From the NCBI GenBank assembly GCA_905479015.1, contig CAJQKV010000005.1:62001-126000 (forward strand): DNA of 64,000 bases, in the 5' to 3' direction. The notes under the pieces were generated by a model. That model was not told where the DNA came from. It saw nothing but the letters and a program-made list of their open reading frames with translations, and ran no database searches. Positions 1 through 64,000 of this stretch are shown here, piece after piece. This DNA is from an uncultured Cyclobacteriaceae bacterium (GTDB lineage: Bacteria > Bacteroidota > Bacteroidia > Cytophagales > Cyclobacteriaceae). A program made the position numbers and the translations under genes. How positions within the stretch are numbered: position 1 is the first letter of the stretch; each line of letters begins with the position of its first letter.

Positions 1-1
1 T

Positions 2-313
2 CAGATTATTGTCCTTGCGGTGGATGAGTCATCTCATGGTGCAAGTGGTTGTAGTATCGACACGTCGGTTGCTTTTATGAAATCATTGGAACAAACTTAT
101 GGCGTTTCCTTGTTGGACCGGACCGAGATCGGATTCATGATTGATCAAGAGATAAGGGTACTCAATTTAAGTAAGATAAAAGAATCCATAGCTTCTGATA
201 AAATCAAGGCAGAAGATATCATTTTAAACAATGCTGTTTCCAGCGTAGCGGAGTTTAAAAAATCATGGCATCAAAGTGTTGATCAATCTTGGTGCAAAAA
301 ATATTTCACGTAA
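2..313 (+). CDS. Conserved Bacteroidota protein, 3' part only
   Basis: The reading frame is open from base 2 of the window (Q-I-I-V-L-A-V-D-E-S...), so the true start lies upstream and only about the last 103 residues are present. The GTG at position 20 falls inside the continuous frame and is probably not the start. The segment contains the string SGCSIDTSV followed by a short helical C-terminus. I recognise it as resembling a short (about 160 residue) Bacteroidota family that databases often label 'ABC transporter ATPase'. No Walker motif is visible here, so that label should not be trusted. Function unknown; soluble and probably cytoplasmic. It ends 78 bases before the PorE-like lipoprotein gene. 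Confidence 0.6.
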   Translation, partial: QIIVLAVDESSHGASGCSIDTSVAFMKSLEQTYGVSLLDRTEIGFMIDQEIRVLNLSKIKESIASDKIKAEDIILNNAVSSVAEFKKSWHQSVDQSWCKKYFT

Positions 314-391
314 ATTTTAACAAATAAATTATCGCAAAAAGGGATCATTTTTTATTTTTTTTCGTTTTAATTTTATCAAGGTATTTTGATA

Positions 392-2362
392 ATGAGATTT
401 TTTTATAAGCTTTTAATTTTGTTTTTAATGAGTGGTTGTACTTCTCCTGCTACGCAATTAATTAAAGGAGATTATGACGGTATGATCGCCAAATATGGGA
501 AGTATATGAAAACCAATGATGGCGTAACGAACCATCAGATCGCCGAGGCTTATCGACTTTCCAATAGAATCAAGAATGCCGAACCGTTCTACGCTTCAGC
601 CCTGAAGTCAGGGATTGATCAAGATGATGCTTATTATTATTATGCTCGGTCCTTAAAAGCCAATCAAAAGTATGATGAGGCTCGTGAAGTTTTAAGCGAT
701 GCTTTGCCCAAAGTCAAGGATGAGCTGATTTATCAATTAATCACCTACGAAATAGATGGGCTGGCCTCCTTGGATGATATGTATGGGGCCGAAACTTTTT
801 TTAGAATCAAGAACTTGGAGGAAATCAACACTTCAGGAGCGGAATATGGACCTGTTTTTCAAAATAAGAGGCTTTATTTCACTTCTAATCGCGATGGGGG
901 TAAAATATATAAAAGCACAGGAACCCCCTTTACAGATATCTACAGTGTGGAGACGAAGGGTGCCAACGTAGCTGTAAGAACCTTGATCCCGCTAGATCCA
1001 ATCATCAACAATCCCTTGGTCAACGAGGGCTCGCTCGCTTTAGCTGCGAATGGAAATTACCTCTTATTTGCAAAAGGCAATTCCGGAAAAGCCAGTGGGA
1101 CCCTTGAGGTCAATATTTTTGCTGCCCGATACCGCAATGGTAAGTGGGGGACGCCCAAGTCCCTTAACCTTAATGACCCCAATGCCTATGATGGTACTCC
1201 AGCGCTGAACGAGGGAGGGAATACGTTGTATTTTGCCTCTAATAGAGTTGGGGGCTTTGGAGGGGCAGACCTTTACACTGCGCAATTAGATCGAAGAGGA
1301 AGATGGGTAGATGTGCGAAACTTAGGACCCGAGATCAATACGCCAGGCAATGAAATGTTTCCCTTTATTTCTGGATCAGGGGTCTTATATTTTGCCTCTG
1401 ATGGCCATCCGGGATTTGGTAATCTTGATGTATTTAAGGCCACACGGATTGGAGGCTCCATGATCATAGAAAATTTAGGTGCCCCCATGAATTCTTCTGC
1501 TGACGATTTTGGATTTTATGAATACAATCTTACCCGAGGCTTCTTTTCTTCAAATAGACCGGGAGGCAAAGGGGATGATGACATTTATACTTTTGTTAAC
1601 GATGATCCTGATTTGAAAATTATCAATTATTTTTTAACGGGGAATACCCTGACCAAAGATGATGGTGGAGCGGCTATTACGGTATCAAACACGAAGGTTT
1701 CCTTAATTTCAGAAGATGGTCAAATATTGGATGAATTTTTTACTCGAGAAGATGGTGCGTATAAGTTCCGAGTCTATGCAGAAGAAAATTACAATATTAG
1801 AGTTGAAAAGCCAACTTATTTTACTTCTAGAAAAGCATTTTCTACCGTTGGTAGAAGTATTCGAAGAGATACGCTTACCCAATTCCAGACCGACATTACC
1901 TTTGAGTTGAATGTCGAATTAGATCAAATAGTGATTGAGAAAACCATTGTGCTCAATAATATTTATTACGATTTAGATAAAGCAGAAATACGTCCAGATG
2001 CAGCCTTTATGCTCGACAGTTTGGTGCTGATCTTGGCAGATAATCCTGAGATTTATATTGAATTAGGCTCTCATACCGATGACAGGAATACGGATGTATA
2101 TAATTTAGATTTATCGCAGCGGCGAGCCAAATCGGCAGTTGACTACTTGATTAGTCGCGGCATTCAGTCGAAAAGAGTTTTGGCCAAAGGTTACGGGGAG
2201 TCAAAATTAATGATTGAAAACGCGCAAACAGAAGCAGATCATCAGATTAATCGGCGTACCGAATTTAAAGTATTGAAATATGATTTTCAGGAGATTGAAG
2301 CAGAAGCAGAAGCGGAATCTGTAGATGAATATGAGCGCTTCTTCGATAATGATAATGAATAG
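392..2362 (+). CDS. PorE-like outer-membrane lipoprotein (TPR, PD40 propeller, OmpA domain)
   Basis: 656 residues from the ATG at 392; an in-frame TTG at 386 is less likely. The N-terminus is a lipoprotein signal with lipobox LMSGC (Cys16). In order follow helical TPR-like repeats (about 20-140), a PD40/WD40-like beta-propeller (about 140-395; repeated F-x-S-N-R and Y-F-A-S motifs), a carboxypeptidase-regulatory-like beta-sandwich (about 410-490), and an OmpA_C peptidoglycan-binding domain (about 535-640; NLDLSQRRAKS with the binding Asp and Arg), then an acidic EAEAEAE tail. This is the domain order described for PorE, a type IX secretion component of Porphyromonas gingivalis that anchors the machine to peptidoglycan. 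Bacteroidota genomes carry several paralogues, so membership in the T9SS is an inference. A T9SS cargo is encoded at 50494-53043. Acts at the periplasmic face of the outer membrane. Confidence 0.85.
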   Translation: MRFFYKLLILFLMSGCTSPATQLIKGDYDGMIAKYGKYMKTNDGVTNHQIAEAYRLSNRIKNAEPFYASALKSGIDQDDAYYYYARSLKANQKYDEAREVLSDALPKVKDELIYQLITYEIDGLASLDDMYGAETFFRIKNLEEINTSGAEYGPVFQNKRLYFTSNRDGGKIYKSTGTPFTDIYSVETKGANVAVRTLIPLDPIINNPLVNEGSLALAANGNYLLFAKGNSGKASGTLEVNIFAARYRNGKWGTPKSLNLNDPNAYDGTPALNEGGNTLYFASNRVGGFGGADLYTAQLDRRGRWVDVRNLGPEINTPGNEMFPFISGSGVLYFASDGHPGFGNLDVFKATRIGGSMIIENLGAPMNSSADDFGFYEYNLTRGFFSSNRPGGKGDDDIYTFVNDDPDLKIINYFLTGNTLTKDDGGAAITVSNTKVSLISEDGQILDEFFTREDGAYKFRVYAEENYNIRVEKPTYFTSRKAFSTVGRSIRRDTLTQFQTDITFELNVELDQIVIEKTIVLNNIYYDLDKAEIRPDAAFMLDSLVLILADNPEIYIELGSHTDDRNTDVYNLDLSQRRAKSAVDYLISRGIQSKRVLAKGYGESKLMIENAQTEADHQINRRTEFKVLKYDFQEIEAEAEAESVDEYERFFDNDNE

Positions 2363-2404
2363 CTATGATCCGCTGGTTCGTTGCTCGGGTCTTATTTTAT
2401 TTAT

Positions 2405-3568
2405 ATGACCTCACTCTTCGCTCATTTTAAATTTTACTTTTATAATACGTACAGTCGTGTTCTAGGACTACTTTTTGTTGCCAACAGTTTTGTGTTTGGA
2501 AATTGGGTGGCCAGAATACCGGATATAAAAGAAAGTCTAGGGCTGACAGATGCGGCTTTGGGCATGGGACTCCTAGGAGCACCCTTGGGATCTATCTTGG
2601 TCATGCCTTTTACTGGTTGGCTTGTTTCCTTGATAGGTCTTGGACGTTCCTTGTATCTTTTTTCTGCTCTTTTGCTTCTTTCTCCAGTAATGTTGGCCAG
2701 CATAACCTCATTTAATAGCCTCTTGGCTTGCTTGATATATCTTGGGATTACTGAGGGCTTGATGGGCGTGGTTATCAATGCCGCTGCTAATGGAGTTGAA
2801 AGAAAATTAGAAAGGCCTATTATGTCTACTTGTCATGGGATGTGGAGTTTGGGTGCGATGATTGGTGCAGCATTGGGAAGTATCATCGTAGGCCTAAAAA
2901 TAGCTTTGGCCCCTCATTTAATAATAATTTCCATAGGGGTGCTGATCCCTTTATTATTGAGTCCTAAGATGATCAAGATGTTTGACGCGTTGCCAGTTCC
3001 TGAGCAAAATAAAGGGTTCCAAATGCCTAATATGGCACTTTTAGCCATTTCATTTGCTGCTTTTAGTATTTTTTTAAATGAAGGAGCCATTGCAGATTGG
3101 AGCGCGGTCTACCTGCGTGAAACACTAAAGAGTGATCCTTATTTGGTAGGGATGGCTTATGCAGGTTACGCCATGTTCATGGCTTTGGGCAGGTTTACGG
3201 GTGATATGCTTATCCCAAAGGTGGGAAAGAAAAACATAGTAATTGGGGGTGCTCTTTTATCAGCTATAAGTATGTCAGCCCTATTGATGCTTCATCATCC
3301 GTGGGCAGCTATTGCAGGTTTTTCTCTGGTGGGCTTAGGCTTTTCATGTATTGTTCCCATTCTTTATTCCTCTGCCGCCAATGAACCCGGCTACACCGCA
3401 GAATCTGCTATTGCGGTCGTGTCTACCATAAGCTTTACGGGATTTTTTATAGGGCCTCCGATCATTGGTTTCATCTCAGAGCAGTATGGATTATCCTCAG
3501 CGTTGGTATTGGTTGTAGGACTGTCAATAATCATTAGTGCAATAGGTACCACGATTCAATTTAAGTAG
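2405..3568 (+). CDS. MFS transporter
   Basis: 387 residues from the ATG at 2405 (an in-frame TTG at 2381 adds eight residues). The protein is almost entirely hydrophobic with about 12 predicted membrane helices, the usual length for a major facilitator permease. The loop after helix 2 (GWLVSLIGLGRSL) matches the position of the MFS G-x-x-x-D-R-x-G-R signature in weakened form, and NWVARIPDIKESLGL near the N-terminus resembles the YbjJ/fucose-permease-like branch. It probably exports or imports a small solute across the inner membrane; substrate cannot be told. It sits 43 bases after the PorE-like gene and 27 bases before purM, all on the same strand, and may be co-transcribed. Confidence 0.8.
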   Translation: MTSLFAHFKFYFYNTYSRVLGLLFVANSFVFGNWVARIPDIKESLGLTDAALGMGLLGAPLGSILVMPFTGWLVSLIGLGRSLYLFSALLLLSPVMLASITSFNSLLACLIYLGITEGLMGVVINAAANGVERKLERPIMSTCHGMWSLGAMIGAALGSIIVGLKIALAPHLIIISIGVLIPLLLSPKMIKMFDALPVPEQNKGFQMPNMALLAISFAAFSIFLNEGAIADWSAVYLRETLKSDPYLVGMAYAGYAMFMALGRFTGDMLIPKVGKKNIVIGGALLSAISMSALLMLHHPWAAIAGFSLVGLGFSCIVPILYSSAANEPGYTAESAIAVVSTISFTGFFIGPPIIGFISEQYGLSSALVLVVGLSIIISAIGTTIQFK

Positions 3569-3595
3569 CGATATTTGTAATTTATAAAATATACC

Positions 3596-4762
3596 ATGTC
3601 TGATAGGTACGCACAACGAGGAGTTTCAGCCGTCAAAGAAGATGTTCACAGGGCGATTGCACATATAGATAAGGGTCTTTTCCCTAAAGCTTTTTGCAAA
3701 ATAGTCCCTGACCTTTTAACAAAAAATGAAGATTATTGTGCCATAATGCATGCAGATGGTGCGGGAACTAAGTCTTCTTTAGCCTACATGTACTGGAGGG
3801 AAACAGGGGATATGTCTGTTTGGAAAGGAATTGCTCAGGACGCGGTGGTCATGAATACGGATGATTTGCTGTGCGTGGGGTGCACTGAAAATATTTTGTT
3901 GTCAAGCACCATCGGTAGGAACAAAAATAAAATACCCGGTGAGGTAATTGCAGCAATAATAGAGGGGACAGAAGAAGTCCTAGAAATGCTGCGAAATCAA
4001 GGGATTGATATCATTTCAACGGGTGGTGAAACGGCCGATGTCGGAGACTTGGTTCGAACCCTTATTGTGGACAGTACAGTGACGGCAAGAATGCTTAGGA
4101 GCAAGGTTATAGATAATATTAACATTGCCCCCGGAGACGTCATCGTAGGTCTTTCTTCTTTTGGTCAGGCGAGTTATGAGTCAGCATACAATGGAGGCAT
4201 GGGAAGCAATGGCCTTACCTCAGCGCGACATGATGTGTTTTCAAAGGTTTACCAATCAAAATATCCCGAAGCTTTCGATCCATCGGTACCGATGGACCTA
4301 ATTTTCAGTGGATCCAAACGCCTCACAGATCCGGTAAAAAACACGAGTTTGGATGCAGGAAAACTGGTATTATCTCCTACCCGTACGTATGCTCCCATCA
4401 TTAAGGCAATTTTAACTGAGCACCATGATCAAATTCATGGAATGATCCATTGTAGTGGAGGTGGCCAAACCAAGATTTTGCATTTTGTTGACCAATTAAA
4501 AATCATTAAAAATAATCTTTTTGAAGTACCTCCTTTGTTTTCCTTAATTCAAAACGAGAGTACTACGAGTTGGCGTGAAATGTATCAGGTGTTTAATATG
4601 GGTCATAGATTTGAACTTTATGTTCCCGAAGAAGTAGTTGATGATCTTATTGAAATTTCAGAATCTTTCAATGTTAAGGCACAAGTGGTGGGACATGTAG
4701 AGGCAGCGCCCACCAAAGAGCTGCTTATACAAACAGCCATGGGCTCCTTTGAATACCATTAG
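3596..4762 (+). CDS. purM: Phosphoribosylformylglycinamidine cyclo-ligase (AIR synthase), Bacteroidota type
   Basis: 388 residues. Catalyses ATP-dependent ring closure of FGAM to AIR, the fifth step of de novo purine synthesis, in the cytoplasm. Visible PurM features are the N-terminal MSDRYAQRGVSAVKEDV, the phosphate/metal loop HADGAGTKSS, the core D-x-V-x-M-N-T-D-D segment, ISTGGETADVGD, and the C-terminal HCSGGGQTKI and FNMGHRFELYV. It is longer than the roughly 345-residue E. coli enzyme, as is common in this phylum. A near-consensus -7 box (GATATTTG, about 3569-3576) lies just after the MFS stop, so it could also have its own promoter. The gene ends five bases from the convergent yraN. 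Confidence 0.85.
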   Translation: MSDRYAQRGVSAVKEDVHRAIAHIDKGLFPKAFCKIVPDLLTKNEDYCAIMHADGAGTKSSLAYMYWRETGDMSVWKGIAQDAVVMNTDDLLCVGCTENILLSSTIGRNKNKIPGEVIAAIIEGTEEVLEMLRNQGIDIISTGGETADVGDLVRTLIVDSTVTARMLRSKVIDNINIAPGDVIVGLSSFGQASYESAYNGGMGSNGLTSARHDVFSKVYQSKYPEAFDPSVPMDLIFSGSKRLTDPVKNTSLDAGKLVLSPTRTYAPIIKAILTEHHDQIHGMIHCSGGGQTKILHFVDQLKIIKNNLFEVPPLFSLIQNESTTSWREMYQVFNMGHRFELYVPEEVVDDLIEISESFNVKAQVVGHVEAAPTKELLIQTAMGSFEYH

Positions 4763-4766
4763 CGTA

Positions 4767-5114
4767 TCAATAAAAAGCATCTTCAAGATGGATAATCGTT
4801 TCATCTGAGACCAAAATACTGATGATATCAAAGCGGATGTCTTTTTTCCAATGGATTTGGTGAATATAAGCATCGGCAGTATGGATAATATTTTTCTTTT
4901 GACTTTTGGAAACAAAATCTTCAGGGTTTCCGTAACTATCATTTTTCCGATACTTCACTTCAATAAAAACCAATAGCTTGTTAGATAAAATCCCTATTAG
5001 ATCTATTTCACCCCGCTGATAACGATAGTTTTCTTCTATAATTTTTATGCCTACAGATTCTAGATGTTTTTTGGCTAAGGCTTCCCCTAATTTTCCTTTA
5101 ACTTTGTTTTCCAA
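4767..5114 (-). CDS. YraN/UPF0102 family endonuclease-like protein
   Basis: 115 residues, matching the family's usual length of 110-130. It contains the restriction-endonuclease-like core: an N-terminal GKLGEALAKKHLE helix, then GEIDLI (catalytic Asp) and FIEVKYRKN (E-x-K). The family is related to Holliday-junction resolvases by fold, but its cellular role is not established. The only in-frame start before the upstream stop is TTG at 5114, 14 bases from the manA ATG on the other strand, so promoters for the two divergent genes must lie inside each other's coding sequence or further away. The 3' end nearly touches purM. Confidence 0.85.
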   Translation of the reverse strand: MENKVKGKLGEALAKKHLESVGIKIIEENYRYQRGEIDLIGILSNKLLVFIEVKYRKNDSYGNPEDFVSKSQKKNIIHTADAYIHQIHWKKDIRFDIISILVSDETIIHLEDAFY

Positions 5115-5128
5115 AATGAAGATTCTTT

Positions 5129-6103
5129 ATGGCGTATCCATTAAAATTTAAAACCATATATAAAGATAAGATTTGGGGTGGAAATAAGATTAAAAAACTC
5201 CTAAATAAAGATTACGGCGACTTGCCTAAATGTGGGGAGACTTGGGAGCTTTCTGCAGTACCTGGAGACATCTCTGTGGTTAGTAATGGTCTTTGGAGAG
5301 GTCAGGATCTTAAATCGCTATTAGTGCAACACGGGGCGGCCATTATGGGCGTAAAATTATACGAGAAATTTGGCATAGACTTTCCTTTGTTGATCAAATT
5401 TATTGATGCAAATCAGGACCTTTCTATTCAAGTGCATCCAGATGATGCATTGGCAAAAAAAAGGAATCAGGGTTCGGGTAAAACTGAAATGTGGTATGTA
5501 CTGCAAGCGGATGCGCAGGCCTCACTGATTACCGGTTTTAATCAGCCGATGTCGCAAGAAGTGTATTTAGAAAAGTTTGAATCGGAAAATTTAATGGAGA
5601 TTCTGAATCAAGAGCAAGTAGCCAAAGGGGATGTTTTTTTCTTACCTGCAGGTCGGATACATACCATTGGAAAAGGATTGTTAATTGCTGAAATACAGCA
5701 AACCTCAGATGTCACCTATCGAATTCATGACTTTGAACGTACAGATGAACAAGGAAATAAGCGGGACTTACATCTTGAAGAATCATTGGAAGCCATAGAC
5801 TACACCTATCAACCAAATTATAAAACCAGCTATGACGAGGAATCTAATAAAAGGGTGCCATTAGTTGCCTGTCCTTATTTTGTGACGAATAAGCTGAACT
5901 TGACAAATAAAAAAGCATTGAATGCCCCTCAAATTGCAGGTTTCAAAATATATATTTGTATTGAGGGCTCAGCCAAAATAGTTAATGGTGATCAAGAGAC
6001 TCTTTTAGTAAAAGGGGAAACGGTTTTGATACCTGCTATGTTATCAACTTATGAAATTAAAGCGGATACTGAAGTTATACTTTTGGAAACCTACATCGCA
6101 TAA
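5129..6103 (+). CDS. manA: Mannose-6-phosphate isomerase, class I
   Basis: 324 residues, the short class I form. It interconverts mannose 6-phosphate and fructose 6-phosphate in the cytoplasm, feeding GDP-mannose synthesis or mannose catabolism. Zinc ligands are visible: QVHPDD (Gln, His), the Glu in KTEMWYVL, and the His of GRIHTIGKG. The YRIHDFERTD segment is also typical. The stop codon TAA overlaps the lipB ATG by one base, so the two are translationally coupled. Divergent from yraN with a 14-base gap. Confidence 0.92.
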   Translation: MAYPLKFKTIYKDKIWGGNKIKKLLNKDYGDLPKCGETWELSAVPGDISVVSNGLWRGQDLKSLLVQHGAAIMGVKLYEKFGIDFPLLIKFIDANQDLSIQVHPDDALAKKRNQGSGKTEMWYVLQADAQASLITGFNQPMSQEVYLEKFESENLMEILNQEQVAKGDVFFLPAGRIHTIGKGLLIAEIQQTSDVTYRIHDFERTDEQGNKRDLHLEESLEAIDYTYQPNYKTSYDEESNKRVPLVACPYFVTNKLNLTNKKALNAPQIAGFKIYICIEGSAKIVNGDQETLLVKGETVLIPAMLSTYEIKADTEVILLETYIA

Positions 6104-6831
6104 TGCAAAATAAAGTTGTAGAATTTCGGCATTTGGGATTACTTGATTATCAGAAGGCGCTTGATTATCAAGAAAAGCTATTCAAGAAGACCATAGATTT
6201 AAAAATTAAAAACAGAAATCAGCCCCCAGACGCACAAGAAATTACGCCCAACTATTTGCTTTTCTTATATCATCCTCACGTCTATACATTAGGTAAAAGC
6301 GGGAAAGAGGATCATTTGCTATTAGATAAAGAGGGACTGCTTGAAAAGGAAGCGACCTATCACCGCATCAGTCGAGGAGGGGATATCACTTATCATGGGC
6401 CTGGTCAAATTGTAGGATATCCAATCCTAGATTTGGATAACTTTTTTACTGATATTCACAAATATCTTAGGTTTTTGGAGGAGGCGGTGATTCGAACTTT
6501 GGCCTCTTATGACATTGTATCTGGAAGAATTGAAGGATTGACGGGAGTTTGGCTGGACGTAAAGGATCCTCATAAAGCACGAAAAATATGTGCCTTTGGA
6601 GTCAAGTCGAGTAGATGGGTAACCATGCATGGCCTTGCTTTAAATGTAAATGTAGATCTTGATTATTTCAAAAATATTGTGCCTTGTGGTATTGATGATA
6701 AAGCGGTCACCTCAATGCATCAAGAACTAGGGAGGCTGATTCCCCTGACCGAAGTTGAAGAAAGATTGCGCCAACATATTTCAGAACTTTTTCAAATACA
6801 ATGGAAAGAGGACACTCCAGCAATGAAATAA
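6103..6831 (+). CDS. lipB: Octanoyltransferase (lipoyl(octanoyl) transferase)
   Basis: 242 residues. Transfers octanoyl from acyl carrier protein to the lipoyl domains of 2-oxoacid dehydrogenases and the glycine cleavage H protein, the first step of endogenous lipoate synthesis. The family signature RGGDITYHGPGQIVGYP is present, as are the lysine region (KICAFGVKSSRWVTMHG) and the active-site cysteine segment IVPCGI. The ATG overlaps the manA stop. No lipA is seen in the window. Confidence 0.93.
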   Translation: MQNKVVEFRHLGLLDYQKALDYQEKLFKKTIDLKIKNRNQPPDAQEITPNYLLFLYHPHVYTLGKSGKEDHLLLDKEGLLEKEATYHRISRGGDITYHGPGQIVGYPILDLDNFFTDIHKYLRFLEEAVIRTLASYDIVSGRIEGLTGVWLDVKDPHKARKICAFGVKSSRWVTMHGLALNVNVDLDYFKNIVPCGIDDKAVTSMHQELGRLIPLTEVEERLRQHISELFQIQWKEDTPAMK

Positions 6832-6940
6832 GTCCACGAGGAGGTATTGAATAACGATAGTCGATGGGCTGATGGTGATATTTTCATCGGATCATCCTTT
6901 TAACCACCCACCATAGTGTTCATTTCGAAACCCTTTTGAT

Positions 6941-6948
6941 TAATTTTG
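6941..6948 (+). promoter_or_regulatory. Candidate -7 promoter box TAATTTTG
   Basis: Exact match to the Bacteroidota -7 consensus TAnnTTTG, seven bases before the ATG at 6956. No clear TTTG -33 element is seen at the expected spacing. If used, transcription of the 6956-10227 cluster would start close to the initiation codon. Confidence 0.45.
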
Positions 6949-6955
6949 TATCAAG

Positions 6956-7339
6956 ATGAAAAGAGATATTCTTTATTTACCCGTAGAGCAAGTGGCCATG
7001 GTCATTGTTCCATCAAAGGAGCATCATTTATGGCAAGTTTATTTAATCAACAGAAATAAGCACAGTTTAGAAACTATTTTAGTTACTTCGAAGGGCTACC
7101 ATGAGGATCAAAAAACCTCGTTATTGCGCCATGCCATTCCCCATTTAGAGGCGGGATCTTTGGCCTTAATTGAATCTATAAGTCCTGAGGTTTTTCATTT
7201 CACCAATGAATTTTGGATCAGTTTCTACATTGGAACACAAATTTATGATAAGAAATATATCTATTTACCTTCGTCGATCAATGCTTCCAACCTAAGCTAC
7301 ATTGAAGAGCTCAAATTAAAAGGAGTATTGCATTTATGA
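6956..7339 (+). CDS. Small conserved protein of unknown function
   Basis: 127 residues, no signal peptide or membrane segment. It contains the string ILVTSKGYHEDQKTS followed by LLRHAIPHLEAGS and a beta-rich C-terminus. I recognise it as resembling a Bacteroidota family sometimes mislabelled 'phenylalanyl-tRNA synthetase subunit alpha'; there is no synthetase motif and the length is far too short. Its stop overlaps the next start (ATGA at 7336), so it is translationally coupled to the exonuclease gene and RNase R follows three bases after that. The coupling suggests a role linked to nucleic-acid processing, but this is inference from context only. Confidence 0.75.
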   Translation: MKRDILYLPVEQVAMVIVPSKEHHLWQVYLINRNKHSLETILVTSKGYHEDQKTSLLRHAIPHLEAGSLALIESISPEVFHFTNEFWISFYIGTQIYDKKYIYLPSSINASNLSYIEELKLKGVLHL

Positions 7340-8061
7340 ATTCGGAATTAAAGAACTTGTTGATCATTGATATTGAAACGGTGAGTGTATCCTCAAGTTT
7401 TGAGACATTACCTGAAAATTTGCGACATCATTGGGAAAGAAAAGCACTTCAGTTGCGCAATGATGATGAAAAATCAGCGAGCGATTTGTATTTTGAAAAA
7501 GCAGGAATTTATGCTGAATTTGGAAAAATCATTGTCATCGCCGTGGGGATATTTCATGAAGTTGAGGGGGAGGCCGCCCTACGGGTTACTTCCTTTCAAG
7601 ACCATGATGAAGCAAAATTACTGAATGCCTTTAAAGTATTTTTAGAGACAAAATTTAATCAACAGCATTTAAAATTATGCGGCCATAATGGGAAAGAATT
7701 TGATTTTCCTTTTCTGTGTCGACGTATGATTGTCAACGAAGTACCCATTCCTCAAGCCTTAAATTTATCAGGAAAAAAGCCATGGGAAGTACAACATATC
7801 GACACCATGGACCTCTGGAAGTTTGGGGACAAAAAAAATTATACGTCTTTAGATTTATTGACGTCCTTATTTAATATAGATTCTAGTAAATCAAATATCG
7901 ATGGTTCTCAAGTCAATAAGGTATATTACAGTGAAAATAAGGGGCTGACTCAGATCGTGAATTATTGTCAAGGAGATGTGATTTCCACAGCTCAAGTTTA
8001 TTTAAAATTGAAAGGTTTGCCCGCCGTTAAGAAGGATCATATTACGCGTGTAGATCAATAG
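7336..8061 (+). CDS. PolB-type 3'-5' exonuclease (DEDDy family)
   Basis: 241 residues. All three DEDDy exonuclease motifs are visible: ExoI IIDIETVSVS (Asp, Glu), ExoII GHNGKEFDFPFL (Asp), ExoIII YCQGDVISTAQV (Tyr, Asp). The arrangement matches the 'predicted 3'-5' exonuclease related to PolB' family, which stands alone without a polymerase domain. It should remove nucleotides from 3' ends of DNA or RNA using two metal ions. ATGA overlap with the upstream small gene and a three-base gap to rnr indicate one operon of nucleic-acid processing enzymes. Confidence 0.85.
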   Translation: MNSELKNLLIIDIETVSVSSSFETLPENLRHHWERKALQLRNDDEKSASDLYFEKAGIYAEFGKIIVIAVGIFHEVEGEAALRVTSFQDHDEAKLLNAFKVFLETKFNQQHLKLCGHNGKEFDFPFLCRRMIVNEVPIPQALNLSGKKPWEVQHIDTMDLWKFGDKKNYTSLDLLTSLFNIDSSKSNIDGSQVNKVYYSENKGLTQIVNYCQGDVISTAQVYLKLKGLPAVKKDHITRVDQ

Positions 8062-8064
8062 CAT

Positions 8065-10227
8065 ATGTCTAGAAAAAAGAAACCATCAAGTACTCATGGA
8101 AAAATCCCAAGGGTCAAAATAAATATAAAAGAAGAGGTCAAATTATATTTTCAAAACAGCCCCAAGGAGTCCTTTAGTTTCAGTCAGGTAGTCAAAGGTT
8201 TGAGAATACGAGATGGAAAGTCAAAAGAGTTTGTAAAGGAATTGTTGTTTAAAATGGAATCCGAAGGGCACTTGCGACGTGGACCTGATGGGCGATGGAT
8301 TACCGCCATAGAACCCACTTATTATGAGGGAACGGTTGATCATGTCAATCCCAAGTTTGCCTATATCATGGTGGCATCACTTCCCGATGATGTTTGGGTA
8401 AAATCCAAAGACTTGAATTTTGCCATGCACGGGGATACCGTTACTATTCAAATCATGAGCGCTGCAAAGGCCAGTCAACGACCCGAGGGGCGTGTGATTT
8501 CCATAGTTAAGCGGGCCAAAAACGAATTTGTAGGGCGACTTGAAGTATCTCAGAAATTTGGTTTTGTGGTATTGGATAGTAGAAATATTTTTTTCGACGT
8601 GATGGTCTACCCACAAAAATTTAAAGAGGCTACTCATAACGATAAGGTTTTAGTAAAGATTGATAAATGGCCCAATAAGGAAAATAAAAGTCCCCTTGGA
8701 AGTATAACCCATGTCTTGGGTCAAGCAGGAGAAAACAATACCGAGATTCACGCGATTATGGCAGAATATGGTCTGCCTTTCGAATTTTCCAAAAAAGTAG
8801 AAGCAGCGGCAGCGCTCATTCCTGTAGCCATCTCAAAAGAGGAAATAAATAAGCGAAGAGATTTTAGAAAAGAGGTCACGTTCACTATTGATCCCCACGA
8901 TGCCAAAGATTTTGATGACGCGTTATCTGTAAAAAAACTAGAGAATGGGCATGTTGAAGTAGGGATTCATATAGCGGATGTTTCTCATTATGTTACACCC
9001 GATTCGTTACTTGAAAAAGAAGCTTTTGAACGGGCGACTTCTGTTTATTTAGTGGATAGAACCATACCCATGTTACCGGAACAATTGTCCAATGGCCTGT
9101 GCTCATTGCGACCAAAAGAAGAAAAGTTAACCTTCTCGGCGGTTTTTGAAATCAATCATCAAGGAAAAGTATTTGATAAGTGGTTTGGAAGAACGGTCAT
9201 CTATTCGGATCGAAGATTTGCTTATGAAGATGCCCAAGAAATTATTGAGGGTAATGCGGGAGATTATCAAGAGGAAATATTACTCCTCAATGACCTCGCT
9301 GGAAAAATCCGGGAGCAGCGTTTCGCCAATGGAGCAGTAAACTTTGAATCAGTAGAAGTAAAATTCAGATTGGATGTGAAAGGGAAGCCTTTGGAAGTGA
9401 TACCCAAAGAGCGAAAAGAAGCTCACAAGATGATCGAAGAATTTATGCTCTTGGCCAATAGAGAGGTGGCTACTTTTATTTTTGATAAGAAAAAAGGGAA
9501 ACAACCAGAGGACAGTCTTCCTTTTGTATACCGAGTTCATAATGACCCTGACCCAGAAAAATTAGATAATTTTTCAAAGTTTGCCAGTAGGTTTGGGCAT
9601 CAACTTTTGACCCAAGGAAGGATCTCTAAAAATCTAAATAAATTATTGGCAGACATACAAGGTAAGCCAGAACAGCATGTATTGGAGTCCATAGCCATCA
9701 GGTCCATGGCCAAAGCACGGTACACCACAGATCCTAAGGGTCATTTTGGCTTGGCCTTTGAGCATTACACCCATTTTACTTCCCCCATTCGCAGGTATCC
9801 CGATGTAATGGTTCATAGGTTGCTTTGGGATTATTTGGAAGGAAAAAACCCTCCCAAAAAAGAGGCCATCGAACAAAAATGTATGCACTCATCAGAACGA
9901 GAGAAAAGGGCTGCAGAGGCAGAAAGAGCATCCATAAAATTCAAGCAGGTTGAATTTATGTCCGGAATGTTAGGAGAAACTTTTGATGGAATTGTATCAG
10001 GAGTGACTGAGTGGGGCTTATTTGTAGAAATTAGTGCCACCAAATGTGAAGGAATGATTAGAATTGCAGATATAGATCACGATCAGTTTCAATACGATGA
10101 AAAGCAATATCGGATCGTCGGCAGACGGACGGGAAAAATAATTTCTTTGGGGGATGAAATTCATGTCAAGGTGGTAAAAACAGACATAGACCGAAGAACG
10201 ATAGATTTGCTTTGGGTTGAAAAATAA
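8065..10227 (+). CDS. rnr: Ribonuclease R
   Basis: 720 residues, the usual length. A processive 3'-5' hydrolytic exoribonuclease that degrades structured RNA in the cytoplasm. Domains in order: N-terminal winged-helix-like segment (about 25-70), OB/cold-shock-type domains (about 85-230), RNB catalytic domain (about 255-590) with DAKDFDDALSV supplying the metal-binding aspartates and HYTHFTSPIRRYPD near its end, and a C-terminal S1 domain (about 637-718). There is no long lysine-rich tail as in E. coli RNase R. Third gene of the 6956-10227 operon. Confidence 0.95.
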   Translation: MSRKKKPSSTHGKIPRVKINIKEEVKLYFQNSPKESFSFSQVVKGLRIRDGKSKEFVKELLFKMESEGHLRRGPDGRWITAIEPTYYEGTVDHVNPKFAYIMVASLPDDVWVKSKDLNFAMHGDTVTIQIMSAAKASQRPEGRVISIVKRAKNEFVGRLEVSQKFGFVVLDSRNIFFDVMVYPQKFKEATHNDKVLVKIDKWPNKENKSPLGSITHVLGQAGENNTEIHAIMAEYGLPFEFSKKVEAAAALIPVAISKEEINKRRDFRKEVTFTIDPHDAKDFDDALSVKKLENGHVEVGIHIADVSHYVTPDSLLEKEAFERATSVYLVDRTIPMLPEQLSNGLCSLRPKEEKLTFSAVFEINHQGKVFDKWFGRTVIYSDRRFAYEDAQEIIEGNAGDYQEEILLLNDLAGKIREQRFANGAVNFESVEVKFRLDVKGKPLEVIPKERKEAHKMIEEFMLLANREVATFIFDKKKGKQPEDSLPFVYRVHNDPDPEKLDNFSKFASRFGHQLLTQGRISKNLNKLLADIQGKPEQHVLESIAIRSMAKARYTTDPKGHFGLAFEHYTHFTSPIRRYPDVMVHRLLWDYLEGKNPPKKEAIEQKCMHSSEREKRAAEAERASIKFKQVEFMSGMLGETFDGIVSGVTEWGLFVEISATKCEGMIRIADIDHDQFQYDEKQYRIVGRRTGKIISLGDEIHVKVVKTDIDRRTIDLLWVEK

Positions 10228-10236
10228 CCTATTTTG

Positions 10237-10258
10237 AAAGATTTGCTTGATCTTTTTT
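10237..10258 (+). terminator. Weak candidate terminator after rnr
   Basis: AAAGAT (10237-10242) can pair with ATCTTT (10250-10255) across a seven-base loop, followed by a short T run. The stem is only six AT-rich pairs, so the call is tentative; its position ten bases after the rnr stop supports it. Confidence 0.3.
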
Positions 10259-10347
10259 AAGATAGGGCTAATTTAGAACTGTGATGTCAGGGAGCAATAA
10301 ATTTTTCAGCGCCCTTTTTAATCACAGATTTAATACACATTAAATAA

Positions 10348-11322
10348 ATGGAATCAATAATCACCTTACGAAAATCAATTGATACGCGCTTGGTTCAATT
10401 AGAGGTAAAGGCGCAGCCTCGGAACCTTTATGAACCCATTGGCTACTTATTGGCTTTGGGTGGAAAAAGGTTTAGACCTTTGCTGGTTTTGTTGACTGCA
10501 CAGCTGCGAGGGACACAGAGCCCAAAAGCATTAGATCCGGCCTTAGCGGTCGAAGTGTTTCATAATTTTACCTTGATGCATGATGATATTATGGATGCGG
10601 CACCGCTCCGTAGAGGTCAGCCCTCAGTTCACAAAAAATGGAATCAAAATACCGCCATCTTAAGTGGCGATGCGATGTTCGTAAAAGCCTATCAACTCAT
10701 CACTAAGATCGATCCCAGTTACTTATTGTTGGCTATGGATCGATTTAATGAAACGGCTTTGCAAGTCTGTGAAGGTCAGCAATTGGATATGGATTTTGAG
10801 CAGATGGTTGATGTTTCTCAAGCAGATTATTTGGAGATGATTAGGTTGAAAACCGCGGTATTATTGGGTTTTAGTATGGAATTAGGAGGATTGATGGGTG
10901 GCTTTGGCCGTGAGGATCAAGAGCGACTCTATTTGGTGGGAGAAAACCTAGGGCTCGGCTTCCAGTTGATGGATGATTTGTTAGATGTTTACGGAGATCA
11001 ACAGAAGGTAGGTAAGCAAGTGGGGGGTGACATTATCGCCAATAAAAAAACATTTTTAATGATCAATGCTTTAGATCTTGCAGGAACCGATGCACGTAGC
11101 CAATTGAATGGCTGGATCAGTATAAGGGATGCAGATCCTATGGAGAAAGTAGCCGGCGTCAAGAATATCTTTGATGACTTGGAGATCCCCCAGCTAGTAA
11201 AAATAAAAATGGACGCTTATTTTGATGAGGCCTTTAGATTACTTAAAACCATTGATTGTGATAAAGAAGGCCTTGATGTTTTTAATAATTTTGCTAAAAG
11301 CTTGATTAAAAGAGAAGGTTAA
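10348..11322 (+). CDS. Trans-isoprenyl diphosphate (polyprenyl) synthase
   Basis: 324 residues. Condenses isopentenyl diphosphate with an allylic diphosphate to make a linear prenyl chain, used for menaquinone side chains or similar lipids. First aspartate-rich motif LMHDDIMDAAPLRRG (about residues 77-91), second FQLMDDLLDVYGD (about 206-218); GGKRFRPLLV supplies the IPP-binding Lys/Arg. Length fits long-chain (octaprenyl-type) or geranylgeranyl/farnesyl synthases; chain length cannot be fixed by eye. It is followed by a rhomboid gene 23 bases downstream, likely co-transcribed. Confidence 0.9.
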   Translation: MESIITLRKSIDTRLVQLEVKAQPRNLYEPIGYLLALGGKRFRPLLVLLTAQLRGTQSPKALDPALAVEVFHNFTLMHDDIMDAAPLRRGQPSVHKKWNQNTAILSGDAMFVKAYQLITKIDPSYLLLAMDRFNETALQVCEGQQLDMDFEQMVDVSQADYLEMIRLKTAVLLGFSMELGGLMGGFGREDQERLYLVGENLGLGFQLMDDLLDVYGDQQKVGKQVGGDIIANKKTFLMINALDLAGTDARSQLNGWISIRDADPMEKVAGVKNIFDDLEIPQLVKIKMDAYFDEAFRLLKTIDCDKEGLDVFNNFAKSLIKREG

Positions 11323-11345
11323 TAGGAGTAAAAGCAAATAATTAA

Positions 11346-11969
11346 ATGATGAGTTTAAATTTAATCATTATTGTGTTGACGGTATTGGTCAGTATTTATG
11401 CCCAGAACAATACGAATCTTTATGGCCAACTTATGATGAATCCACATGAGGTCATGAAGAAGCGCCAATATTGGAGACTGATTACTTCGGGTTTCGTCCA
11501 CGACGGCTATTCACATTTGGGGTTTAATATGTTTACACTGTACTTTTTTGGCGGTGCTGTGGAGCAATATTTCGGTTATATTTTGGGATCAAATGCGACC
11601 GTTGTATTTGTTTTTTTCTATCTGTCGGCCCTTGTTGTTTCGGATCTGCCAGGATTTTTTAAAAATAAAAATAGACCTGGATACAATACGCTAGGGGCCT
11701 CTGGAGCAGTTTCAGCTATGGTATTTGCAAGTATCATCTATGCCCCCTTGAATAGAATATGTCTTTTTGCAGTACTTTGTTTTCCTGGATTTATACTGGG
11801 CGTTATTTTTCTCATTTATTCTTTTACCCAAGGAAAAAACCTATCTCAAAACATCAACCATGAAGCCCATTTGTATGGCGCCCTGTATGGCATTGCTTTC
11901 AGTATTTGGGTTTATCCTGAGTCAGCAGCCATATTCTTAGAAAATATTTTAAGCTACAGCCCTTTTTAA
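11346..11969 (+). CDS. Rhomboid family intramembrane serine protease
   Basis: 207 residues with about six membrane helices and almost no soluble extension. Active-site serine in LGASGAVSAM, catalytic histidine in EAHLYGALYG, and the helix-2 H-L-x-x-N-M motif (GYSHLGFNMFTLYFFG) are all present, so it should be an active protease cleaving within or next to membrane segments. Two start ATGs are adjacent (11346 and 11349). It is the first of three rhomboid genes in the window. Followed by a strong bidirectional terminator. Confidence 0.9.
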   Translation: MMSLNLIIIVLTVLVSIYAQNNTNLYGQLMMNPHEVMKKRQYWRLITSGFVHDGYSHLGFNMFTLYFFGGAVEQYFGYILGSNATVVFVFFYLSALVVSDLPGFFKNKNRPGYNTLGASGAVSAMVFASIIYAPLNRICLFAVLCFPGFILGVIFLIYSFTQGKNLSQNINHEAHLYGALYGIAFSIWVYPESAAIFLENILSYSPF

Positions 11970-11975
11970 GCATAA

Positions 11976-12010
11976 AAAAACCCTACCCAAAATGAATGAG
12001 TAGGGTTTTT
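11976..12010. terminator. Bidirectional rho-independent terminator
   Basis: Eleven-base inverted repeat: AAAAACCCTAC (11976-11986) pairs with GTAGGGTTTTT (12000-12010), loop of 13 bases, with A/T tracts on both sides. It lies between the convergent rhomboid and FKBP genes and can serve both. Confidence 0.85.
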
Positions 12011-12024
12011 AAATGAGTTTGATT

Positions 12025-12690
12025 TTATGCTTCGATAGAAATCAGTTCGACTTCAAAAATTAATACAGATCTAGGAGGAATGGGACCTGACCCTCTTTCT
12101 CCATAACCCAATTCGTAAGGAATGGTAAGTTCAATTTTACCTCCTACATTGATGAGTTGTACTCCTTCGGTCCATCCGGGGATCACACCACTTAAAGGGA
12201 AAGAGATGGGCTCGCCGCGCTCGACAGATGAGTCAAAAACAGTTCCGTCTATCAATGTCCCAGTATAATGTACCGTAACGGTACTTTCAGCGGTGGGAAA
12301 TTCTCCTGTACCGGCCTGTAAAATTTTGTATTGAAGACCACTTGCGGTAGTTTCAACCCCTTCTTTAGAGGCATTTTCTTGAAGAAAAGCTACCCCTTCC
12401 TCCGCTAGGTTTTCGGTTTTTCTTTCGTTGAATGTCATATATACTTGTTGACATTGCTCCATAGTCAATTGACTGGTGTCGCTCAAGGCTTCTCTAAAAG
12501 CTGCGGTAGCCATGGCGATATCAATGTCTTCTAGCTGCGGTTTGATTTGTTCCGCCAGTAAGGCACCAAAACTGTAGCTTAAGCTATCTTTGAACGTTGT
12601 GAGTTGAACTTGTGCAGATGCTGATTTATCTGAACAATTTGAAAATAGAGCTACTATAGCCGCTAAAATCGAGATTTTAATTTTTTGCAT
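12025..12690 (-). CDS. FKBP-type peptidyl-prolyl isomerase, lipoprotein
   Basis: 221 residues from the ATG at 12690; the frame is open to 12756 but [19 protein letters not shown] is a good lipoprotein signal with Cys19, so the downstream ATG is chosen. After the signal comes an FKBP_N-like helical dimerisation segment (about 30-110) and a C-terminal FKBP catalytic domain with [24 protein letters not shown] and ELGYGERG. It should catalyse proline cis-trans isomerisation during folding of envelope proteins in the periplasm. A near-consensus -7 box (TATATTCG on the minus strand, about 12707-12714) lies about 16 bases upstream. Confidence 0.9.
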
Positions 12691-12891
12691 GATCATAAAA
12701 TGAAATGCGAATATAATAGGTTTTAATTGAATTATTAAAAATGATGTTAAGATCAATACTTAAACGGCTTAAAATTCATTTAAGCTCAGGCCTTAAAAGA
12801 ATGCAATTTAAGATTTAAAATGGATTTCATTTAAGATTAAAAATGATCAATCTAAAAATCTGATTTAATTTGCACATCAAACGGAGCATTC

Positions 12892-14565
12892 ATGGAGCAA
12901 AACAAAAAAGAGTCATTAAATTTTATTGAGCAGCTTATAGAGGTAGATTTGAAGGAGGGCAAAGTTCAAAAGGTATCTACGCGTTTTCCTCCTGAGCCCA
13001 ATGGTTATTTACATATTGGTCACGCCAAATCGATTTGTTTAAATTTTGGAATTGCTCAAAAATATGGAGGTCAGTGCAATCTTAGATTTGACGATACAAA
13101 TCCTGAAAAAGAAGAAACTGAATATGTGGATGCTATCAAAGAAGACATTAAATGGCTAGGTTTTGATTGGGGGCCATCAGCCTATCATACTTCAGACTAT
13201 TTTGAACAGTTATATGAGTTCGCCGTTCGCTTGATTGAAAAAGGTACAGCTTACGTTGACGAGCTGAGTGCTGTTCAATTCAATGAGCTGAAAGGATCGC
13301 CGACTGAACCTGGTAAAGAAAGCCCATTTAGAAATCGACCGATTGAAGAAAGCCTTGAGATTTTTGAAGCCATGAAATCAGGAGGTTTTAAAGATGGAGA
13401 AAGGGTACTTCGGGCCAAAATTGATATGAGGAGCCCAAATATGCACATGAGAGATCCTATTTTGTATCGGATTAAGCACATCAAACACCATCGTACAGGG
13501 TCAAAATGGTGTATTTATCCTACCTATGATTTTGCACATGGACAGTCGGACAGCATGGAGCAAATTACCCATTCTCTTTGTACCCTCGAATTTGAGGTAC
13601 ACAGACCTCTATATGACTGGCTCATTAGGCAATTAGAAATTCATCCTTCAAAGCAGACAGAGTTTGCCCGATTAAATTTGAGTTATACGATTGTAAGCAA
13701 AAGAAGTCTTCGTGAATTGGTTGAAGGACAGTATGTTGCAGGTTGGGACGACCCCAGGATGCCCACGATTTCGGGTATTCGAAGAAGGGGTTTTACTGCC
13801 AAATCGATCAGAAAATTCACAGATACCATTGGAGTGGCGAGAAGAGATGGCATTACCGATGTAGCCTTATTGGAACATGCGGTACGTGAAGATTTAAATA
13901 AGACAGCCCATCGCATCTTTGGAATCATGGATCCCGTTAAGTTGATTATTACCAATTGGCCAGAGGGTCATCAGGAGATCATGACGGCTGAAAACAATCC
14001 GGAGGACGAAAACTCAGGTACTCGTGAGATGCCATTCACTCGTGAACTCTTCATTGACCGGTCAGACTTTATGGAAGATCCCCCAAGTCCCCGAAAATGG
14101 TTCAGATTGGGCCCTGACCGTGAAGTCCGCCTTAAAAAGGGCTACATCATTAAATGTACAGGATTTAAAAATTCTGAAAAAGGGGAAGTCATTGAAATCT
14201 ATGCTGAATACGATCCCAATACCAAGAGTGGCCAAGATACCAGTGGAAAAAAAGTAAAAGGAACCCTTGGTTGGGTATCAGCTCCACATGCGGTTTCGGC
14301 CGAAATACGAATGTATGATCGCTTATTTCTTACTGAAAATCTGAATAAGATTGATGATGACTTTAAAAATCATTTGAATCCAGATTCTTTGACCATCAAT
14401 ACTCAAGCGGTTTTGGAACCTTCTGTTCGGGATGCCCAAGTGGGCGATCAGTTTCAATTTGAACGGATAGGATATTTCAGGGTAGATGAAGACAGCCATT
14501 CAGAAAAGCTCATTTTCAATAGGACCCTCACCTTGAGAGACGGTTGGACCAAGAAAAACGATTAA
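12892..14565 (+). CDS. glnS: Glutaminyl-tRNA synthetase
   Basis: 557 residues, close to the E. coli length. Class I synthetase charging tRNA-Gln. HIGH motif in PPEPNGYLHIGHAKS (about 33-47), the GlnRS-type VSKR in place of KMSKS at about 268, and GWDDPRMPTISGIRRRG, which is characteristic of GlnRS rather than GluRS. The C-terminal half is the two-barrel anticodon-binding region. The presence of a true GlnRS suggests direct Gln-tRNA formation. The possible -7 sequence TTAATTTG (12863-12870) lies upstream. Confidence 0.95.
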   Translation: MEQNKKESLNFIEQLIEVDLKEGKVQKVSTRFPPEPNGYLHIGHAKSICLNFGIAQKYGGQCNLRFDDTNPEKEETEYVDAIKEDIKWLGFDWGPSAYHTSDYFEQLYEFAVRLIEKGTAYVDELSAVQFNELKGSPTEPGKESPFRNRPIEESLEIFEAMKSGGFKDGERVLRAKIDMRSPNMHMRDPILYRIKHIKHHRTGSKWCIYPTYDFAHGQSDSMEQITHSLCTLEFEVHRPLYDWLIRQLEIHPSKQTEFARLNLSYTIVSKRSLRELVEGQYVAGWDDPRMPTISGIRRRGFTAKSIRKFTDTIGVARRDGITDVALLEHAVREDLNKTAHRIFGIMDPVKLIITNWPEGHQEIMTAENNPEDENSGTREMPFTRELFIDRSDFMEDPPSPRKWFRLGPDREVRLKKGYIIKCTGFKNSEKGEVIEIYAEYDPNTKSGQDTSGKKVKGTLGWVSAPHAVSAEIRMYDRLFLTENLNKIDDDFKNHLNPDSLTINTQAVLEPSVRDAQVGDQFQFERIGYFRVDEDSHSEKLIFNRTLTLRDGWTKKND

Positions 14566-14640
14566 AAAAGAGGGGTTTTATTTGAACGGTTCGTCAATGG
14601 TCCGAAGATGGGTTAATTTCATTTTCTAAACGTAAATACC

Positions 14641-16830
14641 ATGAAAATAAAAATAGTTCTTTCGGTTATGCTGGTGTTGCAAAGTGTTTTGACCTTTGCT
14701 CAATCTTCCATTATCGGTTTTGAAGCCGATCAAGTGGGTCAACAAAAAGCTCTTGAAGCTGAATTTGATACAATGCTTTCAGCAGATAACCTAGATCAAT
14801 GGATGAAATTCATGTCCGCAGAGCCCCATTATCTGGGTACGGAGTATGGACGAAAAAATGCCGAATGGATGGTTAAGCAATTTAAATCATGGGGCTATGA
14901 AGCCAAAATAGAGACCTATCAGGTATTGTTCCCTTATCCAAAAGTACGTTTGCTTGAGTTGATAGCTCCTGAAAAATACAAGGCGAAATTGACTGCTGTT
15001 CCTGTCGCAGGCGATGCCTACACCGATCAAGGGGATGCCTTGTTGCCAAGTTATAATGCCTTTTCTACTGATGGCGATGTGACGGCGGAGCTCGTATTTG
15101 TTAATTACGGCATTCCGGCGGATTATGAGGAGTTAGAGAAAAGGGGGATAGATGTAAAAGGGAAAATTGTCATTGCCAAATACTATGGTTCATGGAGAGG
15201 GATCAAACCCAAATTAGCGGCAGAGAAAGGTGCCATTGGATGCATCATTTACTCAGACCCTAAGGATGATGGGTTTTATGCAGGTGACGTATACCCCAAA
15301 GGGGCTTTTAAAAATGCTACGGGCGTACAAAGGGGATCCGTAATGGATATGCCACTGTATCCTGGTGATGTCTTGACCCCTGGTTATGGAGCCACTAAGA
15401 ATGCCAAAAGACTCGATCGAAAGGATGCCCCTACCATTACAAAAATTCCGGTATTACCCATTTCATATGAAGATGCCCTGCCGTTGTTGGCCGCCCTTGA
15501 AGGGCAAGTGGCACCCCCCTCATGGCGAGGCGCGTTACCCATTACTTATCATATTGGACCTGGACCGGCTAAGGTTCATTTAAAGTTAACTTTTGATTGG
15601 CAGTTGAAGCCTGCTCATAATGTAATCGCTACTCTTAAGGGTACAGATTTTCCTGATCAATGGGTCATCAGAGGAAATCATCACGATGCTTGGGTTCATG
15701 GGGCTGCTGATCCTGTAAGTGGCATGGTCGCCTTGTTGGAGGAGGCTAGGGCAGTAGGAATGCTGGCAAAAGCAGGAAAAAAACCAAAAAGAACCCTTAT
15801 CTATTGTGCATGGGATGCTGAAGAGCCAGGTTTGATTGGCTCTACCGAATGGGTGGAGGATCATCTCGAAGAGCTGCAACAAAAAACGGTAGCCTACATC
15901 AACACAGATGGGAATGGCCGCGGATTTTTAGGGGCAGGGGGATCCCATTCCTTGCAGGCGATGGTAAAAGAGGTAGCGGCGGATGTGATGGATCCCCAAA
16001 AAGGCGTATCCGTGGCAGAACGACTTGGGGCTAGAGATTTATTGAATGGGGGCGATGGTAATCCGGGTTTGTATGCCTTAGGATCTGGTTCTGACTATAC
16101 GCCTTTTATTCAGCATGCAGGCATTGCAGCCCTGAATATTGGATTTGGAGGAGAAAATTCAGGAGGAGAATATCATACCATTTACGATACTTATGAGCAT
16201 TACAAACGATTCAAAGATCCTGACTTGGCTTATGGCATTGCGTTGGCGAAAACAGCGGGACGCATAGTTTTGAGATTGGCCAATGCTGAAGTATTGCCTT
16301 TTGAGTTTGGTGCATGGCATACGACCGTACAGGGTTATTTGACAGAAATTAATGCCTTGACAACCAACATGCGCGAGGCAGTTGAGCAACACAATGCCTT
16401 CATCGATAAAAAAGTATTTTCTTTAACTGCAGATCCGACCCAACCCTTTAAGCAGCCCATCAAGAAAGCCATCGTGCCCTACGTAGATTTTTCACCTTTG
16501 CACAATGCCTTGGCCCATCTTAAGGTTACTGTAGAGGCCCTCGGAGAAAAGTCACTCGTTTCCTTGACCTCCAAAGGTACCCTTAATGACAAACTCATGC
16601 ATGCTGAACAGGTTTTGACTTTTGCCTCAGGCCTACCTAGAAGGGGATGGTACCGGCATCAGATTTATGCACCGGGCTTTTACACGGGATATGGCGTTAA
16701 AACGCTTCCAGGCGTAAGAGAGGCGATCGAACAAGAAAATTGGGAGGAATGCCAGTCCCAGGTCACTATTTTGGCAACGACACTTCAAAATTTTGATGCC
16801 CACTTGCAGAGCATATTGGTTCTGAATTAA
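14641..16830 (+). CDS. M28 family zinc peptidase, glutamate carboxypeptidase II-like
   Basis: 729 residues with a Sec signal peptide (MKIKIVLSVMLVLQSVLTFA, cut before or after Gln21). Layout matches human GCPII/NAALADase: PA insert (about 150-270), M28 catalytic domain with zinc ligands in HHDAWVHGAADPVSG (about 345-359), DAEEPGLIGSTEW (about 391), an Asp in INTDGNG, and the last His in YHTIYDTYE (about 511), then a C-terminal helical TFR-dimerisation-like domain. A secreted or periplasmic exopeptidase acting on small peptides, possibly releasing C-terminal acidic residues. The stop overlaps the next ATG by one base, coupling it to an agmatinase-family gene. Confidence 0.9.
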   Translation: MKIKIVLSVMLVLQSVLTFAQSSIIGFEADQVGQQKALEAEFDTMLSADNLDQWMKFMSAEPHYLGTEYGRKNAEWMVKQFKSWGYEAKIETYQVLFPYPKVRLLELIAPEKYKAKLTAVPVAGDAYTDQGDALLPSYNAFSTDGDVTAELVFVNYGIPADYEELEKRGIDVKGKIVIAKYYGSWRGIKPKLAAEKGAIGCIIYSDPKDDGFYAGDVYPKGAFKNATGVQRGSVMDMPLYPGDVLTPGYGATKNAKRLDRKDAPTITKIPVLPISYEDALPLLAALEGQVAPPSWRGALPITYHIGPGPAKVHLKLTFDWQLKPAHNVIATLKGTDFPDQWVIRGNHHDAWVHGAADPVSGMVALLEEARAVGMLAKAGKKPKRTLIYCAWDAEEPGLIGSTEWVEDHLEELQQKTVAYINTDGNGRGFLGAGGSHSLQAMVKEVAADVMDPQKGVSVAERLGARDLLNGGDGNPGLYALGSGSDYTPFIQHAGIAALNIGFGGENSGGEYHTIYDTYEHYKRFKDPDLAYGIALAKTAGRIVLRLANAEVLPFEFGAWHTTVQGYLTEINALTTNMREAVEQHNAFIDKKVFSLTADPTQPFKQPIKKAIVPYVDFSPLHNALAHLKVTVEALGEKSLVSLTSKGTLNDKLMHAEQVLTFASGLPRRGWYRHQIYAPGFYTGYGVKTLPGVREAIEQENWEECQSQVTILATTLQNFDAHLQSILVLN

Positions 16831-17657
16831 TGCCCATACATCGCGCCAAAACATCCACCCTCAAGCTTGGGGATATTGCTCTTATAGGTATCCCCTTTGA
16901 TGATCATTCTTCTTTTCTCAAAGGGCCAGCCAAGGCACCCCCATTGATCATCGAGGCCATTGAGAGTGACTCGGCCAATTATTTTACCGAGGACTTGATG
17001 GATTTAGCGGATCATTCGGATGTTTGTTGGTTGGGCAATGCCCCACTCCAAGATTATTTTGATATTGAGTCCATCATTGCTGAGATTTTAAAGGGGGGGG
17101 CGATTCCTTTTTCGATAGGCGGTGATCATTCGATTACCTATCCGATTCTGCGGGCCATGTCAGCTTCTTACCCTAGTTTAAGTATTCTGCATTTTGATGC
17201 CCATGGGGATTTATATGATTCATTGGGAGGGAATCGGCATTCACATGCGAGCCCCTTTGCTCGAATTATGGAAGAGGGCTTGGCGCAAGCATTGACACAG
17301 GTAGGTATTCGGACCTTGAATGATCATCAACAAACGCAAGTCAGTAAGTTTGGTGTAAAGGTCATAGACATGAGAAATTGGTCACCGGACATAGATTTAA
17401 ATTTATCGGGACCCGTTTATTTAAGTTTTGATATGGATGTACTCGATCCTGCCTTTGCGCCTGGAGTTTCTCATCATGAGCCCGGAGGCTTCACTACCCG
17501 AGAGGTATTGCGGATGATACAAAAACTTGATTTAAATATTGTGGGCCTTGACCTAGTTGAGTACAATCCTGATCGTGACCTCAATGGGGTTACCGCCATG
17601 ACGGCGGCAAAAATTATTAAGGAGTTACTGGCAAAGCTGCTTTCATTTCAAAAGTAA
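16830..17657 (+). CDS. Agmatinase/arginase family ureohydrolase
   Basis: 275 residues. All binuclear manganese motifs are present: GGDHS (about 97-101), HFDAHGDLYD (about 124-133) and SFDMDVLDPAFAPG (about 198-211). The enzyme hydrolyses a guanidino or formimino group, releasing urea or formamide; agmatinase, arginase, formimidoylglutamase and guanidinobutyrase cannot be separated by these motifs. Coupled by a one-base overlap to the M28 peptidase, which suggests nitrogen recovery from peptide-derived basic amino acids (inference). No histidine-degradation genes are nearby. Confidence 0.85.
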   Translation: MPIHRAKTSTLKLGDIALIGIPFDDHSSFLKGPAKAPPLIIEAIESDSANYFTEDLMDLADHSDVCWLGNAPLQDYFDIESIIAEILKGGAIPFSIGGDHSITYPILRAMSASYPSLSILHFDAHGDLYDSLGGNRHSHASPFARIMEEGLAQALTQVGIRTLNDHQQTQVSKFGVKVIDMRNWSPDIDLNLSGPVYLSFDMDVLDPAFAPGVSHHEPGGFTTREVLRMIQKLDLNIVGLDLVEYNPDRDLNGVTAMTAAKIIKELLAKLLSFQK

Positions 17658-17667
17658 TTTTAATCTA

Positions 17668-20229
17668 TTAAGTTTCATTTCTCAAAATAGTTAAAGGCGA
17701 TTGCCGGACGATGGTGCGACTGTTGAGCAGGCCAATACATACGGTGAGGGCAGTGATACCAAAAAAGAATCCCATGATTTCTAATAAGTCGGGCACATAG
17801 GTAAATTCAAAAATGAAATAACCCAATAGACTGGTAAAAACGACGGCTAAAAAGAGGCCTGCCAATGCTCCTAAGCCTCCCAAAAAGAAATATTCAGCTG
17901 CGATGATCTTCCATAATTGGGCCTTAGAGGCCCCCATAGTCCGAAGCAAAACATTTTCGCGCATGCGCTGAAATTTACTCAAGACAATGGCACTGATCAT
18001 CACAATCAATCCCGTCCCGATACTAAATAGGGCCATGAATTGAATGACAAAAGCTACTTTTGACAGGAGATCTTCAAGGGTCTTCAAGATGAGTTCTAAG
18101 TCAATGATGGATACATTGGGATGTTGTCGTACAATGGCTTGCTGGAAGCGGGCAGAAACATCATTTTGATTAATTCGTGTGATGAGTACATGGAACTGGG
18201 GCGCTTGTTCTAAAACTCCAGTGGGAAATAAGACTAAAAAATTGGTTTGCACTCGACGCCAATCTACTTCACGAAAACTACCTATATAGGTTTTTATCAA
18301 TGCTCCTTGTACATTAAAAAGCAATTGATCACCAATGTTAAGGCCTAAGTTTTCGGCATATCCATCGGATATGGAAACAAATATAGAATCATCTGGATTT
18401 TTTAATTTCCCCTGCCATGTTCCTTGAGAGATCGTTTCTGAACTGATCAATGTGTCTCGATAGGTTACGCGATATTCTCGATTAAATGCCCATTTTGGAA
18501 GATCGACAGTGGAGTCGGCGTCGGCTTGATCACGCGTCTGATTATTGATTTCTAACAACCGCATGGTGACGACAGGAACTTCTTGCAGGACCGGAAGGTC
18601 ATATTCTTCAGTCAAGGTCCGAATAGCTTCTTTTTGGTTGGTTTGAATGTCAAAAAGTATGGTATTGGGTCGTTCATTCTTACCACTGATAGATACGCGA
18701 TCTACAAGTAATCCTTGCATGAAATATAACATCGCTAAAAACGCCGTACTCAAACCCAAAGTCGTCACCAAAATCACCGTTTGATTATTGGGTCGATAGA
18801 GGTTTGAAATGCCTTGACGCCATACAAACCCCATCTGCTTGGGCAGGAGTTTTTTAAGTAACGCATTCAGGCCATGGGCAAGGGCGTACAACAAGGCCAA
18901 CGCTGCCAAAAGAATGGATATATTGATCAAAGCATCCAACGCATCTTTAAGTTGCCAAAACATGATCAGATACAAGAAGATTAAAATACTCCCAATGATA
19001 GTGAAAAAGGGCAGATCTAATTTGAGTTTTAAAGATTCATATCCAAAACGAATGGCGGAGAGGGGACTTACTTTTCTCAATCCAATAAGTGACAGTAATC
19101 CAAAGAGAATAGAGGTAACCACACCAATAACCAACCCTGCGATAATCGCAGGCCAATAAATGGTTGGCTGAATATCAAAGGGAATAAATGATTTTGCGAT
19201 TTCTGGCAAGTAAAGATGAATGACGACTCCCAAAAGGCAGCCAATAGATGCACCGATGAGGCCAAAAAAACCCACTTGAATTAAATAAATATTAATGGCT
19301 TCTTTGGCTTGCATACCCATGCAGCGCAAGACAGCTACAATTTGTACTTTACTTTTTATGTATACATAAATTGAGCTTGAAACACCCAAACACCCCAATA
19401 ACAAGGCAGCAAATGCGATCAGTTCCAAAAATGAAGAAAGATCTCTAAAAGCCCTGCCCGTTTGTGCTTTTCTGTCTTCCACATTATCTACGTCATAACC
19501 CGCCTGCTCAAGAATATTTCTTGATTCTTCAAAAACATTGGTCGTATCTATATCAGGATGGAATTGAAAATAAGTGATGTAGTTGATGATACTTCCCTTC
19601 TGGATTAGACCCGTCTCATCTAAATACTTTAGGGGGATATACACTACTGGTGCAACCGATGAACCGACGTCACTTTGTCCAGGAATTTTCTGTATTTTTC
19701 CGACGATTTCAAAGCTGATGTTCCCGACCTTAATGGAATCACCCAATTGAACGCCAAATTGAAGCATCAATTTTTCATCTACTAAGGCTTTTTGCGCGAT
19801 CCGAAAATCTTGTGCGGCCCTGCGGGGCTCTGTTTCTATGTCTCCATAATAAGGGTAGTTACCTTCTAAAGCGCGGATTTGTACCAAACGGGTGCCATCT
19901 GTACTGGGAAACCGAATCATTGAAGCAAAATAAACTTCATTAGATTCATCTTTGCTCAGTCGGGACATTTGGAAAAATAACGAATCAGGTAACTCAGCTT
20001 TACCACGAACAGAAACGTCTGCACCCAGCAAGTTTTTTGCTTGGCCGTCGATTTCATCCATGAGATTTTCTCTAAAAGAAGTGATGCCCACCAGCGCACC
20101 AATACCCAATGAAATAGAAGCGATAAATAGTAATAATTTACCACGACTTTTTCTACTATCTCTCCAGGCCATTTTCCAGGGCCAAGAGCGATCGTATCTG
20201 ATTTTTTTTAATGGAGAATTTTTATGCAC
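17668..20229 (-). CDS. YbbP-like ABC transporter permease (FtsX superfamily)
   Basis: 853 residues starting at GTG 20229; an ATG at 20172 (M-A-W-R-D-S-R-K) is a plausible alternative. One N-terminal membrane helix is followed by a large MacB_PCD-type periplasmic domain, a block of FtsX helices, further central helices, a second periplasmic domain, and a last FtsX block at the C-terminus. This duplicated layout of about ten helices is that of E. coli YbbP. The gene starts 15 bases after its ATPase gene. It probably uses ATP to extract or move lipophilic molecules at the inner membrane; substrate is unknown. Divergent tesA nearby supports the assignment. Confidence 0.88.
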   Translation of the reverse strand: MHKNSPLKKIRYDRSWPWKMAWRDSRKSRGKLLLFIASISLGIGALVGITSFRENLMDEIDGQAKNLLGADVSVRGKAELPDSLFFQMSRLSKDESNEVYFASMIRFPSTDGTRLVQIRALEGNYPYYGDIETEPRRAAQDFRIAQKALVDEKLMLQFGVQLGDSIKVGNISFEIVGKIQKIPGQSDVGSSVAPVVYIPLKYLDETGLIQKGSIINYITYFQFHPDIDTTNVFEESRNILEQAGYDVDNVEDRKAQTGRAFRDLSSFLELIAFAALLLGCLGVSSSIYVYIKSKVQIVAVLRCMGMQAKEAINIYLIQVGFFGLIGASIGCLLGVVIHLYLPEIAKSFIPFDIQPTIYWPAIIAGLVIGVVTSILFGLLSLIGLRKVSPLSAIRFGYESLKLKLDLPFFTIIGSILIFLYLIMFWQLKDALDALINISILLAALALLYALAHGLNALLKKLLPKQMGFVWRQGISNLYRPNNQTVILVTTLGLSTAFLAMLYFMQGLLVDRVSISGKNERPNTILFDIQTNQKEAIRTLTEEYDLPVLQEVPVVTMRLLEINNQTRDQADADSTVDLPKWAFNREYRVTYRDTLISSETISQGTWQGKLKNPDDSIFVSISDGYAENLGLNIGDQLLFNVQGALIKTYIGSFREVDWRRVQTNFLVLFPTGVLEQAPQFHVLITRINQNDVSARFQQAIVRQHPNVSIIDLELILKTLEDLLSKVAFVIQFMALFSIGTGLIVMISAIVLSKFQRMRENVLLRTMGASKAQLWKIIAAEYFFLGGLGALAGLFLAVVFTSLLGYFIFEFTYVPDLLEIMGFFFGITALTVCIGLLNSRTIVRQSPLTILRNET

Positions 20230-20244
20230 GGTTTAAAGCCTGTC

Positions 20245-20913
20245 TTAATGAATGATGGTTCCCCCTTTGATTTTGATAATTTGATGGGTCTTTTGAGCAA
20301 GCTCTAAGTCATGGGTGACGATGATCAATGTCGTTCCTTTTTCTTTGTTAATTTCAAAAAGTAAGGCCTCAATAGATTTTCCTGTTTCTTCATCTAGGTT
20401 TCCCGTGGGCTCATCGGCAAAAAGGATTTCAGGATTGTTTGAAAAGGCTCTGGCAATGGCGACGCGTTGCTGTTCACCTCCAGATAGTTGCGAGGGGTAA
20501 TGATTTTTACGGGCACCTAAACCGACTCTTTCGAGCAAGGCAATAGAGGGTTCCATGGTGTTTTTTACACCGCGAAGCTCTAAGGGAACCTGGACATTTT
20601 CAAGGGCTGTTAAGGTAGGGATCAATTGAAAATTTTGGAAAACAAAACCAATATTTTGATTGCGAACTTGGGCCAATTCATCTTCATTAAGCTCATTGAG
20701 TGAGATATGGTTCAAGATAATTTCTCCTTCTGTCACACGATCTAACCCGGCACAAAGACCAAGTAATGTCGTTTTCCCGCTACCAGAGGGGCCAATAATT
20801 GCTACAGACTCACCTTTGAGGACAGAAAAATTAATATCCTTGAGTACTGTGAGAGCATTGGTTTTAGAGCCATATACTTTAGATAAGCTCTTAACTTTTA
20901 GAATTTCAGACAT
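20245..20913 (-). CDS. YbbA-like ABC transporter ATP-binding protein
   Basis: 222 residues, the MacB/LolD/YbbA class of small ATPases. Walker A GPSGSGKTTLL, Q-loop FVFQNFQLIPTLTALEN, signature LSGGEQQRVAIARA, Walker B EILFADEPTGNLD and the H-loop histidine in IIVTHDLEL are all intact. It energises the permease encoded immediately downstream. First gene of a leftward two-gene operon, divergent from the tesA-like gene. Confidence 0.93.
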   Translation of the reverse strand: MSEILKVKSLSKVYGSKTNALTVLKDINFSVLKGESVAIIGPSGSGKTTLLGLCAGLDRVTEGEIILNHISLNELNEDELAQVRNQNIGFVFQNFQLIPTLTALENVQVPLELRGVKNTMEPSIALLERVGLGARKNHYPSQLSGGEQQRVAIARAFSNNPEILFADEPTGNLDEETGKSIEALLFEINKEKGTTLIIVTHDLELAQKTHQIIKIKGGTIIH

Positions 20914-21076
20914 GTCCTACAATAATAAATCAGCGAGGCTTATATAAGAGGTTAAAAAAGGTTAAAGTTCCTTTTTTATTTTAAAAGGTCCTTTAGCAGA
21001 TTCAGATCTTTAAATGCCCCCTTTTGAATATTAATGCTTTGACTTGTCTAATTTACAACTTAATCAAGACGAAATC

Positions 21077-21754
21077 ATGAGATTTTTAATGGGTTTCCTA
21101 GTACTTTTATGGGTAGGTTGTCAGGTTCCAAAAAAAGAAAAATCGGGCCCTACTTTGCCGGAAAAAGGGGTCGCAGAATCCTTGCTCCCCTCTCAAAAAA
21201 AGGTCATTTTATTTTTTGGGAATAGTATTACTGCGGGTTATCAATTAGATATGAATCAGGCATTTCCGGCCATAATTCAGCAAAAAATAGATTCTTTGGG
21301 CTTAAGCTATCAGGTAATTAATGCCGGATTAAGTGGAGAGACCACTGCCAGTGGTAAGAATAGGATAGATTGGGTGCTGCGAACCGTACCCGATATTTTT
21401 ATTTTGGAATTAGGGGCGAATGATGGTCTTAGGGGGCTCCCATTAAAAGAGACTCCCAAAAATCTACAAGTCATCATTGATAAAGTAAAATTGATTAACC
21501 CTGAGGTGAAAATCGTCATTACTGGAATGGAAGTTCCTCCAAATTTAGGGGAAGCCTATACCCGCCAGTTTCGTAATATTTTTCCAACACTTGCCAAAAA
21601 TAATGCGGCAGTGCTGATCCCTTTTTTACTTGTGGATGTTGCAGGCCGGCCTAGTTTGAACTTACCTGACGGCATTCACCCTACTCCAGAAGGCCACCTT
21701 TTAATAGCTGAATTGGTCTGGGAAACGTTGTTGCCACTTTTAGAATTGAATTGA
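21077..21754 (+). CDS. GDSL/SGNH arylesterase, TesA-like lipoprotein
   Basis: 225 residues from the ATG at 21077; the in-frame TTG at 21044 is ignored because MRFLMGFLVLLWVGC gives a clean lipobox (Cys15). Block I is FFGNSITAGY (usual GDSL Asp is Asn, nucleophile Ser retained), block III is GANDGLRG and block V is PDGIHPTPEGH, giving the Ser-Asp-His triad. It should hydrolyse acyl esters or thioesters in the envelope. A possible promoter has TTTG (about 21018-21022) and TAATTTAC (about 21049-21056). It lies divergently beside ybbA-ybbP-like genes as in E. coli, and overlaps the following symporter start by one base. Confidence 0.88.
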   Translation: MRFLMGFLVLLWVGCQVPKKEKSGPTLPEKGVAESLLPSQKKVILFFGNSITAGYQLDMNQAFPAIIQQKIDSLGLSYQVINAGLSGETTASGKNRIDWVLRTVPDIFILELGANDGLRGLPLKETPKNLQVIIDKVKLINPEVKIVITGMEVPPNLGEAYTRQFRNIFPTLAKNNAAVLIPFLLVDVAGRPSLNLPDGIHPTPEGHLLIAELVWETLLPLLELN

Positions 21755-23115
21755 TGATCATAGAACAGATCGAATATTTTTTTATTCAAGGCGCTAACTT
21801 TGTGTGGGGCTTGCCGCTGCTCATCCTTTTGTTGGGAGGAGGATTTTTCTTCATGATGTATTCAAGGTTGCTCCCTTTTAAATACCTAAGACATGCTTTG
21901 GAGGTGTTGACGGGAAAATATGATCAGGCCCATGATGTAGGAGAGATCAGTCATTTTCAGGCTTTGGCGAGTCATTTGGCGGCGACCATTGGTATGGGAA
22001 ATATCAGTGGTGTAGCTGTGGCCATAGCGACAGGCGGCCCAGGGGCCATTTTTTGGATGTGGATCAGTGCTATTTTTGGTATGTCTACTAAATTTTTCAC
22101 GTGTACTCTGGCGGTTATGTATCGGGGAAAAGACTCCAATGGAGATTTACAGGGGGGTCCCATGTACGTCATTAGCGAGGGAATGGGTGAAAAATGGCGT
22201 CCATTGGCCATATTTTTCTGTGTGGCAGGCTTTTTCGGTGCCACACCCATTTTTCAAGCCAATCAAATCATAGCTGCAGCCAATGAGATTGTATTTCAAC
22301 CCGCTGGAATAGAAGCTTCTTTATCTGGAGACTTGGTTATGGGACTGGTTCTGACTCTTTTAACAGGCATTGTTATTTTTGGCGGGATACAGCGGATCGG
22401 TCTTTGGGCAGCACGTTTGGTGCCAGCGATGGTCATACTCTATTTAATCAGTGTAGGCTGCATCCTTTTTTTAAATGCATCAAATATTATTCCCTCCTTA
22501 TTGTTAATCATAGAGGATGCCTTTTCAGCAAATGCTGTATTGGGGGGTGCGGTTGGGGCTATTATTTTGGCTGGGGCGCGCCGAGCGGCATTTTCTAATG
22601 AGGCAGGTATCGGTACGGCTCCGATGATGCACGGCGCTACCAAAACGGAAGAACCGATCAGGGAGGGACTTGTGGCCATGCTGGGGCCTGCCATCGATAC
22701 TTTATTGGTTTGCACCTTAACGGGTTTATGTATCCTAACGACCGGAGTTTGGGAATCTAGTGAATTGAGTGGGATTGCCTTGACGGTAGAAGCTTTTCGG
22801 ACAAGTCTCCCTTTGGTGGGCTCCTATATTTTGGCACTTTGTGTGTTGGTATTTGGATTTACAACTATTGTAGGATTGTCTTATTATGGCCGTAAATGCT
22901 TGTCTTTTATCATAGGGGCTAAATACGGATGGTATTTTAATTATTGGTATGTAGGAATCATTATTGTGGGTTCAGTAGCTACATTGGGTGCGGTCGTGAG
23001 TTTGGTTGATATGGCTTATGGCTTGATGGCCTTTCCCACCATGATTTCTGCGGTGATATTGGCACCTAAAGTGATGAAAGCGGCTAACATTTATTTCAAA
23101 AAGATTGAAAATTAG
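21754..23115 (+). CDS. AGCS family sodium:alanine/glycine symporter
   Basis: 453 residues from the ATG at 21754, which overlaps the esterase stop. About 11 membrane helices. The family signature GGPGAIFWMWISAIFGMSTK is complete, and the NISGVAVAIATGG and NEAGIGTAPMMHGA segments are typical. Imports small neutral amino acids (alanine or glycine) with Na+ (sometimes H+) across the inner membrane. Coupling to the GDSL esterase is unusual for this family and may only reflect a shared transcript. Confidence 0.92.
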   Translation: MIIEQIEYFFIQGANFVWGLPLLILLLGGGFFFMMYSRLLPFKYLRHALEVLTGKYDQAHDVGEISHFQALASHLAATIGMGNISGVAVAIATGGPGAIFWMWISAIFGMSTKFFTCTLAVMYRGKDSNGDLQGGPMYVISEGMGEKWRPLAIFFCVAGFFGATPIFQANQIIAAANEIVFQPAGIEASLSGDLVMGLVLTLLTGIVIFGGIQRIGLWAARLVPAMVILYLISVGCILFLNASNIIPSLLLIIEDAFSANAVLGGAVGAIILAGARRAAFSNEAGIGTAPMMHGATKTEEPIREGLVAMLGPAIDTLLVCTLTGLCILTTGVWESSELSGIALTVEAFRTSLPLVGSYILALCVLVFGFTTIVGLSYYGRKCLSFIIGAKYGWYFNYWYVGIIIVGSVATLGAVVSLVDMAYGLMAFPTMISAVILAPKVMKAANIYFKKIEN

Positions 23116-23200
23116 GTGCTATTTATGTTTTTATTCTGTTTTTCGGATCTCAATCACAGGGATTGACTTGAGCATAGTTATTTAAAAAAGGATAACTCTA

Positions 23201-23208
23201 TATATTTG
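23201..23208 (+). promoter_or_regulatory. Candidate -7 promoter box TATATTTG for trkAH
   Basis: Exact TAnnTTTG match 25 bases before the trkA ATG, within the 118-base gap after the symporter. No convincing -33 TTTG lies at 17-23 bases upstream. Likely drives trkA-trkH-lgt. Confidence 0.5.
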
Positions 23209-23233
23209 CAGGGGCCATGAGGTTAAAAAATAC

Positions 23234-24574
23234 ATGAGAATAGTTATTGCAGGTGCAGGTGAACTTGGATTTCACTTAGCCAAATTACTCGCAATAGAAG
23301 AGCAAGACATTACACTCATTGATGAGGATGACAGTGTTTTGGATCAAGCGAGAAACCAATTTGATGTGGTCACTGTCGTGGGTAGTGCGACGTCCATTAG
23401 TGTTCTCACTGAAGCCAATATTTCTAAAACAGATTTATTGATTGCCGTTACTTCTGATCAAGAAACCAATATCGCTGCCGCGATCATTGGTAAAAAATTG
23501 GGTGCTAAGAGGACCATTGCTCGAATTTCCAATATTGAATTTTTAAAGAAAAAAGAGCTTCTCAACTTGAAAGATGTGGGTATTGATGAACTCATTTCTC
23601 CAGAGTTATTGGCGGCGCTGGAGATCAAGAGATTGTTAAAAAAGACGGCATTAACAGATACTTTCGAATTTGATAAAGGCATTTTGTCTTTAGTGGGGAT
23701 TACCATTGATGAGGAATCTCAATTCCTCAATAAAACTCTTACCGAAACGGCCTATATGGCTTCAAATCATGATTTTACCACGGTAGCTTTGCTCAGAGAT
23801 AATGAGACGATTATTCCGCATGGTGAAAATAAATTCAAGAAAGATGACCATGCTTATTTTATTGCTGAGCCGACGGGGATTGATCAAATTTTACAACTTT
23901 CCGGTAAAGTTAAATCTGAGGTCAAACATTTAATGATTTTAGGAGGAAGTAAGATTGGCATCAATACGGCCCGGGAGCTGAAGAAAAAATATAAAATCAA
24001 GCTCATTGAAGAAGACAAAGAAAAATGTTTTCGCCTAGCAGAAGAACTCCCCGATACCATGATCATCAACGGAGATGGAAGGGATTTAAAATTACTAAAA
24101 GAGGAAGGTATTGATAGCATGGATGCGTTTATTGCTGTAACGGGTAATTCCGAAACCAATATCATTTCTTCATTGGTGGCCAAGGATGCCGGTGTTAAGA
24201 AAACCATAGCCTTGGTTGAAAACATTGATTATATTCATTTATCTCAAAGCATCGGCGTAGATACGATGATCAACAAAAAACTTATTGCCGCTAATTTTAT
24301 TTTTAGGCACATACGAAAAGGAGAGGTAGTCAATATCACCAGTGTGCATGGAGTGGATGCAGAAGTACTCGAATTCGAAGTTAAAGAAGGGGCAAAGATT
24401 TTGCTTGATGAATTACGCAATTTAGATTTCCCACGGACAGCGGTAATCGGAGGGGTTATCAGAAAAAATAAGGGTTATACGGTAAGAGGAAACTTTAATT
24501 TTGAATCAGAGGATCGTGTTGTCGTACTATCTAAACCAGAGTGTATCCATGCAGTGGAACATTATTTTAAATAA
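23234..24574 (+). CDS. trkA: Trk potassium uptake regulatory subunit TrkA
   Basis: 446 residues, two tandem RCK units, each a TrkA-N Rossmann domain plus TrkA-C. The first nucleotide loop is IAGAGELGFHLAK and the second is ILGGSKIGINTARELK; acidic ends of beta-2 are seen at LIDEDD and LIEEDKEK. Cytoplasmic ring protein binding NAD(H)/ATP and gating TrkH. Six bases separate it from trkH, so they are co-expressed. Confidence 0.94.
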   Translation: MRIVIAGAGELGFHLAKLLAIEEQDITLIDEDDSVLDQARNQFDVVTVVGSATSISVLTEANISKTDLLIAVTSDQETNIAAAIIGKKLGAKRTIARISNIEFLKKKELLNLKDVGIDELISPELLAALEIKRLLKKTALTDTFEFDKGILSLVGITIDEESQFLNKTLTETAYMASNHDFTTVALLRDNETIIPHGENKFKKDDHAYFIAEPTGIDQILQLSGKVKSEVKHLMILGGSKIGINTARELKKKYKIKLIEEDKEKCFRLAEELPDTMIINGDGRDLKLLKEEGIDSMDAFIAVTGNSETNIISSLVAKDAGVKKTIALVENIDYIHLSQSIGVDTMINKKLIAANFIFRHIRKGEVVNITSVHGVDAEVLEFEVKEGAKILLDELRNLDFPRTAVIGGVIRKNKGYTVRGNFNFESEDRVVVLSKPECIHAVEHYFK

Positions 24575-24580
24575 TTTTTG

Positions 24581-26035
24581 ATGTTTAATTATAAATTAAT
24601 CATTAAAATCATGAGCATTCTTATGGTGCTCAACGGCATTTTCATGTCGATTTGTCTGCCTTTCAGCTGGTATTTTGGAGGTGAAGATTTTGGAGCTCTT
24701 TTAGGATCTGCATTGATTGCCATATCTTTAGGTACAGTCATGTGGCTATTGACACGTAATTCGATTAATAAAGAATTACGTAAACGTGAAGGGTATTTGG
24801 TGGTCACTATTGGCTGGTTGGTAATGTCTTTAATTGGAACGTTGCCTTATATGTTGAGTGGAGAGATCACAAATTTCACAGATGCATTTTTTGAAACTTT
24901 ATCCGGATTTTCTACAACGGGGGCGACGATTTTAGAGGATATTGAATCGGTCAGTAAAGGGATCTTGCTTTGGAGAAGCATGAGTCAATGGATAGGAGGC
25001 ATGGGAATCATTGTGCTTACCGTAGCGATATTGCCTATTTTGGGAATTGGGGGCATGCAGCTTTTTGTAGCAGAAGTCCCTGGGATTTCACCGGATAAAT
25101 TTCAGCCTCGAATCAAAGAAACCGCCAAGAGATTATGGATTATTTATATAGGTTTTACGGGATTAGAATTGATTTTCCTGATGGTGGGAGATATGACTTT
25201 TTTTGATGCCTTAAACCATAGTTTAACGACTATGGCTAGCGGAGGGTTTTCAACGAAAAATAGCAGTATTGCCTATTATGATTCGGCGTATATAGATTTT
25301 ATTATTGTGATGTTCATGTTTTTAGCGGGAACTAATTTCACCATGATTTATTTTGGTCTACATGGCAAGCTCAAAAAAGTTTTTCAGAATCAAGAGTTTA
25401 GAGCCTATGGTGGTTTTTGTTTGGTTATTACGATATTTTGTACGCTAGGGATCTGGATGAATGGAGATGAAAATTTAATAGATTCTTTTAGATATAGTAT
25501 TTTTCAGGTTATTTCAGTCATCACGACTACTGGATATATCACAAAGGATTATACGGCTTGGACACCTTTATTGACCATGCTTTTTCTCTTTCTCATGTTT
25601 GTGGGTGCTTCTGCAGGGTCAACGGCTGGGGGGATCAAAATAATCAGACATTTAATTTTAGTAAAGAATAGCTTTTTGGAATTTAACAGACAAATTCATC
25701 CATCAGCCATATTGCCTTTGCGGCTCAATGGGAAGACTGTAAATGGTGAAATTACTTTTCAAATTCTTGCTTTTGTCATGTTATATCTGACCATTTTTGC
25801 TTTAGGTTCCTTGGGAATGGCCTTGTTAGGCGTAGACTTGGTGACCGCTATGGGTGCGGCCGCATCCTGTCTAGGCAATATAGGGCCTGGGATCGGATCC
25901 GTCGGGCCCGTTGCTAATTTTGCGCATATGCCTACCGTTGGAAAATGGATACTTTCTTTGTTGATGTTATTGGGTAGATTAGAGCTTTTTACCGTGTTGA
26001 TATTATTTACCCCATTTTTTTGGAGAAAAACATAG
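24581..26035 (+). CDS. trkH: Trk potassium uptake channel TrkH
   Basis: 484 residues from the ATG at 24581. Polytopic membrane protein with the four pore-loop repeats of the TrkH/KtrB superfamily: GFSTTGATIL, GGFSTKNS, TTTGYITKDY and CLGNIGPGIGSVG; the conserved selectivity glycines are all present. It moves K+ into the cell together with the TrkA ring. The gene ends two bases before the lgt ATG. Confidence 0.94.
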   Translation: MFNYKLIIKIMSILMVLNGIFMSICLPFSWYFGGEDFGALLGSALIAISLGTVMWLLTRNSINKELRKREGYLVVTIGWLVMSLIGTLPYMLSGEITNFTDAFFETLSGFSTTGATILEDIESVSKGILLWRSMSQWIGGMGIIVLTVAILPILGIGGMQLFVAEVPGISPDKFQPRIKETAKRLWIIYIGFTGLELIFLMVGDMTFFDALNHSLTTMASGGFSTKNSSIAYYDSAYIDFIIVMFMFLAGTNFTMIYFGLHGKLKKVFQNQEFRAYGGFCLVITIFCTLGIWMNGDENLIDSFRYSIFQVISVITTTGYITKDYTAWTPLLTMLFLFLMFVGASAGSTAGGIKIIRHLILVKNSFLEFNRQIHPSAILPLRLNGKTVNGEITFQILAFVMLYLTIFALGSLGMALLGVDLVTAMGAAASCLGNIGPGIGSVGPVANFAHMPTVGKWILSLLMLLGRLELFTVLILFTPFFWRKT

Positions 26036-26037
26036 TT

Positions 26038-27204
26038 ATGATTTCGTTGGAATATATAATTTGGAGTCCTGATCCCGTCATTTTTAAAATTCCTTTATCC
26101 TTTTTGGGTTTACCAGATCGTCCGATTGTGTGGTATGGTTTATTGTTTGCGATGGGGTTTATCATCGGTCAACAAATTTCTTATAGAATTTTCAAGGCAG
26201 AGGGTCATTCTGAAAAAGACGTAGATACCTTGACCACGTTCATGGTCATTGCCACGATATTGGGTGCTAGACTGGGACATTGCCTTTTTTATAATCCCAG
26301 TTATTACTTATCGGATCCTATTGAGATTTTGAAAATTTGGGAGGGAGGCTTGGCCAGTCATGGGGGTGCGATTGGAATATTTGTGGCTCTCTGGCTTTAT
26401 GCCAATTACGACATCAGATCGAAATGGATTTTTGTTATTCCTACAAGTTTTTCTGTAAAAAAGCGAAAAAAAGAGGGTCAAAGTTATTTATGGGTATTGG
26501 ATAGGGTGGCCATTGTAGTGGCCATTACCGGAGCACTTATTCGAACCGGTAATTTCATGAATTCGGAAATGGAGGGTGTAAAAACAGGAACAGATTTCGG
26601 CGTGGTGTATGCCAGGGCAACTGAGGGGGTATTGAATTTTGATGAAAAGATGATTGAAGAAGTGGTTTTCGAGGAAGGCACCTATGATCCTACGCGCCCA
26701 GGTTATTTACCCATGAAAGCGGTAGTGAAATTGAAATCAGGTGTCCAAGTAGATCAAGCAATGAAAGGCTTTATAAATGGCCAATTGGCCTATCGTCTAA
26801 ACAATTATCAAGAAGTGGTGGAGCATATTGATTTTGCTGCTTCTGGGCGGGGTCTCAACTATCAAATCATTGATGAAGCTGGAGTTGAGCATATAGAAAT
26901 TAAAGCTACAGGGGTCCTTCGGCATACACCGCAGTTGTATGAAGCTCTAGCTTGTCTAATTATTGCCTTCATTTTATTGGCTTTGTGGAATTACAAAAGA
27001 GCGATACTAAATGATGGTTTAATTTTTAGTGTTTTTATGGTACTTCTTTGGGGGGACCGGTTCTTTAATGAGTTTTTTAAAATGGATCAGGAAGCTTTTG
27101 AGGCGAGCTTACCCATCAATATGGGGCAAATTCTCAGTATACCTTTGATTTTAATAGGTCTGATAGTATTTCTAAAAACGGTACGAAAGAAAGAAGAGGT
27201 CTAA
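26038..27204 (+). CDS. lgt: Prolipoprotein diacylglyceryl transferase
   Basis: 388 residues from the ATG at 26038. Transfers diacylglycerol from phosphatidylglycerol to the lipobox cysteine of prolipoproteins at the inner membrane. Signature features are PIVWYGLLFAMGF, GARLGHCLFYNP, EGGLASHGGAIG, and IRTGNFMNSE for the conserved R-x-G-N-F/N motif, then HTPQLYEAL. Between the last two lies a hydrophilic insertion of roughly 80 residues beyond the usual spacing (about nt 26570-26900); it looks like a periplasmic elaboration. The many lipoproteins in this window are its substrates. It follows trkH by two bases and converges on the next gene. Confidence 0.93.
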   Translation: MISLEYIIWSPDPVIFKIPLSFLGLPDRPIVWYGLLFAMGFIIGQQISYRIFKAEGHSEKDVDTLTTFMVIATILGARLGHCLFYNPSYYLSDPIEILKIWEGGLASHGGAIGIFVALWLYANYDIRSKWIFVIPTSFSVKKRKKEGQSYLWVLDRVAIVVAITGALIRTGNFMNSEMEGVKTGTDFGVVYARATEGVLNFDEKMIEEVVFEEGTYDPTRPGYLPMKAVVKLKSGVQVDQAMKGFINGQLAYRLNNYQEVVEHIDFAASGRGLNYQIIDEAGVEHIEIKATGVLRHTPQLYEALACLIIAFILLALWNYKRAILNDGLIFSVFMVLLWGDRFFNEFFKMDQEAFEASLPINMGQILSIPLILIGLIVFLKTVRKKEEV

Positions 27205-27206
27205 AA

Positions 27207-28040
27207 TTAATTATTTGAGAGAAGGGTTATCTCGGAGTTAATAATACGGGAGCGCTCTATCAATGCTTCTTTTTCAAACTGAGTGATTAAGTCGGATAAG
27301 GGCATTTTTTTATCTACCGGTGCATAGTTAATATAATCTTGAACTAGTAAGCCATCCACCCTTCGCTTATTAATGGCAGATCTAAATCGAACGCCGCCGC
27401 CATCCGTAATATAATTATAGGCCAAATAATCAATCTCATAGTTATTCACGTTGACCCAATAGAGATATTCATCTTCAAAATCGTCACCCCCATTTTCTAT
27501 TTGAAAAGAGACCTTAATTTGATGATAGCTCTCACCTTTGATCTGTTTTATTCCCTGATCTGTTTTTTTAACCGCGAGATCGTTCAATAGATAGGGTAGC
27601 TGAAAAAAATAAAGAACTGAATTTATGGATCTACTGTATTTATCTGCCCATTCTTTTGAAACTTCTATGGAGACCCCATTTTTTTTTCGAGAAAAATGGG
27701 TACTATTGATCAACATATCTTCTATAAGTGCGGAGCCATCTTTAAAGGATCTTGTATAAGCATAGGAAGTATCCGATCGCCTTGCACTGTATTGCTTATC
27801 TCTAAACGAAAAAGATAGGGTGGCATTCTCAAAAAGATTTTGCCCATGTGCGATGATCGCTTGATCAATTACTTCTTGGCCTTTGTAGGTAAGTATTTTT
27901 TTTTGAGATGAGGAGGCCTTATTTTCGCAAGACCAAACGAAGAGCAATAAAATACCAAAAAGGCCCCAATTTTTTATGATTTGGGAAAGGCTTGGACTTA
28001 AGTTTGAAATGCGATTAAGAGAAAGCGGTTGATATTTCAT
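27207..28040 (-). CDS. Predicted lipoprotein, DUF6503-like
   Basis: 277 residues from the ATG at 28040; a GTG at 28070 is the alternative. A long charged/polar lead is followed by the hydrophobic stretch GLFGILLLFVWSC with a lipobox cysteine. The mature part is beta-rich with repeated Y-x-Y and D-x-Y-L-Y-W-V-N segments (DEYLYWVNVNNYEIDYLAYN), as in LolA-like or DUF6503 envelope proteins. Members of this family are sometimes mislabelled deoxyribose-phosphate aldolase; no aldolase motif is present. Function unknown; outer-membrane or periplasmic location. Divergent from the DUF4403 gene with a short intergenic gap. Confidence 0.65.
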   Translation of the reverse strand: MKYQPLSLNRISNLSPSLSQIIKNWGLFGILLLFVWSCENKASSSQKKILTYKGQEVIDQAIIAHGQNLFENATLSFSFRDKQYSARRSDTSYAYTRSFKDGSALIEDMLINSTHFSRKKNGVSIEVSKEWADKYSRSINSVLYFFQLPYLLNDLAVKKTDQGIKQIKGESYHQIKVSFQIENGGDDFEDEYLYWVNVNNYEIDYLAYNYITDGGGVRFRSAINKRRVDGLLVQDYINYAPVDKKMPLSDLITQFEKEALIERSRIINSEITLLSNN

Positions 28041-28105
28041 AGGAATGGAAAGCAGATGAATAAGCGTCACCTCAATAAATAGAGATCACATTATATTTTA
28101 AATAG

Positions 28106-29503
28106 ATGATAAAGTTAGGCTTATACTTTCGCTTATCGATAATAACCACCCTGATATTTTTGATAAGTTGTCAAGGCACTGATGATAGAATAGGGGCGAT
28201 CACACCGGTGCCATCCTCTTTTACCAATGTCCTCATTAAGTTACCGATCTCTGAGCTAGAAGAAGGGATTAATAAAATTTTGGATCAACAATTATTCGAT
28301 GGAGGGTTTGCTTTAAATAAAAAAAAGGACAGTTTATTTTTAAAAATTAATCGCAAGGAACGCATTGATATTGAATATTACCAAGGGCGTCTTCATTTGG
28401 CTTTACCCTTAAATATCTCGGCGATTATCAAATCTCGTCTCTTGGGCGTTTCGATCAGTAATGCAGCAAAGCCTATCAAATTTCAAGCTAAAGCTGAACT
28501 GTCTTTGGGGTTAAATATTGATGAACGATGGGATCTAGAATTTGATTCAAGATGGGAGACGATTATATGGAATGAACCGCCTAATTTTAAAGTATTGGGC
28601 TTGAAAATCGATTTGGCAGAACTGATCGAAAAAGAGATTCAAACACATAAAAGGCCCTTAGAAAAAACCATCAATGAGATGCTCAAGGACCAAATTGATT
28701 TAAGAACAGCAGTAGAAAGGCTGTATCGATCGATCCAAAAGCCATTGAAGATATCAGCAACGGCACTACCTTTTTATTTTACCAATGAGGCCATCAGTTT
28801 AAGGGGCGATTTTGTTAAGACTGAAATTAAGGACACCTTATTTTTTCAATTTGAACACCAATCGATATTACGCATAAACGATGTGCAACTCAGCCCTCAG
28901 CCGCTGGGAGTATTACCTCTGAGGACCAATCCTTTGTCTGACCATACCCAGATCAGTTCTTTTGTTGAATTCAGACTGTCCTTTCTGAAAATGGAGCAGG
29001 CCATGGATTCGCTACTACTAGGACAGGACCTTAATTTAGAAGGGATTGCTGGAAAAGTGATTAAAGTAGAGATCAGCCCTTATGAGGGATTTTTGAAATG
29101 GAATTTAACGGTCGAAGGTGACATTAATGGAATTATTTCTTTGTTTGTAGTACCGAGTATTGATGAAGACTTAATGATACGATTTTCAGCGTTTGATTAC
29201 GAATTACCTAAAATGGAGGGGTGGGCAAAGATTACAGATTGGGCAATGCACCGGGCCATTGAAAAATATGTAGTCAGTAGATCAAGCTATGATATGGCTC
29301 CTTTTCTCTATTCATTGGACGACCGGATTGCGCGTGGATTAAAGAAGTCCCCCTTATCAAAAAATATAGATTTAGCCTTGACCTTGAATAAATTTACCCC
29401 ATATTCGAAGGGTATGAACGAAGTGGAAATCCAATTTATATTCCAGATTGAGGGTCAGGCAGCTCTTTCAATAAAGGACAAATTATTTATCAAGAAGAAG
29501 TAA
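28106..29503 (+). CDS. DUF4403 family lipoprotein
   Basis: 465 residues with the lipoprotein signal MIKLGLYFRLSIITTLIFLISC (Cys22). The rest alternates long beta-strands with an amphipathic central helical region (KEIQTHKRPLEKTINEMLKDQ), matching DUF4403 proteins, which have a lipid-binding SMP/BPI-like look. Function is not established; a lipid-transfer or scaffold role at the envelope would be inference. It is the last protein gene before the tRNA. Confidence 0.75.
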   Translation: MIKLGLYFRLSIITTLIFLISCQGTDDRIGAITPVPSSFTNVLIKLPISELEEGINKILDQQLFDGGFALNKKKDSLFLKINRKERIDIEYYQGRLHLALPLNISAIIKSRLLGVSISNAAKPIKFQAKAELSLGLNIDERWDLEFDSRWETIIWNEPPNFKVLGLKIDLAELIEKEIQTHKRPLEKTINEMLKDQIDLRTAVERLYRSIQKPLKISATALPFYFTNEAISLRGDFVKTEIKDTLFFQFEHQSILRINDVQLSPQPLGVLPLRTNPLSDHTQISSFVEFRLSFLKMEQAMDSLLLGQDLNLEGIAGKVIKVEISPYEGFLKWNLTVEGDINGIISLFVVPSIDEDLMIRFSAFDYELPKMEGWAKITDWAMHRAIEKYVVSRSSYDMAPFLYSLDDRIARGLKKSPLSKNIDLALTLNKFTPYSKGMNEVEIQFIFQIEGQAALSIKDKLFIKKK

Positions 29504-29557
29504 GGATAAATCATTAGATTTTAAAGGTTAGTCCTTTTTATAGTCCCCTTATTGAAA

Positions 29558-29565
29558 TAAGTTTG
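29558..29565 (+). promoter_or_regulatory. Candidate tRNA promoter, -7 box TAAGTTTG
   Basis: Exact TAnnTTTG match 24 bases before the tRNA 5' end, with a T-rich tract (29535-29539) 19 bases upstream in the place of the -33 element. Positioned well for tRNA transcription. Confidence 0.55.
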
Positions 29566-29589
29566 TGTCTATAACGATGAATTTTTTTT

Positions 29590-29664
29590 CGGGATGTGGC
29601 GCAGTCCGGTTAGCGCACCACTTTAGGGTAGTGGGGGCCGCTGGTTCGAATCCAGTCATCCCGA
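29590..29664 (+). tRNA. tRNA-Pro with anticodon AGG
   Basis: Complete cloverleaf: acceptor CGGGATG/CATCCCG (7 bp), D stem GCGC/GCGC, anticodon stem CCACT/AGTGG with loop TTAGGGT, five-base variable loop, T stem GCTGG/CCAGT with TTCGAAT loop, discriminator A at 29664. CCA is not encoded. The acceptor C1-G72 pair and the D-arm are typical of bacterial tRNA-Pro. The anticodon (29625-29627) is AGG, decoding CCU (and more if A34 becomes inosine). Bacterial tRNA-Pro normally has T, G or C at position 34. Confidence 0.93.
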
Positions 29665-29678
29665 CAAAAAACAAGCGA

Positions 29679-29714
29679 AGCAGATATTACCTAAGGGTGA
29701 TATCTGCTTTTTTT
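29679..29714 (+). terminator. Rho-independent terminator after tRNA-Pro
   Basis: Thirteen-pair hairpin (29679-29691 with 29696-29708, one G-T pair, four-base loop) built on AGCAGATAT/ATATCTGCT, followed at once by seven Ts. It begins 15 bases after the tRNA. Confidence 0.88.
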
Positions 29715-29939
29715 ATTTACCCATAGAGCTCCTTCATTCTTAGATAATTATTTAAAATACCCAGAATCATTAGGCCTCATAATTGAATCAATAGCTGAGC
29801 GACCGATGTGGTATCTAGAACCTAAGTCCTTTTTCAAAAAATTAAAGTCTTCTTCATAAAAGATTAAGTGCGCTTAGGCCATGAGATAGTTTTGTAGAAA
29901 CCTTTTAATTTGCATCAATCATTATGCTTTAATTTTTTT

Positions 29940-31241
29940 TTAAAAGACCTTCAATAATTGTGGGAAAAGAATCAAAAGACCGAGAAATATAATCTGAATC
30001 ACTACAAAAGGAAGGACCCCAATATAGAGTTGTTTGGTTTTTATTTCTGGAGGAGCGACGCCTTTGAGGTAGAAGAGGGCAAACCCAAAAGGAGGGGTTA
30101 AAAAGGAGGTTTGAAGGTTAATGGCAAGTAATATGCCTATCCACACCAAATCCACACCCATGCTGGCAAATATGGGGGCAACGATCGGCACGACAATGAA
30201 TATGATCTCGATGAAGTCGATAAAAAATCCTGCAATAAAAACCAGGATCATGACCAAAATCAAAAAACCATTAGGCCCCAAATTAGATTTAGAGATCATC
30301 TCTAAGAAAAGTTTGTCTCCTTCAAGCCCTCTAAAGACCAAAGAAAAGGCCGTGGCCCCAATCAGAATCATGAAAACCATGGAGGTGAGCATGAGCGTTT
30401 CTTTGGTAACTGCCCCAAGTATTTTCTTATTCAGTTTTCCTTTATAGGCTGTGAGAATTAAAGCACCCATCGCCCCAATTCCAGCCGCTTCGGTGGGGGA
30501 AGCGATACCTCCAATAATTGTCCCCAATACCAGTATGACCAATAGCAAGGGCAATAAAAAGGACTGAATAATCTCCTTTGAAAATCCCTTATTTCGAAAA
30601 TGAGCAACTTCTTCGGGGGGCATGGCCGGTGCCTGATTTGGGTACATCTGAGCATAGATGATCACATAAATCATATACATACCAATCAGGCAAAAACCAG
30701 GTACGATGGCGGCAAGAAATAAAGCGCCTACCGAAACATTCAATACACTTGCCAGCAAGACTAACACGACAGAGGGGGGAATGATTTGTCCCAAAGTACC
30801 CGAAGCTGCGATCGTTCCCATGGCAAGGGTGGGTGCATAGCCGCGTTTGAGCATGGTCGGAAGACTTATCAAGCCCATCGTGACGACCGTAGCACCAACG
30901 ATACCTGTAGACGCTGCAAGCAAAGCACCTACTACGATCACAGACAAAGCCAAACCTCCTTTAAATTTGCCAAACAATAAGGCCATGGTCTCCAAGAGTT
31001 TTTCAGCAATGCCCGATTTTTCCAACATCATACCCATGAATACAAAGAGGGGAACCCCTAAGAGGACGAAATTCTGCATGGTACCAAAAATTCTTAAAGA
31101 GAGGAGATAGAAAAAATCAACATCAAACATCCAAACGCCTACAATAACGGCGACACCTCCTAAAGTAAAGGCAACAGGATAGCCTATAAGAATCAATATA
31201 AAAGCGACTATAAAAAAAATAATGGGCAGGTATTCGTACAT
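29940..31241 (-). CDS. dctM: TRAP transporter large permease (DctM)
   Basis: 433 residues with about 12 membrane helices, normal for DctM. It forms the Na+-driven translocation channel of a tripartite ATP-independent periplasmic transporter. Typical segments are VPLFVFMGMMLEKSGIAEKL, GASGIVGATVV-type repeats (ASTGIVGATVVTMGLISLP) and GTIGGIASPTEAAGIGAMGA. Its start overlaps the dctQ stop by one base. Substrate (usually a carboxylate or sialic acid) cannot be read from the permease. Confidence 0.93.
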   Translation of the reverse strand: MYEYLPIIFFIVAFILILIGYPVAFTLGGVAVIVGVWMFDVDFFYLLSLRIFGTMQNFVLLGVPLFVFMGMMLEKSGIAEKLLETMALLFGKFKGGLALSVIVVGALLAASTGIVGATVVTMGLISLPTMLKRGYAPTLAMGTIAASGTLGQIIPPSVVLVLLASVLNVSVGALFLAAIVPGFCLIGMYMIYVIIYAQMYPNQAPAMPPEEVAHFRNKGFSKEIIQSFLLPLLLVILVLGTIIGGIASPTEAAGIGAMGALILTAYKGKLNKKILGAVTKETLMLTSMVFMILIGATAFSLVFRGLEGDKLFLEMISKSNLGPNGFLILVMILVFIAGFFIDFIEIIFIVVPIVAPIFASMGVDLVWIGILLAINLQTSFLTPPFGFALFYLKGVAPPEIKTKQLYIGVLPFVVIQIIFLGLLILFPQLLKVF

Positions 31242-31735
31242 TATTTCAACAATATTTTTATTGAATTAAGCATGAGTACGACGCCTTGAAGCATCAATAA
31301 ACCAAAACCTACAGGAATGGCTGATTTAATTAAATATCGCGCGGGTAATCCGCCAGGATCTGGACTGGTTTCATTGAGTAAAAATGAACTTTGGACAAAA
31401 TCTATACTTGTGATCAGAGTGACCCAACAAAAAGGGATTAGGAAAATCAATGTGCCAATGAGATTGATCAGAGCCTTAGTTTTTGGACCAAAGCGTTGAT
31501 AGAAAAGATCGACACGAACATGTTTATCTTGATCCAGTGTCCAGGCAGCACCCAACAGAAACATGAGGCCAAATAGATGCCATTCTATCTCAAAAGTTGC
31601 TGCAGAGGTGATACTAAAAACATAGCGAAAGAACACATCTGTGACGATGATAAACATCAAAATGAGGGAGCTCCAAGAAATGGTTTTTCCGAGGAAACGG
31701 GTTAAATATTGGATCCCATCTATGATTGAATTCAT
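31241..31735 (-). CDS. dctQ: TRAP transporter small permease (DctQ)
   Basis: 164 residues with four membrane helices and the conserved second-helix region E-W-H-L-F-G-L-M-F-L-L-G-A-A-W-T-L. It is the scaffold partner of DctM. No DctP substrate-binding protein gene is found on either side in this window (the upstream side is a 313-base intergenic region and an unrelated rightward operon), so the binding protein must be elsewhere. Confidence 0.9.
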   Translation of the reverse strand: MNSIIDGIQYLTRFLGKTISWSSLILMFIIVTDVFFRYVFSITSAATFEIEWHLFGLMFLLGAAWTLDQDKHVRVDLFYQRFGPKTKALINLIGTLIFLIPFCWVTLITSIDFVQSSFLLNETSPDPGGLPARYLIKSAIPVGFGLLMLQGVVLMLNSIKILLK

Positions 31736-32048
31736 ACCGGCTAATCTATCGAAAACTACAGCAATAAAAAATTATTCTCTACCTGTGGTTTTCATGTAAA
31801 AAGTTTTTGTGGATTGAGAAAAATAATTAATGCATGACAAAAGGTTAAAATTTGGCTGAATTTATAAAAATAAGGTCGGCTTTCAAACGAATTTCAATTC
31901 TCTCAAATCATATTTATTTTATGTTAACCTCATGACGGATCGGTTTTATTATATATTACATGCGTTTCCTTTGAGCCGCTTTATTAGAAGACTTTTTTAG
32001 AGAAAAAAAATTAATTTTTAAATAATAATTAAGCTCTTACGTTTTTTC
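31736..32048. other. Divergent intergenic region, AT-rich
   Basis: 313 bases between leftward dctQM and the rightward envelope cassette. It must hold promoters for both. I find no exact TAnnTTTG box in either direction (closest on the plus strand is TAAAATTTG, about 31847-31855, one base too long), no tRNA and no long inverted repeat. A strongly AT-rich stretch (about 31995-32030) precedes the first gene of the cassette. Confidence 0.5.
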
Positions 32049-32789
32049 ATGAAGTTTTTTAAAGCTCTTTTTATTTTTATTCTTACTTCATTTACCACAT
32101 TGTATAATGCAATGGGACAATATAGCGTCAGTACACTGGACCTTGATGATCATGTGACAATTTGGTATGATTCGATGATCGGCCAAGAAAACATCGGATT
32201 AATTGAGGGCACTCTTTATCCTTTTCTGAACAAATCACTCCATTCACACGAATACTTCATTGAAAAAAACTGGCAGCTTGGAAGGCTTACATATAAAGGT
32301 CAAACTTTTGAAGTCAATATGTTATATAATACCTTTCACGATCTACTGCTTATTCAAAATGCAACCAATAGTTCAACTAAGATGGAACCACTGAAACTGG
32401 CTCAGTATCTTATTTCGGACTTCGAAATTGGGGACAAGATATTTAAGAGATTAGATGGAATTGAAGCACCAGAGATACCCGGATTTTATCAAGTATTGTT
32501 TGAGGCTCCAGAGATCAATATTTTGGTGAGAAGAGCCAAAAACAAAGTTATCGGCACTACGTCTGAGGGAAATTCAGGGGTTACTTATTATCCTTTGGCT
32601 TCGTATTTTTTGATGACTAAAAATCATCAAATTAAAATAAATAATAAATCTGCTTTTTTTAAAGCCTACCCTTCCCATAAACAAGAAATTAGAGACTTTA
32701 TAGGGTCTAATGGCTTATTAATTAAGCCCAATCAAGATAGAGATATTAAAAAATTGGCCATGTATTGTCATCAAATGAAGTGGGAATGA
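32049..32789 (+). CDS. Secreted protein of unknown function, first gene of TonB-receptor cassette
   Basis: 246 residues with a Sec signal peptide (MKFFKALFIFILTSFTTLYNA, cut near M-G-Q). The mature part has no lipobox and no motif I recognise. It is mixed alpha/beta with several aromatic strands and ends in a basic/amphipathic helix (PNQDRDIKKLAMYC). Its stop TGA overlaps the start of the TonB-dependent receptor (ATGA at 32786), so the proteins are made in linked amounts, and a periplasmic or surface role with the receptor is a fair inference. Function unknown. Confidence 0.7.
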   Translation: MKFFKALFIFILTSFTTLYNAMGQYSVSTLDLDDHVTIWYDSMIGQENIGLIEGTLYPFLNKSLHSHEYFIEKNWQLGRLTYKGQTFEVNMLYNTFHDLLLIQNATNSSTKMEPLKLAQYLISDFEIGDKIFKRLDGIEAPEIPGFYQVLFEAPEINILVRRAKNKVIGTTSEGNSGVTYYPLASYFLMTKNHQIKINNKSAFFKAYPSHKQEIRDFIGSNGLLIKPNQDRDIKKLAMYCHQMKWE

Positions 32790-35560
32790 TGAGAGCATTA
32801 TTTTTTGTGCTTGTTTTATTGATATCGGTCTCCTCCTACGCCCAGATTATTCCAAAATTTAATGGGAGTTATGTTAGCGCACCCTTAGAATCGATCATTC
32901 TAGACTTAGAAGAACAATTTCAAATTAAGTTTTTCTATGATCATGACTGGATTGATACCGTTCAAATCTCTGGTGATTTTATAAATACCCGATTAGATAC
33001 GGTTTTAAATAAAGTTTTCACCAATCAAAAACTAAGTTATTTCTTGAGCGGAAATCAGGTATATATTTCTTATCAGAAACCCATTATTAATCAGTTTGGA
33101 ATTGGCAAATTTTTCAATCGTGAGTCAAACTATGAACCGATTAAAAAGGGGTTGATCTTTGCCAAGGAATACCAAAAAGATCAGGAGGGGATCAATGAAT
33201 TGGAGAAGGTGTATGAGGTGGGAGATCGATATCAGTTTGTTATGGGTGAAACGGCTTCCATAGCAGGGTATGTCAGTCAGTCAGGCAATGAGTTGCCTGT
33301 TGAGGGAGCTTTTATCTATGTCGAAGAACCCTTTGTTGGTACTTCGACAGATGCCTCTGGTTTTTATACTTTAAGTATACCCACCGGCAAGCATATTTTA
33401 TTGTTGCAATCAATTGAGATGAAAAATACGTATCGGAATATTGTCGTTTTTTCTGACGGGACTTTCAATATTGATATGGAGGTAGATGTTATTGCCCTGA
33501 ATGAGGTGGTAGTCAACAGTGATCGTGATATTAATATCGAGCAGGCCCAAATGGGGGTTACTAAAATTGGAATCGAAGAAACTAAAAGTATACCTGTGCT
33601 TTTGGGTGAAAGAGACATAGTTAAGGCGGCGACGACAACTTCCGGGGTTCAGGCAGTAGGTGAGGGTGCCGCCGGGGTTAATATTAGAGGGGGTAAAGCA
33701 GATCAAAACCTTTTTACAATTGATGGAGCTACCGTCTATAATACTTCACATTTTTTTGGTTTTTTTTCTATTTTTAATTCAGAGTCTTTAGAGGGTATGG
33801 AACTATTTAAGGGAGGTATTCCCGCTAAATATGGAGGTCGTATTTCTTCGGTATTTGATATTACCACTAAGGTTCCAGATAAGGAAAAATATATTGTCAA
33901 AGGGGGTATTGGACCGGTCACTTCAAGTCTTTTATTTGAAGGCCCCCTCAGAAAAGAAAAAACTTCACTTATGATGGGAGGAAGAGCCACTTATTCTGAT
34001 TTTGTGCTCAAACAAATAAGTAATACCCCCTTAAGTAATCAGGATGCTGATTTTCATGATTTTATTCTTAAAATTGATCATAAAATTGATAAAGATAATA
34101 CCCTTTCAGCTTCGGGATATTACAGCTTTGATAGTTTTCAATTGGACTCCGATTCTCTGCTTGGCTACTCCGATTTTAGTTACACAAATGCAAATTTCTC
34201 AGTAAACTGGATGCACCAATTTAATGACGATTTAGATGGTTCATTAAGGCTTACAGGAAGCCAATATGGTTATCGTATTGGGTACGATAAGCTATTAACT
34301 CAAGCCTTTGATATTAACTATGATATTTCCGAATTAACAGCATCCACTGATTTCAACTATTATTTAGACGAAAAAAACCATTTTAACTTTGGAACTAGCA
34401 TGAAGAAATATCAGGTTAATCCTGGCGTGAGGCAGCCTCTTGGGGACTTGTCTAATATTAGCTTTGATGAAATCAATCCCGAACAGGCGCTAGAATCAGC
34501 CATTTATTTCTCTAATCAATATGATCCTACAAAAAATATTTCACTTTATGCAGGGTTAAGATATTCTTTATATACCCAGTTAGGTCCTTCTGAATCCTAT
34601 CAATATGCGCTTGATAAACCCATAAATCAGGCGTTCATTGTTGATACTCTTTCTTACGGGAAAGGTGTGCCAATGGCTACGTACCATGGTCCTGAATTAC
34701 GATTATCAGGAAGGTTTTCTCTCGCAAATTTAAGTTCTGTGAAGGTCAGTTATAACCGGTCTCGACAATATGTTCATATGCTTATTAATTCTGCCTCATT
34801 GGCACCTACTGACATTTGGAGATTGTCAGGTAAATACGTGGCACCTCAAATAGCAGATCAATTTTCAATCGGTTATTATAAAAATATCGTAGGAAATAAT
34901 GTGCTAGAGTTTTCAGTCGAGACGTATTACAAGGACATCAAAAATTTAGTTGATTTTAAAGTAGGCGCAGATTTGCAATTTAATAAGGCCATTGAAACAG
35001 ATCTTTTGCAGGGGGATGGCCGATCCTATGGGTTAGAGCTTTCCGCAAAAAAGTCTAATGGATGGTTTACAGGATGGTTTAATTATACCTGGTCACGTAG
35101 TTTTATCCGTTTAAATGGAGATTTTGCCGAGGAGCGGGTGAATGGAGGGGACTTCTTTCAGACCACTTACGATAAACCACATTATTTAAACATGGTAACG
35201 AATTATAAATTCACAAGAAGGTACAGTCTATCTTTAAACTTGGTATATTCAAGTGGTAGGCCAGTTACCTATCCTATTGGAAAATGGCAATTTAATACTG
35301 CTGAAAGTCTACAGTACTCGGAGAGAAATGCCTTCCGTATTCCTGATTATTTCAGAGTTGACCTAGGGTTTGACGTTGAGGGTTCGCACAAGGCAAAAAA
35401 ATTGGCCCATTCTTTTTGGACCTTTTCAATTTATAATCTTTTTGGCAGAGATAATGCGTATTCAATTTTCTTCAAGACGGTTGATGGAGATGTCGAGGGC
35501 TACAAAATGACGGTATTTGCGAATCCAATTCCTACGATTACCTTTAATTTTAAAATATGA
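32786..35560 (+). CDS. TonB-dependent receptor with STN and carboxypeptidase-regulatory-like domains
   Basis: 924 residues from the first of two adjacent ATGs. Order: signal peptide (RALFFVLVLLISVSSYAQ), STN domain (about 25-95; APLESIILDLEEQFQI), a linker, a carboxypeptidase-regulatory-like domain (about 155-240; SIAGYVSQSGNELPVEGA), plug (about 265-390; GVNIRGGKADQNLFTIDGA, YGGRISSVFDI), then a beta-barrel ending in ITFNFKI. Outer-membrane energy-coupled importer. An STN domain often signals to an anti-sigma factor, but none is adjacent. Unlike SusC it is not followed by SusD; instead DUF4249 and MG2-like genes follow by ATGA overlaps. Substrate unknown. Confidence 0.88.
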   Translation: MMRALFFVLVLLISVSSYAQIIPKFNGSYVSAPLESIILDLEEQFQIKFFYDHDWIDTVQISGDFINTRLDTVLNKVFTNQKLSYFLSGNQVYISYQKPIINQFGIGKFFNRESNYEPIKKGLIFAKEYQKDQEGINELEKVYEVGDRYQFVMGETASIAGYVSQSGNELPVEGAFIYVEEPFVGTSTDASGFYTLSIPTGKHILLLQSIEMKNTYRNIVVFSDGTFNIDMEVDVIALNEVVVNSDRDINIEQAQMGVTKIGIEETKSIPVLLGERDIVKAATTTSGVQAVGEGAAGVNIRGGKADQNLFTIDGATVYNTSHFFGFFSIFNSESLEGMELFKGGIPAKYGGRISSVFDITTKVPDKEKYIVKGGIGPVTSSLLFEGPLRKEKTSLMMGGRATYSDFVLKQISNTPLSNQDADFHDFILKIDHKIDKDNTLSASGYYSFDSFQLDSDSLLGYSDFSYTNANFSVNWMHQFNDDLDGSLRLTGSQYGYRIGYDKLLTQAFDINYDISELTASTDFNYYLDEKNHFNFGTSMKKYQVNPGVRQPLGDLSNISFDEINPEQALESAIYFSNQYDPTKNISLYAGLRYSLYTQLGPSESYQYALDKPINQAFIVDTLSYGKGVPMATYHGPELRLSGRFSLANLSSVKVSYNRSRQYVHMLINSASLAPTDIWRLSGKYVAPQIADQFSIGYYKNIVGNNVLEFSVETYYKDIKNLVDFKVGADLQFNKAIETDLLQGDGRSYGLELSAKKSNGWFTGWFNYTWSRSFIRLNGDFAEERVNGGDFFQTTYDKPHYLNMVTNYKFTRRYSLSLNLVYSSGRPVTYPIGKWQFNTAESLQYSERNAFRIPDYFRVDLGFDVEGSHKAKKLAHSFWTFSIYNLFGRDNAYSIFFKTVDGDVEGYKMTVFANPIPTITFNFKI

Positions 35561-36759
35561 GCAGGAGTAAAAAAAACATAGTTTATTTATTTCTTTCAAT
35601 CATAGTCCTTTCTTGTATAGAACCCTATGAGCATAATTTCATTGGGGAGACTGAAAATTCTTTGTTGGTAGTGGATGCCATTTTGACTAACGAAATAAAA
35701 ACACATACCGTAAAATTATCCTATACATCTTCTTTAGAATCTGAAGACCTTATCTTGGCTAAGGGAGCCACAGTGACCATTGAATCAGAGAATGGTGAGA
35801 TTGTCAATTTAACAGAATCGCTACCCGGCAACTACGTTACTGACTCAACATATGCAGGAATGATTGGAGAAAGTTATATGCTCAGAGTCATCACAGAAAA
35901 TGGCAATGAATACTTATCTACCAAAGAGACGTTGAATGAAGCCCCACCTATTGACAGTTTATACGGTCGATATGTTCAATTACCGTCAAAAGAGAGTGGA
36001 GATATTTTGAATGGGGTTCAAATATTTTTAGTGACCGATTGGCAAAATTACGAAGTCAGTACTTTTAGGTATACCTGGGAGGAGACTTACGAATGGAGAG
36101 TTCCCTATCCCTCATATTATTTATGGGATGAAACATCTGAAAAATTAATCCTTAGAACACAAAGTGTAGATAAATGTTTCAGACAAGAGACCAGCAGTTC
36201 CTTAATAATGGGATCTGGAATCGCGTTAAATAATCAAAAATTAACTGAATTCCCTGTTCATTTTATCAATGAAGCAGATCCAAATTTAGCCTATAAAACA
36301 GCCGTTCGTGTAAAGCAATATGCTTTGTCTGCATCTACTTATCAGTTTTATAAAAGATTGCAGGATAATAATGAATCCGGAGGCTCACTTTTTGATAAAC
36401 AAAAAGGAAATATTGTGGGCAACATGGAGGTGTTGACGGGTCCTCGAGAATTGGTATTGGGAAATTTTGAAGTTTCCGGGGTATCGTCAAAATTAGTATT
36501 CTTTGTGCCTAAAACTTTTGTACCCGATGGGTTCAATATTCCGTTATTAAATGCTCAATGTAATTTAATTTACAGGACGTCTGCAGATTCTATTCCAACA
36601 TCAGGGTTAGCGGATTATTTTAGCTCAAGCGAGTCGGCGGGAAAAGGGATATGGGCCTTTTTTATGCCGGAGCCTCCGGGATTTTACGTAATACTTTCTG
36701 AGCCTTGTACGGACTGTAGGATTAATGGGGATATAGAAATACCCACTTTTTGGGAATGA
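35557..36759 (+). CDS. DUF4249 family lipoprotein
   Basis: 400 residues. Lipoprotein signal with lipobox IVLSC (Cys20) followed by IEPYE, the start typical for DUF4249. The N-terminal part is a beta-sandwich (VVDAILTNEIKTHTVKLSYT), followed by a larger domain with a conserved-looking W-E-E-T-Y-E-W and two C-terminal cysteines (EPCTDCRINGD). DUF4249 proteins are commonly encoded next to TonB-dependent receptors and probably sit on the cell surface, but their role is not known. ATGA overlaps at both ends tie it to the receptor and to the MG2-like gene. Confidence 0.85.
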   Translation: MSRSKKNIVYLFLSIIVLSCIEPYEHNFIGETENSLLVVDAILTNEIKTHTVKLSYTSSLESEDLILAKGATVTIESENGEIVNLTESLPGNYVTDSTYAGMIGESYMLRVITENGNEYLSTKETLNEAPPIDSLYGRYVQLPSKESGDILNGVQIFLVTDWQNYEVSTFRYTWEETYEWRVPYPSYYLWDETSEKLILRTQSVDKCFRQETSSSLIMGSGIALNNQKLTEFPVHFINEADPNLAYKTAVRVKQYALSASTYQFYKRLQDNNESGGSLFDKQKGNIVGNMEVLTGPRELVLGNFEVSGVSSKLVFFVPKTFVPDGFNIPLLNAQCNLIYRTSADSIPTSGLADYFSSSESAGKGIWAFFMPEPPGFYVILSEPCTDCRINGDIEIPTFWE

Positions 36760-38954
36760 ATAGGTTAAGATATTTAACAATCTGTAGTTTAATTCTTTTT
36801 CATTTTGCAGGAAATGGTCAAGACAATATTCACGAGGAGGTTTTTTTACAAATCAGTAGCGATCGATTCGTTTCAGGTGAACGCATCCTGTTTCATGCGT
36901 TGGTTAGAAGTAAGTCTTCAGGAAAGCTTTCGGAGCTAAGTTCGATTCTATATGTTGAGTTGTTGGATGACCAACAAATCCCAGTTTTTCAGACAAAAAT
37001 AAAACTTGAAAAGGGCCAAGGTACTGGAGATTTTTTTATTTCCAGTTTGATTGAATCCGGAAATTATCAACTTATAGGATACACGCGTTGGATGAAAAAT
37101 TTTGGCGATTATTACCGCATTCCCATCACAATCTATAATCCATTTGAGGAATATATGGTAACCCCTGCAGGAGCACCAAAAATGGAATTTTATCCAGAAA
37201 GCGGAAATCTAGTGGCAGGATTCAAAAACAAAGTATTGCTTCGTTATGCCAACGAACAAGGAGTAGGGATAGATTTAAAAGGCAGAATTGTAGACCCCGA
37301 GGGGAATACCTTATCAACTATCGAATCTACAGAGGGGATGGCTAAATTTTATTTAAGCCCACTGGCTAACACGCAATACAGGATGATCTATGAAGATTCT
37401 TCGATGAATTTTAATTTTATAAATCTGCCTATGGCCTGTCAAGCATGCGCAAGTATTTCTCTAACCGAATTTTCTCAGCGTTTTGTTTTGAAAGTTAACG
37501 ATAATGTGAAACATGAAAAAAGTGGGATTTTAAAAATTAGGGATCGTTATAAGATTTATTTCGAAGGTGATTTAGAGGTTGGCCAATTGCTCAATATGGA
37601 TAAAAAGTCAATGCCAGAAGGCTTACTAAGAGTAGAATATTTTGATGCTCAAGGTGAAATGAAGGCCCATAGATTATTTTATAATGGGCCAATAGCAGTC
37701 ATTAAAAGCGAAATAATAAAGACGAAGTCAAGGAATTTTGTGGAATTAGCTGATTTAAATCAATCAATCACTTCAGTCTCAATCGTAGTGAGATCTTATG
37801 AATCAGCTTCAAGATCTGCTGTTATTTCCCAAATCAATAGCCAGTTAGTTACTCGCCCACTGAGATCTGATTTTGTCAGTCAGACGAATTTAGACGACTG
37901 GATGATCCTTTCAAAGGTAAGTTGGCCTGAATGGGAACCCATTGATCAAGTGGCGATGATGCCAGAGCATCGTAATGATTTAATAGAGGGAATTATAACC
38001 TCCAGAGAGGAGGATGTTTTTGAAAAGATCATTGTATTTTCTATTCCAGGCAAGACATATGATATAAACTTGGCTCAGACAGATGTGAACGGTAAGTTTT
38101 TGCTCAATATTGAACAGGATATGGCTGGCGATAATAACGGTTATATCAACGTATTAGATTATGATGGGGGTGAGTATGAAATAATCATGAATTCTGAATT
38201 TTACACTGAATACCCAAATTTTGAAAATTGGCCCATTCGCTATGATTCTCTTACCGTTACACAAGTGATCAAATCAAGTGTTGGGATACAAATTGAGAAT
38301 TCTTTTCAACATTTACGCAGAGATAGTATCGTGATGGGGAAAAAGGAGCATTTTAAAATATTGAATGTCAAAAATTATCACCTCGATGATTTCACGAGAT
38401 TCCCAACGATGAGAGACTCATTTATTGAATATATACCAGGAATTGCCATTGGTAAATCAAGAACTGATTATGATTTTAATATTCGCTGGCCAGCAGAATT
38501 GAGTGCTTTCAAGCAAACAGGGATCTATTTGGTGCTTTTTGATGGGATTTTGGCCAGTCCCAAAGAAGTACTTGAATATTCTCCTTATAATATCAGCGAT
38601 ATAGAAGTACTTAGTGAGCGATACTATATTGGGTCAGCGGTTTTAGACGGAATTATAGCCCTTAAAACCAAAGAAGGTGACCTTTATGGGTTTGAACCCA
38701 AAGGGCTGAAATATAAATACAAGGGGCTCCAGCGTCAAAAAATTTATTTCTTTCCGGATCATACTCAGTCAAAAGAATTAAGGATTCCTGACCAACGAAA
38801 GATCTTGGCTTGGCAGTTTATGGATCAAATCCAGCCAAGTCAAAAAATGGGATTTTATGCTTCTGATGTTTTGGGCACGTTTGATGTGCTAATTACTGGG
38901 ATCTCGCCTTCTGGGGAATTGATTCAGGAGATCCGCACGTTAGTGGTAGAATAA
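36756..38954 (+). CDS. MG2-like secreted protein with plug-like C-terminal domain
   Basis: 732 residues from the ATG at 36756. Signal peptide MNRLRYLTICSLILFHFAGNG. The N-terminal part starts with FLQISSDRFVSGERILFHA, typical of the alpha-2-macroglobulin MG2 fold, and is followed by several beta-sandwich segments (M-E-F-Y-P-E-S-G-N-L-V-A-G). Near the C-terminus (about 588-645) the segment LVLFDGILAS ... NISDIEVLSERYYIGSAVLD-G-I-I-A-L-K-T-K-E-G has the shape of a TonB-receptor plug (D-G ... D-I-E-x-I-E-V-L ... G-V-I-x-I-x-T-K-x-G). No barrel follows. Last gene of the coupled cassette. Likely periplasmic or outer-membrane-associated; function unknown. Confidence 0.75.
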   Translation: MNRLRYLTICSLILFHFAGNGQDNIHEEVFLQISSDRFVSGERILFHALVRSKSSGKLSELSSILYVELLDDQQIPVFQTKIKLEKGQGTGDFFISSLIESGNYQLIGYTRWMKNFGDYYRIPITIYNPFEEYMVTPAGAPKMEFYPESGNLVAGFKNKVLLRYANEQGVGIDLKGRIVDPEGNTLSTIESTEGMAKFYLSPLANTQYRMIYEDSSMNFNFINLPMACQACASISLTEFSQRFVLKVNDNVKHEKSGILKIRDRYKIYFEGDLEVGQLLNMDKKSMPEGLLRVEYFDAQGEMKAHRLFYNGPIAVIKSEIIKTKSRNFVELADLNQSITSVSIVVRSYESASRSAVISQINSQLVTRPLRSDFVSQTNLDDWMILSKVSWPEWEPIDQVAMMPEHRNDLIEGIITSREEDVFEKIIVFSIPGKTYDINLAQTDVNGKFLLNIEQDMAGDNNGYINVLDYDGGEYEIIMNSEFYTEYPNFENWPIRYDSLTVTQVIKSSVGIQIENSFQHLRRDSIVMGKKEHFKILNVKNYHLDDFTRFPTMRDSFIEYIPGIAIGKSRTDYDFNIRWPAELSAFKQTGIYLVLFDGILASPKEVLEYSPYNISDIEVLSERYYIGSAVLDGIIALKTKEGDLYGFEPKGLKYKYKGLQRQKIYFFPDHTQSKELRIPDQRKILAWQFMDQIQPSQKMGFYASDVLGTFDVLITGISPSGELIQEIRTLVVE

Positions 38955-38968
38955 TGGGCTATTACCCC

Positions 38969-38976
38969 TAACTTTG
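38969..38976 (+). promoter_or_regulatory. Candidate -7 promoter box TAACTTTG for rlmN
   Basis: Exact TAnnTTTG match ending four bases before the rlmN ATG. The -33 position has only a weak TTAG. The spacing would put the transcript start at or within a few bases of the start codon. Confidence 0.5.
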
Positions 38977-38980
38977 CATT

Positions 38981-40012
38981 ATGAAGCAAGACGTTCGTAA
39001 GTTGACATTCGATAAATTGAAAGATTACGTATTGGAAACAGGATTACCTGCATTTCGTGCGAAACAAATTTGGGAATGGATATGGGTCAAGTCGGCACAT
39101 AATTTTGATGAAATGTCCAATCTCTCCCTGACGATGCGCGCTCAATTGGCCAAAGATTTTGATATTTTGCCGATCTCAGTGCAGACCGATCAAAAGTCGA
39201 ATGATGGAACTATAAAACTAGCATTTGCACTTCATGACAAATCCTTAGTGGAGGGGGTGTTGATTCCGGCTGAGGATCGAATGACGGCCTGTGTATCCTC
39301 TCAAGTAGGTTGTTCGCTAAGTTGTAAATTTTGTGCTACGGGTTATATGGATCGTAAGCGAAATTTGGATCCAGCGGAGATTTATGACCAAGTAGTGGAA
39401 ATAGACAAGCAAGCCAAAAGGCATTTTGATGTACCCCTAAGCAATATTGTTTTTATGGGGATGGGAGAACCTTTACTCAATTATAAGAATGTATTACAGA
39501 GCATTGAGCGGATTACTGCTACAGATGGACTCAATATGTCGCCCAAGCGCATCACGGTATCCACTGCAGGTATTGCCAAGATGATCATCAAGCTGGCTGA
39601 CGATCAAGTCAAATTCAACTTGGCCTTGTCTCTGCATGCGGCCAATGACGTAAAAAGGAATCAAATCATGCCTATCAATGAAACCAATACTTTGAAAGTA
39701 CTGAAGGAAGCATTGCTTTATTTTTATCAAAAAACAGGAAATCAAATTACTTTTGAATACATAGTTTTTGATAATTTTAATGACCGAATTGAGGATGCAG
39801 AGGAGTTATGGCATTTTGCTAAATCAATACCTTCCAAAATTAATATTATTGAATACAATCCGATTGCTGAGGCTCAATATCAAAATACAACTGCTGACAA
39901 GTTGGAGCAATTTGCAGATTTTTTGAAGTCCAAGAAACTCACTGTCAATATACGAAGGAGTCGAGGTAAAGATATTGATGCGGCCTGTGGACAGCTGGCC
40001 AATAAAAATTAA
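38981..40012 (+). CDS. rlmN: Dual-specificity 23S rRNA A2503 / tRNA A37 C2-methyltransferase
   Basis: 343 residues. Radical-SAM enzyme making 2-methyladenosine at 23S rRNA A2503 and at A37 of some tRNAs. The cluster motif CKFCATG (C-x3-C-x2-C, in SLSCKFCATGY) is present, as are SSQVGCSLSC, the MGMGEPLLNY segment, ALSLHA, and the C-terminal catalytic cysteine in DIDAACGQL. Followed by a convergent rhomboid gene two bases away. Confidence 0.95.
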   Translation: MKQDVRKLTFDKLKDYVLETGLPAFRAKQIWEWIWVKSAHNFDEMSNLSLTMRAQLAKDFDILPISVQTDQKSNDGTIKLAFALHDKSLVEGVLIPAEDRMTACVSSQVGCSLSCKFCATGYMDRKRNLDPAEIYDQVVEIDKQAKRHFDVPLSNIVFMGMGEPLLNYKNVLQSIERITATDGLNMSPKRITVSTAGIAKMIIKLADDQVKFNLALSLHAANDVKRNQIMPINETNTLKVLKEALLYFYQKTGNQITFEYIVFDNFNDRIEDAEELWHFAKSIPSKINIIEYNPIAEAQYQNTTADKLEQFADFLKSKKLTVNIRRSRGKDIDAACGQLANKN

Positions 40013-40014
40013 TT

Positions 40015-40941
40015 TTATTTTTTACTGGCGTTGAAAAGTTTCTGTTTTTCCTCTTTAGTCAGACTCTCATAACCCTTTTGTGAAATCTTATCCAAAATGG
40101 CATCTATTTCATCTTGTTCGGAAGTATGGGTGGACAGGGGCGATGTCGATTGATTTGCTTCAGTAGCTGCTTTGGCCTTTTTTCTAGGCTTGCTTCTGTG
40201 GGTGACTTTAATTTTTGAAGATTGTCTGAAAAAACTTTTGAAAAAATCAATAATTTGAAGAATCCAACCACCGAGATCTTGACCTTTTTGTATTTGCTTG
40301 ATGTAGACATAACCCATAGCAGCCCCCGCTAAATGCGCCCATTCGCCTCCTGCATTTGCACCTATGGTTTGTGAAAAAGAAAGAATGATATAAAAAAAGG
40401 CAATATATTTAATCTTTACGGGTCCAATCAAAAGCAAATGGAATGTATAATTAGGTAGTAAAGTGGCTGCCGCCGTAATGATGGCATACACCCCAGCTGA
40501 AGCGCCAAGCATTCTGGAAATCTGCTGACTTTCATAAAAGGTGAGTGTGTTGTAAATAATCAAATAAAGCAGTCCACCAGCAAGGCCGCCGAGCACATAA
40601 AGTGAAATTACTTTGTCGCTGCCTAAATATTCTACGATGAGTTTCCCAAACCAATAGAGGACCAACATGTTGAATAAAACATGAAATAAGTCAGCATGTA
40701 AAAAAAAGTAGGTGATGATAGACCATGGCTGAAATAAAAATGAACTGAGATCTGAGGGAAGCATCAATAACTCCTCTATAGACCTATAGATTTCTGCCTC
40801 ACCACTCACTTTAAGAAATATGCTCAAGGTCAGCATTACCAAGAAAACAATAACATTGATGATTATGATCTGCGCAATGGCATTGTTGGGCTTGTTCCAA
40901 GCATTTTTGAATTCATCAAGTAGATTTTCACTTGTATTCAT
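40015..40941 (-). CDS. Rhomboid family protease with soluble C-terminal tail
   Basis: 308 residues. Six-helix rhomboid core with active-site serine in LGASAGVYAI, histidine in EWAHLAGAAMGY, and the helix-2 HADLFHVLFNM motif. A basic linker (SKPRKKAKAATEANQS) and a helical tail (DAILDKISQKGYESLTKEEKQKLF) of about 65 residues extend into the cytoplasm. That tail ending is common in Bacteroidota rhomboids. Substrates unknown. Two bases after the preceding rhomboid gene; last gene of the mutL operon. Confidence 0.9.
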   Translation of the reverse strand: MNTSENLLDEFKNAWNKPNNAIAQIIIINVIVFLVMLTLSIFLKVSGEAEIYRSIEELLMLPSDLSSFLFQPWSIITYFFLHADLFHVLFNMLVLYWFGKLIVEYLGSDKVISLYVLGGLAGGLLYLIIYNTLTFYESQQISRMLGASAGVYAIITAAATLLPNYTFHLLLIGPVKIKYIAFFYIILSFSQTIGANAGGEWAHLAGAAMGYVYIKQIQKGQDLGGWILQIIDFFKSFFRQSSKIKVTHRSKPRKKAKAATEANQSTSPLSTHTSEQDEIDAILDKISQKGYESLTKEEKQKLFNASKK

Positions 40942-40943
40942 AA

Positions 40944-41744
40944 TCAGTAAGGTTTAATCGTTTTGTTATTAGTCCAAATCCGAATAAGGATGAAGGCGAT
41001 CAGCATGCCGCTTAAATGCGCCAGATGCGCTACATTATCACCTTCCGAACGATTTAATTCGGAGTAAAGTTCTATAGCCCCGTAAATAAAAACCAAATAT
41101 TTGGCTCGAATGGGAATAGGTGGAAATAAAAGCATGAGCTGCAAGTTAGGAAATAGCATGGCAAAAGCCATCAATATGCCATAAACTGCCCCTGAGGCAC
41201 CGACCATTGGAATATTCGTTTTGAGATCAAATATCTGTGTGACGGCACTCATCGTTTGATTTATGTAATCAGGATCTTGTGGATTCTCATAATACCCATC
41301 TGAGAGCTCGGCCAACCCTTGCAAATTGAATCGACGAGACTTGTGTTCAGAAATGAATAAGCTAAAGTCATCGGGATTTGGATTAGAGAGATAGGTTTCC
41401 GTATCTGCTTTCAATTGATATTGTTCTATAAAATTGGCACCGCCAAAAAGCATACCCGCTCCAATACCACAGGCCAGATAGAAGATGAGGAATTTTTGTT
41501 GCCCGAAGGTTTGCTCTAATAAGGGCCCAAAAACAAAGACGGCAAACATGTTGCCCAGAAGATGACTGAAATTTGCATGAATCCACATGTAAGTGATGAA
41601 CTGATGCAGCGCGAATTGATCAGAAAAAACCACACGCAATCCCAACCAAGAAGATAAGGGTAAGTTCAATAAAGATTGCAAAACAAAGATCCCCACATTC
41701 GCAATTAAAATGTACTTGACCGTAGGGGTTAATCTTCCAAACAT
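40944..41744 (-). CDS. Rhomboid family protease with a loop insertion
   Basis: 266 residues. Active-site serine in MVGASGAVYGI, histidine in VAHLAHLSGM, and helix-2 HANFSHLLGNMFAVFVFG. Between helices 3 and 4 there is a hydrophilic insertion of about 75 residues (KADTETYLSNPNPDD to FDLKTN), which could form a small lid or substrate-binding domain. Five bases after mutL and two bases before the second rhomboid gene, so a tandem pair is co-expressed with a mismatch-repair gene. Confidence 0.9.
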   Translation of the reverse strand: MFGRLTPTVKYILIANVGIFVLQSLLNLPLSSWLGLRVVFSDQFALHQFITYMWIHANFSHLLGNMFAVFVFGPLLEQTFGQQKFLIFYLACGIGAGMLFGGANFIEQYQLKADTETYLSNPNPDDFSLFISEHKSRRFNLQGLAELSDGYYENPQDPDYINQTMSAVTQIFDLKTNIPMVGASGAVYGILMAFAMLFPNLQLMLLFPPIPIRAKYLVFIYGAIELYSELNRSEGDNVAHLAHLSGMLIAFILIRIWTNNKTIKPY

Positions 41745-41749
41745 ATTTA

Positions 41750-43573
41750 TTAATTGAAAAGTGAAATCATTTTATCTAAACTCAAAACTACAAAAGTTGC
41801 CTGACCATCCGGCGTATAATTGGGTTGTTTACAGGCAAATAATAAGTCAAAAATTTTTGAAATTTCTTCATCAGCCAATTTTTCGCTGATTTTTATGGCC
41901 GTACGTTTTGCCATAGAACGTGCTAAATTTTCGGTTTTATTGAGAGCAATTTCCGATTGATTCATCTTAAATTGTTCGATCAAATCTTCAAAAAGGTCTT
42001 TTTCAGACAGTTTACCAATTTCTGGAGGTACGCCATTGATGACGATACAGTTTTTACCAAAAGGTTCAAATTCAAAACCGAGCATTTGAATTTCATTCTT
42101 TAGCGATAGGACCAAATCAAAATCTGCAGGATTGAGAGAAAGTTGACTAGGAAATAAGCAGGACTGTGAAAAGCCTTGATTTTGACGATAATGTTCAAGA
42201 TATCGTTCATAAAGAATCCTCTCATGTGCCGCTCTTTGATCAATAAGTACCATACCGCTCTTTACTTGACGCAAGAGGAAGCGGTTATGTATACACAGGG
42301 TTTGAGGATTGGGCGAACTATTTTGATGACCAGAATGAGGATCACTGTTTAGCAGCATCCGATCTTGCTGTTGAAGTTCATTTTTCGCTTGTTCCCTACT
42401 GATCAGTTCTTCATCATGTGCATTCTCGTACAATAATTCCCAATTTTTTGATGAACTATTGGAGTTTGGGATATTTTTGAATTGTGTATATTTTTTATCT
42501 GATTCAGATACTTGATAAGCCTCCTTTGGTGGAGAAAATAAGGCAAAATTAACGTCTGTATCGAAGTCTATAGAGGGTGCTACATTTGAAGTAGCCAAAG
42601 CTTGGCGTACGGCGGCCACAATTACGCCATACAGTAAACGATCATCGGTGAATTTAACCTCTGTTTTGGTAGGGTGAACATTTACATCGACCTCTTTGGG
42701 ATCAATTTCAATAAACAATACATAAAAGGGATGAGCCTCTGGTTTTAAAAGCCCTTCAAAAGCTTTTAATACGGCATGATTGAGATAATGATTTTTGATG
42801 AAACGATGGTTCACAAAAAAGAATTGTTCACCTCTGGTTTTTTTTGCAAACGCGGGCTTACCTACATAGCCCGTGATCTTAACCGTAGGCGTTTCCTCTT
42901 GGCAAGGGATGAGTTGCTGCTGATAATTTTTTCCGAAAATTTGGACAATACGTTTGCTGAGTTTACCGGGCTCTAAGTTGTAAACTTCCTCATTGTTGTG
43001 GTGTAATGAGAATTTAATACCTGCATGAGCGATTGAAATCCTTTGAAATTCATCATGAATGTGTCGAAATTCTACTGGATTACTTTTTAAAAAGTTTCTA
43101 CGTGCAGGAATGTTGAAGAAAAGATTTTTAATGGACAAGCTCGTCCCATTTTGCATGGCTATGGGTTCTTGTTTGCGGAGGTCACTGGCTTCAACCTTGA
43201 TCAACAGACCTAACTCAAGATCATCTGTTTTTGTTTTTAATTCGACTTGTGCGACCGCTGCAATAGAGGCGAGTGCCTCGCCTCTAAAACCCATTGATTT
43301 AAGTCTAAATAAATCTTTGGCATCTTTCAATTTGGAAGTTGCATGTCTCTCAAAGCACATGATGGCATCTTTTTTAGACATTCCCCTGCCGTCGTCCACC
43401 ACTTGAATAAGGGTTTTTCCGGCTTCCTTTATGTATACCTTAATTTCTTTAGCACCAGCATCGATACTGTTTTCGAGTAGTTCTTTTACGGCCGAGGCAG
43501 GCCTTTGAACGACTTCTCCAGCGGCAATTTGATTGGCAATATGATCAGGCAGTACATGGATGATGTCGTGCAT
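41750..43573 (-). CDS. mutL: DNA mismatch repair protein MutL
   Basis: 607 residues. GHKL ATPase N-terminus with motifs ELLENSIDAGAKEI, VVDDGRGM, TSKLKD and GFRGEALASI, then the transducer domain (VDVNVHPTKTEVKF) and a C-terminal dimerisation domain. It couples mismatch recognition by MutS to strand removal. The MutL endonuclease motif DQHA(X)2E(X)4E appears as DQRAAHERILYE (about 445-456), with Arg in place of the metal-binding His, and the final region reads PNYTPDGQATF instead of the usual C-P-H-G-R-P. Nicking activity is therefore uncertain. The start overlaps the upstream gene's stop by one base. Confidence 0.94.
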   Translation of the reverse strand: MHDIIHVLPDHIANQIAAGEVVQRPASAVKELLENSIDAGAKEIKVYIKEAGKTLIQVVDDGRGMSKKDAIMCFERHATSKLKDAKDLFRLKSMGFRGEALASIAAVAQVELKTKTDDLELGLLIKVEASDLRKQEPIAMQNGTSLSIKNLFFNIPARRNFLKSNPVEFRHIHDEFQRISIAHAGIKFSLHHNNEEVYNLEPGKLSKRIVQIFGKNYQQQLIPCQEETPTVKITGYVGKPAFAKKTRGEQFFFVNHRFIKNHYLNHAVLKAFEGLLKPEAHPFYVLFIEIDPKEVDVNVHPTKTEVKFTDDRLLYGVIVAAVRQALATSNVAPSIDFDTDVNFALFSPPKEAYQVSESDKKYTQFKNIPNSNSSSKNWELLYENAHDEELISREQAKNELQQQDRMLLNSDPHSGHQNSSPNPQTLCIHNRFLLRQVKSGMVLIDQRAAHERILYERYLEHYRQNQGFSQSCLFPSQLSLNPADFDLVLSLKNEIQMLGFEFEPFGKNCIVINGVPPEIGKLSEKDLFEDLIEQFKMNQSEIALNKTENLARSMAKRTAIKISEKLADEEISKIFDLLFACKQPNYTPDGQATFVVLSLDKMISLFN

Positions 43574-43914
43574 TAGTGCTTAGTTGCTTTTTTTTTGAAT
43601 TTCAAAAATAGGTAGATGGGAATAATAAGCCAAAGGAGATGTAAAACAGGGTTTCCAAAATAAATCCAACCCATAAAAGCCAATCCTAAACTGACGGCAA
43701 TGATGATTTGTAGTCCAGAAGTATTAGGTCCTGGACTGGACCGTCTATCAAAGGTGATTTTATGAGCCCTTACCCCAAAATTTTCTTCTCCTGACATCTC
43801 TCTTTTAATCATTTCGGTGCGCTCCAGTATTTCCTCTTTGATGGGATCATAGTATCTCGGAGTAATGGTAAACTTTTTATGACCAGGCAATTTAACGAAA
43901 GAGGGTAACTTCAT
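43573..43914 (-). CDS. Small membrane protein of unknown function upstream of mutL
   Basis: 113 residues. The N-terminal 75 are charged and cytoplasmic-looking (YYDPIKEEILERTEMIKREM, then KITFDRRSS), and the C-terminal part has two adjacent membrane helices (IIIAVSLGLAFMGWIYFG and LHLLWLIIPIYLFL) ending in a lysine-rich tail. No family recognised with certainty. First gene of a leftward operon (this gene, mutL, two rhomboids), with a one-base overlap to mutL. The operon may place it in membrane quality control, but this is inference. Confidence 0.7.
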   Translation of the reverse strand: MKLPSFVKLPGHKKFTITPRYYDPIKEEILERTEMIKREMSGEENFGVRAHKITFDRRSSPGPNTSGLQIIIAVSLGLAFMGWIYFGNPVLHLLWLIIPIYLFLKFKKKATKH

Positions 43915-44058
43915 TTTGAGTTAACTATTTATGGTTGTTTTTTAACTGGGCCTTACCTTGGCCAGGAGACAAAAATGATATTTTAAAGCCGCTTTACTTT
44001 CATAAGGAGGAAGATAAAATAACCGTCCAAGCACATACCGGTTAACCTTTTATTTCTA

Positions 44059-44066
44059 CAAATTTA
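44059..44066 (-). promoter_or_regulatory. Candidate -7 promoter box TAAATTTG (minus strand) for the mutL operon
   Basis: The plus-strand sequence CAAATTTA is an exact TAnnTTTG on the minus strand, about 145 bases before the first operon gene. A CAAA (TTTG on the minus strand) at 44091-44094 is 24 bases further out, slightly long for the -33 spacing. Confidence 0.35.
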
Positions 44067-44313
44067 TTGAAATCTTTTGAAGGTCGTTTCCAAAACTTTA
44101 AGTTACTGTAAAATTGAAATATTTAAATGAAATAATGAGACAAAATACAGATTTTTGAGATTGTTTATGTTTAGATGCTATCTTACAGTTGCGATCTATG
44201 TCCCCATCTTTCAAATCTCAAAATAATTTAGATAATTTAAGTTAATCTCTATCTTTATCTCCCTGTGGGGAAATGAGGACAAAATAAATAAAACCTTAAG
44301 CGTTACTAAAGAT

Positions 44314-44321
44314 AAATTTAC
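44314..44321 (+). promoter_or_regulatory. Near-consensus -7 box TAAATTTA for bshA
   Basis: One mismatch to TAnnTTTG, ending four bases before the bshA ATG, the same spacing as the rlmN box. Confidence 0.3.
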
Positions 44322-44325
44322 AGAA

Positions 44326-45450
44326 ATGAAAATTGGAATTGTTTGCTACCCTACTTACGGTGGGAGTGGGGTGATGGCTACGGAGTTAGGAATGGGACTT
44401 GCCAAAAAAGGGCATCAGATTCATTTTATCACCTACGCACAGCCCACTAGATTGGACTTTTTGAGTGAAAATCTTTTTTATCATGAGGTATCTGTCAAAG
44501 ATTATCCTTTGTTTGACTATCCCCCCTACGAGATTGCCTTGGCGGCAAGAATGGTGGATGTGGTTGAACATGAAAAATTAGATTTGTTACATGTCCATTA
44601 TGCGATCCCGCATGCATCAGCGGCAATTTTAGCAAAGCAAATATTGGCAACCAAAGGGATTACTATTCCCATAGTAACCACCTTACATGGGACAGATATC
44701 ACCTTGGTGGGTAAAGAGGCAACCTATGCTTCGGTAGTAACCTATTCCATCAATCAATCAGATGTGGTGACGGCAGTTTCAAATTCTCTGAAAAGTGATA
44801 CTTATGCCCTTTTTGATATTAAAAAAGAGATCAAGGTGATTCCCAATTTTGTAGATATTCAAAAATTTAAAAAGCAGCAGAAAGGTCATTTTAAAAAGGC
44901 GATTTGCCCTAATGGGGAAAAACTCATGATACATATTTCTAACTTCAGGAAGGTGAAACGTGTCCAAGATGTGATCAGTGTTTTTTGCAAAGTTCGTCAA
45001 AAGATACCTGTCAAGTTGCTCTTGGTCGGTGACGGTCCGGAGAGATCTGAAATGGAAAAAATGACCCGTGAGACGTGCAGTATTCAAGATGTACGTTTTC
45101 TTGGTAAAATGTCCACGGTCGAAGAGATTCTATCTGTTTGTGATGTATTTATCATGACCTCTGAGCAAGAAAGTTTTGGTTTGGCTGCCCTTGAAGCGAT
45201 GGCCTGCGAAGTACCCCTAATCAGTACGAACGTTGGAGGACTGACCGAATTGAACGAAGATGGAGTTACCGGTTATACTTGCGATGTAGGAGATATTGAG
45301 GATATGGTGGAAAAAACCCTACATGTGCTGCATGAGGATTACCTGCCAAAATTCAAAGCAGAGGCCTATAAAAAAGCATTATCATTTGAATTATCTCAGA
45401 TCATGCCCATGTACGAGGAAGCCTATGAAGCCGCTTGCATCACGCAATAA
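44326..45450 (+). CDS. bshA: N-acetyl-alpha-D-glucosaminyl L-malate synthase
   Basis: 374 residues. GT-B glycosyltransferase (GT4) joining UDP-GlcNAc to L-malate, the first step of bacillithiol, the low-molecular-weight thiol of this phylum and of Firmicutes. The BshA N-terminus IGIVCYPTYGGSGVMATELG is diagnostic, with DLLHVHYAIPHA, TTLHGTDITLVG, IPNFVD, GDGPERSEME and the nucleotide-sugar motif SEQESFGLAALEAMACE. bshB and bshC are not in the window. Confidence 0.95.
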   Translation: MKIGIVCYPTYGGSGVMATELGMGLAKKGHQIHFITYAQPTRLDFLSENLFYHEVSVKDYPLFDYPPYEIALAARMVDVVEHEKLDLLHVHYAIPHASAAILAKQILATKGITIPIVTTLHGTDITLVGKEATYASVVTYSINQSDVVTAVSNSLKSDTYALFDIKKEIKVIPNFVDIQKFKKQQKGHFKKAICPNGEKLMIHISNFRKVKRVQDVISVFCKVRQKIPVKLLLVGDGPERSEMEKMTRETCSIQDVRFLGKMSTVEEILSVCDVFIMTSEQESFGLAALEAMACEVPLISTNVGGLTELNEDGVTGYTCDVGDIEDMVEKTLHVLHEDYLPKFKAEAYKKALSFELSQIMPMYEEAYEAACITQ

Positions 45451-45455
45451 TTTTT

Positions 45456-45502
45456 ATTCTTTTATGCAAAATGAAATCTTTTTAGATAAAAGAATGTTTT
45501 TT
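45456..45502 (+). terminator. Candidate terminator after bshA
   Basis: Perfect ten-base inverted repeat ATTCTTTTAT (45456-45465) and ATAAAAGAAT (45486-45495), 20-base loop, then G and six Ts. The stem is AT-rich and the loop long, so efficiency is doubtful. Confidence 0.4.
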
Positions 45503-45521
45503 CAATAGAAAGAAGTCAATC

Positions 45522-46619
45522 ATGATTGGATACCGATTTACCGAATATATCCCCGAAAAAATAGCTGAAAAAGGCTCATTTGAAAGCTTACGAGATATTT
45601 TTTTGCAATTGATGGTCATTACCGGAGGGGATGTCTCAGAGACGATCCATTGGTTGACTAATTTGGACCAAGAACATAATTTAATGCCTGAAGATTATGG
45701 CATGGGAAATTTTGTGGATGATTTAAAAGATCAAGGCTACATTAAAGAGGGTAGTGAGGAGGGAACATTTGAGGTTACCGCCAAATCGGAACAAAAAATC
45801 AGAAAAAATGCGCTAGAAGAAATTTTTGGAAAACTCAAAAAAGGATCTAAGGGAGATCATAAAACACCTTATTTTGGTCAAGGAGATGAGACCACTACAG
45901 ATTTTAGGGAATTCCAGTTTGGAGATTCGCTGGACCAAATTGCTTTGACCGAAAGTTTGAAAAACGCACAGATCAACAACGGTACCGAAGAGTTCAGATT
46001 GACCGAAAGAGATATAGAGATTCAAGATAAGGATTTCAAAGCACAGACGTCAACGGTTTTAATGATCGACATCAGTCATTCCATGATTTTATATGGAGAG
46101 GATCGGATCACACCAGCAAAAAAGGTAGCCATGGCTTTGGCGGAGTTAATCACTCAAAAATACCCTAAAGATACCCTTGACATTATTGTATTTGGTAACG
46201 ATGCGTGGCAAATTGAGATCAAAGATTTACCCTTTTTGCAAGTAGGCCCCTATCATACCAATACCATTGCGGGACTGGAATTAGCGATAGATATTCTGAA
46301 ACGCAAAAAAAATAAAAACAAACAAATTTTCATGATTACGGATGGTAAACCAACCTGTATGAAGGTCGGCATCAAATACTATAAAAACAGTTTTGGCTTA
46401 GATCCCAAAATAATGAATAAAACCTTTAATTTGGCCGCGCAATGCAGAAGAAGCCACGTACCTATTACTACCTTTATGATTGCCTCAGACCCCTATTTGA
46501 AGCAGTTTGTACAAGAGTTTACCCAAATCAATAACGGCAATGCCTACTATAGCAGTCTGCAAGGCTTGGGCCATCTTATTTTTGAAGATTATAAAAACAA
46601 CCGAAGAAAAAATTTCTAA
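45522..46619 (+). CDS. VWA-domain protein (CoxE/BchD-like partner of MoxR-type ATPase)
   Basis: 365 residues, cytoplasmic. The N-terminal half is helical (about 1-175). The C-terminal half is a von Willebrand A domain with a full MIDAS: DISHS in LMIDISHSM (about 184-188), a Thr in HTNTIAGLELA, and the Asp in MITDGKPT. Proteins of this type partner with AAA+ ATPases of the MoxR/magnesium-chelatase class to insert metals or remodel protein complexes. The ATPase gene follows after five bases. No chlorophyll or cobalamin genes are present, so a metal-chelatase role in pigment synthesis is unlikely. Confidence 0.88.
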   Translation: MIGYRFTEYIPEKIAEKGSFESLRDIFLQLMVITGGDVSETIHWLTNLDQEHNLMPEDYGMGNFVDDLKDQGYIKEGSEEGTFEVTAKSEQKIRKNALEEIFGKLKKGSKGDHKTPYFGQGDETTTDFREFQFGDSLDQIALTESLKNAQINNGTEEFRLTERDIEIQDKDFKAQTSTVLMIDISHSMILYGEDRITPAKKVAMALAELITQKYPKDTLDIIVFGNDAWQIEIKDLPFLQVGPYHTNTIAGLELAIDILKRKKNKNKQIFMITDGKPTCMKVGIKYYKNSFGLDPKIMNKTFNLAAQCRRSHVPITTFMIASDPYLKQFVQEFTQINNGNAYYSSLQGLGHLIFEDYKNNRRKNF

Positions 46620-46624
46620 TTCAT

Positions 46625-48136
46625 ATGACATATTACGATTTACCAGAAAAAAATTTATTAGCCATTAAAACACTAAAAGAGCTGAAGGCGTCAGGTTACG
46701 CACCGATCGGTATTAAAGATGAATTAAGAAAAAATTTATTAAGTTCTTTCCAGGAAGGGAAATCAGTTTTTGAGGGCATTTGGGGCTATGAGCATACGGT
46801 AATTCCAGATATTGAAAGGGCTATTTTAGCAAGGCATAATATCAATTTTCTTGGACTTCGAGGACAGGCCAAAACCCGAATTGCTCGGATGATGGTACTT
46901 CTGCTTGATGAATGGATTCCTGTGGTACAAGGCTCAGAACTCAATGATGATCCCCTAAGACCGATTTCTCATTACGCCTTGGCTAAGTTAAAAGACGAAG
47001 GCGATGAGATGGCCATCTCTTGGTTACACAGAGATGAGCGATATACAGAGAAATTAGCGACGCCTGACGTTTCTATTGCCGATCTTATTGGCGATGTTGA
47101 CCCCATCAAGGCCGCGAGCTTGAAGCTTTCTTATGCAGATCAAAGGGTCATTCATTATGGTCTCATTCCTAGATCTAATAGATCTATTTTTGTGATCAAT
47201 GAGCTTCCAGATTTACAAGCCCGTATTCAAGTCGCGCTGTTTAATATCCTTCAAGAAGGGGATATTCAAATAAGAGGGTTCAAGTTGCGATTGCCTTTAG
47301 ATGTTCAATTTGTATTTACGGCAAACCCAGAGGATTATACCAATAGGGGTAGCATTGTCACACCCTTGAAAGATCGGATTGACAGTCAGATCATCACTCA
47401 TTATCCGAAAAGCATAGAGATAGGAAAGAAAATAACCCAACAAGAAGCCCAATTGGAACCAGAACAGCAACAACGGGTCCAGTCTTTTGAGCTGGCCAAG
47501 GATTTGGTTGAGCAGATTGCTTTTGAAGCACGGGAGAGTGAGTATGTCGACGCCAAGAGCGGCGTATCAGCAAGACTGACCATTTCCGCCTATGAAAATT
47601 TAATCAGTGCAGCGGAACGGAGGATGTTTAAGAATGGAGGGGAAAAGACAACTGTCCGAGTGGCTGATTTTGTTGGGGTCATTCCAGCGATAACCGGTAA
47701 AGTAGAACTGGTCTATGAAGGAGAGCAGGAAGGCCCAGGCATCGTAGCTGCCAATTTGATCAGTAAGGCTCTCAGAACTCAATTTGTGAATTTTTTTCCA
47801 GATCCTGAAGAGATCAGAAAAAGTAAGAAAAGGGATAACCCTTATCAAGTCATTTCGGAATGGTTTGGGAAAGGAAATATGGTTGATATAATGTTAGATG
47901 CCAGTGATGCCGATTACAGCTCTTGCTTGAATAGCGTACCAGGATTGGCCGATTTGGTTAACAAAAAATATAAAAAGGAATCAGAGGCTTATCGATTATT
48001 TTTGATGGAGTTGGCGCTGCATGGTTTAGCAGAATACAGTGTGCTGAGTAAGCATACCCTTGATGAAGGATTGCAATTCAAAGATTTGATCAGTAGTATG
48101 TTTAACATAGAAGATCATACTTCAGAAGATATATAA
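46625..48136 (+). CDS. AAA+ ATPase, MoxR / magnesium-chelatase-I-like
   Basis: 503 residues. Walker A GLRGQAKTR (about 78-86). The Walker B position reads SIFVINELPDL, with Asn before the catalytic Glu instead of the usual Asp. Sensor 1 is QFVFTANPEDY, followed by the arginine-finger region PLKDRIDSQI. The chelatase/MoxR-type insertion lies between these (LQARIQVALFNILQEGDIQ). The C-terminal third has no recognised domain. Likely forms a hexamer that acts with the VWA protein on an unknown client. Databases tend to call it 'magnesium chelatase', which overstates what is known. Confidence 0.87.
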   Translation: MTYYDLPEKNLLAIKTLKELKASGYAPIGIKDELRKNLLSSFQEGKSVFEGIWGYEHTVIPDIERAILARHNINFLGLRGQAKTRIARMMVLLLDEWIPVVQGSELNDDPLRPISHYALAKLKDEGDEMAISWLHRDERYTEKLATPDVSIADLIGDVDPIKAASLKLSYADQRVIHYGLIPRSNRSIFVINELPDLQARIQVALFNILQEGDIQIRGFKLRLPLDVQFVFTANPEDYTNRGSIVTPLKDRIDSQIITHYPKSIEIGKKITQQEAQLEPEQQQRVQSFELAKDLVEQIAFEARESEYVDAKSGVSARLTISAYENLISAAERRMFKNGGEKTTVRVADFVGVIPAITGKVELVYEGEQEGPGIVAANLISKALRTQFVNFFPDPEEIRKSKKRDNPYQVISEWFGKGNMVDIMLDASDADYSSCLNSVPGLADLVNKKYKKESEAYRLFLMELALHGLAEYSVLSKHTLDEGLQFKDLISSMFNIEDHTSEDI

Positions 48137-48148
48137 AGTAAAGGAGAC

Positions 48149-48793
48149 ATGACATTGACAGAGGCCCAGCAGCTGATCGCACAGGGGGAGGGCCATCGAA
48201 TTGAATTTAAGCTAAAGGCGAAACATCCCGATAGAATTATCAGAGAAATCGTTGCTTTTTCAAATTCAAAAGGAGGGCATTTATTTATAGGTGTTGATGA
48301 CGATGGCAGTATTATTGGGCTCAAAGATGCTGAAGAAGCCCATTATGTCATGGAGAAAGCGATGCAGGAGTTATGTAGGCCTCAAATTGAATATGAATAC
48401 CAGATCATACCTATCGATGGTAAACGCGCGATCGTTCATTATCAATTTGAGTCTGGAAAAAAGAAACCCTATTTTGCCTTTTTAAAACCTTTTCATAAAC
48501 GAGGTCGTTCCTTTGTAAGGCTTGAAGACAGGTCTATTCAAGCCAGTAGAGAATTGAGGCAAATCTTAAAATTTTCCTTAAAGGATACTACGACACCTTT
48601 TGAGTATGGTGAAAATGAAAAGATACTCTTAAATTATTTAGGGAACCACGAGGAAATCACCGTCAATACTTTTTGTACCGTTGGTAACATAGATAAGCAG
48701 TTGGCCTCTCAAACCCTGATCAAACTCACGGTAAATAATGTATTGAAGGTCATCCCAGATGAAAAAGAAGATAGATTTATCTTTGTAGCCTAG
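48149..48793 (+). CDS. AlbA_2 (Schlafen-type) domain protein
   Basis: 214 residues. The N-terminal AlbA_2 domain (about 10-130) has the family hallmarks E-G-x-x-I-E-F-K (GEGHRIEFKLKAKHPDRI), IVAFSNSKGGHLFIGVDDDG and the later F-x-R-x-G-R-S-F-V-R-L-E-D segment. The C-terminal 75 residues look like a winged helix (VNTFCTVGNIDKQLASQTL). AlbA_2 proteins are nucleic-acid-linked regulators or nucleases. It follows the AAA+ gene by 12 bases on the same strand, making a three-gene VWA/AAA+/AlbA_2 unit. AAGGAG (48141-48146) sits only two bases before the ATG, probably too close to act as a ribosome site. Confidence 0.83.
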   Translation: MTLTEAQQLIAQGEGHRIEFKLKAKHPDRIIREIVAFSNSKGGHLFIGVDDDGSIIGLKDAEEAHYVMEKAMQELCRPQIEYEYQIIPIDGKRAIVHYQFESGKKKPYFAFLKPFHKRGRSFVRLEDRSIQASRELRQILKFSLKDTTTPFEYGENEKILLNYLGNHEEITVNTFCTVGNIDKQLASQTLIKLTVNNVLKVIPDEKEDRFIFVA

Positions 48794-49269
48794 AGTTTGA
48801 TAGATAAGTATTCTTACAGACGAAAATTTCTTTTGGTGTTCAGTAGACGGATAGTTTAGTTTCTGAGTTCAAGAGAATCAGACCGAGTTTCCTTTTTTAG
48901 CGTTAAGGTCTATTTCTCTTTTGAAGCTTTTAAAAGGGATTTCAGGAGGGCTTTCTTTGCATCAGCCTTACCCAATCAGCCTCTTTATTAAATGATTACT
49001 TAACCTTGATTTTGAAATTAGTTACACGGGCACATTTGATTTTTGAGCGCTCATGATGCCCAAGACAAAAAGGCTGTTATTAAATTTAAACCGTTGTCGG
49101 TGAAAGACCAATCATATTATTTTAATAATTTACAAAGCGGACGCAATCGATTTCGTAAAAATTCTTTTTAATTTTTGTATAAATTATTCTTCTACTAATT
49201 ATTTTCTTTTTAAATTAAATTATAATAATTTAAAATTTGATATAAAACAGCATTCAATCAAACCTAATC
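48794..49269. other. Intergenic region upstream of the ECF sigma gene
   Basis: 476 bases; the last 130 (about 49140-49269) are extremely AT-rich. No ORF, tRNA or clear terminator is seen. Near-miss -7 boxes TAATTTTTG (about 49169-49177) and TAAAATTTG (about 49231-49239) each have one extra base compared with TAnnTTTG. This length and composition suggests a regulated promoter region for the accessory genes that follow. Confidence 0.45.
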
Positions 49270-49830
49270 ATGACCAATCAATTGCTGTTGCGAAGAATGA
49301 ATGAGGATAATGATGAACGTGCATTAGAGGACTTATTCAATGCGCATTCAAAATGGCTCTACGCCACTGCCTTTAGTATTGTCAAAGATCAGGGTCTTGC
49401 AGAGGAAATTGTGGAGGATGTTTTTTTTAAACTTTGGCAAAATAGGCGCAAATATTCCTCACTAGAAAACTTAGAATCTTTTTTGTTTGTGTGCACCAAA
49501 AACCTATCCTACGATCACATTAGAAAGCGTGGAAACAGACATTTCATTTCTCTAGATGAGCAAATGTTGAATCAACATGAAATGGGGCCGGATCAAATTT
49601 ATGAGCTTAATGAACTCAAGGAAATGATTGAATTATCAGTTAAAAAATTGCCCCCAAGGTGTAAATCTATTTTTGAATTGGTCAGGAATAAGGGTTATTC
49701 ATATAAAGAAACTGCTAAAATTCTTAATTTGACCCCCAAGACAGTAGAAAATCAACTTAGAATAGCGGCCAAAAAAATGTATATTGATCTTGAACAGTAT
49801 TTTCAAAAAATGAAAATAAAAGTAAGTTAG
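49270..49830 (+). CDS. ECF RNA polymerase sigma-70 factor, Bacteroidota FecI-like
   Basis: 186 residues, normal for ECF sigma factors. Region 2 (about 20-85) includes LYATAFSIVKDQGLAEEIVEDVFFKLWQN-type sequence with D-x-x-Q/E-E-I-V, and region 4 (about 125-175) has the helix-turn-helix GYSYKETAKILNLTPKTVENQL. It directs RNA polymerase to a small set of promoters. No anti-sigma (FecR-like) gene is next to it; the following gene is a lipoprotein. The downstream FG-GAP and carbohydrate genes may be targets, but that is only proximity. Confidence 0.92.
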   Translation: MTNQLLLRRMNEDNDERALEDLFNAHSKWLYATAFSIVKDQGLAEEIVEDVFFKLWQNRRKYSSLENLESFLFVCTKNLSYDHIRKRGNRHFISLDEQMLNQHEMGPDQIYELNELKEMIELSVKKLPPRCKSIFELVRNKGYSYKETAKILNLTPKTVENQLRIAAKKMYIDLEQYFQKMKIKVS

Positions 49831-50013
49831 AAGAAGATACCTACTTAAAAAAAGAGAGGCAAAAGTACGAAAGTATGTTTTAAACGTTAATTTTTTGATC
49901 TCATTGGGGGATTGGAATCTTTTTTTCGTTCAAGAAATAGAGGAAATTTTTTTAAGATCCTTTGTATTAGGGTGAAGACCCAACCATTTTATTTATGCTT
50001 AAACAAAATATGT

Positions 50014-50466
50014 ATGAAACACTTAAGAAGCTTTATTTTTTTTACTTTTTCGCTCGGCGCTCTGATGTTGATCAGTTGTGGCGATGATAGCGATGACCCC
50101 GTAACTGAGGATCCCGTAACTGAGTCCACCGAAGAAGAGAAGCAACTTGAAAGTCTGTCTGCTTCTGCTTGGAAAATGTCTAGTATTACCTTAGATGGTG
50201 CTGATGCTACTTCGAATTTTGATGGCCTCGTGCTTACCATCAAGTCGGACAAAACGTATTCAACAAATGGAAGTTATGATCCAGTATGGCCCTCTTCAGG
50301 ATCGTTTACTTTTGGATCAGATATAAATACACTTACAAGAGATGACGGAGTGAGTATGACTATATCAGTCAGTGAAACAAGTCTAACGGTTACCTTCACT
50401 TATGCTGACTCGGGTGGACGAATTGATGCACTCCCTGGTGACTATGTGTTCAGCTTTACATCATAA
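50014..50466 (+). CDS. Small lipoprotein, lipocalin-like
   Basis: 150 residues from the ATG at 50014; the frame is open upstream but MKHLRSFIFFTFSLGALMLISC is a clear lipoprotein signal (Cys22), followed by an acidic linker with the repeat PVTEDPVTES. The mature domain begins with W-K-M-S-S-I-T-L-D-G and continues as a string of beta-strands (TIKSDKTYSTNGSYDPVWPS, then GSFTFG), as in Bacteroidota lipocalin-like/DUF5004-type proteins. The acidic residues right after the cysteine could act as a surface-export signal. Sits between the sigma factor and the FG-GAP gene, 27 bases before the latter, probably co-transcribed with it. Confidence 0.7.
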   Translation: MKHLRSFIFFTFSLGALMLISCGDDSDDPVTEDPVTESTEEEKQLESLSASAWKMSSITLDGADATSNFDGLVLTIKSDKTYSTNGSYDPVWPSSGSFTFGSDINTLTRDDGVSMTISVSETSLTVTFTYADSGGRIDALPGDYVFSFTS

Positions 50467-50493
50467 AAATCATAAAAATTTAAAGAAGAAAAT

Positions 50494-53043
50494 ATGAAAA
50501 GACATATACTTTACTACAATAAACTTGTCAAGCGATACAATAAGTATCGAAGAAAAATTGATAATGCCAATAGCATATCCTTTCACAAAAGAAGGATTGA
50601 AGTTTTTGCAAAGAGAATGCGACAATTGTATGATCGCATAAATGATTTGGGAAGAGCTTTGAAAATTGCAGCTGCCGGTAGCTTTGCTTCACTGGCCTTG
50701 GTATTAGCTCCAATGGAGTCCAATGCCCAGACGAGTTTTGCCCTTGAGACCCAAAGGCCTTTGGGTACAGCACACGCCAAAAATTACGCTACACCCGCCT
50801 TTGGTGATATTGACGGTGATGGGGATCTTGACTTGGTGATTGGTGAAAGATATCCTGGATTGGGAGCTTTTGTATACGAAAACGAGAATGGTACATTTAA
50901 AAGGAACAAGGATCACCCAATAGTGGGATTAGTAAGAAACCTCTATGATTCTGCTGCTCATGGGGCAGATCCCAACTCGGGAGGCGACGGTATGTATTCT
51001 GCTCCGGCTTTTGCTGACTTTGATGGTGATGGTGATCACGATCTTTTTGTGGGTGAACAGAAAGGAATTATTCATTATTTTAAAAATGATGGAGGGACTT
51101 TTGCATTAGATACTGCCAATAATCCACTAAAGAATTGGAATAACGGAAATACCGGTGAAAAATCAAAGCCTACTTTTGTAGATTTAGATGGTGATGGAGA
51201 TTTAGACGTGGTCATCGGTAAAGGCAATGGGGAATTAAGATATTTGAAGAATGATGCTGGTGTCTTGTCCGAGCAGTATTCCTGGCAAGGAAGTAGCCCT
51301 TTTAGTTATCAAAAAACAGACAGCCTTGGAAGCCTAGTTGAAGAATGGGGCTATTTAGATGTAGGTGATGAAGCAGCTCCTGCTTTTGCTGATCTTGATG
51401 GCGATGGCGATTTAGATGCATATGTGGGTAACAAAGATGGAGGAATAGTGATGTATGTAAATTCAGGATCAGCAACTGAGCCATCATTTGCCCAAGACAC
51501 CACCATAAATAACCCATTCTCAGATTTATCAAGTTATCATTCTGAAGGGTTTGATAGTCCAACACCGATATTTGTAGATTTGGATGCAGATGGCGATATG
51601 GATATGCCCATGGGATTTTTGAATGGTCCCTTGACATATTTTGAAAATCAAGGAGATAGTGCTTTTAAATGGATTCCAGCTAATGAGCTAGGGATAGCAG
51701 ATATTACCAATTCAAATATAGGTACAGCTATTGCAGATGTAGATGAAGATGGTGATTTAGATGTGGTAATGTCAAAGGGAGATGCTTTGACATACTTTGA
51801 AAATGACGGTACTGGAAAGTTTTCAGAAAAGGTTGGAGAAGGTAATCCATTAGATGCTGTAAGCTCGAGTATTGGTGGTGTGGATATCATTGATGGTGCG
51901 GACACAGCCAAAGCATCGGCTTTTTCACCCACATGGGTTGATTGGAACGGTGATATGTATGGTGATTTGTTTTTCGGAACCGAAAATGATACCATTATTC
52001 ATTATTATGAAAATGCTCAAGACGGTACCTGGACAGATGAAACTTTTACTTCTAAGAATCCTTTCCTATCTTATAAAACAGTTGACAATGAAACCATCAC
52101 CTTTATCGATTTAGATGGTGATGGGGATCTTGACAGCTTTGTGGGTAATAAGGATGGAAAGCTCAAGTATTTTGAAAATGATGGAGCCGGTGCTCTGGCA
52201 GAAGTTGAGGGGCCTTTTGATAATGAGAATCTCGGTGGAGATAAGATATGGCACGATGCATATGACCTTGATCAAGATGGGGACCTTGATATGTTTATTG
52301 GTAAAGATGACAGAGTTGAGTACTACATGAATAATGGAGATCAAACTTTTACCAATCGTGGAGATCTAAATCCTTTTGCAGGGATTACAGTAGTTGCAAA
52401 CCCTTCTCCTGTTTTTGGAGATCTCAATGGAGATGGCATTCAAGACATGCTTTTGGGTGATCGCTCCGGTAGCTCATGGTTCTTCGGAGGATCAGGTACG
52501 GTTACAGCACCTACAGCAGCTAGTGTTGATGCTCAAACTGCAGGTGTTGGAACTGAGTATAGTTTTGATGCAAGTAGTCTATTTACTGATGCCAATGATG
52601 ATATTGTGCAGTACAGAGCAATGCAAGCTGATGGATCAGCCTTACCCGCATGGTTGACTTTTACGCGTACGACGCAGCAACTGACAGGAACGCCGTCAGC
52701 GGCCAATGTCGGTTCGATAGATGTAGTAATTGAGGCAGTAGACGTAGATAATAATATTGCGGAGGCTAGCTTTACATTAACGATCACTTCTTTAACGGCG
52801 ATGGATCAAAAGGTAAATATTTCATTTTATCCAAATCCTACGGTAGATAAAGTCAATGTTAAATCAGAAATAACAACGTTGAAAAATGTGAGTGTTTATT
52901 CGCTATCAGGAGTCAATATTAAATCTTTTGAGATGACCTCTAAAGATTTTAGTGTAGATATGACTGATATGCCAAAAGGAGTTTATTTAATTAAAATAAA
53001 TTCAGTTCAAGGTGAAATAATTCATCCGATTATCAAAAAGTAG
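50494..53043 (+). CDS. FG-GAP/VCBS repeat protein with extended N-terminus and T9SS sorting domain
   Basis: 849 residues. Residues 1-58 are very basic (KRHILYYNKLVKRYNKYRRK; HKRRIEVFAKRMRQLY) and precede a signal-like hydrophobic segment (AAAGSFASLALVLAP) cut near S-N-A-Q78. About ten FG-GAP/VCBS repeats follow (85-675), each with a D-x-D-x-D-G-D-x-D calcium loop such as FGDIDGDGDLDLVIGE; some loops are degenerate (WVDWNGDMYGDLF). Next comes a cadherin-like/He_PIG domain (about 680-770; PAWLTFTRTTQQLTGTPS) and a T9SS type A C-terminal domain (ISFYPNPTVDKVNV ... MPKGVYLIKI). Expected to be exported through the T9SS and anchored or released at the surface; Ca2+-binding propeller-type adhesion or carbohydrate contact is likely. 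Followed by a terminator. Confidence 0.9.
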   Translation: MKRHILYYNKLVKRYNKYRRKIDNANSISFHKRRIEVFAKRMRQLYDRINDLGRALKIAAAGSFASLALVLAPMESNAQTSFALETQRPLGTAHAKNYATPAFGDIDGDGDLDLVIGERYPGLGAFVYENENGTFKRNKDHPIVGLVRNLYDSAAHGADPNSGGDGMYSAPAFADFDGDGDHDLFVGEQKGIIHYFKNDGGTFALDTANNPLKNWNNGNTGEKSKPTFVDLDGDGDLDVVIGKGNGELRYLKNDAGVLSEQYSWQGSSPFSYQKTDSLGSLVEEWGYLDVGDEAAPAFADLDGDGDLDAYVGNKDGGIVMYVNSGSATEPSFAQDTTINNPFSDLSSYHSEGFDSPTPIFVDLDADGDMDMPMGFLNGPLTYFENQGDSAFKWIPANELGIADITNSNIGTAIADVDEDGDLDVVMSKGDALTYFENDGTGKFSEKVGEGNPLDAVSSSIGGVDIIDGADTAKASAFSPTWVDWNGDMYGDLFFGTENDTIIHYYENAQDGTWTDETFTSKNPFLSYKTVDNETITFIDLDGDGDLDSFVGNKDGKLKYFENDGAGALAEVEGPFDNENLGGDKIWHDAYDLDQDGDLDMFIGKDDRVEYYMNNGDQTFTNRGDLNPFAGITVVANPSPVFGDLNGDGIQDMLLGDRSGSSWFFGGSGTVTAPTAASVDAQTAGVGTEYSFDASSLFTDANDDIVQYRAMQADGSALPAWLTFTRTTQQLTGTPSAANVGSIDVVIEAVDVDNNIAEASFTLTITSLTAMDQKVNISFYPNPTVDKVNVKSEITTLKNVSVYSLSGVNIKSFEMTSKDFSVDMTDMPKGVYLIKINSVQGEIIHPIIKK

Positions 53044-53066
53044 TTTTCTTTTATTTGTATTGTTAT

Positions 53067-53098
53067 AAAAAGAGATACTCATGAGTATCTCTTTTTTT
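53067..53098 (+). terminator. Rho-independent terminator after the FG-GAP gene
   Basis: AAAAAGAGATAC (53067-53078) pairs with GTATCTCTTTTT (53085-53096) around a short TCATGA loop and runs into more Ts. It starts 24 bases after the stop codon. Confidence 0.85.
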
Positions 53099-53214
53099 TA
53101 TTTTTCTAATTTTTTATTTGATAAAAAATTATATTGTTTTAGCATTTAATATGTTAAGAATGCTTCGGATTAAAATAAAGTTTCAATTAATGAAATAACA
53201 TAATTACTAAAAAA

Positions 53215-54111
53215 ATGATGGACTATAAATTTCAGTACAGTGCTGCTATATCTTTGAAATGGATAAAGGATAAAATGATGGGATTGGTATTCCCTGATAT
53301 CACGAAGCAGGGAGACCGTATCCAGAAGAATTTTAAAGGCGTTGTAGTTTCAAAAAATAATGTGCCGGTAGGCATGATTTTGGGTCTATCTGATATGAAT
53401 TTAAAAGATTTTAGAATCATGTCATTCAGAGTGAAACCTGACCATTCAAATAATAAATTGGGATTCAGACTCTTAATAGCTCTTGAAGAGAATTTAAAAA
53501 AAGAAGGATTTGAGCGGCTAGAATTACAGTTTAGGTCACATTGGAAATCATTATTTGTACTCGAGAAGTTGTTACAAAAAACGAAATGGAAGCAACCTGA
53601 ATTTAATATGAAAATATGTCAATCTTTGGTTGAACAAGCTTTCCCTGTTTTTCATAGAGGGCATCAGCTACCTAATGATTATACTTTTACCAGTTGGAAA
53701 TTGGTTTCAGATCAAGAAAAGAAAGACATAAAAAAGCAACATGATCAGAACAGGTGGTATCCAGAGGAAGTATCTCCATTCATTCTTACAGATATCATCG
53801 AACCAGAAGTGAGTCTCGCACTGCGCTTTAAAGGTCAAATTGTGGGCTGGCTGATCATTCATCAAATTAGTACAGAAACATTAGAGTATACGTCTCTTTT
53901 TATTGATGAAGCGCACAGAAGTTTTAAGATGGGACATTTACTGATGGGTGAGGGAATTCTTAGCCAGTCAAACCAAAACAAATTTCCTAAATTTTTATTT
54001 ACTGTGAAGGCAACGAATCGTTTGATGTTAAAATTCATTGATCGTAATGGCCCTTCAAATGGGATGGTTGTTACCGACATATTTAAGGCAGAAAAAAAGT
54101 TACTACCATAA
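53215..54111 (+). CDS. Protein with two GNAT acetyltransferase-like domains
   Basis: 298 residues, no signal peptide. The N-terminal half (about 35-135) has a GNAT pattern: GVVVSKNNVPVGMILG (beta hairpin), FRVKPDHSNNKLGFRLL (acetyl-CoA loop region) and a following helix. The C-terminal half (about 190-295) repeats it: LRFKGQIVGWLIIH, then LFIDEAHRSFKMGHLLM. The acyl-CoA loops match Q/R-x-x-G-x-G/A poorly, so catalysis is not certain. Substrate unknown; it stands alone between terminators and gaps, after the FG-GAP gene and before the sulfatase. Confidence 0.65.
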   Translation: MMDYKFQYSAAISLKWIKDKMMGLVFPDITKQGDRIQKNFKGVVVSKNNVPVGMILGLSDMNLKDFRIMSFRVKPDHSNNKLGFRLLIALEENLKKEGFERLELQFRSHWKSLFVLEKLLQKTKWKQPEFNMKICQSLVEQAFPVFHRGHQLPNDYTFTSWKLVSDQEKKDIKKQHDQNRWYPEEVSPFILTDIIEPEVSLALRFKGQIVGWLIIHQISTETLEYTSLFIDEAHRSFKMGHLLMGEGILSQSNQNKFPKFLFTVKATNRLMLKFIDRNGPSNGMVVTDIFKAEKKLLP

Positions 54112-54305
54112 CTTAAGTTTACAAATGGTGATCATTTGAGGGATGGCCCTTTTATTCTCGTCATATAAGCAAAGGTGACTTGGTTCTCAACGAGCAAGCA
54201 CATCAATTTTTTAGACTTTTTAGAGATCCAAACAGTCGTCAAAATAATATTATTCAGTTGTGCTTGATCATTATGAGCGCAGGGATTCAGGCATAAATTG
54301 GTCTT

Positions 54306-55736
54306 ATGGAGAATAATAACAGGTTTATTTATATAGCTCTGACTATGTTTTTGCTAGGATGTCAAGATCCTCAGAAAGACAAAATGAAGAGACCCAATAT
54401 TTTGTTTCTGTTGGCCGATGATTTGGGCTATAATGAAATAGGGGCCTATGGGCAAAAGATCATCAAGACACCAGAACTAGATAAGCTGGCTGCAAGTAGT
54501 ATGAAGTTCACCAATTTTTATGCTGGAAATGCTGCTTGCGCTCCTTCTCGAGCAGTTTTGTTAACAGGAAAGAACCCCACTAACGTGACCATAAGAGGGA
54601 ATGCAGGCTATTTTGGAAATGACAAATGGGAGGGTGTAGCGCTGGATCAAGATGCTTTTACACTGGGTGAAATGCTCAAGGAGCAGGGATACCAAACTGC
54701 ATTTATCGGTAAATGGCATTTAGACCACCCGGACGATGTAAATACTTGGGCTTCTGGACATGGATTTGATTATGCAGCTCAAGAACAATGGCCTGCCCGA
54801 TTCAATCCCATTCGCCTGTTTCCTCCAAATAGGCTTTGGGTGAATGGTGATCAAGAATATATTCCTTATGATTATAAAAAATACTCATGTAAAGATGAGT
54901 TACGCACGGATTTAGCCTTCGATTTTCTGGAAAATAGGGAAAAAGAAAACCCTTTTTTCCTTTTCATGTCTTACCGTTCTCCGCATAGTTTTGAAGGCCC
55001 GATTAGAGATACCTTATTTTACGCAGATCAAGATTGGCCTGATATAGAAAAGGCACATGCCGCTAAAATTACTTTGTTAGACAGACAAATTGGGAGGCTC
55101 TTGAGGCAGTTAAAGAAGATCGGAGTATTGGACAATACACTGGTCGTATTCACGAGTGATAACGGACCTCATTTTGCACCTGGGGGTCACGACCATGAGT
55201 TTTTTGACAGTAATGGCCCTTTACGAGGAGGGAAGCGTGATTTATATGAGGGTGGTATCCGCGTGCCTATGTTGGTATCATGGAGGGGGAATGTAAGCCC
55301 TGCTACAACGACCAAATATATCTTAGGTTTTCAAGACGTGATGCCCACTTTTGCTGAAATTGTAGGGGCCCCCATTCCTGAGCAAACGGATGGTCTGTCA
55401 TTTCTACCTCTCCTAGTAGGGGCGCCACAAAAAAAGCATGAATTTTTAAATTGGGAATACCAGATGAGTGGATGGTTTCAAACTCTACCAAAGGGTGGAT
55501 TTAGGCAATCTATCCGCCGTGAAAATTGGAAAGCAGTCCGTTACGGAGTCAATACTGAAACAGAATTGTATAACCTAGACCATGATATTTCAGAGGCTCA
55601 AAACTTAGCCAAAGCGTATCCTCAAATTGTGGAAGAGATGAATGCACATTTTGCATCTGCGAGAACGGAAACTGCAAGATTCCCTTTTGGAGGGGTCATT
55701 CAAGATCATAAATCAATGAACAAACTAATTAAATAA
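54306..55736 (+). CDS. Type I sulfatase, lipoprotein
   Basis: 476 residues with lipobox FLLGC (Cys19). Alkaline-phosphatase-fold arylsulfatase: metal-binding LLADDLGYNEIGAYG, formylglycine motif CAPSR (Cys78, to be converted by a sulfatase-maturing enzyme), GKWHLDHP, and FTSDNGPHFAPGGHDHEF near the second metal site. It hydrolyses sulfate esters, presumably on a sulfated polysaccharide, at the periplasm or cell surface. First gene of the carbohydrate locus. A near-consensus -7 box (TAAATTGG, 54294-54301) ends four bases before the ATG. One base separates it from the GH97 gene. Confidence 0.93.
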   Translation: MENNNRFIYIALTMFLLGCQDPQKDKMKRPNILFLLADDLGYNEIGAYGQKIIKTPELDKLAASSMKFTNFYAGNAACAPSRAVLLTGKNPTNVTIRGNAGYFGNDKWEGVALDQDAFTLGEMLKEQGYQTAFIGKWHLDHPDDVNTWASGHGFDYAAQEQWPARFNPIRLFPPNRLWVNGDQEYIPYDYKKYSCKDELRTDLAFDFLENREKENPFFLFMSYRSPHSFEGPIRDTLFYADQDWPDIEKAHAAKITLLDRQIGRLLRQLKKIGVLDNTLVVFTSDNGPHFAPGGHDHEFFDSNGPLRGGKRDLYEGGIRVPMLVSWRGNVSPATTTKYILGFQDVMPTFAEIVGAPIPEQTDGLSFLPLLVGAPQKKHEFLNWEYQMSGWFQTLPKGGFRQSIRRENWKAVRYGVNTETELYNLDHDISEAQNLAKAYPQIVEEMNAHFASARTETARFPFGGVIQDHKSMNKLIK

Positions 55737-55737
55737 A

Positions 55738-58179
55738 ATGAGTAAATCACCTATGGATAACCATCGAATTGTGACAGGACAGTTGATTTTCTTAATACTA
55801 GTTATTCTATTGAGTGCCTGTCATTCGAATCTGAATGAAGTCATTATTACCTCACCCAATAATATAAATACAGTGAGCATTTTGATTGATGAAGGTAAGT
55901 TACTTTACCAGATAAATCATGAAAAAAAACTGATTGTTCTTCCCTCGAGACTGGGGTTTATTTTTAAAGATGGTTTATCCTTTTCAAATAGTTTTGAGAT
56001 CGAGGGTACTCAATTCTCAAAAGTAGACGAAACCTGGCAGCAACCTTGGGGTTCGGTAAAGACGATTAGAAATCATTATCAGGAAGCGATCATTTCCCTT
56101 TCATCGTCAAGTGATCCAGAGAATCAAATGGATCTGATAGTAAGGGCTTATGATGACGGGATTGCCTTTAGATATTTTGTTCGAGATTTGAGAGATACCA
56201 AAACAGTGGTGATTCAGGATGAATTGACGGAGTTCAATCTTGCTGAAGATGCTCAATCATGGTGGATTAAGGCATATCAACCCAGTAGATATGAACAATT
56301 ATATCAATCCACTAAAATATCATTGCTCGATACAGTTCATACCCCTTTGACCATGCGTTTTGAAGATGGGATACATGTGAGTATCCATGAGGCCGCCTTG
56401 ACTGATTATTCTTCGATGCAAATTGCTGGAAGTGACAAATCAACGCATTTGAATTGTGATTTGGCCCCTTGGTCCAATGGAGATAAGGTACGAACAGTGG
56501 TGCCTTTTATGACACCTTGGCGAACCATTAAAATAGCCAATACAGCAGCTGATTTGTTGGCTTCACATCTTACGTTGAATTGTAATCCTGCCAATAAATT
56601 GGGTGAGGTATCATGGATCAAACCATCAAAATATATAGGCATTTGGTGGGGCATGATTGTGGGTAAGTGGACTTGGGGTGAGGGTCCAAGACATGGAGCT
56701 ACCGTAGACAGAGCTAAAAAATATATCGATTTTGCGGCAAAAAATGGCTTCGATGAAGTATTGATTGAAGGGATATCCGCAGGCTTCACAGGATTATTTC
56801 CTGGAGACACGGTGACCACAAGCTTCACCGAAACAACTTCAGACTTTGACCTTGAACTCGTCCAGCATTATGCCAAGTCAAAAGGAGTTTCACTTCAATC
56901 CTATCAAGAGTCTAGTGCCAGTACGCGAAATTATTTAATCCAAGTTGATACAGCTTTTGCACAATTGAAATCATTGGGGATACAAAAGGCCAAAATTGGA
57001 CACGTAGGAGCTATGTTGGATAAGAGTGAATATCATTACGGCCAGCATGGGGTTAATTATTATCGTGATGTGTTGACAAAGGCTGCGGAATATCAAGTAG
57101 CAGTTAATTTCCATGAACCCATTAAAGATACCGGAGAAAGAAGGACCTATCCCAATATGTTGACCCGAGAAGGAGCTAGAGGAATGGAGTACAATGCCTG
57201 GGGCAATGGAGGAAACCCTGTGGACCATGCTTCCATACTTTCATTTACCCGATTATTGGAATCTCCCATGGACTTCACCCCAGGTATTTTTGATTTGATG
57301 TATGAGAATTTTGATTTTGATAAGGGCGTTGAGTTTCCGGTGAAAATCACTTTACTTGATCAAGGGAATGCCTACACGAATATCAGGTATAAGGGATCAG
57401 AATCCTATTGGCAAAGTAAGCCTATGATGCGAGAATTAATTATTGAAGGAAAAGATACAACCTATCAATGGACTCTTACAGAAATGATGAAACCTGGCGA
57501 ATGGGAATGGGGAATCAGCGTACATGATATTGCTACTGATAATAATAATACTTGGTTACTCAATATCTTAGGAAAGCCAAATCAAAAAATTCAGGTATCA
57601 AAGGAAGGTCAGGTCAAGGGAGATGTACTTATGACGCTTGCTGATCAAGGAATTGCTCCAAAAAATAGAATGAAAGCATCAAAAGAGGATTTGGAAGTAG
57701 TTTTTCCAAATGAGTTTGGCAAAACACAAAGAGTGAATACTACCTTAGCAAAACAGTTGGCCTATTATGTGGTAATCTATAGCCCCATTCAAATGGCTGC
57801 TGATTTCATTGAAAATTATGAGGATGTACCCGCATTTCAATTCATTAAAGATGTGCCCGTCGATTGGGATACTACTGTAGTTATTAATGGGGAAATAGGT
57901 GAGTACGTGACCATTGCCCGAAGGGATAGAAACAGCCAAGATTGGTATTTGGGATCGATTACCAATGAGGAAGCGAGGACATTCGATGTAGATCTTTCAT
58001 TTTTAGATGCCAAAGGAGGATATACAGCTGAAATTTATGCTGACGGGCCGAAAGCCGATTGGGAATTAAATCCATACGAGATGAGTATTGGGAATGAGTC
58101 AGTGGGGACTTCCTATGAAATTAAATTGGCGCGCGGCGGAGGTCATGCGGTAAGATTTAAACATGAAGATTCAGAGTAG
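55738..58179 (+). CDS. Glycoside hydrolase family 97, lipoprotein
   Basis: 813 residues; signal with lipobox LLSAC (Cys28, or 23 if the ATG at 55753 is used). N-terminal super-sandwich (about 35-285) with MDLIVRAYDDGIAFRYFV, then a (beta/alpha)8 catalytic barrel (about 295-520) with KYIGIWWGM, VNFHEPIKDTGERRTYPN and REGARGMEYNAWG, and a C-terminal sheet domain. The Glu in FHEP and in RGMEYN match the bases of the inverting (SusB-type) subgroup, and no nucleophile Asp of the retaining type is seen at KIGHVGA, so an inverting alpha-glycosidase is predicted. A domain-sized insertion (about 524-664) is unusual. Coupled by a one-base gap to the sulfatase. Confidence 0.92.
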   Translation: MSKSPMDNHRIVTGQLIFLILVILLSACHSNLNEVIITSPNNINTVSILIDEGKLLYQINHEKKLIVLPSRLGFIFKDGLSFSNSFEIEGTQFSKVDETWQQPWGSVKTIRNHYQEAIISLSSSSDPENQMDLIVRAYDDGIAFRYFVRDLRDTKTVVIQDELTEFNLAEDAQSWWIKAYQPSRYEQLYQSTKISLLDTVHTPLTMRFEDGIHVSIHEAALTDYSSMQIAGSDKSTHLNCDLAPWSNGDKVRTVVPFMTPWRTIKIANTAADLLASHLTLNCNPANKLGEVSWIKPSKYIGIWWGMIVGKWTWGEGPRHGATVDRAKKYIDFAAKNGFDEVLIEGISAGFTGLFPGDTVTTSFTETTSDFDLELVQHYAKSKGVSLQSYQESSASTRNYLIQVDTAFAQLKSLGIQKAKIGHVGAMLDKSEYHYGQHGVNYYRDVLTKAAEYQVAVNFHEPIKDTGERRTYPNMLTREGARGMEYNAWGNGGNPVDHASILSFTRLLESPMDFTPGIFDLMYENFDFDKGVEFPVKITLLDQGNAYTNIRYKGSESYWQSKPMMRELIIEGKDTTYQWTLTEMMKPGEWEWGISVHDIATDNNNTWLLNILGKPNQKIQVSKEGQVKGDVLMTLADQGIAPKNRMKASKEDLEVVFPNEFGKTQRVNTTLAKQLAYYVVIYSPIQMAADFIENYEDVPAFQFIKDVPVDWDTTVVINGEIGEYVTIARRDRNSQDWYLGSITNEEARTFDVDLSFLDAKGGYTAEIYADGPKADWELNPYEMSIGNESVGTSYEIKLARGGGHAVRFKHEDSE

Positions 58180-58317
58180 GAGCATGATTTATTTAAAGCA
58201 TCTTTTATTATCCTTTTTTGATGGGAGCCATCAAAATGGCTCATTGGAGACTGGATTGCTCATGGTACACCTATTTATATCTCTGAAATATCAATCAATC
58301 AATCAAAACAAAATGAT

Positions 58318-60930
58318 ATGAAAAATTTACTCATGTTTCTATTTATATGTTCTTTATTATTTTCTTGTGGTCCTTCCATAAAATGGATGGATTTAAACCA
58401 TAATGGGACCAAAGATCCCTATGAGGATATCGATCTGTCTTTTGATAAAAGAACCGCTGATTTGGTGAGTAAAATGACGCTTGACGAAAAGATTTCTCAA
58501 ATGCAAAGAGAAGCTCCTGCGATTGAAAGACTGGGAATAACAAAATATTCTTGGGGCAACGAGGGACTTCATGGGGTTGCTTCATGGAAGAGTGGGGAGG
58601 GCTTTACTACGACTGTATTTCCTCAAAGCATAGGAATTGCCAGTACTTGGAATCCAGAACTGGTGAGTCAAGAGGCCAAGGTGATTTCTGATGAAGCAAG
58701 AGCCCTTGCCAACCAACTTGACAATACTAAATTTTTAAGTTTTTGGTCTCCGATGATTAATATGGCCAGAGATCCAAGGTGGGGTCGAACACAAGAAAGC
58801 TATGGTGAAGATCCACTGTTAGTAAGTGAAATAAGTAAAGCTTTTATTCAAGGCTTACAGGGTAAGGATCCCAAGTATATCAAAACTGCTGCCTCTATCA
58901 AACATTTTATTGCTAACAATGTAGATTATCAGCGGCATTATGGAAGCTCAAATATTAGTGAAAAACTTCTGAGAGACTATTATTTCCCTGCTTTTGAAGC
59001 AAATGTTTTGGAGTCCAACGTACAGATTGTCATGTCGGCTTACAATGCGTTAAATGAGGTACCCTGCAGCAGTAATGAGTGGCTACTTCAGGAGGTTTTA
59101 CGTGATGATTGGGGATTTGAGGGTCATGTTGTATCGGATTGTGGCGCAATTTATAATATCCATGCCAACCATTTTTATGTGGATTCTCCTGAGAAAGGTG
59201 CTGCAAGCGCAGTTCTTGCAGGAACAGATCTCAATTGCGGTGGGATGTATACCACATATTTAGCTAAGGCAGTTGAGTTAGGACTACTCACCGAAATAGA
59301 TGTAGATAAAGCAGTTAAAAGGATAATTACCACTGCCATGAGATTGGGGATGTTCGATCCCAAAGAGCAGGTTCCTTTTGCCCAAATCACCCCTGATATT
59401 ATTGAACAAAACGCACATCAAGAATTGGCTAAAGAAGCAGCTTTACAGTCATTGGTACTGTTAAAAAACGAAAATAATTTTCTTCCCTTGTCCAAAAATT
59501 TAACTTCTATTGCCGTAATTGGTCCCAATGCCAATGAATGTATCTATGGAAATTACAGTGGCAAGCCTTCCAAAGGGATCACTCCGTTGGAAGGCATCCA
59601 AGAGATCGTTTCTCAAGAAACGCAGGTTAATTACGCCCAAGGATCGGCTATTCATGATTTCAATCTACCACCTGTGGAAAATGAGGCCTTTTTCTTGACA
59701 CGGGATCGGAAGGAAAAGGGATTGAAAGCGGAGTTTTTTGATAATATGAAATTGCAGGGAAAACCTGTATTGACACGAATTGATAGCAACCTCGTGCATC
59801 AATGGTGGGATGAGAGCCAATTCCCATCAGAATTTGTTCCTGTAGATAAGTTTTCTGTGAGGTGGAAGGGGGTTATTGTTCCTCCAAAATCTACTGAATA
59901 TATGTTCAGTGCTCGAAATACCGTAATGAGCAGTGACGATGACAAGGGAATTCGAATTTATCTGGATAATGAAATTATTTTGGATCAGTGGACCTCTCAT
60001 GTGGGATGGGAGACGGGAATAACCAAAAAATTAGAGGCTGGGAAAGCGTATGATTTTAGAGTTGAATATATAGACGATATTGATTGGGCAGCAGTAACCA
60101 TAGGTTGGAAGCCACTTGAAGACAATTTATTGCAAGAGGCAATAGAAGTAGCCAAAAAATCTGATGCCGTAATTATAGTGCTGGGGTCAAGAAACGATAC
60201 TGAGGGGGAACACCTTGACAGGCAGTCGCTTGATTTGCTTCCAGAGCAGGAGGAGTTGCTTCAGAAAATTTATGAGGTCAACCCCAACATCGTATTGACT
60301 TTAGTCAATGGAAGCCCCATATCGGTAAATTGGGCAGATGAGAACATACCTGCTATTGTAGAGGCTTGGTATCCTGGTCAAGCACAGGGAGTGGCCATAG
60401 CCGAGGTGTTATTTGGAGATTACAATCCAGGCGGAAAATTACCAATAACCATTCCCAAAGCAGCTAGTGATTTGCCTGCATTTGAGGATTATGATATCAC
60501 CAAAGGTAAAACTTATATGTACCAGCGTATCGAACCCCTCTATCCCTTTGGATTTGGGCTTAGTTATACAGATTTTGAAGTTTCAAATGAATCATTACTA
60601 AAGCAACAACTATCCAAAGATGAAGTGATCGAGATATCTTTTGACCTCAAAAACATGGGTTCTATGCAAGGCAGTGAAGTGGTGCAACTCTACATCCGTA
60701 AAAATGATGAAGCACGAGATAATCCTATAAAAATACTAAAAGCATTTGAGCGCGTTTTTTTAGCCGAAGGAGAAAAGCAAAGAATAACCTTAAGTTTCCC
60801 TATCAAGGAACTCGCCCGTTATGATCTTGAGTTTGATAAATTTACTGTAGTTAATGGGAGCTATGATTTTATGGTCGGTAACTCCAGTACTAATTTTTAT
60901 TTCAAAAAAACCCTAGAAATTATTGAATAG
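58318..60930 (+). CDS. Glycoside hydrolase family 3 with inserted PA14 domain, lipoprotein
   Basis: 870 residues with lipobox LLFSC (Cys17). An EF-hand-like loop DLNHNGTKDPYED lies just after the signal. The GH3 N domain (about 40-355) has WGNEGLHGVA and RDPRWGRTQESYGEDP typical of beta-xylosidase/arabinosidase-type members, with nucleophile Asp in VVSDCGA (about 273). The C domain is interrupted by a PA14 domain (about 468-600; GLKAEFFDN ... DWAAVTIGWKP), then resumes with the acid/base region EGEHLDRQSL, and ends in a fibronectin-III-like domain. It should release beta-linked sugars from oligosaccharides in the periplasm or on the surface. 138 bases after GH97. Confidence 0.93.
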   Translation: MKNLLMFLFICSLLFSCGPSIKWMDLNHNGTKDPYEDIDLSFDKRTADLVSKMTLDEKISQMQREAPAIERLGITKYSWGNEGLHGVASWKSGEGFTTTVFPQSIGIASTWNPELVSQEAKVISDEARALANQLDNTKFLSFWSPMINMARDPRWGRTQESYGEDPLLVSEISKAFIQGLQGKDPKYIKTAASIKHFIANNVDYQRHYGSSNISEKLLRDYYFPAFEANVLESNVQIVMSAYNALNEVPCSSNEWLLQEVLRDDWGFEGHVVSDCGAIYNIHANHFYVDSPEKGAASAVLAGTDLNCGGMYTTYLAKAVELGLLTEIDVDKAVKRIITTAMRLGMFDPKEQVPFAQITPDIIEQNAHQELAKEAALQSLVLLKNENNFLPLSKNLTSIAVIGPNANECIYGNYSGKPSKGITPLEGIQEIVSQETQVNYAQGSAIHDFNLPPVENEAFFLTRDRKEKGLKAEFFDNMKLQGKPVLTRIDSNLVHQWWDESQFPSEFVPVDKFSVRWKGVIVPPKSTEYMFSARNTVMSSDDDKGIRIYLDNEIILDQWTSHVGWETGITKKLEAGKAYDFRVEYIDDIDWAAVTIGWKPLEDNLLQEAIEVAKKSDAVIIVLGSRNDTEGEHLDRQSLDLLPEQEELLQKIYEVNPNIVLTLVNGSPISVNWADENIPAIVEAWYPGQAQGVAIAEVLFGDYNPGGKLPITIPKAASDLPAFEDYDITKGKTYMYQRIEPLYPFGFGLSYTDFEVSNESLLKQQLSKDEVIEISFDLKNMGSMQGSEVVQLYIRKNDEARDNPIKILKAFERVFLAEGEKQRITLSFPIKELARYDLEFDKFTVVNGSYDFMVGNSSTNFYFKKTLEIIE

Positions 60931-60960
60931 GAATTTGGGTCAAAAGGGATATTCAAAAAG

Positions 60961-60966
60961 AGGAGG
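60961..60966 (+). promoter_or_regulatory. Strong Shine-Dalgarno-like sequence AGGAGG
   Basis: AGGAGG, extended by A-A-G before it, lies five bases before the ATG at 60972. This is ideal spacing and sequence, yet genes in this window otherwise lack such sites. Confidence 0.5.
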
Positions 60967-60971
60967 AAAAT

Positions 60972-62555
60972 ATGAAAAATAAAAAGAAAATAAAATATTT
61001 AAATAAAAAGTTGAGATTAAATCTATTGTTTATTTTGTTTTTATTCGGTGCCACCTCAGGGCATGCACAAACAAGTTATTTCGAAACATCCACACCTGAA
61101 GCACAAGGAATGTCTTCATTAAATATATTGAAGTTTATTGAACGGTTGGAGGCAGAAATAGACGCAGCACATAGCTTTATGATTATCAGGCATGGTAAAT
61201 TAGTTTCACAAGGCTGGTGGGATCCCTATCAAGCTACTTCATCACATAACATGATGTCTTTGAGTAAAAGCTTTGTCTCAACAGCCGTTGGATTCGCAGT
61301 TCAAGAGCAGCGCATTTCATTGGACGATTTGGTCATTTCTTTTTTTCCAGATAGAGTACCAGATACGTTGTCTTGGCAATTGAAAGAGATGCGCATTCGA
61401 GATTTGTTAACTATGAATACGGGACATCGAAGTGAACCGTTGCCTTTTAGGAAAATTAAAAGTGGTTATGAAGAAATAACGAGTGATTGGATTAAGTATT
61501 TTTTATCTCATGAAGTTGAATTTATGCCCGGAACGCATTTTTTATATAATTCCATGGCTAGTTATATGCTGTCTGCAATCATTCAAAAAGTGACAGGCGA
61601 AAAACTTGTAGATTATTTGGATAGCCGTTTTTTTCAGCCGTTGGAAATTATAAAACCAGAATGGAAAAGTGGCCCTATGGGGATTAACATAGGAGGTTGG
61701 GGTTTGAGTATTACCACTGAGGATATCGCTAAGCTAGGCCAATTTTATTTACAAAAGGGGCAATGGGAAGGGAAGCAACTTTTATCTGAAAATTGGATTG
61801 AACTGGCCACTAGTAAACAAGCATCCAGTGGTAGTAATCCAAACAATGACTGGGCCCAAGGTTATGGATTTCAATTTTGGCGTTCTAGGCATGACAGTTT
61901 TCGTGCAGATGGTACTTTTGGTCAATTTTGTTTGGTGTTGCCCCAATATAATCTAGTGATAGCTACGACTGCAGGAGTCTATAATATGGGACAAATCATG
62001 AATATTGCTTGGGAGACTTTATTACCGGGACTTCAAGAGATTGCCTTGCCAAATGATACCAAAAACTATCAAATTTTGAATAATAAACTTGATGCGCTGC
62101 AACTACCTAAAATTTCAGGTAATAAGGGCAGTTCAGTATATGGCAAAAAGTCTTCTGCTTATCTACTCAATGAAAATCCTTTAGGAGCCAATAGGATTAA
62201 ATTGAATTTAAAAGGGGTTAATCATAGTATTGAGATAACATATGATGACAAAAAGCAAATGATTAGAATAGGTTCCGACAAATACCTAAAAAATATGCTG
62301 CTCTTGAAACCTCCCTTCACAGAAGGGTTGGACTATCTTGATGGGCAAGCATTAAATATTGCAGCAAATGGAGCTTGGATTAGTCCAAAGCAATATTTGT
62401 TAAGAATCTACTTTTATGAGTCTACCGCTAGTGTGGACTATATATTTAATTTTGAGGACAATGAATTTTTTTGGGAAACTAAATTTAACCATATTGGATA
62501 TACCTCTAAAAAGGGAGTTTTCCCTATCACTGGACAAAAAGTAGAGCAACATTAA
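60972..62555 (+). CDS. Secreted serine hydrolase, beta-lactamase/class C (family S12-like)
   Basis: 527 residues with a signal peptide after a lysine-rich lead, cut near GHA-Q. Penicillin-binding-protein-like fold: S-x-x-K in MSLSKSF (Ser about 97), second motif LYNSMASYM in place of Y-x-N, and DGTFGQFCLVLPQ near the third motif. The last 150 residues form a separate beta-rich domain. Members act as esterases, transesterases or peptidases. In this locus an esterase removing acyl groups from a polysaccharide is plausible (inference). 41 bases after GH3 and 13 before the next hydrolase. Confidence 0.85.
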   Translation: MKNKKKIKYLNKKLRLNLLFILFLFGATSGHAQTSYFETSTPEAQGMSSLNILKFIERLEAEIDAAHSFMIIRHGKLVSQGWWDPYQATSSHNMMSLSKSFVSTAVGFAVQEQRISLDDLVISFFPDRVPDTLSWQLKEMRIRDLLTMNTGHRSEPLPFRKIKSGYEEITSDWIKYFLSHEVEFMPGTHFLYNSMASYMLSAIIQKVTGEKLVDYLDSRFFQPLEIIKPEWKSGPMGINIGGWGLSITTEDIAKLGQFYLQKGQWEGKQLLSENWIELATSKQASSGSNPNNDWAQGYGFQFWRSRHDSFRADGTFGQFCLVLPQYNLVIATTAGVYNMGQIMNIAWETLLPGLQEIALPNDTKNYQILNNKLDALQLPKISGNKGSSVYGKKSSAYLLNENPLGANRIKLNLKGVNHSIEITYDDKKQMIRIGSDKYLKNMLLLKPPFTEGLDYLDGQALNIAANGAWISPKQYLLRIYFYESTASVDYIFNFEDNEFFWETKFNHIGYTSKKGVFPITGQKVEQH

Positions 62556-62568
62556 TTTTCATATAATT

Positions 62569-63495
62569 ATGATTAAGCTCTTTATTAAATATTCAATTTT
62601 CGGATTATTGGTTTCCAATCAATGCCACTCAATAGCACAAGCAGTTCCAAAATGGGAAAACATTAATTATGTAGGAGATGATGATTTGGGTCATCTATTA
62701 GACATTTATCTTCCTTCTCAAGGAGCGGGCCCCTTTCCAACAGTAGTAACGATCGCAGGGAGCGCTTGGACAGATAATAATAATAAGTTTTGGGCTTATA
62801 AATATGGTGAACAGGGTGAGGATCTGTTAAAAAATGGATTTGCTGTAGTTTCAATGAATCACAGGTCTTCCTATTGTAGTAATTTTCCTGCTCAAATTCA
62901 TGATGTTAAAGCAGCGGTGAGGTTTATAAGAGGTAACGCAGAAAGATTCAATCTCAATAAAAAATTTATTGGGATCATGGGATATTCCTCTGGAGGCCAT
63001 CTGGCTGCCTTGATGGGTACCAGCGGGGGTCTTGATCAGGTGGCTGAAGGAGATAAAGAAATATCAATTGAAGGTCAATTGGGCAATTTCTTAGGTGAAA
63101 GTAGCCATGTGGATGCAGTGGTAGATTGGTATGGTCCTACAAATTTTATGGTTAGCTGTACTGAGGATTGGAATGGCGATGCAACCAATCGAATGAGATT
63201 TTTAGGGGGAAGTCTTGAAAAAAATAAGGACTTAGGAGCATTGGCAAATCCAATCAAATATGTGGATGAAAAGGATCCTCCATTTCTTATCATGCATGGT
63301 ACCCTTGATAAGGTAGTTCCTATTTGTCAAAGTGAATTACTTTATGAAAAGCTCATGTCAAATGGGAGCGAAGTAAAATTTATTCCTGTTCAAGGGGGGA
63401 ATCATGATTATCCAAGTTGGCAATATGATGTTAAATCAGAGACCGTAAATTTTTTCAAAAGCAGATATTTCATCAAAACAGAAAAAATTGATTGA
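62569..63495 (+). CDS. Secreted alpha/beta hydrolase, carbohydrate-esterase-like
   Basis: 308 residues with a signal peptide (MIKLFIKYSIFGLLVSNQCHSIAQA). Nucleophile elbow MGYSSGGHLAAL (Ser about 139), acid Asp in MHGTLDKVVP and His in GGNHDYPSW complete the triad. The usual oxyanion H-G-G-A-W is replaced by I-A-G-S-A-W. BD-FAE/xylan-esterase-like enzymes of this form deacylate plant or algal polysaccharides. Follows the serine hydrolase by 13 bases in the carbohydrate operon. Confidence 0.87.
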   Translation: MIKLFIKYSIFGLLVSNQCHSIAQAVPKWENINYVGDDDLGHLLDIYLPSQGAGPFPTVVTIAGSAWTDNNNKFWAYKYGEQGEDLLKNGFAVVSMNHRSSYCSNFPAQIHDVKAAVRFIRGNAERFNLNKKFIGIMGYSSGGHLAALMGTSGGLDQVAEGDKEISIEGQLGNFLGESSHVDAVVDWYGPTNFMVSCTEDWNGDATNRMRFLGGSLEKNKDLGALANPIKYVDEKDPPFLIMHGTLDKVVPICQSELLYEKLMSNGSEVKFIPVQGGNHDYPSWQYDVKSETVNFFKSRYFIKTEKID

Positions 63496-63620
63496 CTTTA
63501 ATATGTTTAGACTTAAGTATTTCATTTTTATGCTATCGACTGATTTGATTTCGCTATCGCAGACAGAAATAATGACCGCATTTTTCACGAATGGGGCAAA
63601 AAATATTAAATGAATTTTTT

Positions 63621-64000
63621 ATGAAAAAAATAAATTTATCTCTCATCATTTTAGTTGCCGTTGTTATCAGCTTATATATTTTTTTGAAGCCTAAAAAACA
63701 ATCGGAGCCAAATATTGTACTTATTTTCACAGACGATCAAGGATATGGAGACTTAAGCAGTTATGGATCTGAGACTATTTATACACCCCATTTGGATGCA
63801 TTAGCTAAAAGGGGCATGCGATTCACAGACTTCCATGTTGCCTCTTCAGTATGCACTCCTTCAAGGGCAGCCTTGCTCACGGGCTGTTACCCTGATCGTG
63901 TGGGTTTGCCCAACGTACTTTTTCCGAATGGAGCGTGGGGGAGTAATCCTAATGTTGGCTTAAATCCTGATGAAGAAACGATAGCGGAACTCTTAAAACA
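63621..64000 (+). CDS. Type I sulfatase, 5' part (cut by window end)
   Basis: The frame opens at ATG 63621 and runs through the last base; 126 codons are present. N-terminal hydrophobic anchor ([19 protein letters not shown]), no lipobox. Metal site [18 protein letters not shown], formylglycine motif [11 protein letters not shown] (Cys78) and [10 protein letters not shown] are clear. It is a second, distinct sulfatase: it lacks the lipobox of the first and has the more classical F-T-D-D-Q-G-Y-G-D start. The locus therefore continues downstream. Confidence 0.92.

Follow-up and report, generated by a model that had tools for sequence, protein, structure and literature searches.

A conserved four-gene operon of Bacteroidota elaborates the pairing of a TonB-dependent receptor with a DUF4249 lipoprotein

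We analysed a stretch of 64,000 nucleotides (hereafter, the window) from the 2.93 Mb genome of an uncultured Cyclobacteriaceae bacterium. ORF calling in the window confirmed four plus-strand ORFs on contig 5, designated here g1 to g4 (Table 1), which together form an envelope cassette without a degradative enzyme or an inner-membrane importer among its genes. The cassette is flanked by divergently transcribed TRAP-transporter-like genes (29940-31735) on one side and by rlmN (38981-40012), starting 26 nt downstream of g4, on the other. Both rlmN and the upstream TRAP-type genes adjoin the cassette only in the window's genus and in genome G016, and this neighbourhood is likely fortuitous. A search for Rfam families and riboswitches as a clue to the cargo gave none in the window or at eight homologous loci. 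The Bacteroidetes-type promoter pattern matched four times in the window, which is the chance level, and never upstream of the cassette.

Table 1. Features of the four-gene cassette; positions are those of the window.
Feature	Position	Strand	Description
g1	32049..32789	+	246 aa, Sec-exported; all-beta core and C-terminal helices; no database match
g2	32786..35560	+	TonB-dependent receptor, 924 aa from ATG 32786: signal peptide, STN-like, CarboxypepD-like, plug, barrel (predicted)
g2 STN/FecR_C-like domain	32876..33073	+	aa 31-96; Pfam
g2 CarbopepD_reg_2	33260..33514	+	aa 159-243; Pfam
g2 Plug	33608..33841	+	aa 275-352; Pfam
g3	35557..36759	+	DUF4249 lipoprotein, 400 aa, lipobox cysteine at residue 20; Pfam
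g3 CxDC motif	36706..36717	+	C384-C387, C-terminal tail; mark of quartet-type DUF4249
g4	36756..38954	+	732 aa, Sec-exported; macroglobulin-like domain string, then CarboxypepD-like and putative plug-like domains, no barrel
g4 MG2-like domain	36831..37100	+	about aa 26-115; Pfam matches in the family, PDB profile match to complement C3 / A2M MG2
g4 barrel-less plug-like domain (putative)	38418..38690	+	about aa 555-645; Plug matches in orthologues and solo paralogues

The earlier note on this DNA had described the four ORFs as joined by three ATGA overlaps, and the ORF calls and the junction sequences agree with it: ATGA is present at every junction, with the downstream ATG at 32786, 35557 and 36756. 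The g1/g2 junction reads ATGATGA, and the g2 start could equally be the second ATG at 32789, leaving a 1-nt overlap. The strict translational coupling that had been read from these overlaps did not survive comparison with relatives, where ATGA-type overlaps were found at only 29/90, 22/132 and 15/93 of the homologous junctions (in gene order). Since overlaps of −4 and −1 make up eight of the 35 same-strand junctions in the window (three of the eight within the cassette) and are not conserved in relatives, they are not by themselves beyond chance, and we discarded them as a sign of fixed stoichiometry. Moreover, the DUF4249 gene is doubled in some loci and present in six tandem copies at one of them (L069), which argues against a fixed 1:1:1:1 ratio. 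What is kept is proximity, the gap lying within 60 nt at 84/90, 129/132 and 88/93 of the junctions. The four genes are thus packed closely into one operon, but translational coupling between them is not conserved.

The gene order was compared at 103 homologous loci from Cytophagales, Flavobacteriaceae, Chitinophagaceae, Sphingobacteriaceae and Bacteroidales, a sample picked by similarity to an STN-bearing receptor, so that its counts are not prevalence figures. The receptor gene was accompanied by g1, located upstream of it, in 87 loci, by a DUF4249 gene in 101 and by g4 in 94; in the window g3 lies directly beside g2, as in a receptor-DUF4249 system. Other neighbour families occurred in at most six of the 103 loci each, and those six belong to the window's genus and one relative. 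A receptor-profile search in which a single genome represented each species returned 80 named loci, in Reichenbachiella, Hymenobacter, Rufibacter, Dyadobacter, Algoriphagus, Cyclobacterium, Mucilaginibacter, Ferruginibacter, Niabella, Algibacter, Cellulophaga, Tenacibaculum, Parabacteroides, Draconibacterium, Ancylomarina and other genera. The exact order g1-g2-g3-g4 was found in 49 of the 80 and, with tandem DUF4249 genes, in six more; several of the remaining loci are interrupted by contig ends. Searches of relatives with the g4 and g1 profiles gave matches in 68/98 and 66/98, respectively, and the neighbourhoods retrieved with g4 again show the g1-g2-g3-g4 order. Such a grouping is thus far beyond chance, and its persistence throughout the phylum while the flanks change indicates a functional unit. 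The earlier note had proposed to ask whether the order is kept across Cytophagales; it is kept there and well beyond, and in this receptor subfamily the homologues are not usually found apart. No earlier description of the four-gene operon was found in the literature searched, and it is apparently undescribed so far.

The g2 protein gave Pfam matches to FecR_C (5.4e-6), CarbopepD_reg_2 (2.5e-12) and Plug (2e-9). Its STN match (0.012) is below the Pfam cut-off, and the N-terminus scores best to FecR_C/STN. With a Plug match above the cut-off and a C-terminal barrel region conserved in a 22-member alignment, g2 belongs to the TonB-dependent receptors, the barrel itself being predicted from length and homology and not from a Pfam barrel match. 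A TonB-box-like stretch, LNEVVV, precedes the plug.

To see this receptor among its relatives, we used a second sample of 40 stretches from across the phylum, anchored on DUF4249. The majority form there pairs an STN-less receptor of 750-870 aa with a downstream DUF4249 protein of 270-330 aa and has neither g1 nor g4; only two of the 40 are quartets. Two such simple pairs (L229 and L230) are present in the window's own genome. In the pooled data, g1 and/or g4 were nearby in 96 of 99 loci with STN-bearing receptors and neither was present in 35 of 38 with STN-less ones. The three STN-bearing receptors without g1 and g4 count against the explanation we prefer below; the three exceptions to the pattern are L038 (at a contig edge), L035 (a broken copy) and L143. 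In a receptor tree, nearly all STN-bearing receptors fall on one side, with 8/137 misplaced and a split support of only 0.49. Because these receptors form nearly one clade, the association of STN with g1 and g4 may reflect a single inherited event, and we consider it mostly one inherited architecture; the same tree weakens its reading as independent co-gain. The receptors of L230 (contig 22 of the window genome) and L144 fall among the STN-bearing ones, although both are pairs without STN, g1 and g4; their DUF4249 proteins have a CxxC tail, and these pairs may be intermediates or losses.

The g3 product matched DUF4249 (1.9e-33) and no other Pfam family, and a PDB sequence search returned weak matches only (best 0.0074). 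A lipobox-like signal is present in 107/122 long DUF4249 relatives. The quartet-type proteins are longer than those of simple pairs (median 386 vs. 288 aa) and end in CxDC...PxFW, the CxDC tail being found in 113 of 123 quartet proteins vs. 1 of 42 from simple pairs. This tail and the C-terminal plug-like domain of g4 are two features that the earlier note had missed. Four cysteines of the mature g3 protein, C207, C335, C384 and C387, are invariant in 27 aligned long DUF4249 sequences and may form two disulfides or a metal site.

For g4 of the window alone there was no significant Pfam match, and its earlier label as MG2-like holds through the family and the fold. MG2 was matched in 19/26 relatives (best 3.1e-9), CarboxypepD_reg in 6/26 and Plug in 3/26 (best 3.5e-4). 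A Foldseek search with the g4 model (pLDDT 79.6) retrieved complement C4b (E 9e-15) and bacterial A2M and relatives (range to 2e-10), with TM-scores of only 0.1-0.27, as expected of flexible domain strings. The E. coli (4rtd/4ziq) and Salmonella (4u48) A2M structures and complement C3/C4 thus share a chain of macroglobulin domains with the model. Unlike them, g4 is half their size, has no CGEQ thioester motif and no thioester or receptor-binding domains, and bears a C-terminal, barrel-less plug-like domain, so it is not A2M proper. This plug-like domain is followed by a final beta domain, and the protein ends at 732 aa. The profile match of g4 to the g2 plug is weak (55%), and we assign the domain in the window protein with moderate confidence. 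The solo MG2-Plug paralogues (L057, L059, L061, L062, L068) have the same MG2-to-plug layout, with Plug matches up to 4e-16; they are encoded away from such a receptor and DUF4249, and in several of them the plug is better preserved than in g4. Members of this solo family are widespread, several with a clear TonB plug and no barrel. A literature search for a combination of MG2 and TonB found nothing relevant.

The remaining protein, g1, belongs to a family in which 58 relatives align, and its AlphaFold model is of high quality (pLDDT 88). No match was found in Pfam, NCBIfam or PHROGs, no PDB sequence at E<=1, no fold in PDB or in the viral BFVD set at E<=0.001, and no profile match to the g2 STN domain or to g4. 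More distant g1-like proteins occur also outside quartets. By a simple rule, a lipobox-like signal was found in 13/90 relatives of g1 and 8/107 of g4, and type-I-like signals predominate in both families.

Taken together, these data allow us to conclude that the quartet is an elaborated form of the known receptor-DUF4249 pair, to which an STN domain, a longer CxDC-tailed DUF4249, g1 and g4 have been added. We give an even chance to the reading we prefer, namely that the four products make up one TonB-energised outer-membrane uptake complex. The g2 barrel would serve as the channel, and g3 would be a surface lipoprotein that caps it or captures cargo, SusD-like in function though from a different sequence family. 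A TonB-driven importer with a DUF4249 surface partner is suggested by the receptor layout (plug, barrel, LNEVVV) and by Bacteroides thetaiotaomicron BT2172-BT2173, a receptor and DUF4249 protein from a conserved operon whose disruption in either gene has similar consequences (PMC11003636). The two exported proteins, g1 and g4, would be soluble partners of STN-bearing receptors, probably on the periplasmic side and acting through STN. The STN domain of known receptors faces the periplasm, and since g1 and g4 come together with it, we infer that one or both may dock there. The macroglobulin-like string of g4, ending in its putative barrel-less plug-like domain, might receive or hold a large, peptide or protein-like cargo. 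Against this reading, the cassette offers no degradative enzyme, inner-membrane importer or riboswitch that would point to a nutrient.

The core of this arrangement is not new: in BT2172-BT2173, too, a TonB-dependent receptor directly precedes a DUF4249 lipoprotein in a conserved operon (PMC11003636), so of the earlier proposal of a distinct machine only the elaboration by g1, g4, STN and the CxDC tail stands. Most pairs in our sample (a comparison with the sample and not with BT2172-BT2173 itself) lack STN, g1 and g4, and their DUF4249 is about 100 aa shorter, without a CxDC tail. The quartet could be an ordinary uptake pair in which g1 and g4 are co-transcribed passengers, sharing regulation but no complex and acting elsewhere in the envelope; most DUF4249 loci do without them, and relatives of both exist alone elsewhere. 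We find this rather improbable, as g1 and g4 hold their position in different families and orders even where the surroundings change, and their presence tracks the STN domain of the receptor and the CxDC tail of its DUF4249 partner.

The absence of SusD and of a sigma/anti-sigma pair from the cassette, which the earlier note had taken to exclude a standard polysaccharide import locus and a Fec-type system, was confirmed, and with it the exclusion. As a functional analogy, SusCD and RagAB likewise combine a TonB-dependent barrel with an adjacent surface lipoprotein, but g3 is DUF4249 and not SusD_RagB, g1 and g4 are extra, and linked genes for glycan or peptide catabolism do not recur beside the quartet. 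The genome has six SusD_RagB genes, all located elsewhere. Fec-type systems combine an STN-bearing receptor with FecR and an ECF sigma factor; g2 has the STN-like N-terminal domain, whereas the cassette has neither a FecR nor a sigma gene, and the three FecR matches of the genome are on contigs 21, 22 and 26.

The STN domain, which is the signalling domain of Fec-type receptors, nevertheless leaves room for a signalling receptor in which g1, g4 or both would take the place of FecR as the periplasmic partner and receive a ligand signal relayed by STN, transport being secondary. The co-occurrence of STN with g1 and g4 and the FecR_C/STN match at the g2 N-terminus would fit such a relay. We regard it as quite unlikely: both g1 and g4 lack a transmembrane anchor and a cytoplasmic sigma-binding part, the genome has separate FecR genes, and sigma factors are not a widespread neighbour of the cassette, with a single sigma-like family present at 5/103 loci only.

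A surface-assembly or export machine, where the g2 barrel and the macroglobulin-like g4 would handle proteins or lipoproteins bound for the cell surface instead of importing cargo, appears unlikely. It would accord with the resemblance of g4 to a protein-handling macroglobulin chain, with the lack of linked catabolic genes or of any widely recurring neighbour family outside the quartet, and with the surface complexes that Bacteroidota build with unusual subunits (PMC12611786). Against it, the normal plug and TonB-box-like stretch of g2 are the layout of an energised importer, and the cassette is not universal, since no more than 68 (g4 profile) and 66 (g1 profile) of 98 relatives gave a match. 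The described BAM subunits of Bacteroidota are also different proteins: BamG is FadL-like, BamH and BamM are surface lipoproteins and BamP is periplasmic. We thus ruled out that the quartet proteins are BAM accessory subunits.

A bolder form of the preferred uptake complex, which we offer as tentative and on the whole doubtful, is a trans-envelope machine for protein or peptide uptake, in which the plug-bearing, macroglobulin-like g4 would be the periplasmic receiver working with the STN receptor, and g1 its STN-docking partner of an unseen fold. If true, Bacteroidota would have, besides SusCD, a second way of importing large cargo. TonB receptors paired with a DUF4249 protein occur widely in this phylum and are scarcely treated in the literature searched, and the quartet offers a clean within-family comparison of receptors with and without STN, g1 and g4. 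It makes testable the role of STN without FecR, as well as the question of why Bacteroidota make plug-bearing, barrel-less macroglobulin-like proteins.

Several individual loci deserve mention. In one genus relative (G003, locus L035), frame breaks split both g1 and g4, and the N-terminus of g2 is missing; in another (G004, L033), g2 is read in two pieces; these broken genes reflect decay or assembly error. Contig 9 of genome G003 also carries additional copies of g1, one of which contains internal stops. Locus L068 (2838-16744) encodes four MG2-Plug-type proteins without a barrel in a tandem region, two of them followed by a CarboxypepD_reg-type secreted protein. At L069 (343-11906, genome G037), the six tandem DUF4249 genes come after a single STN receptor and a short g4, which suggests exchangeable surface partners for one receptor.
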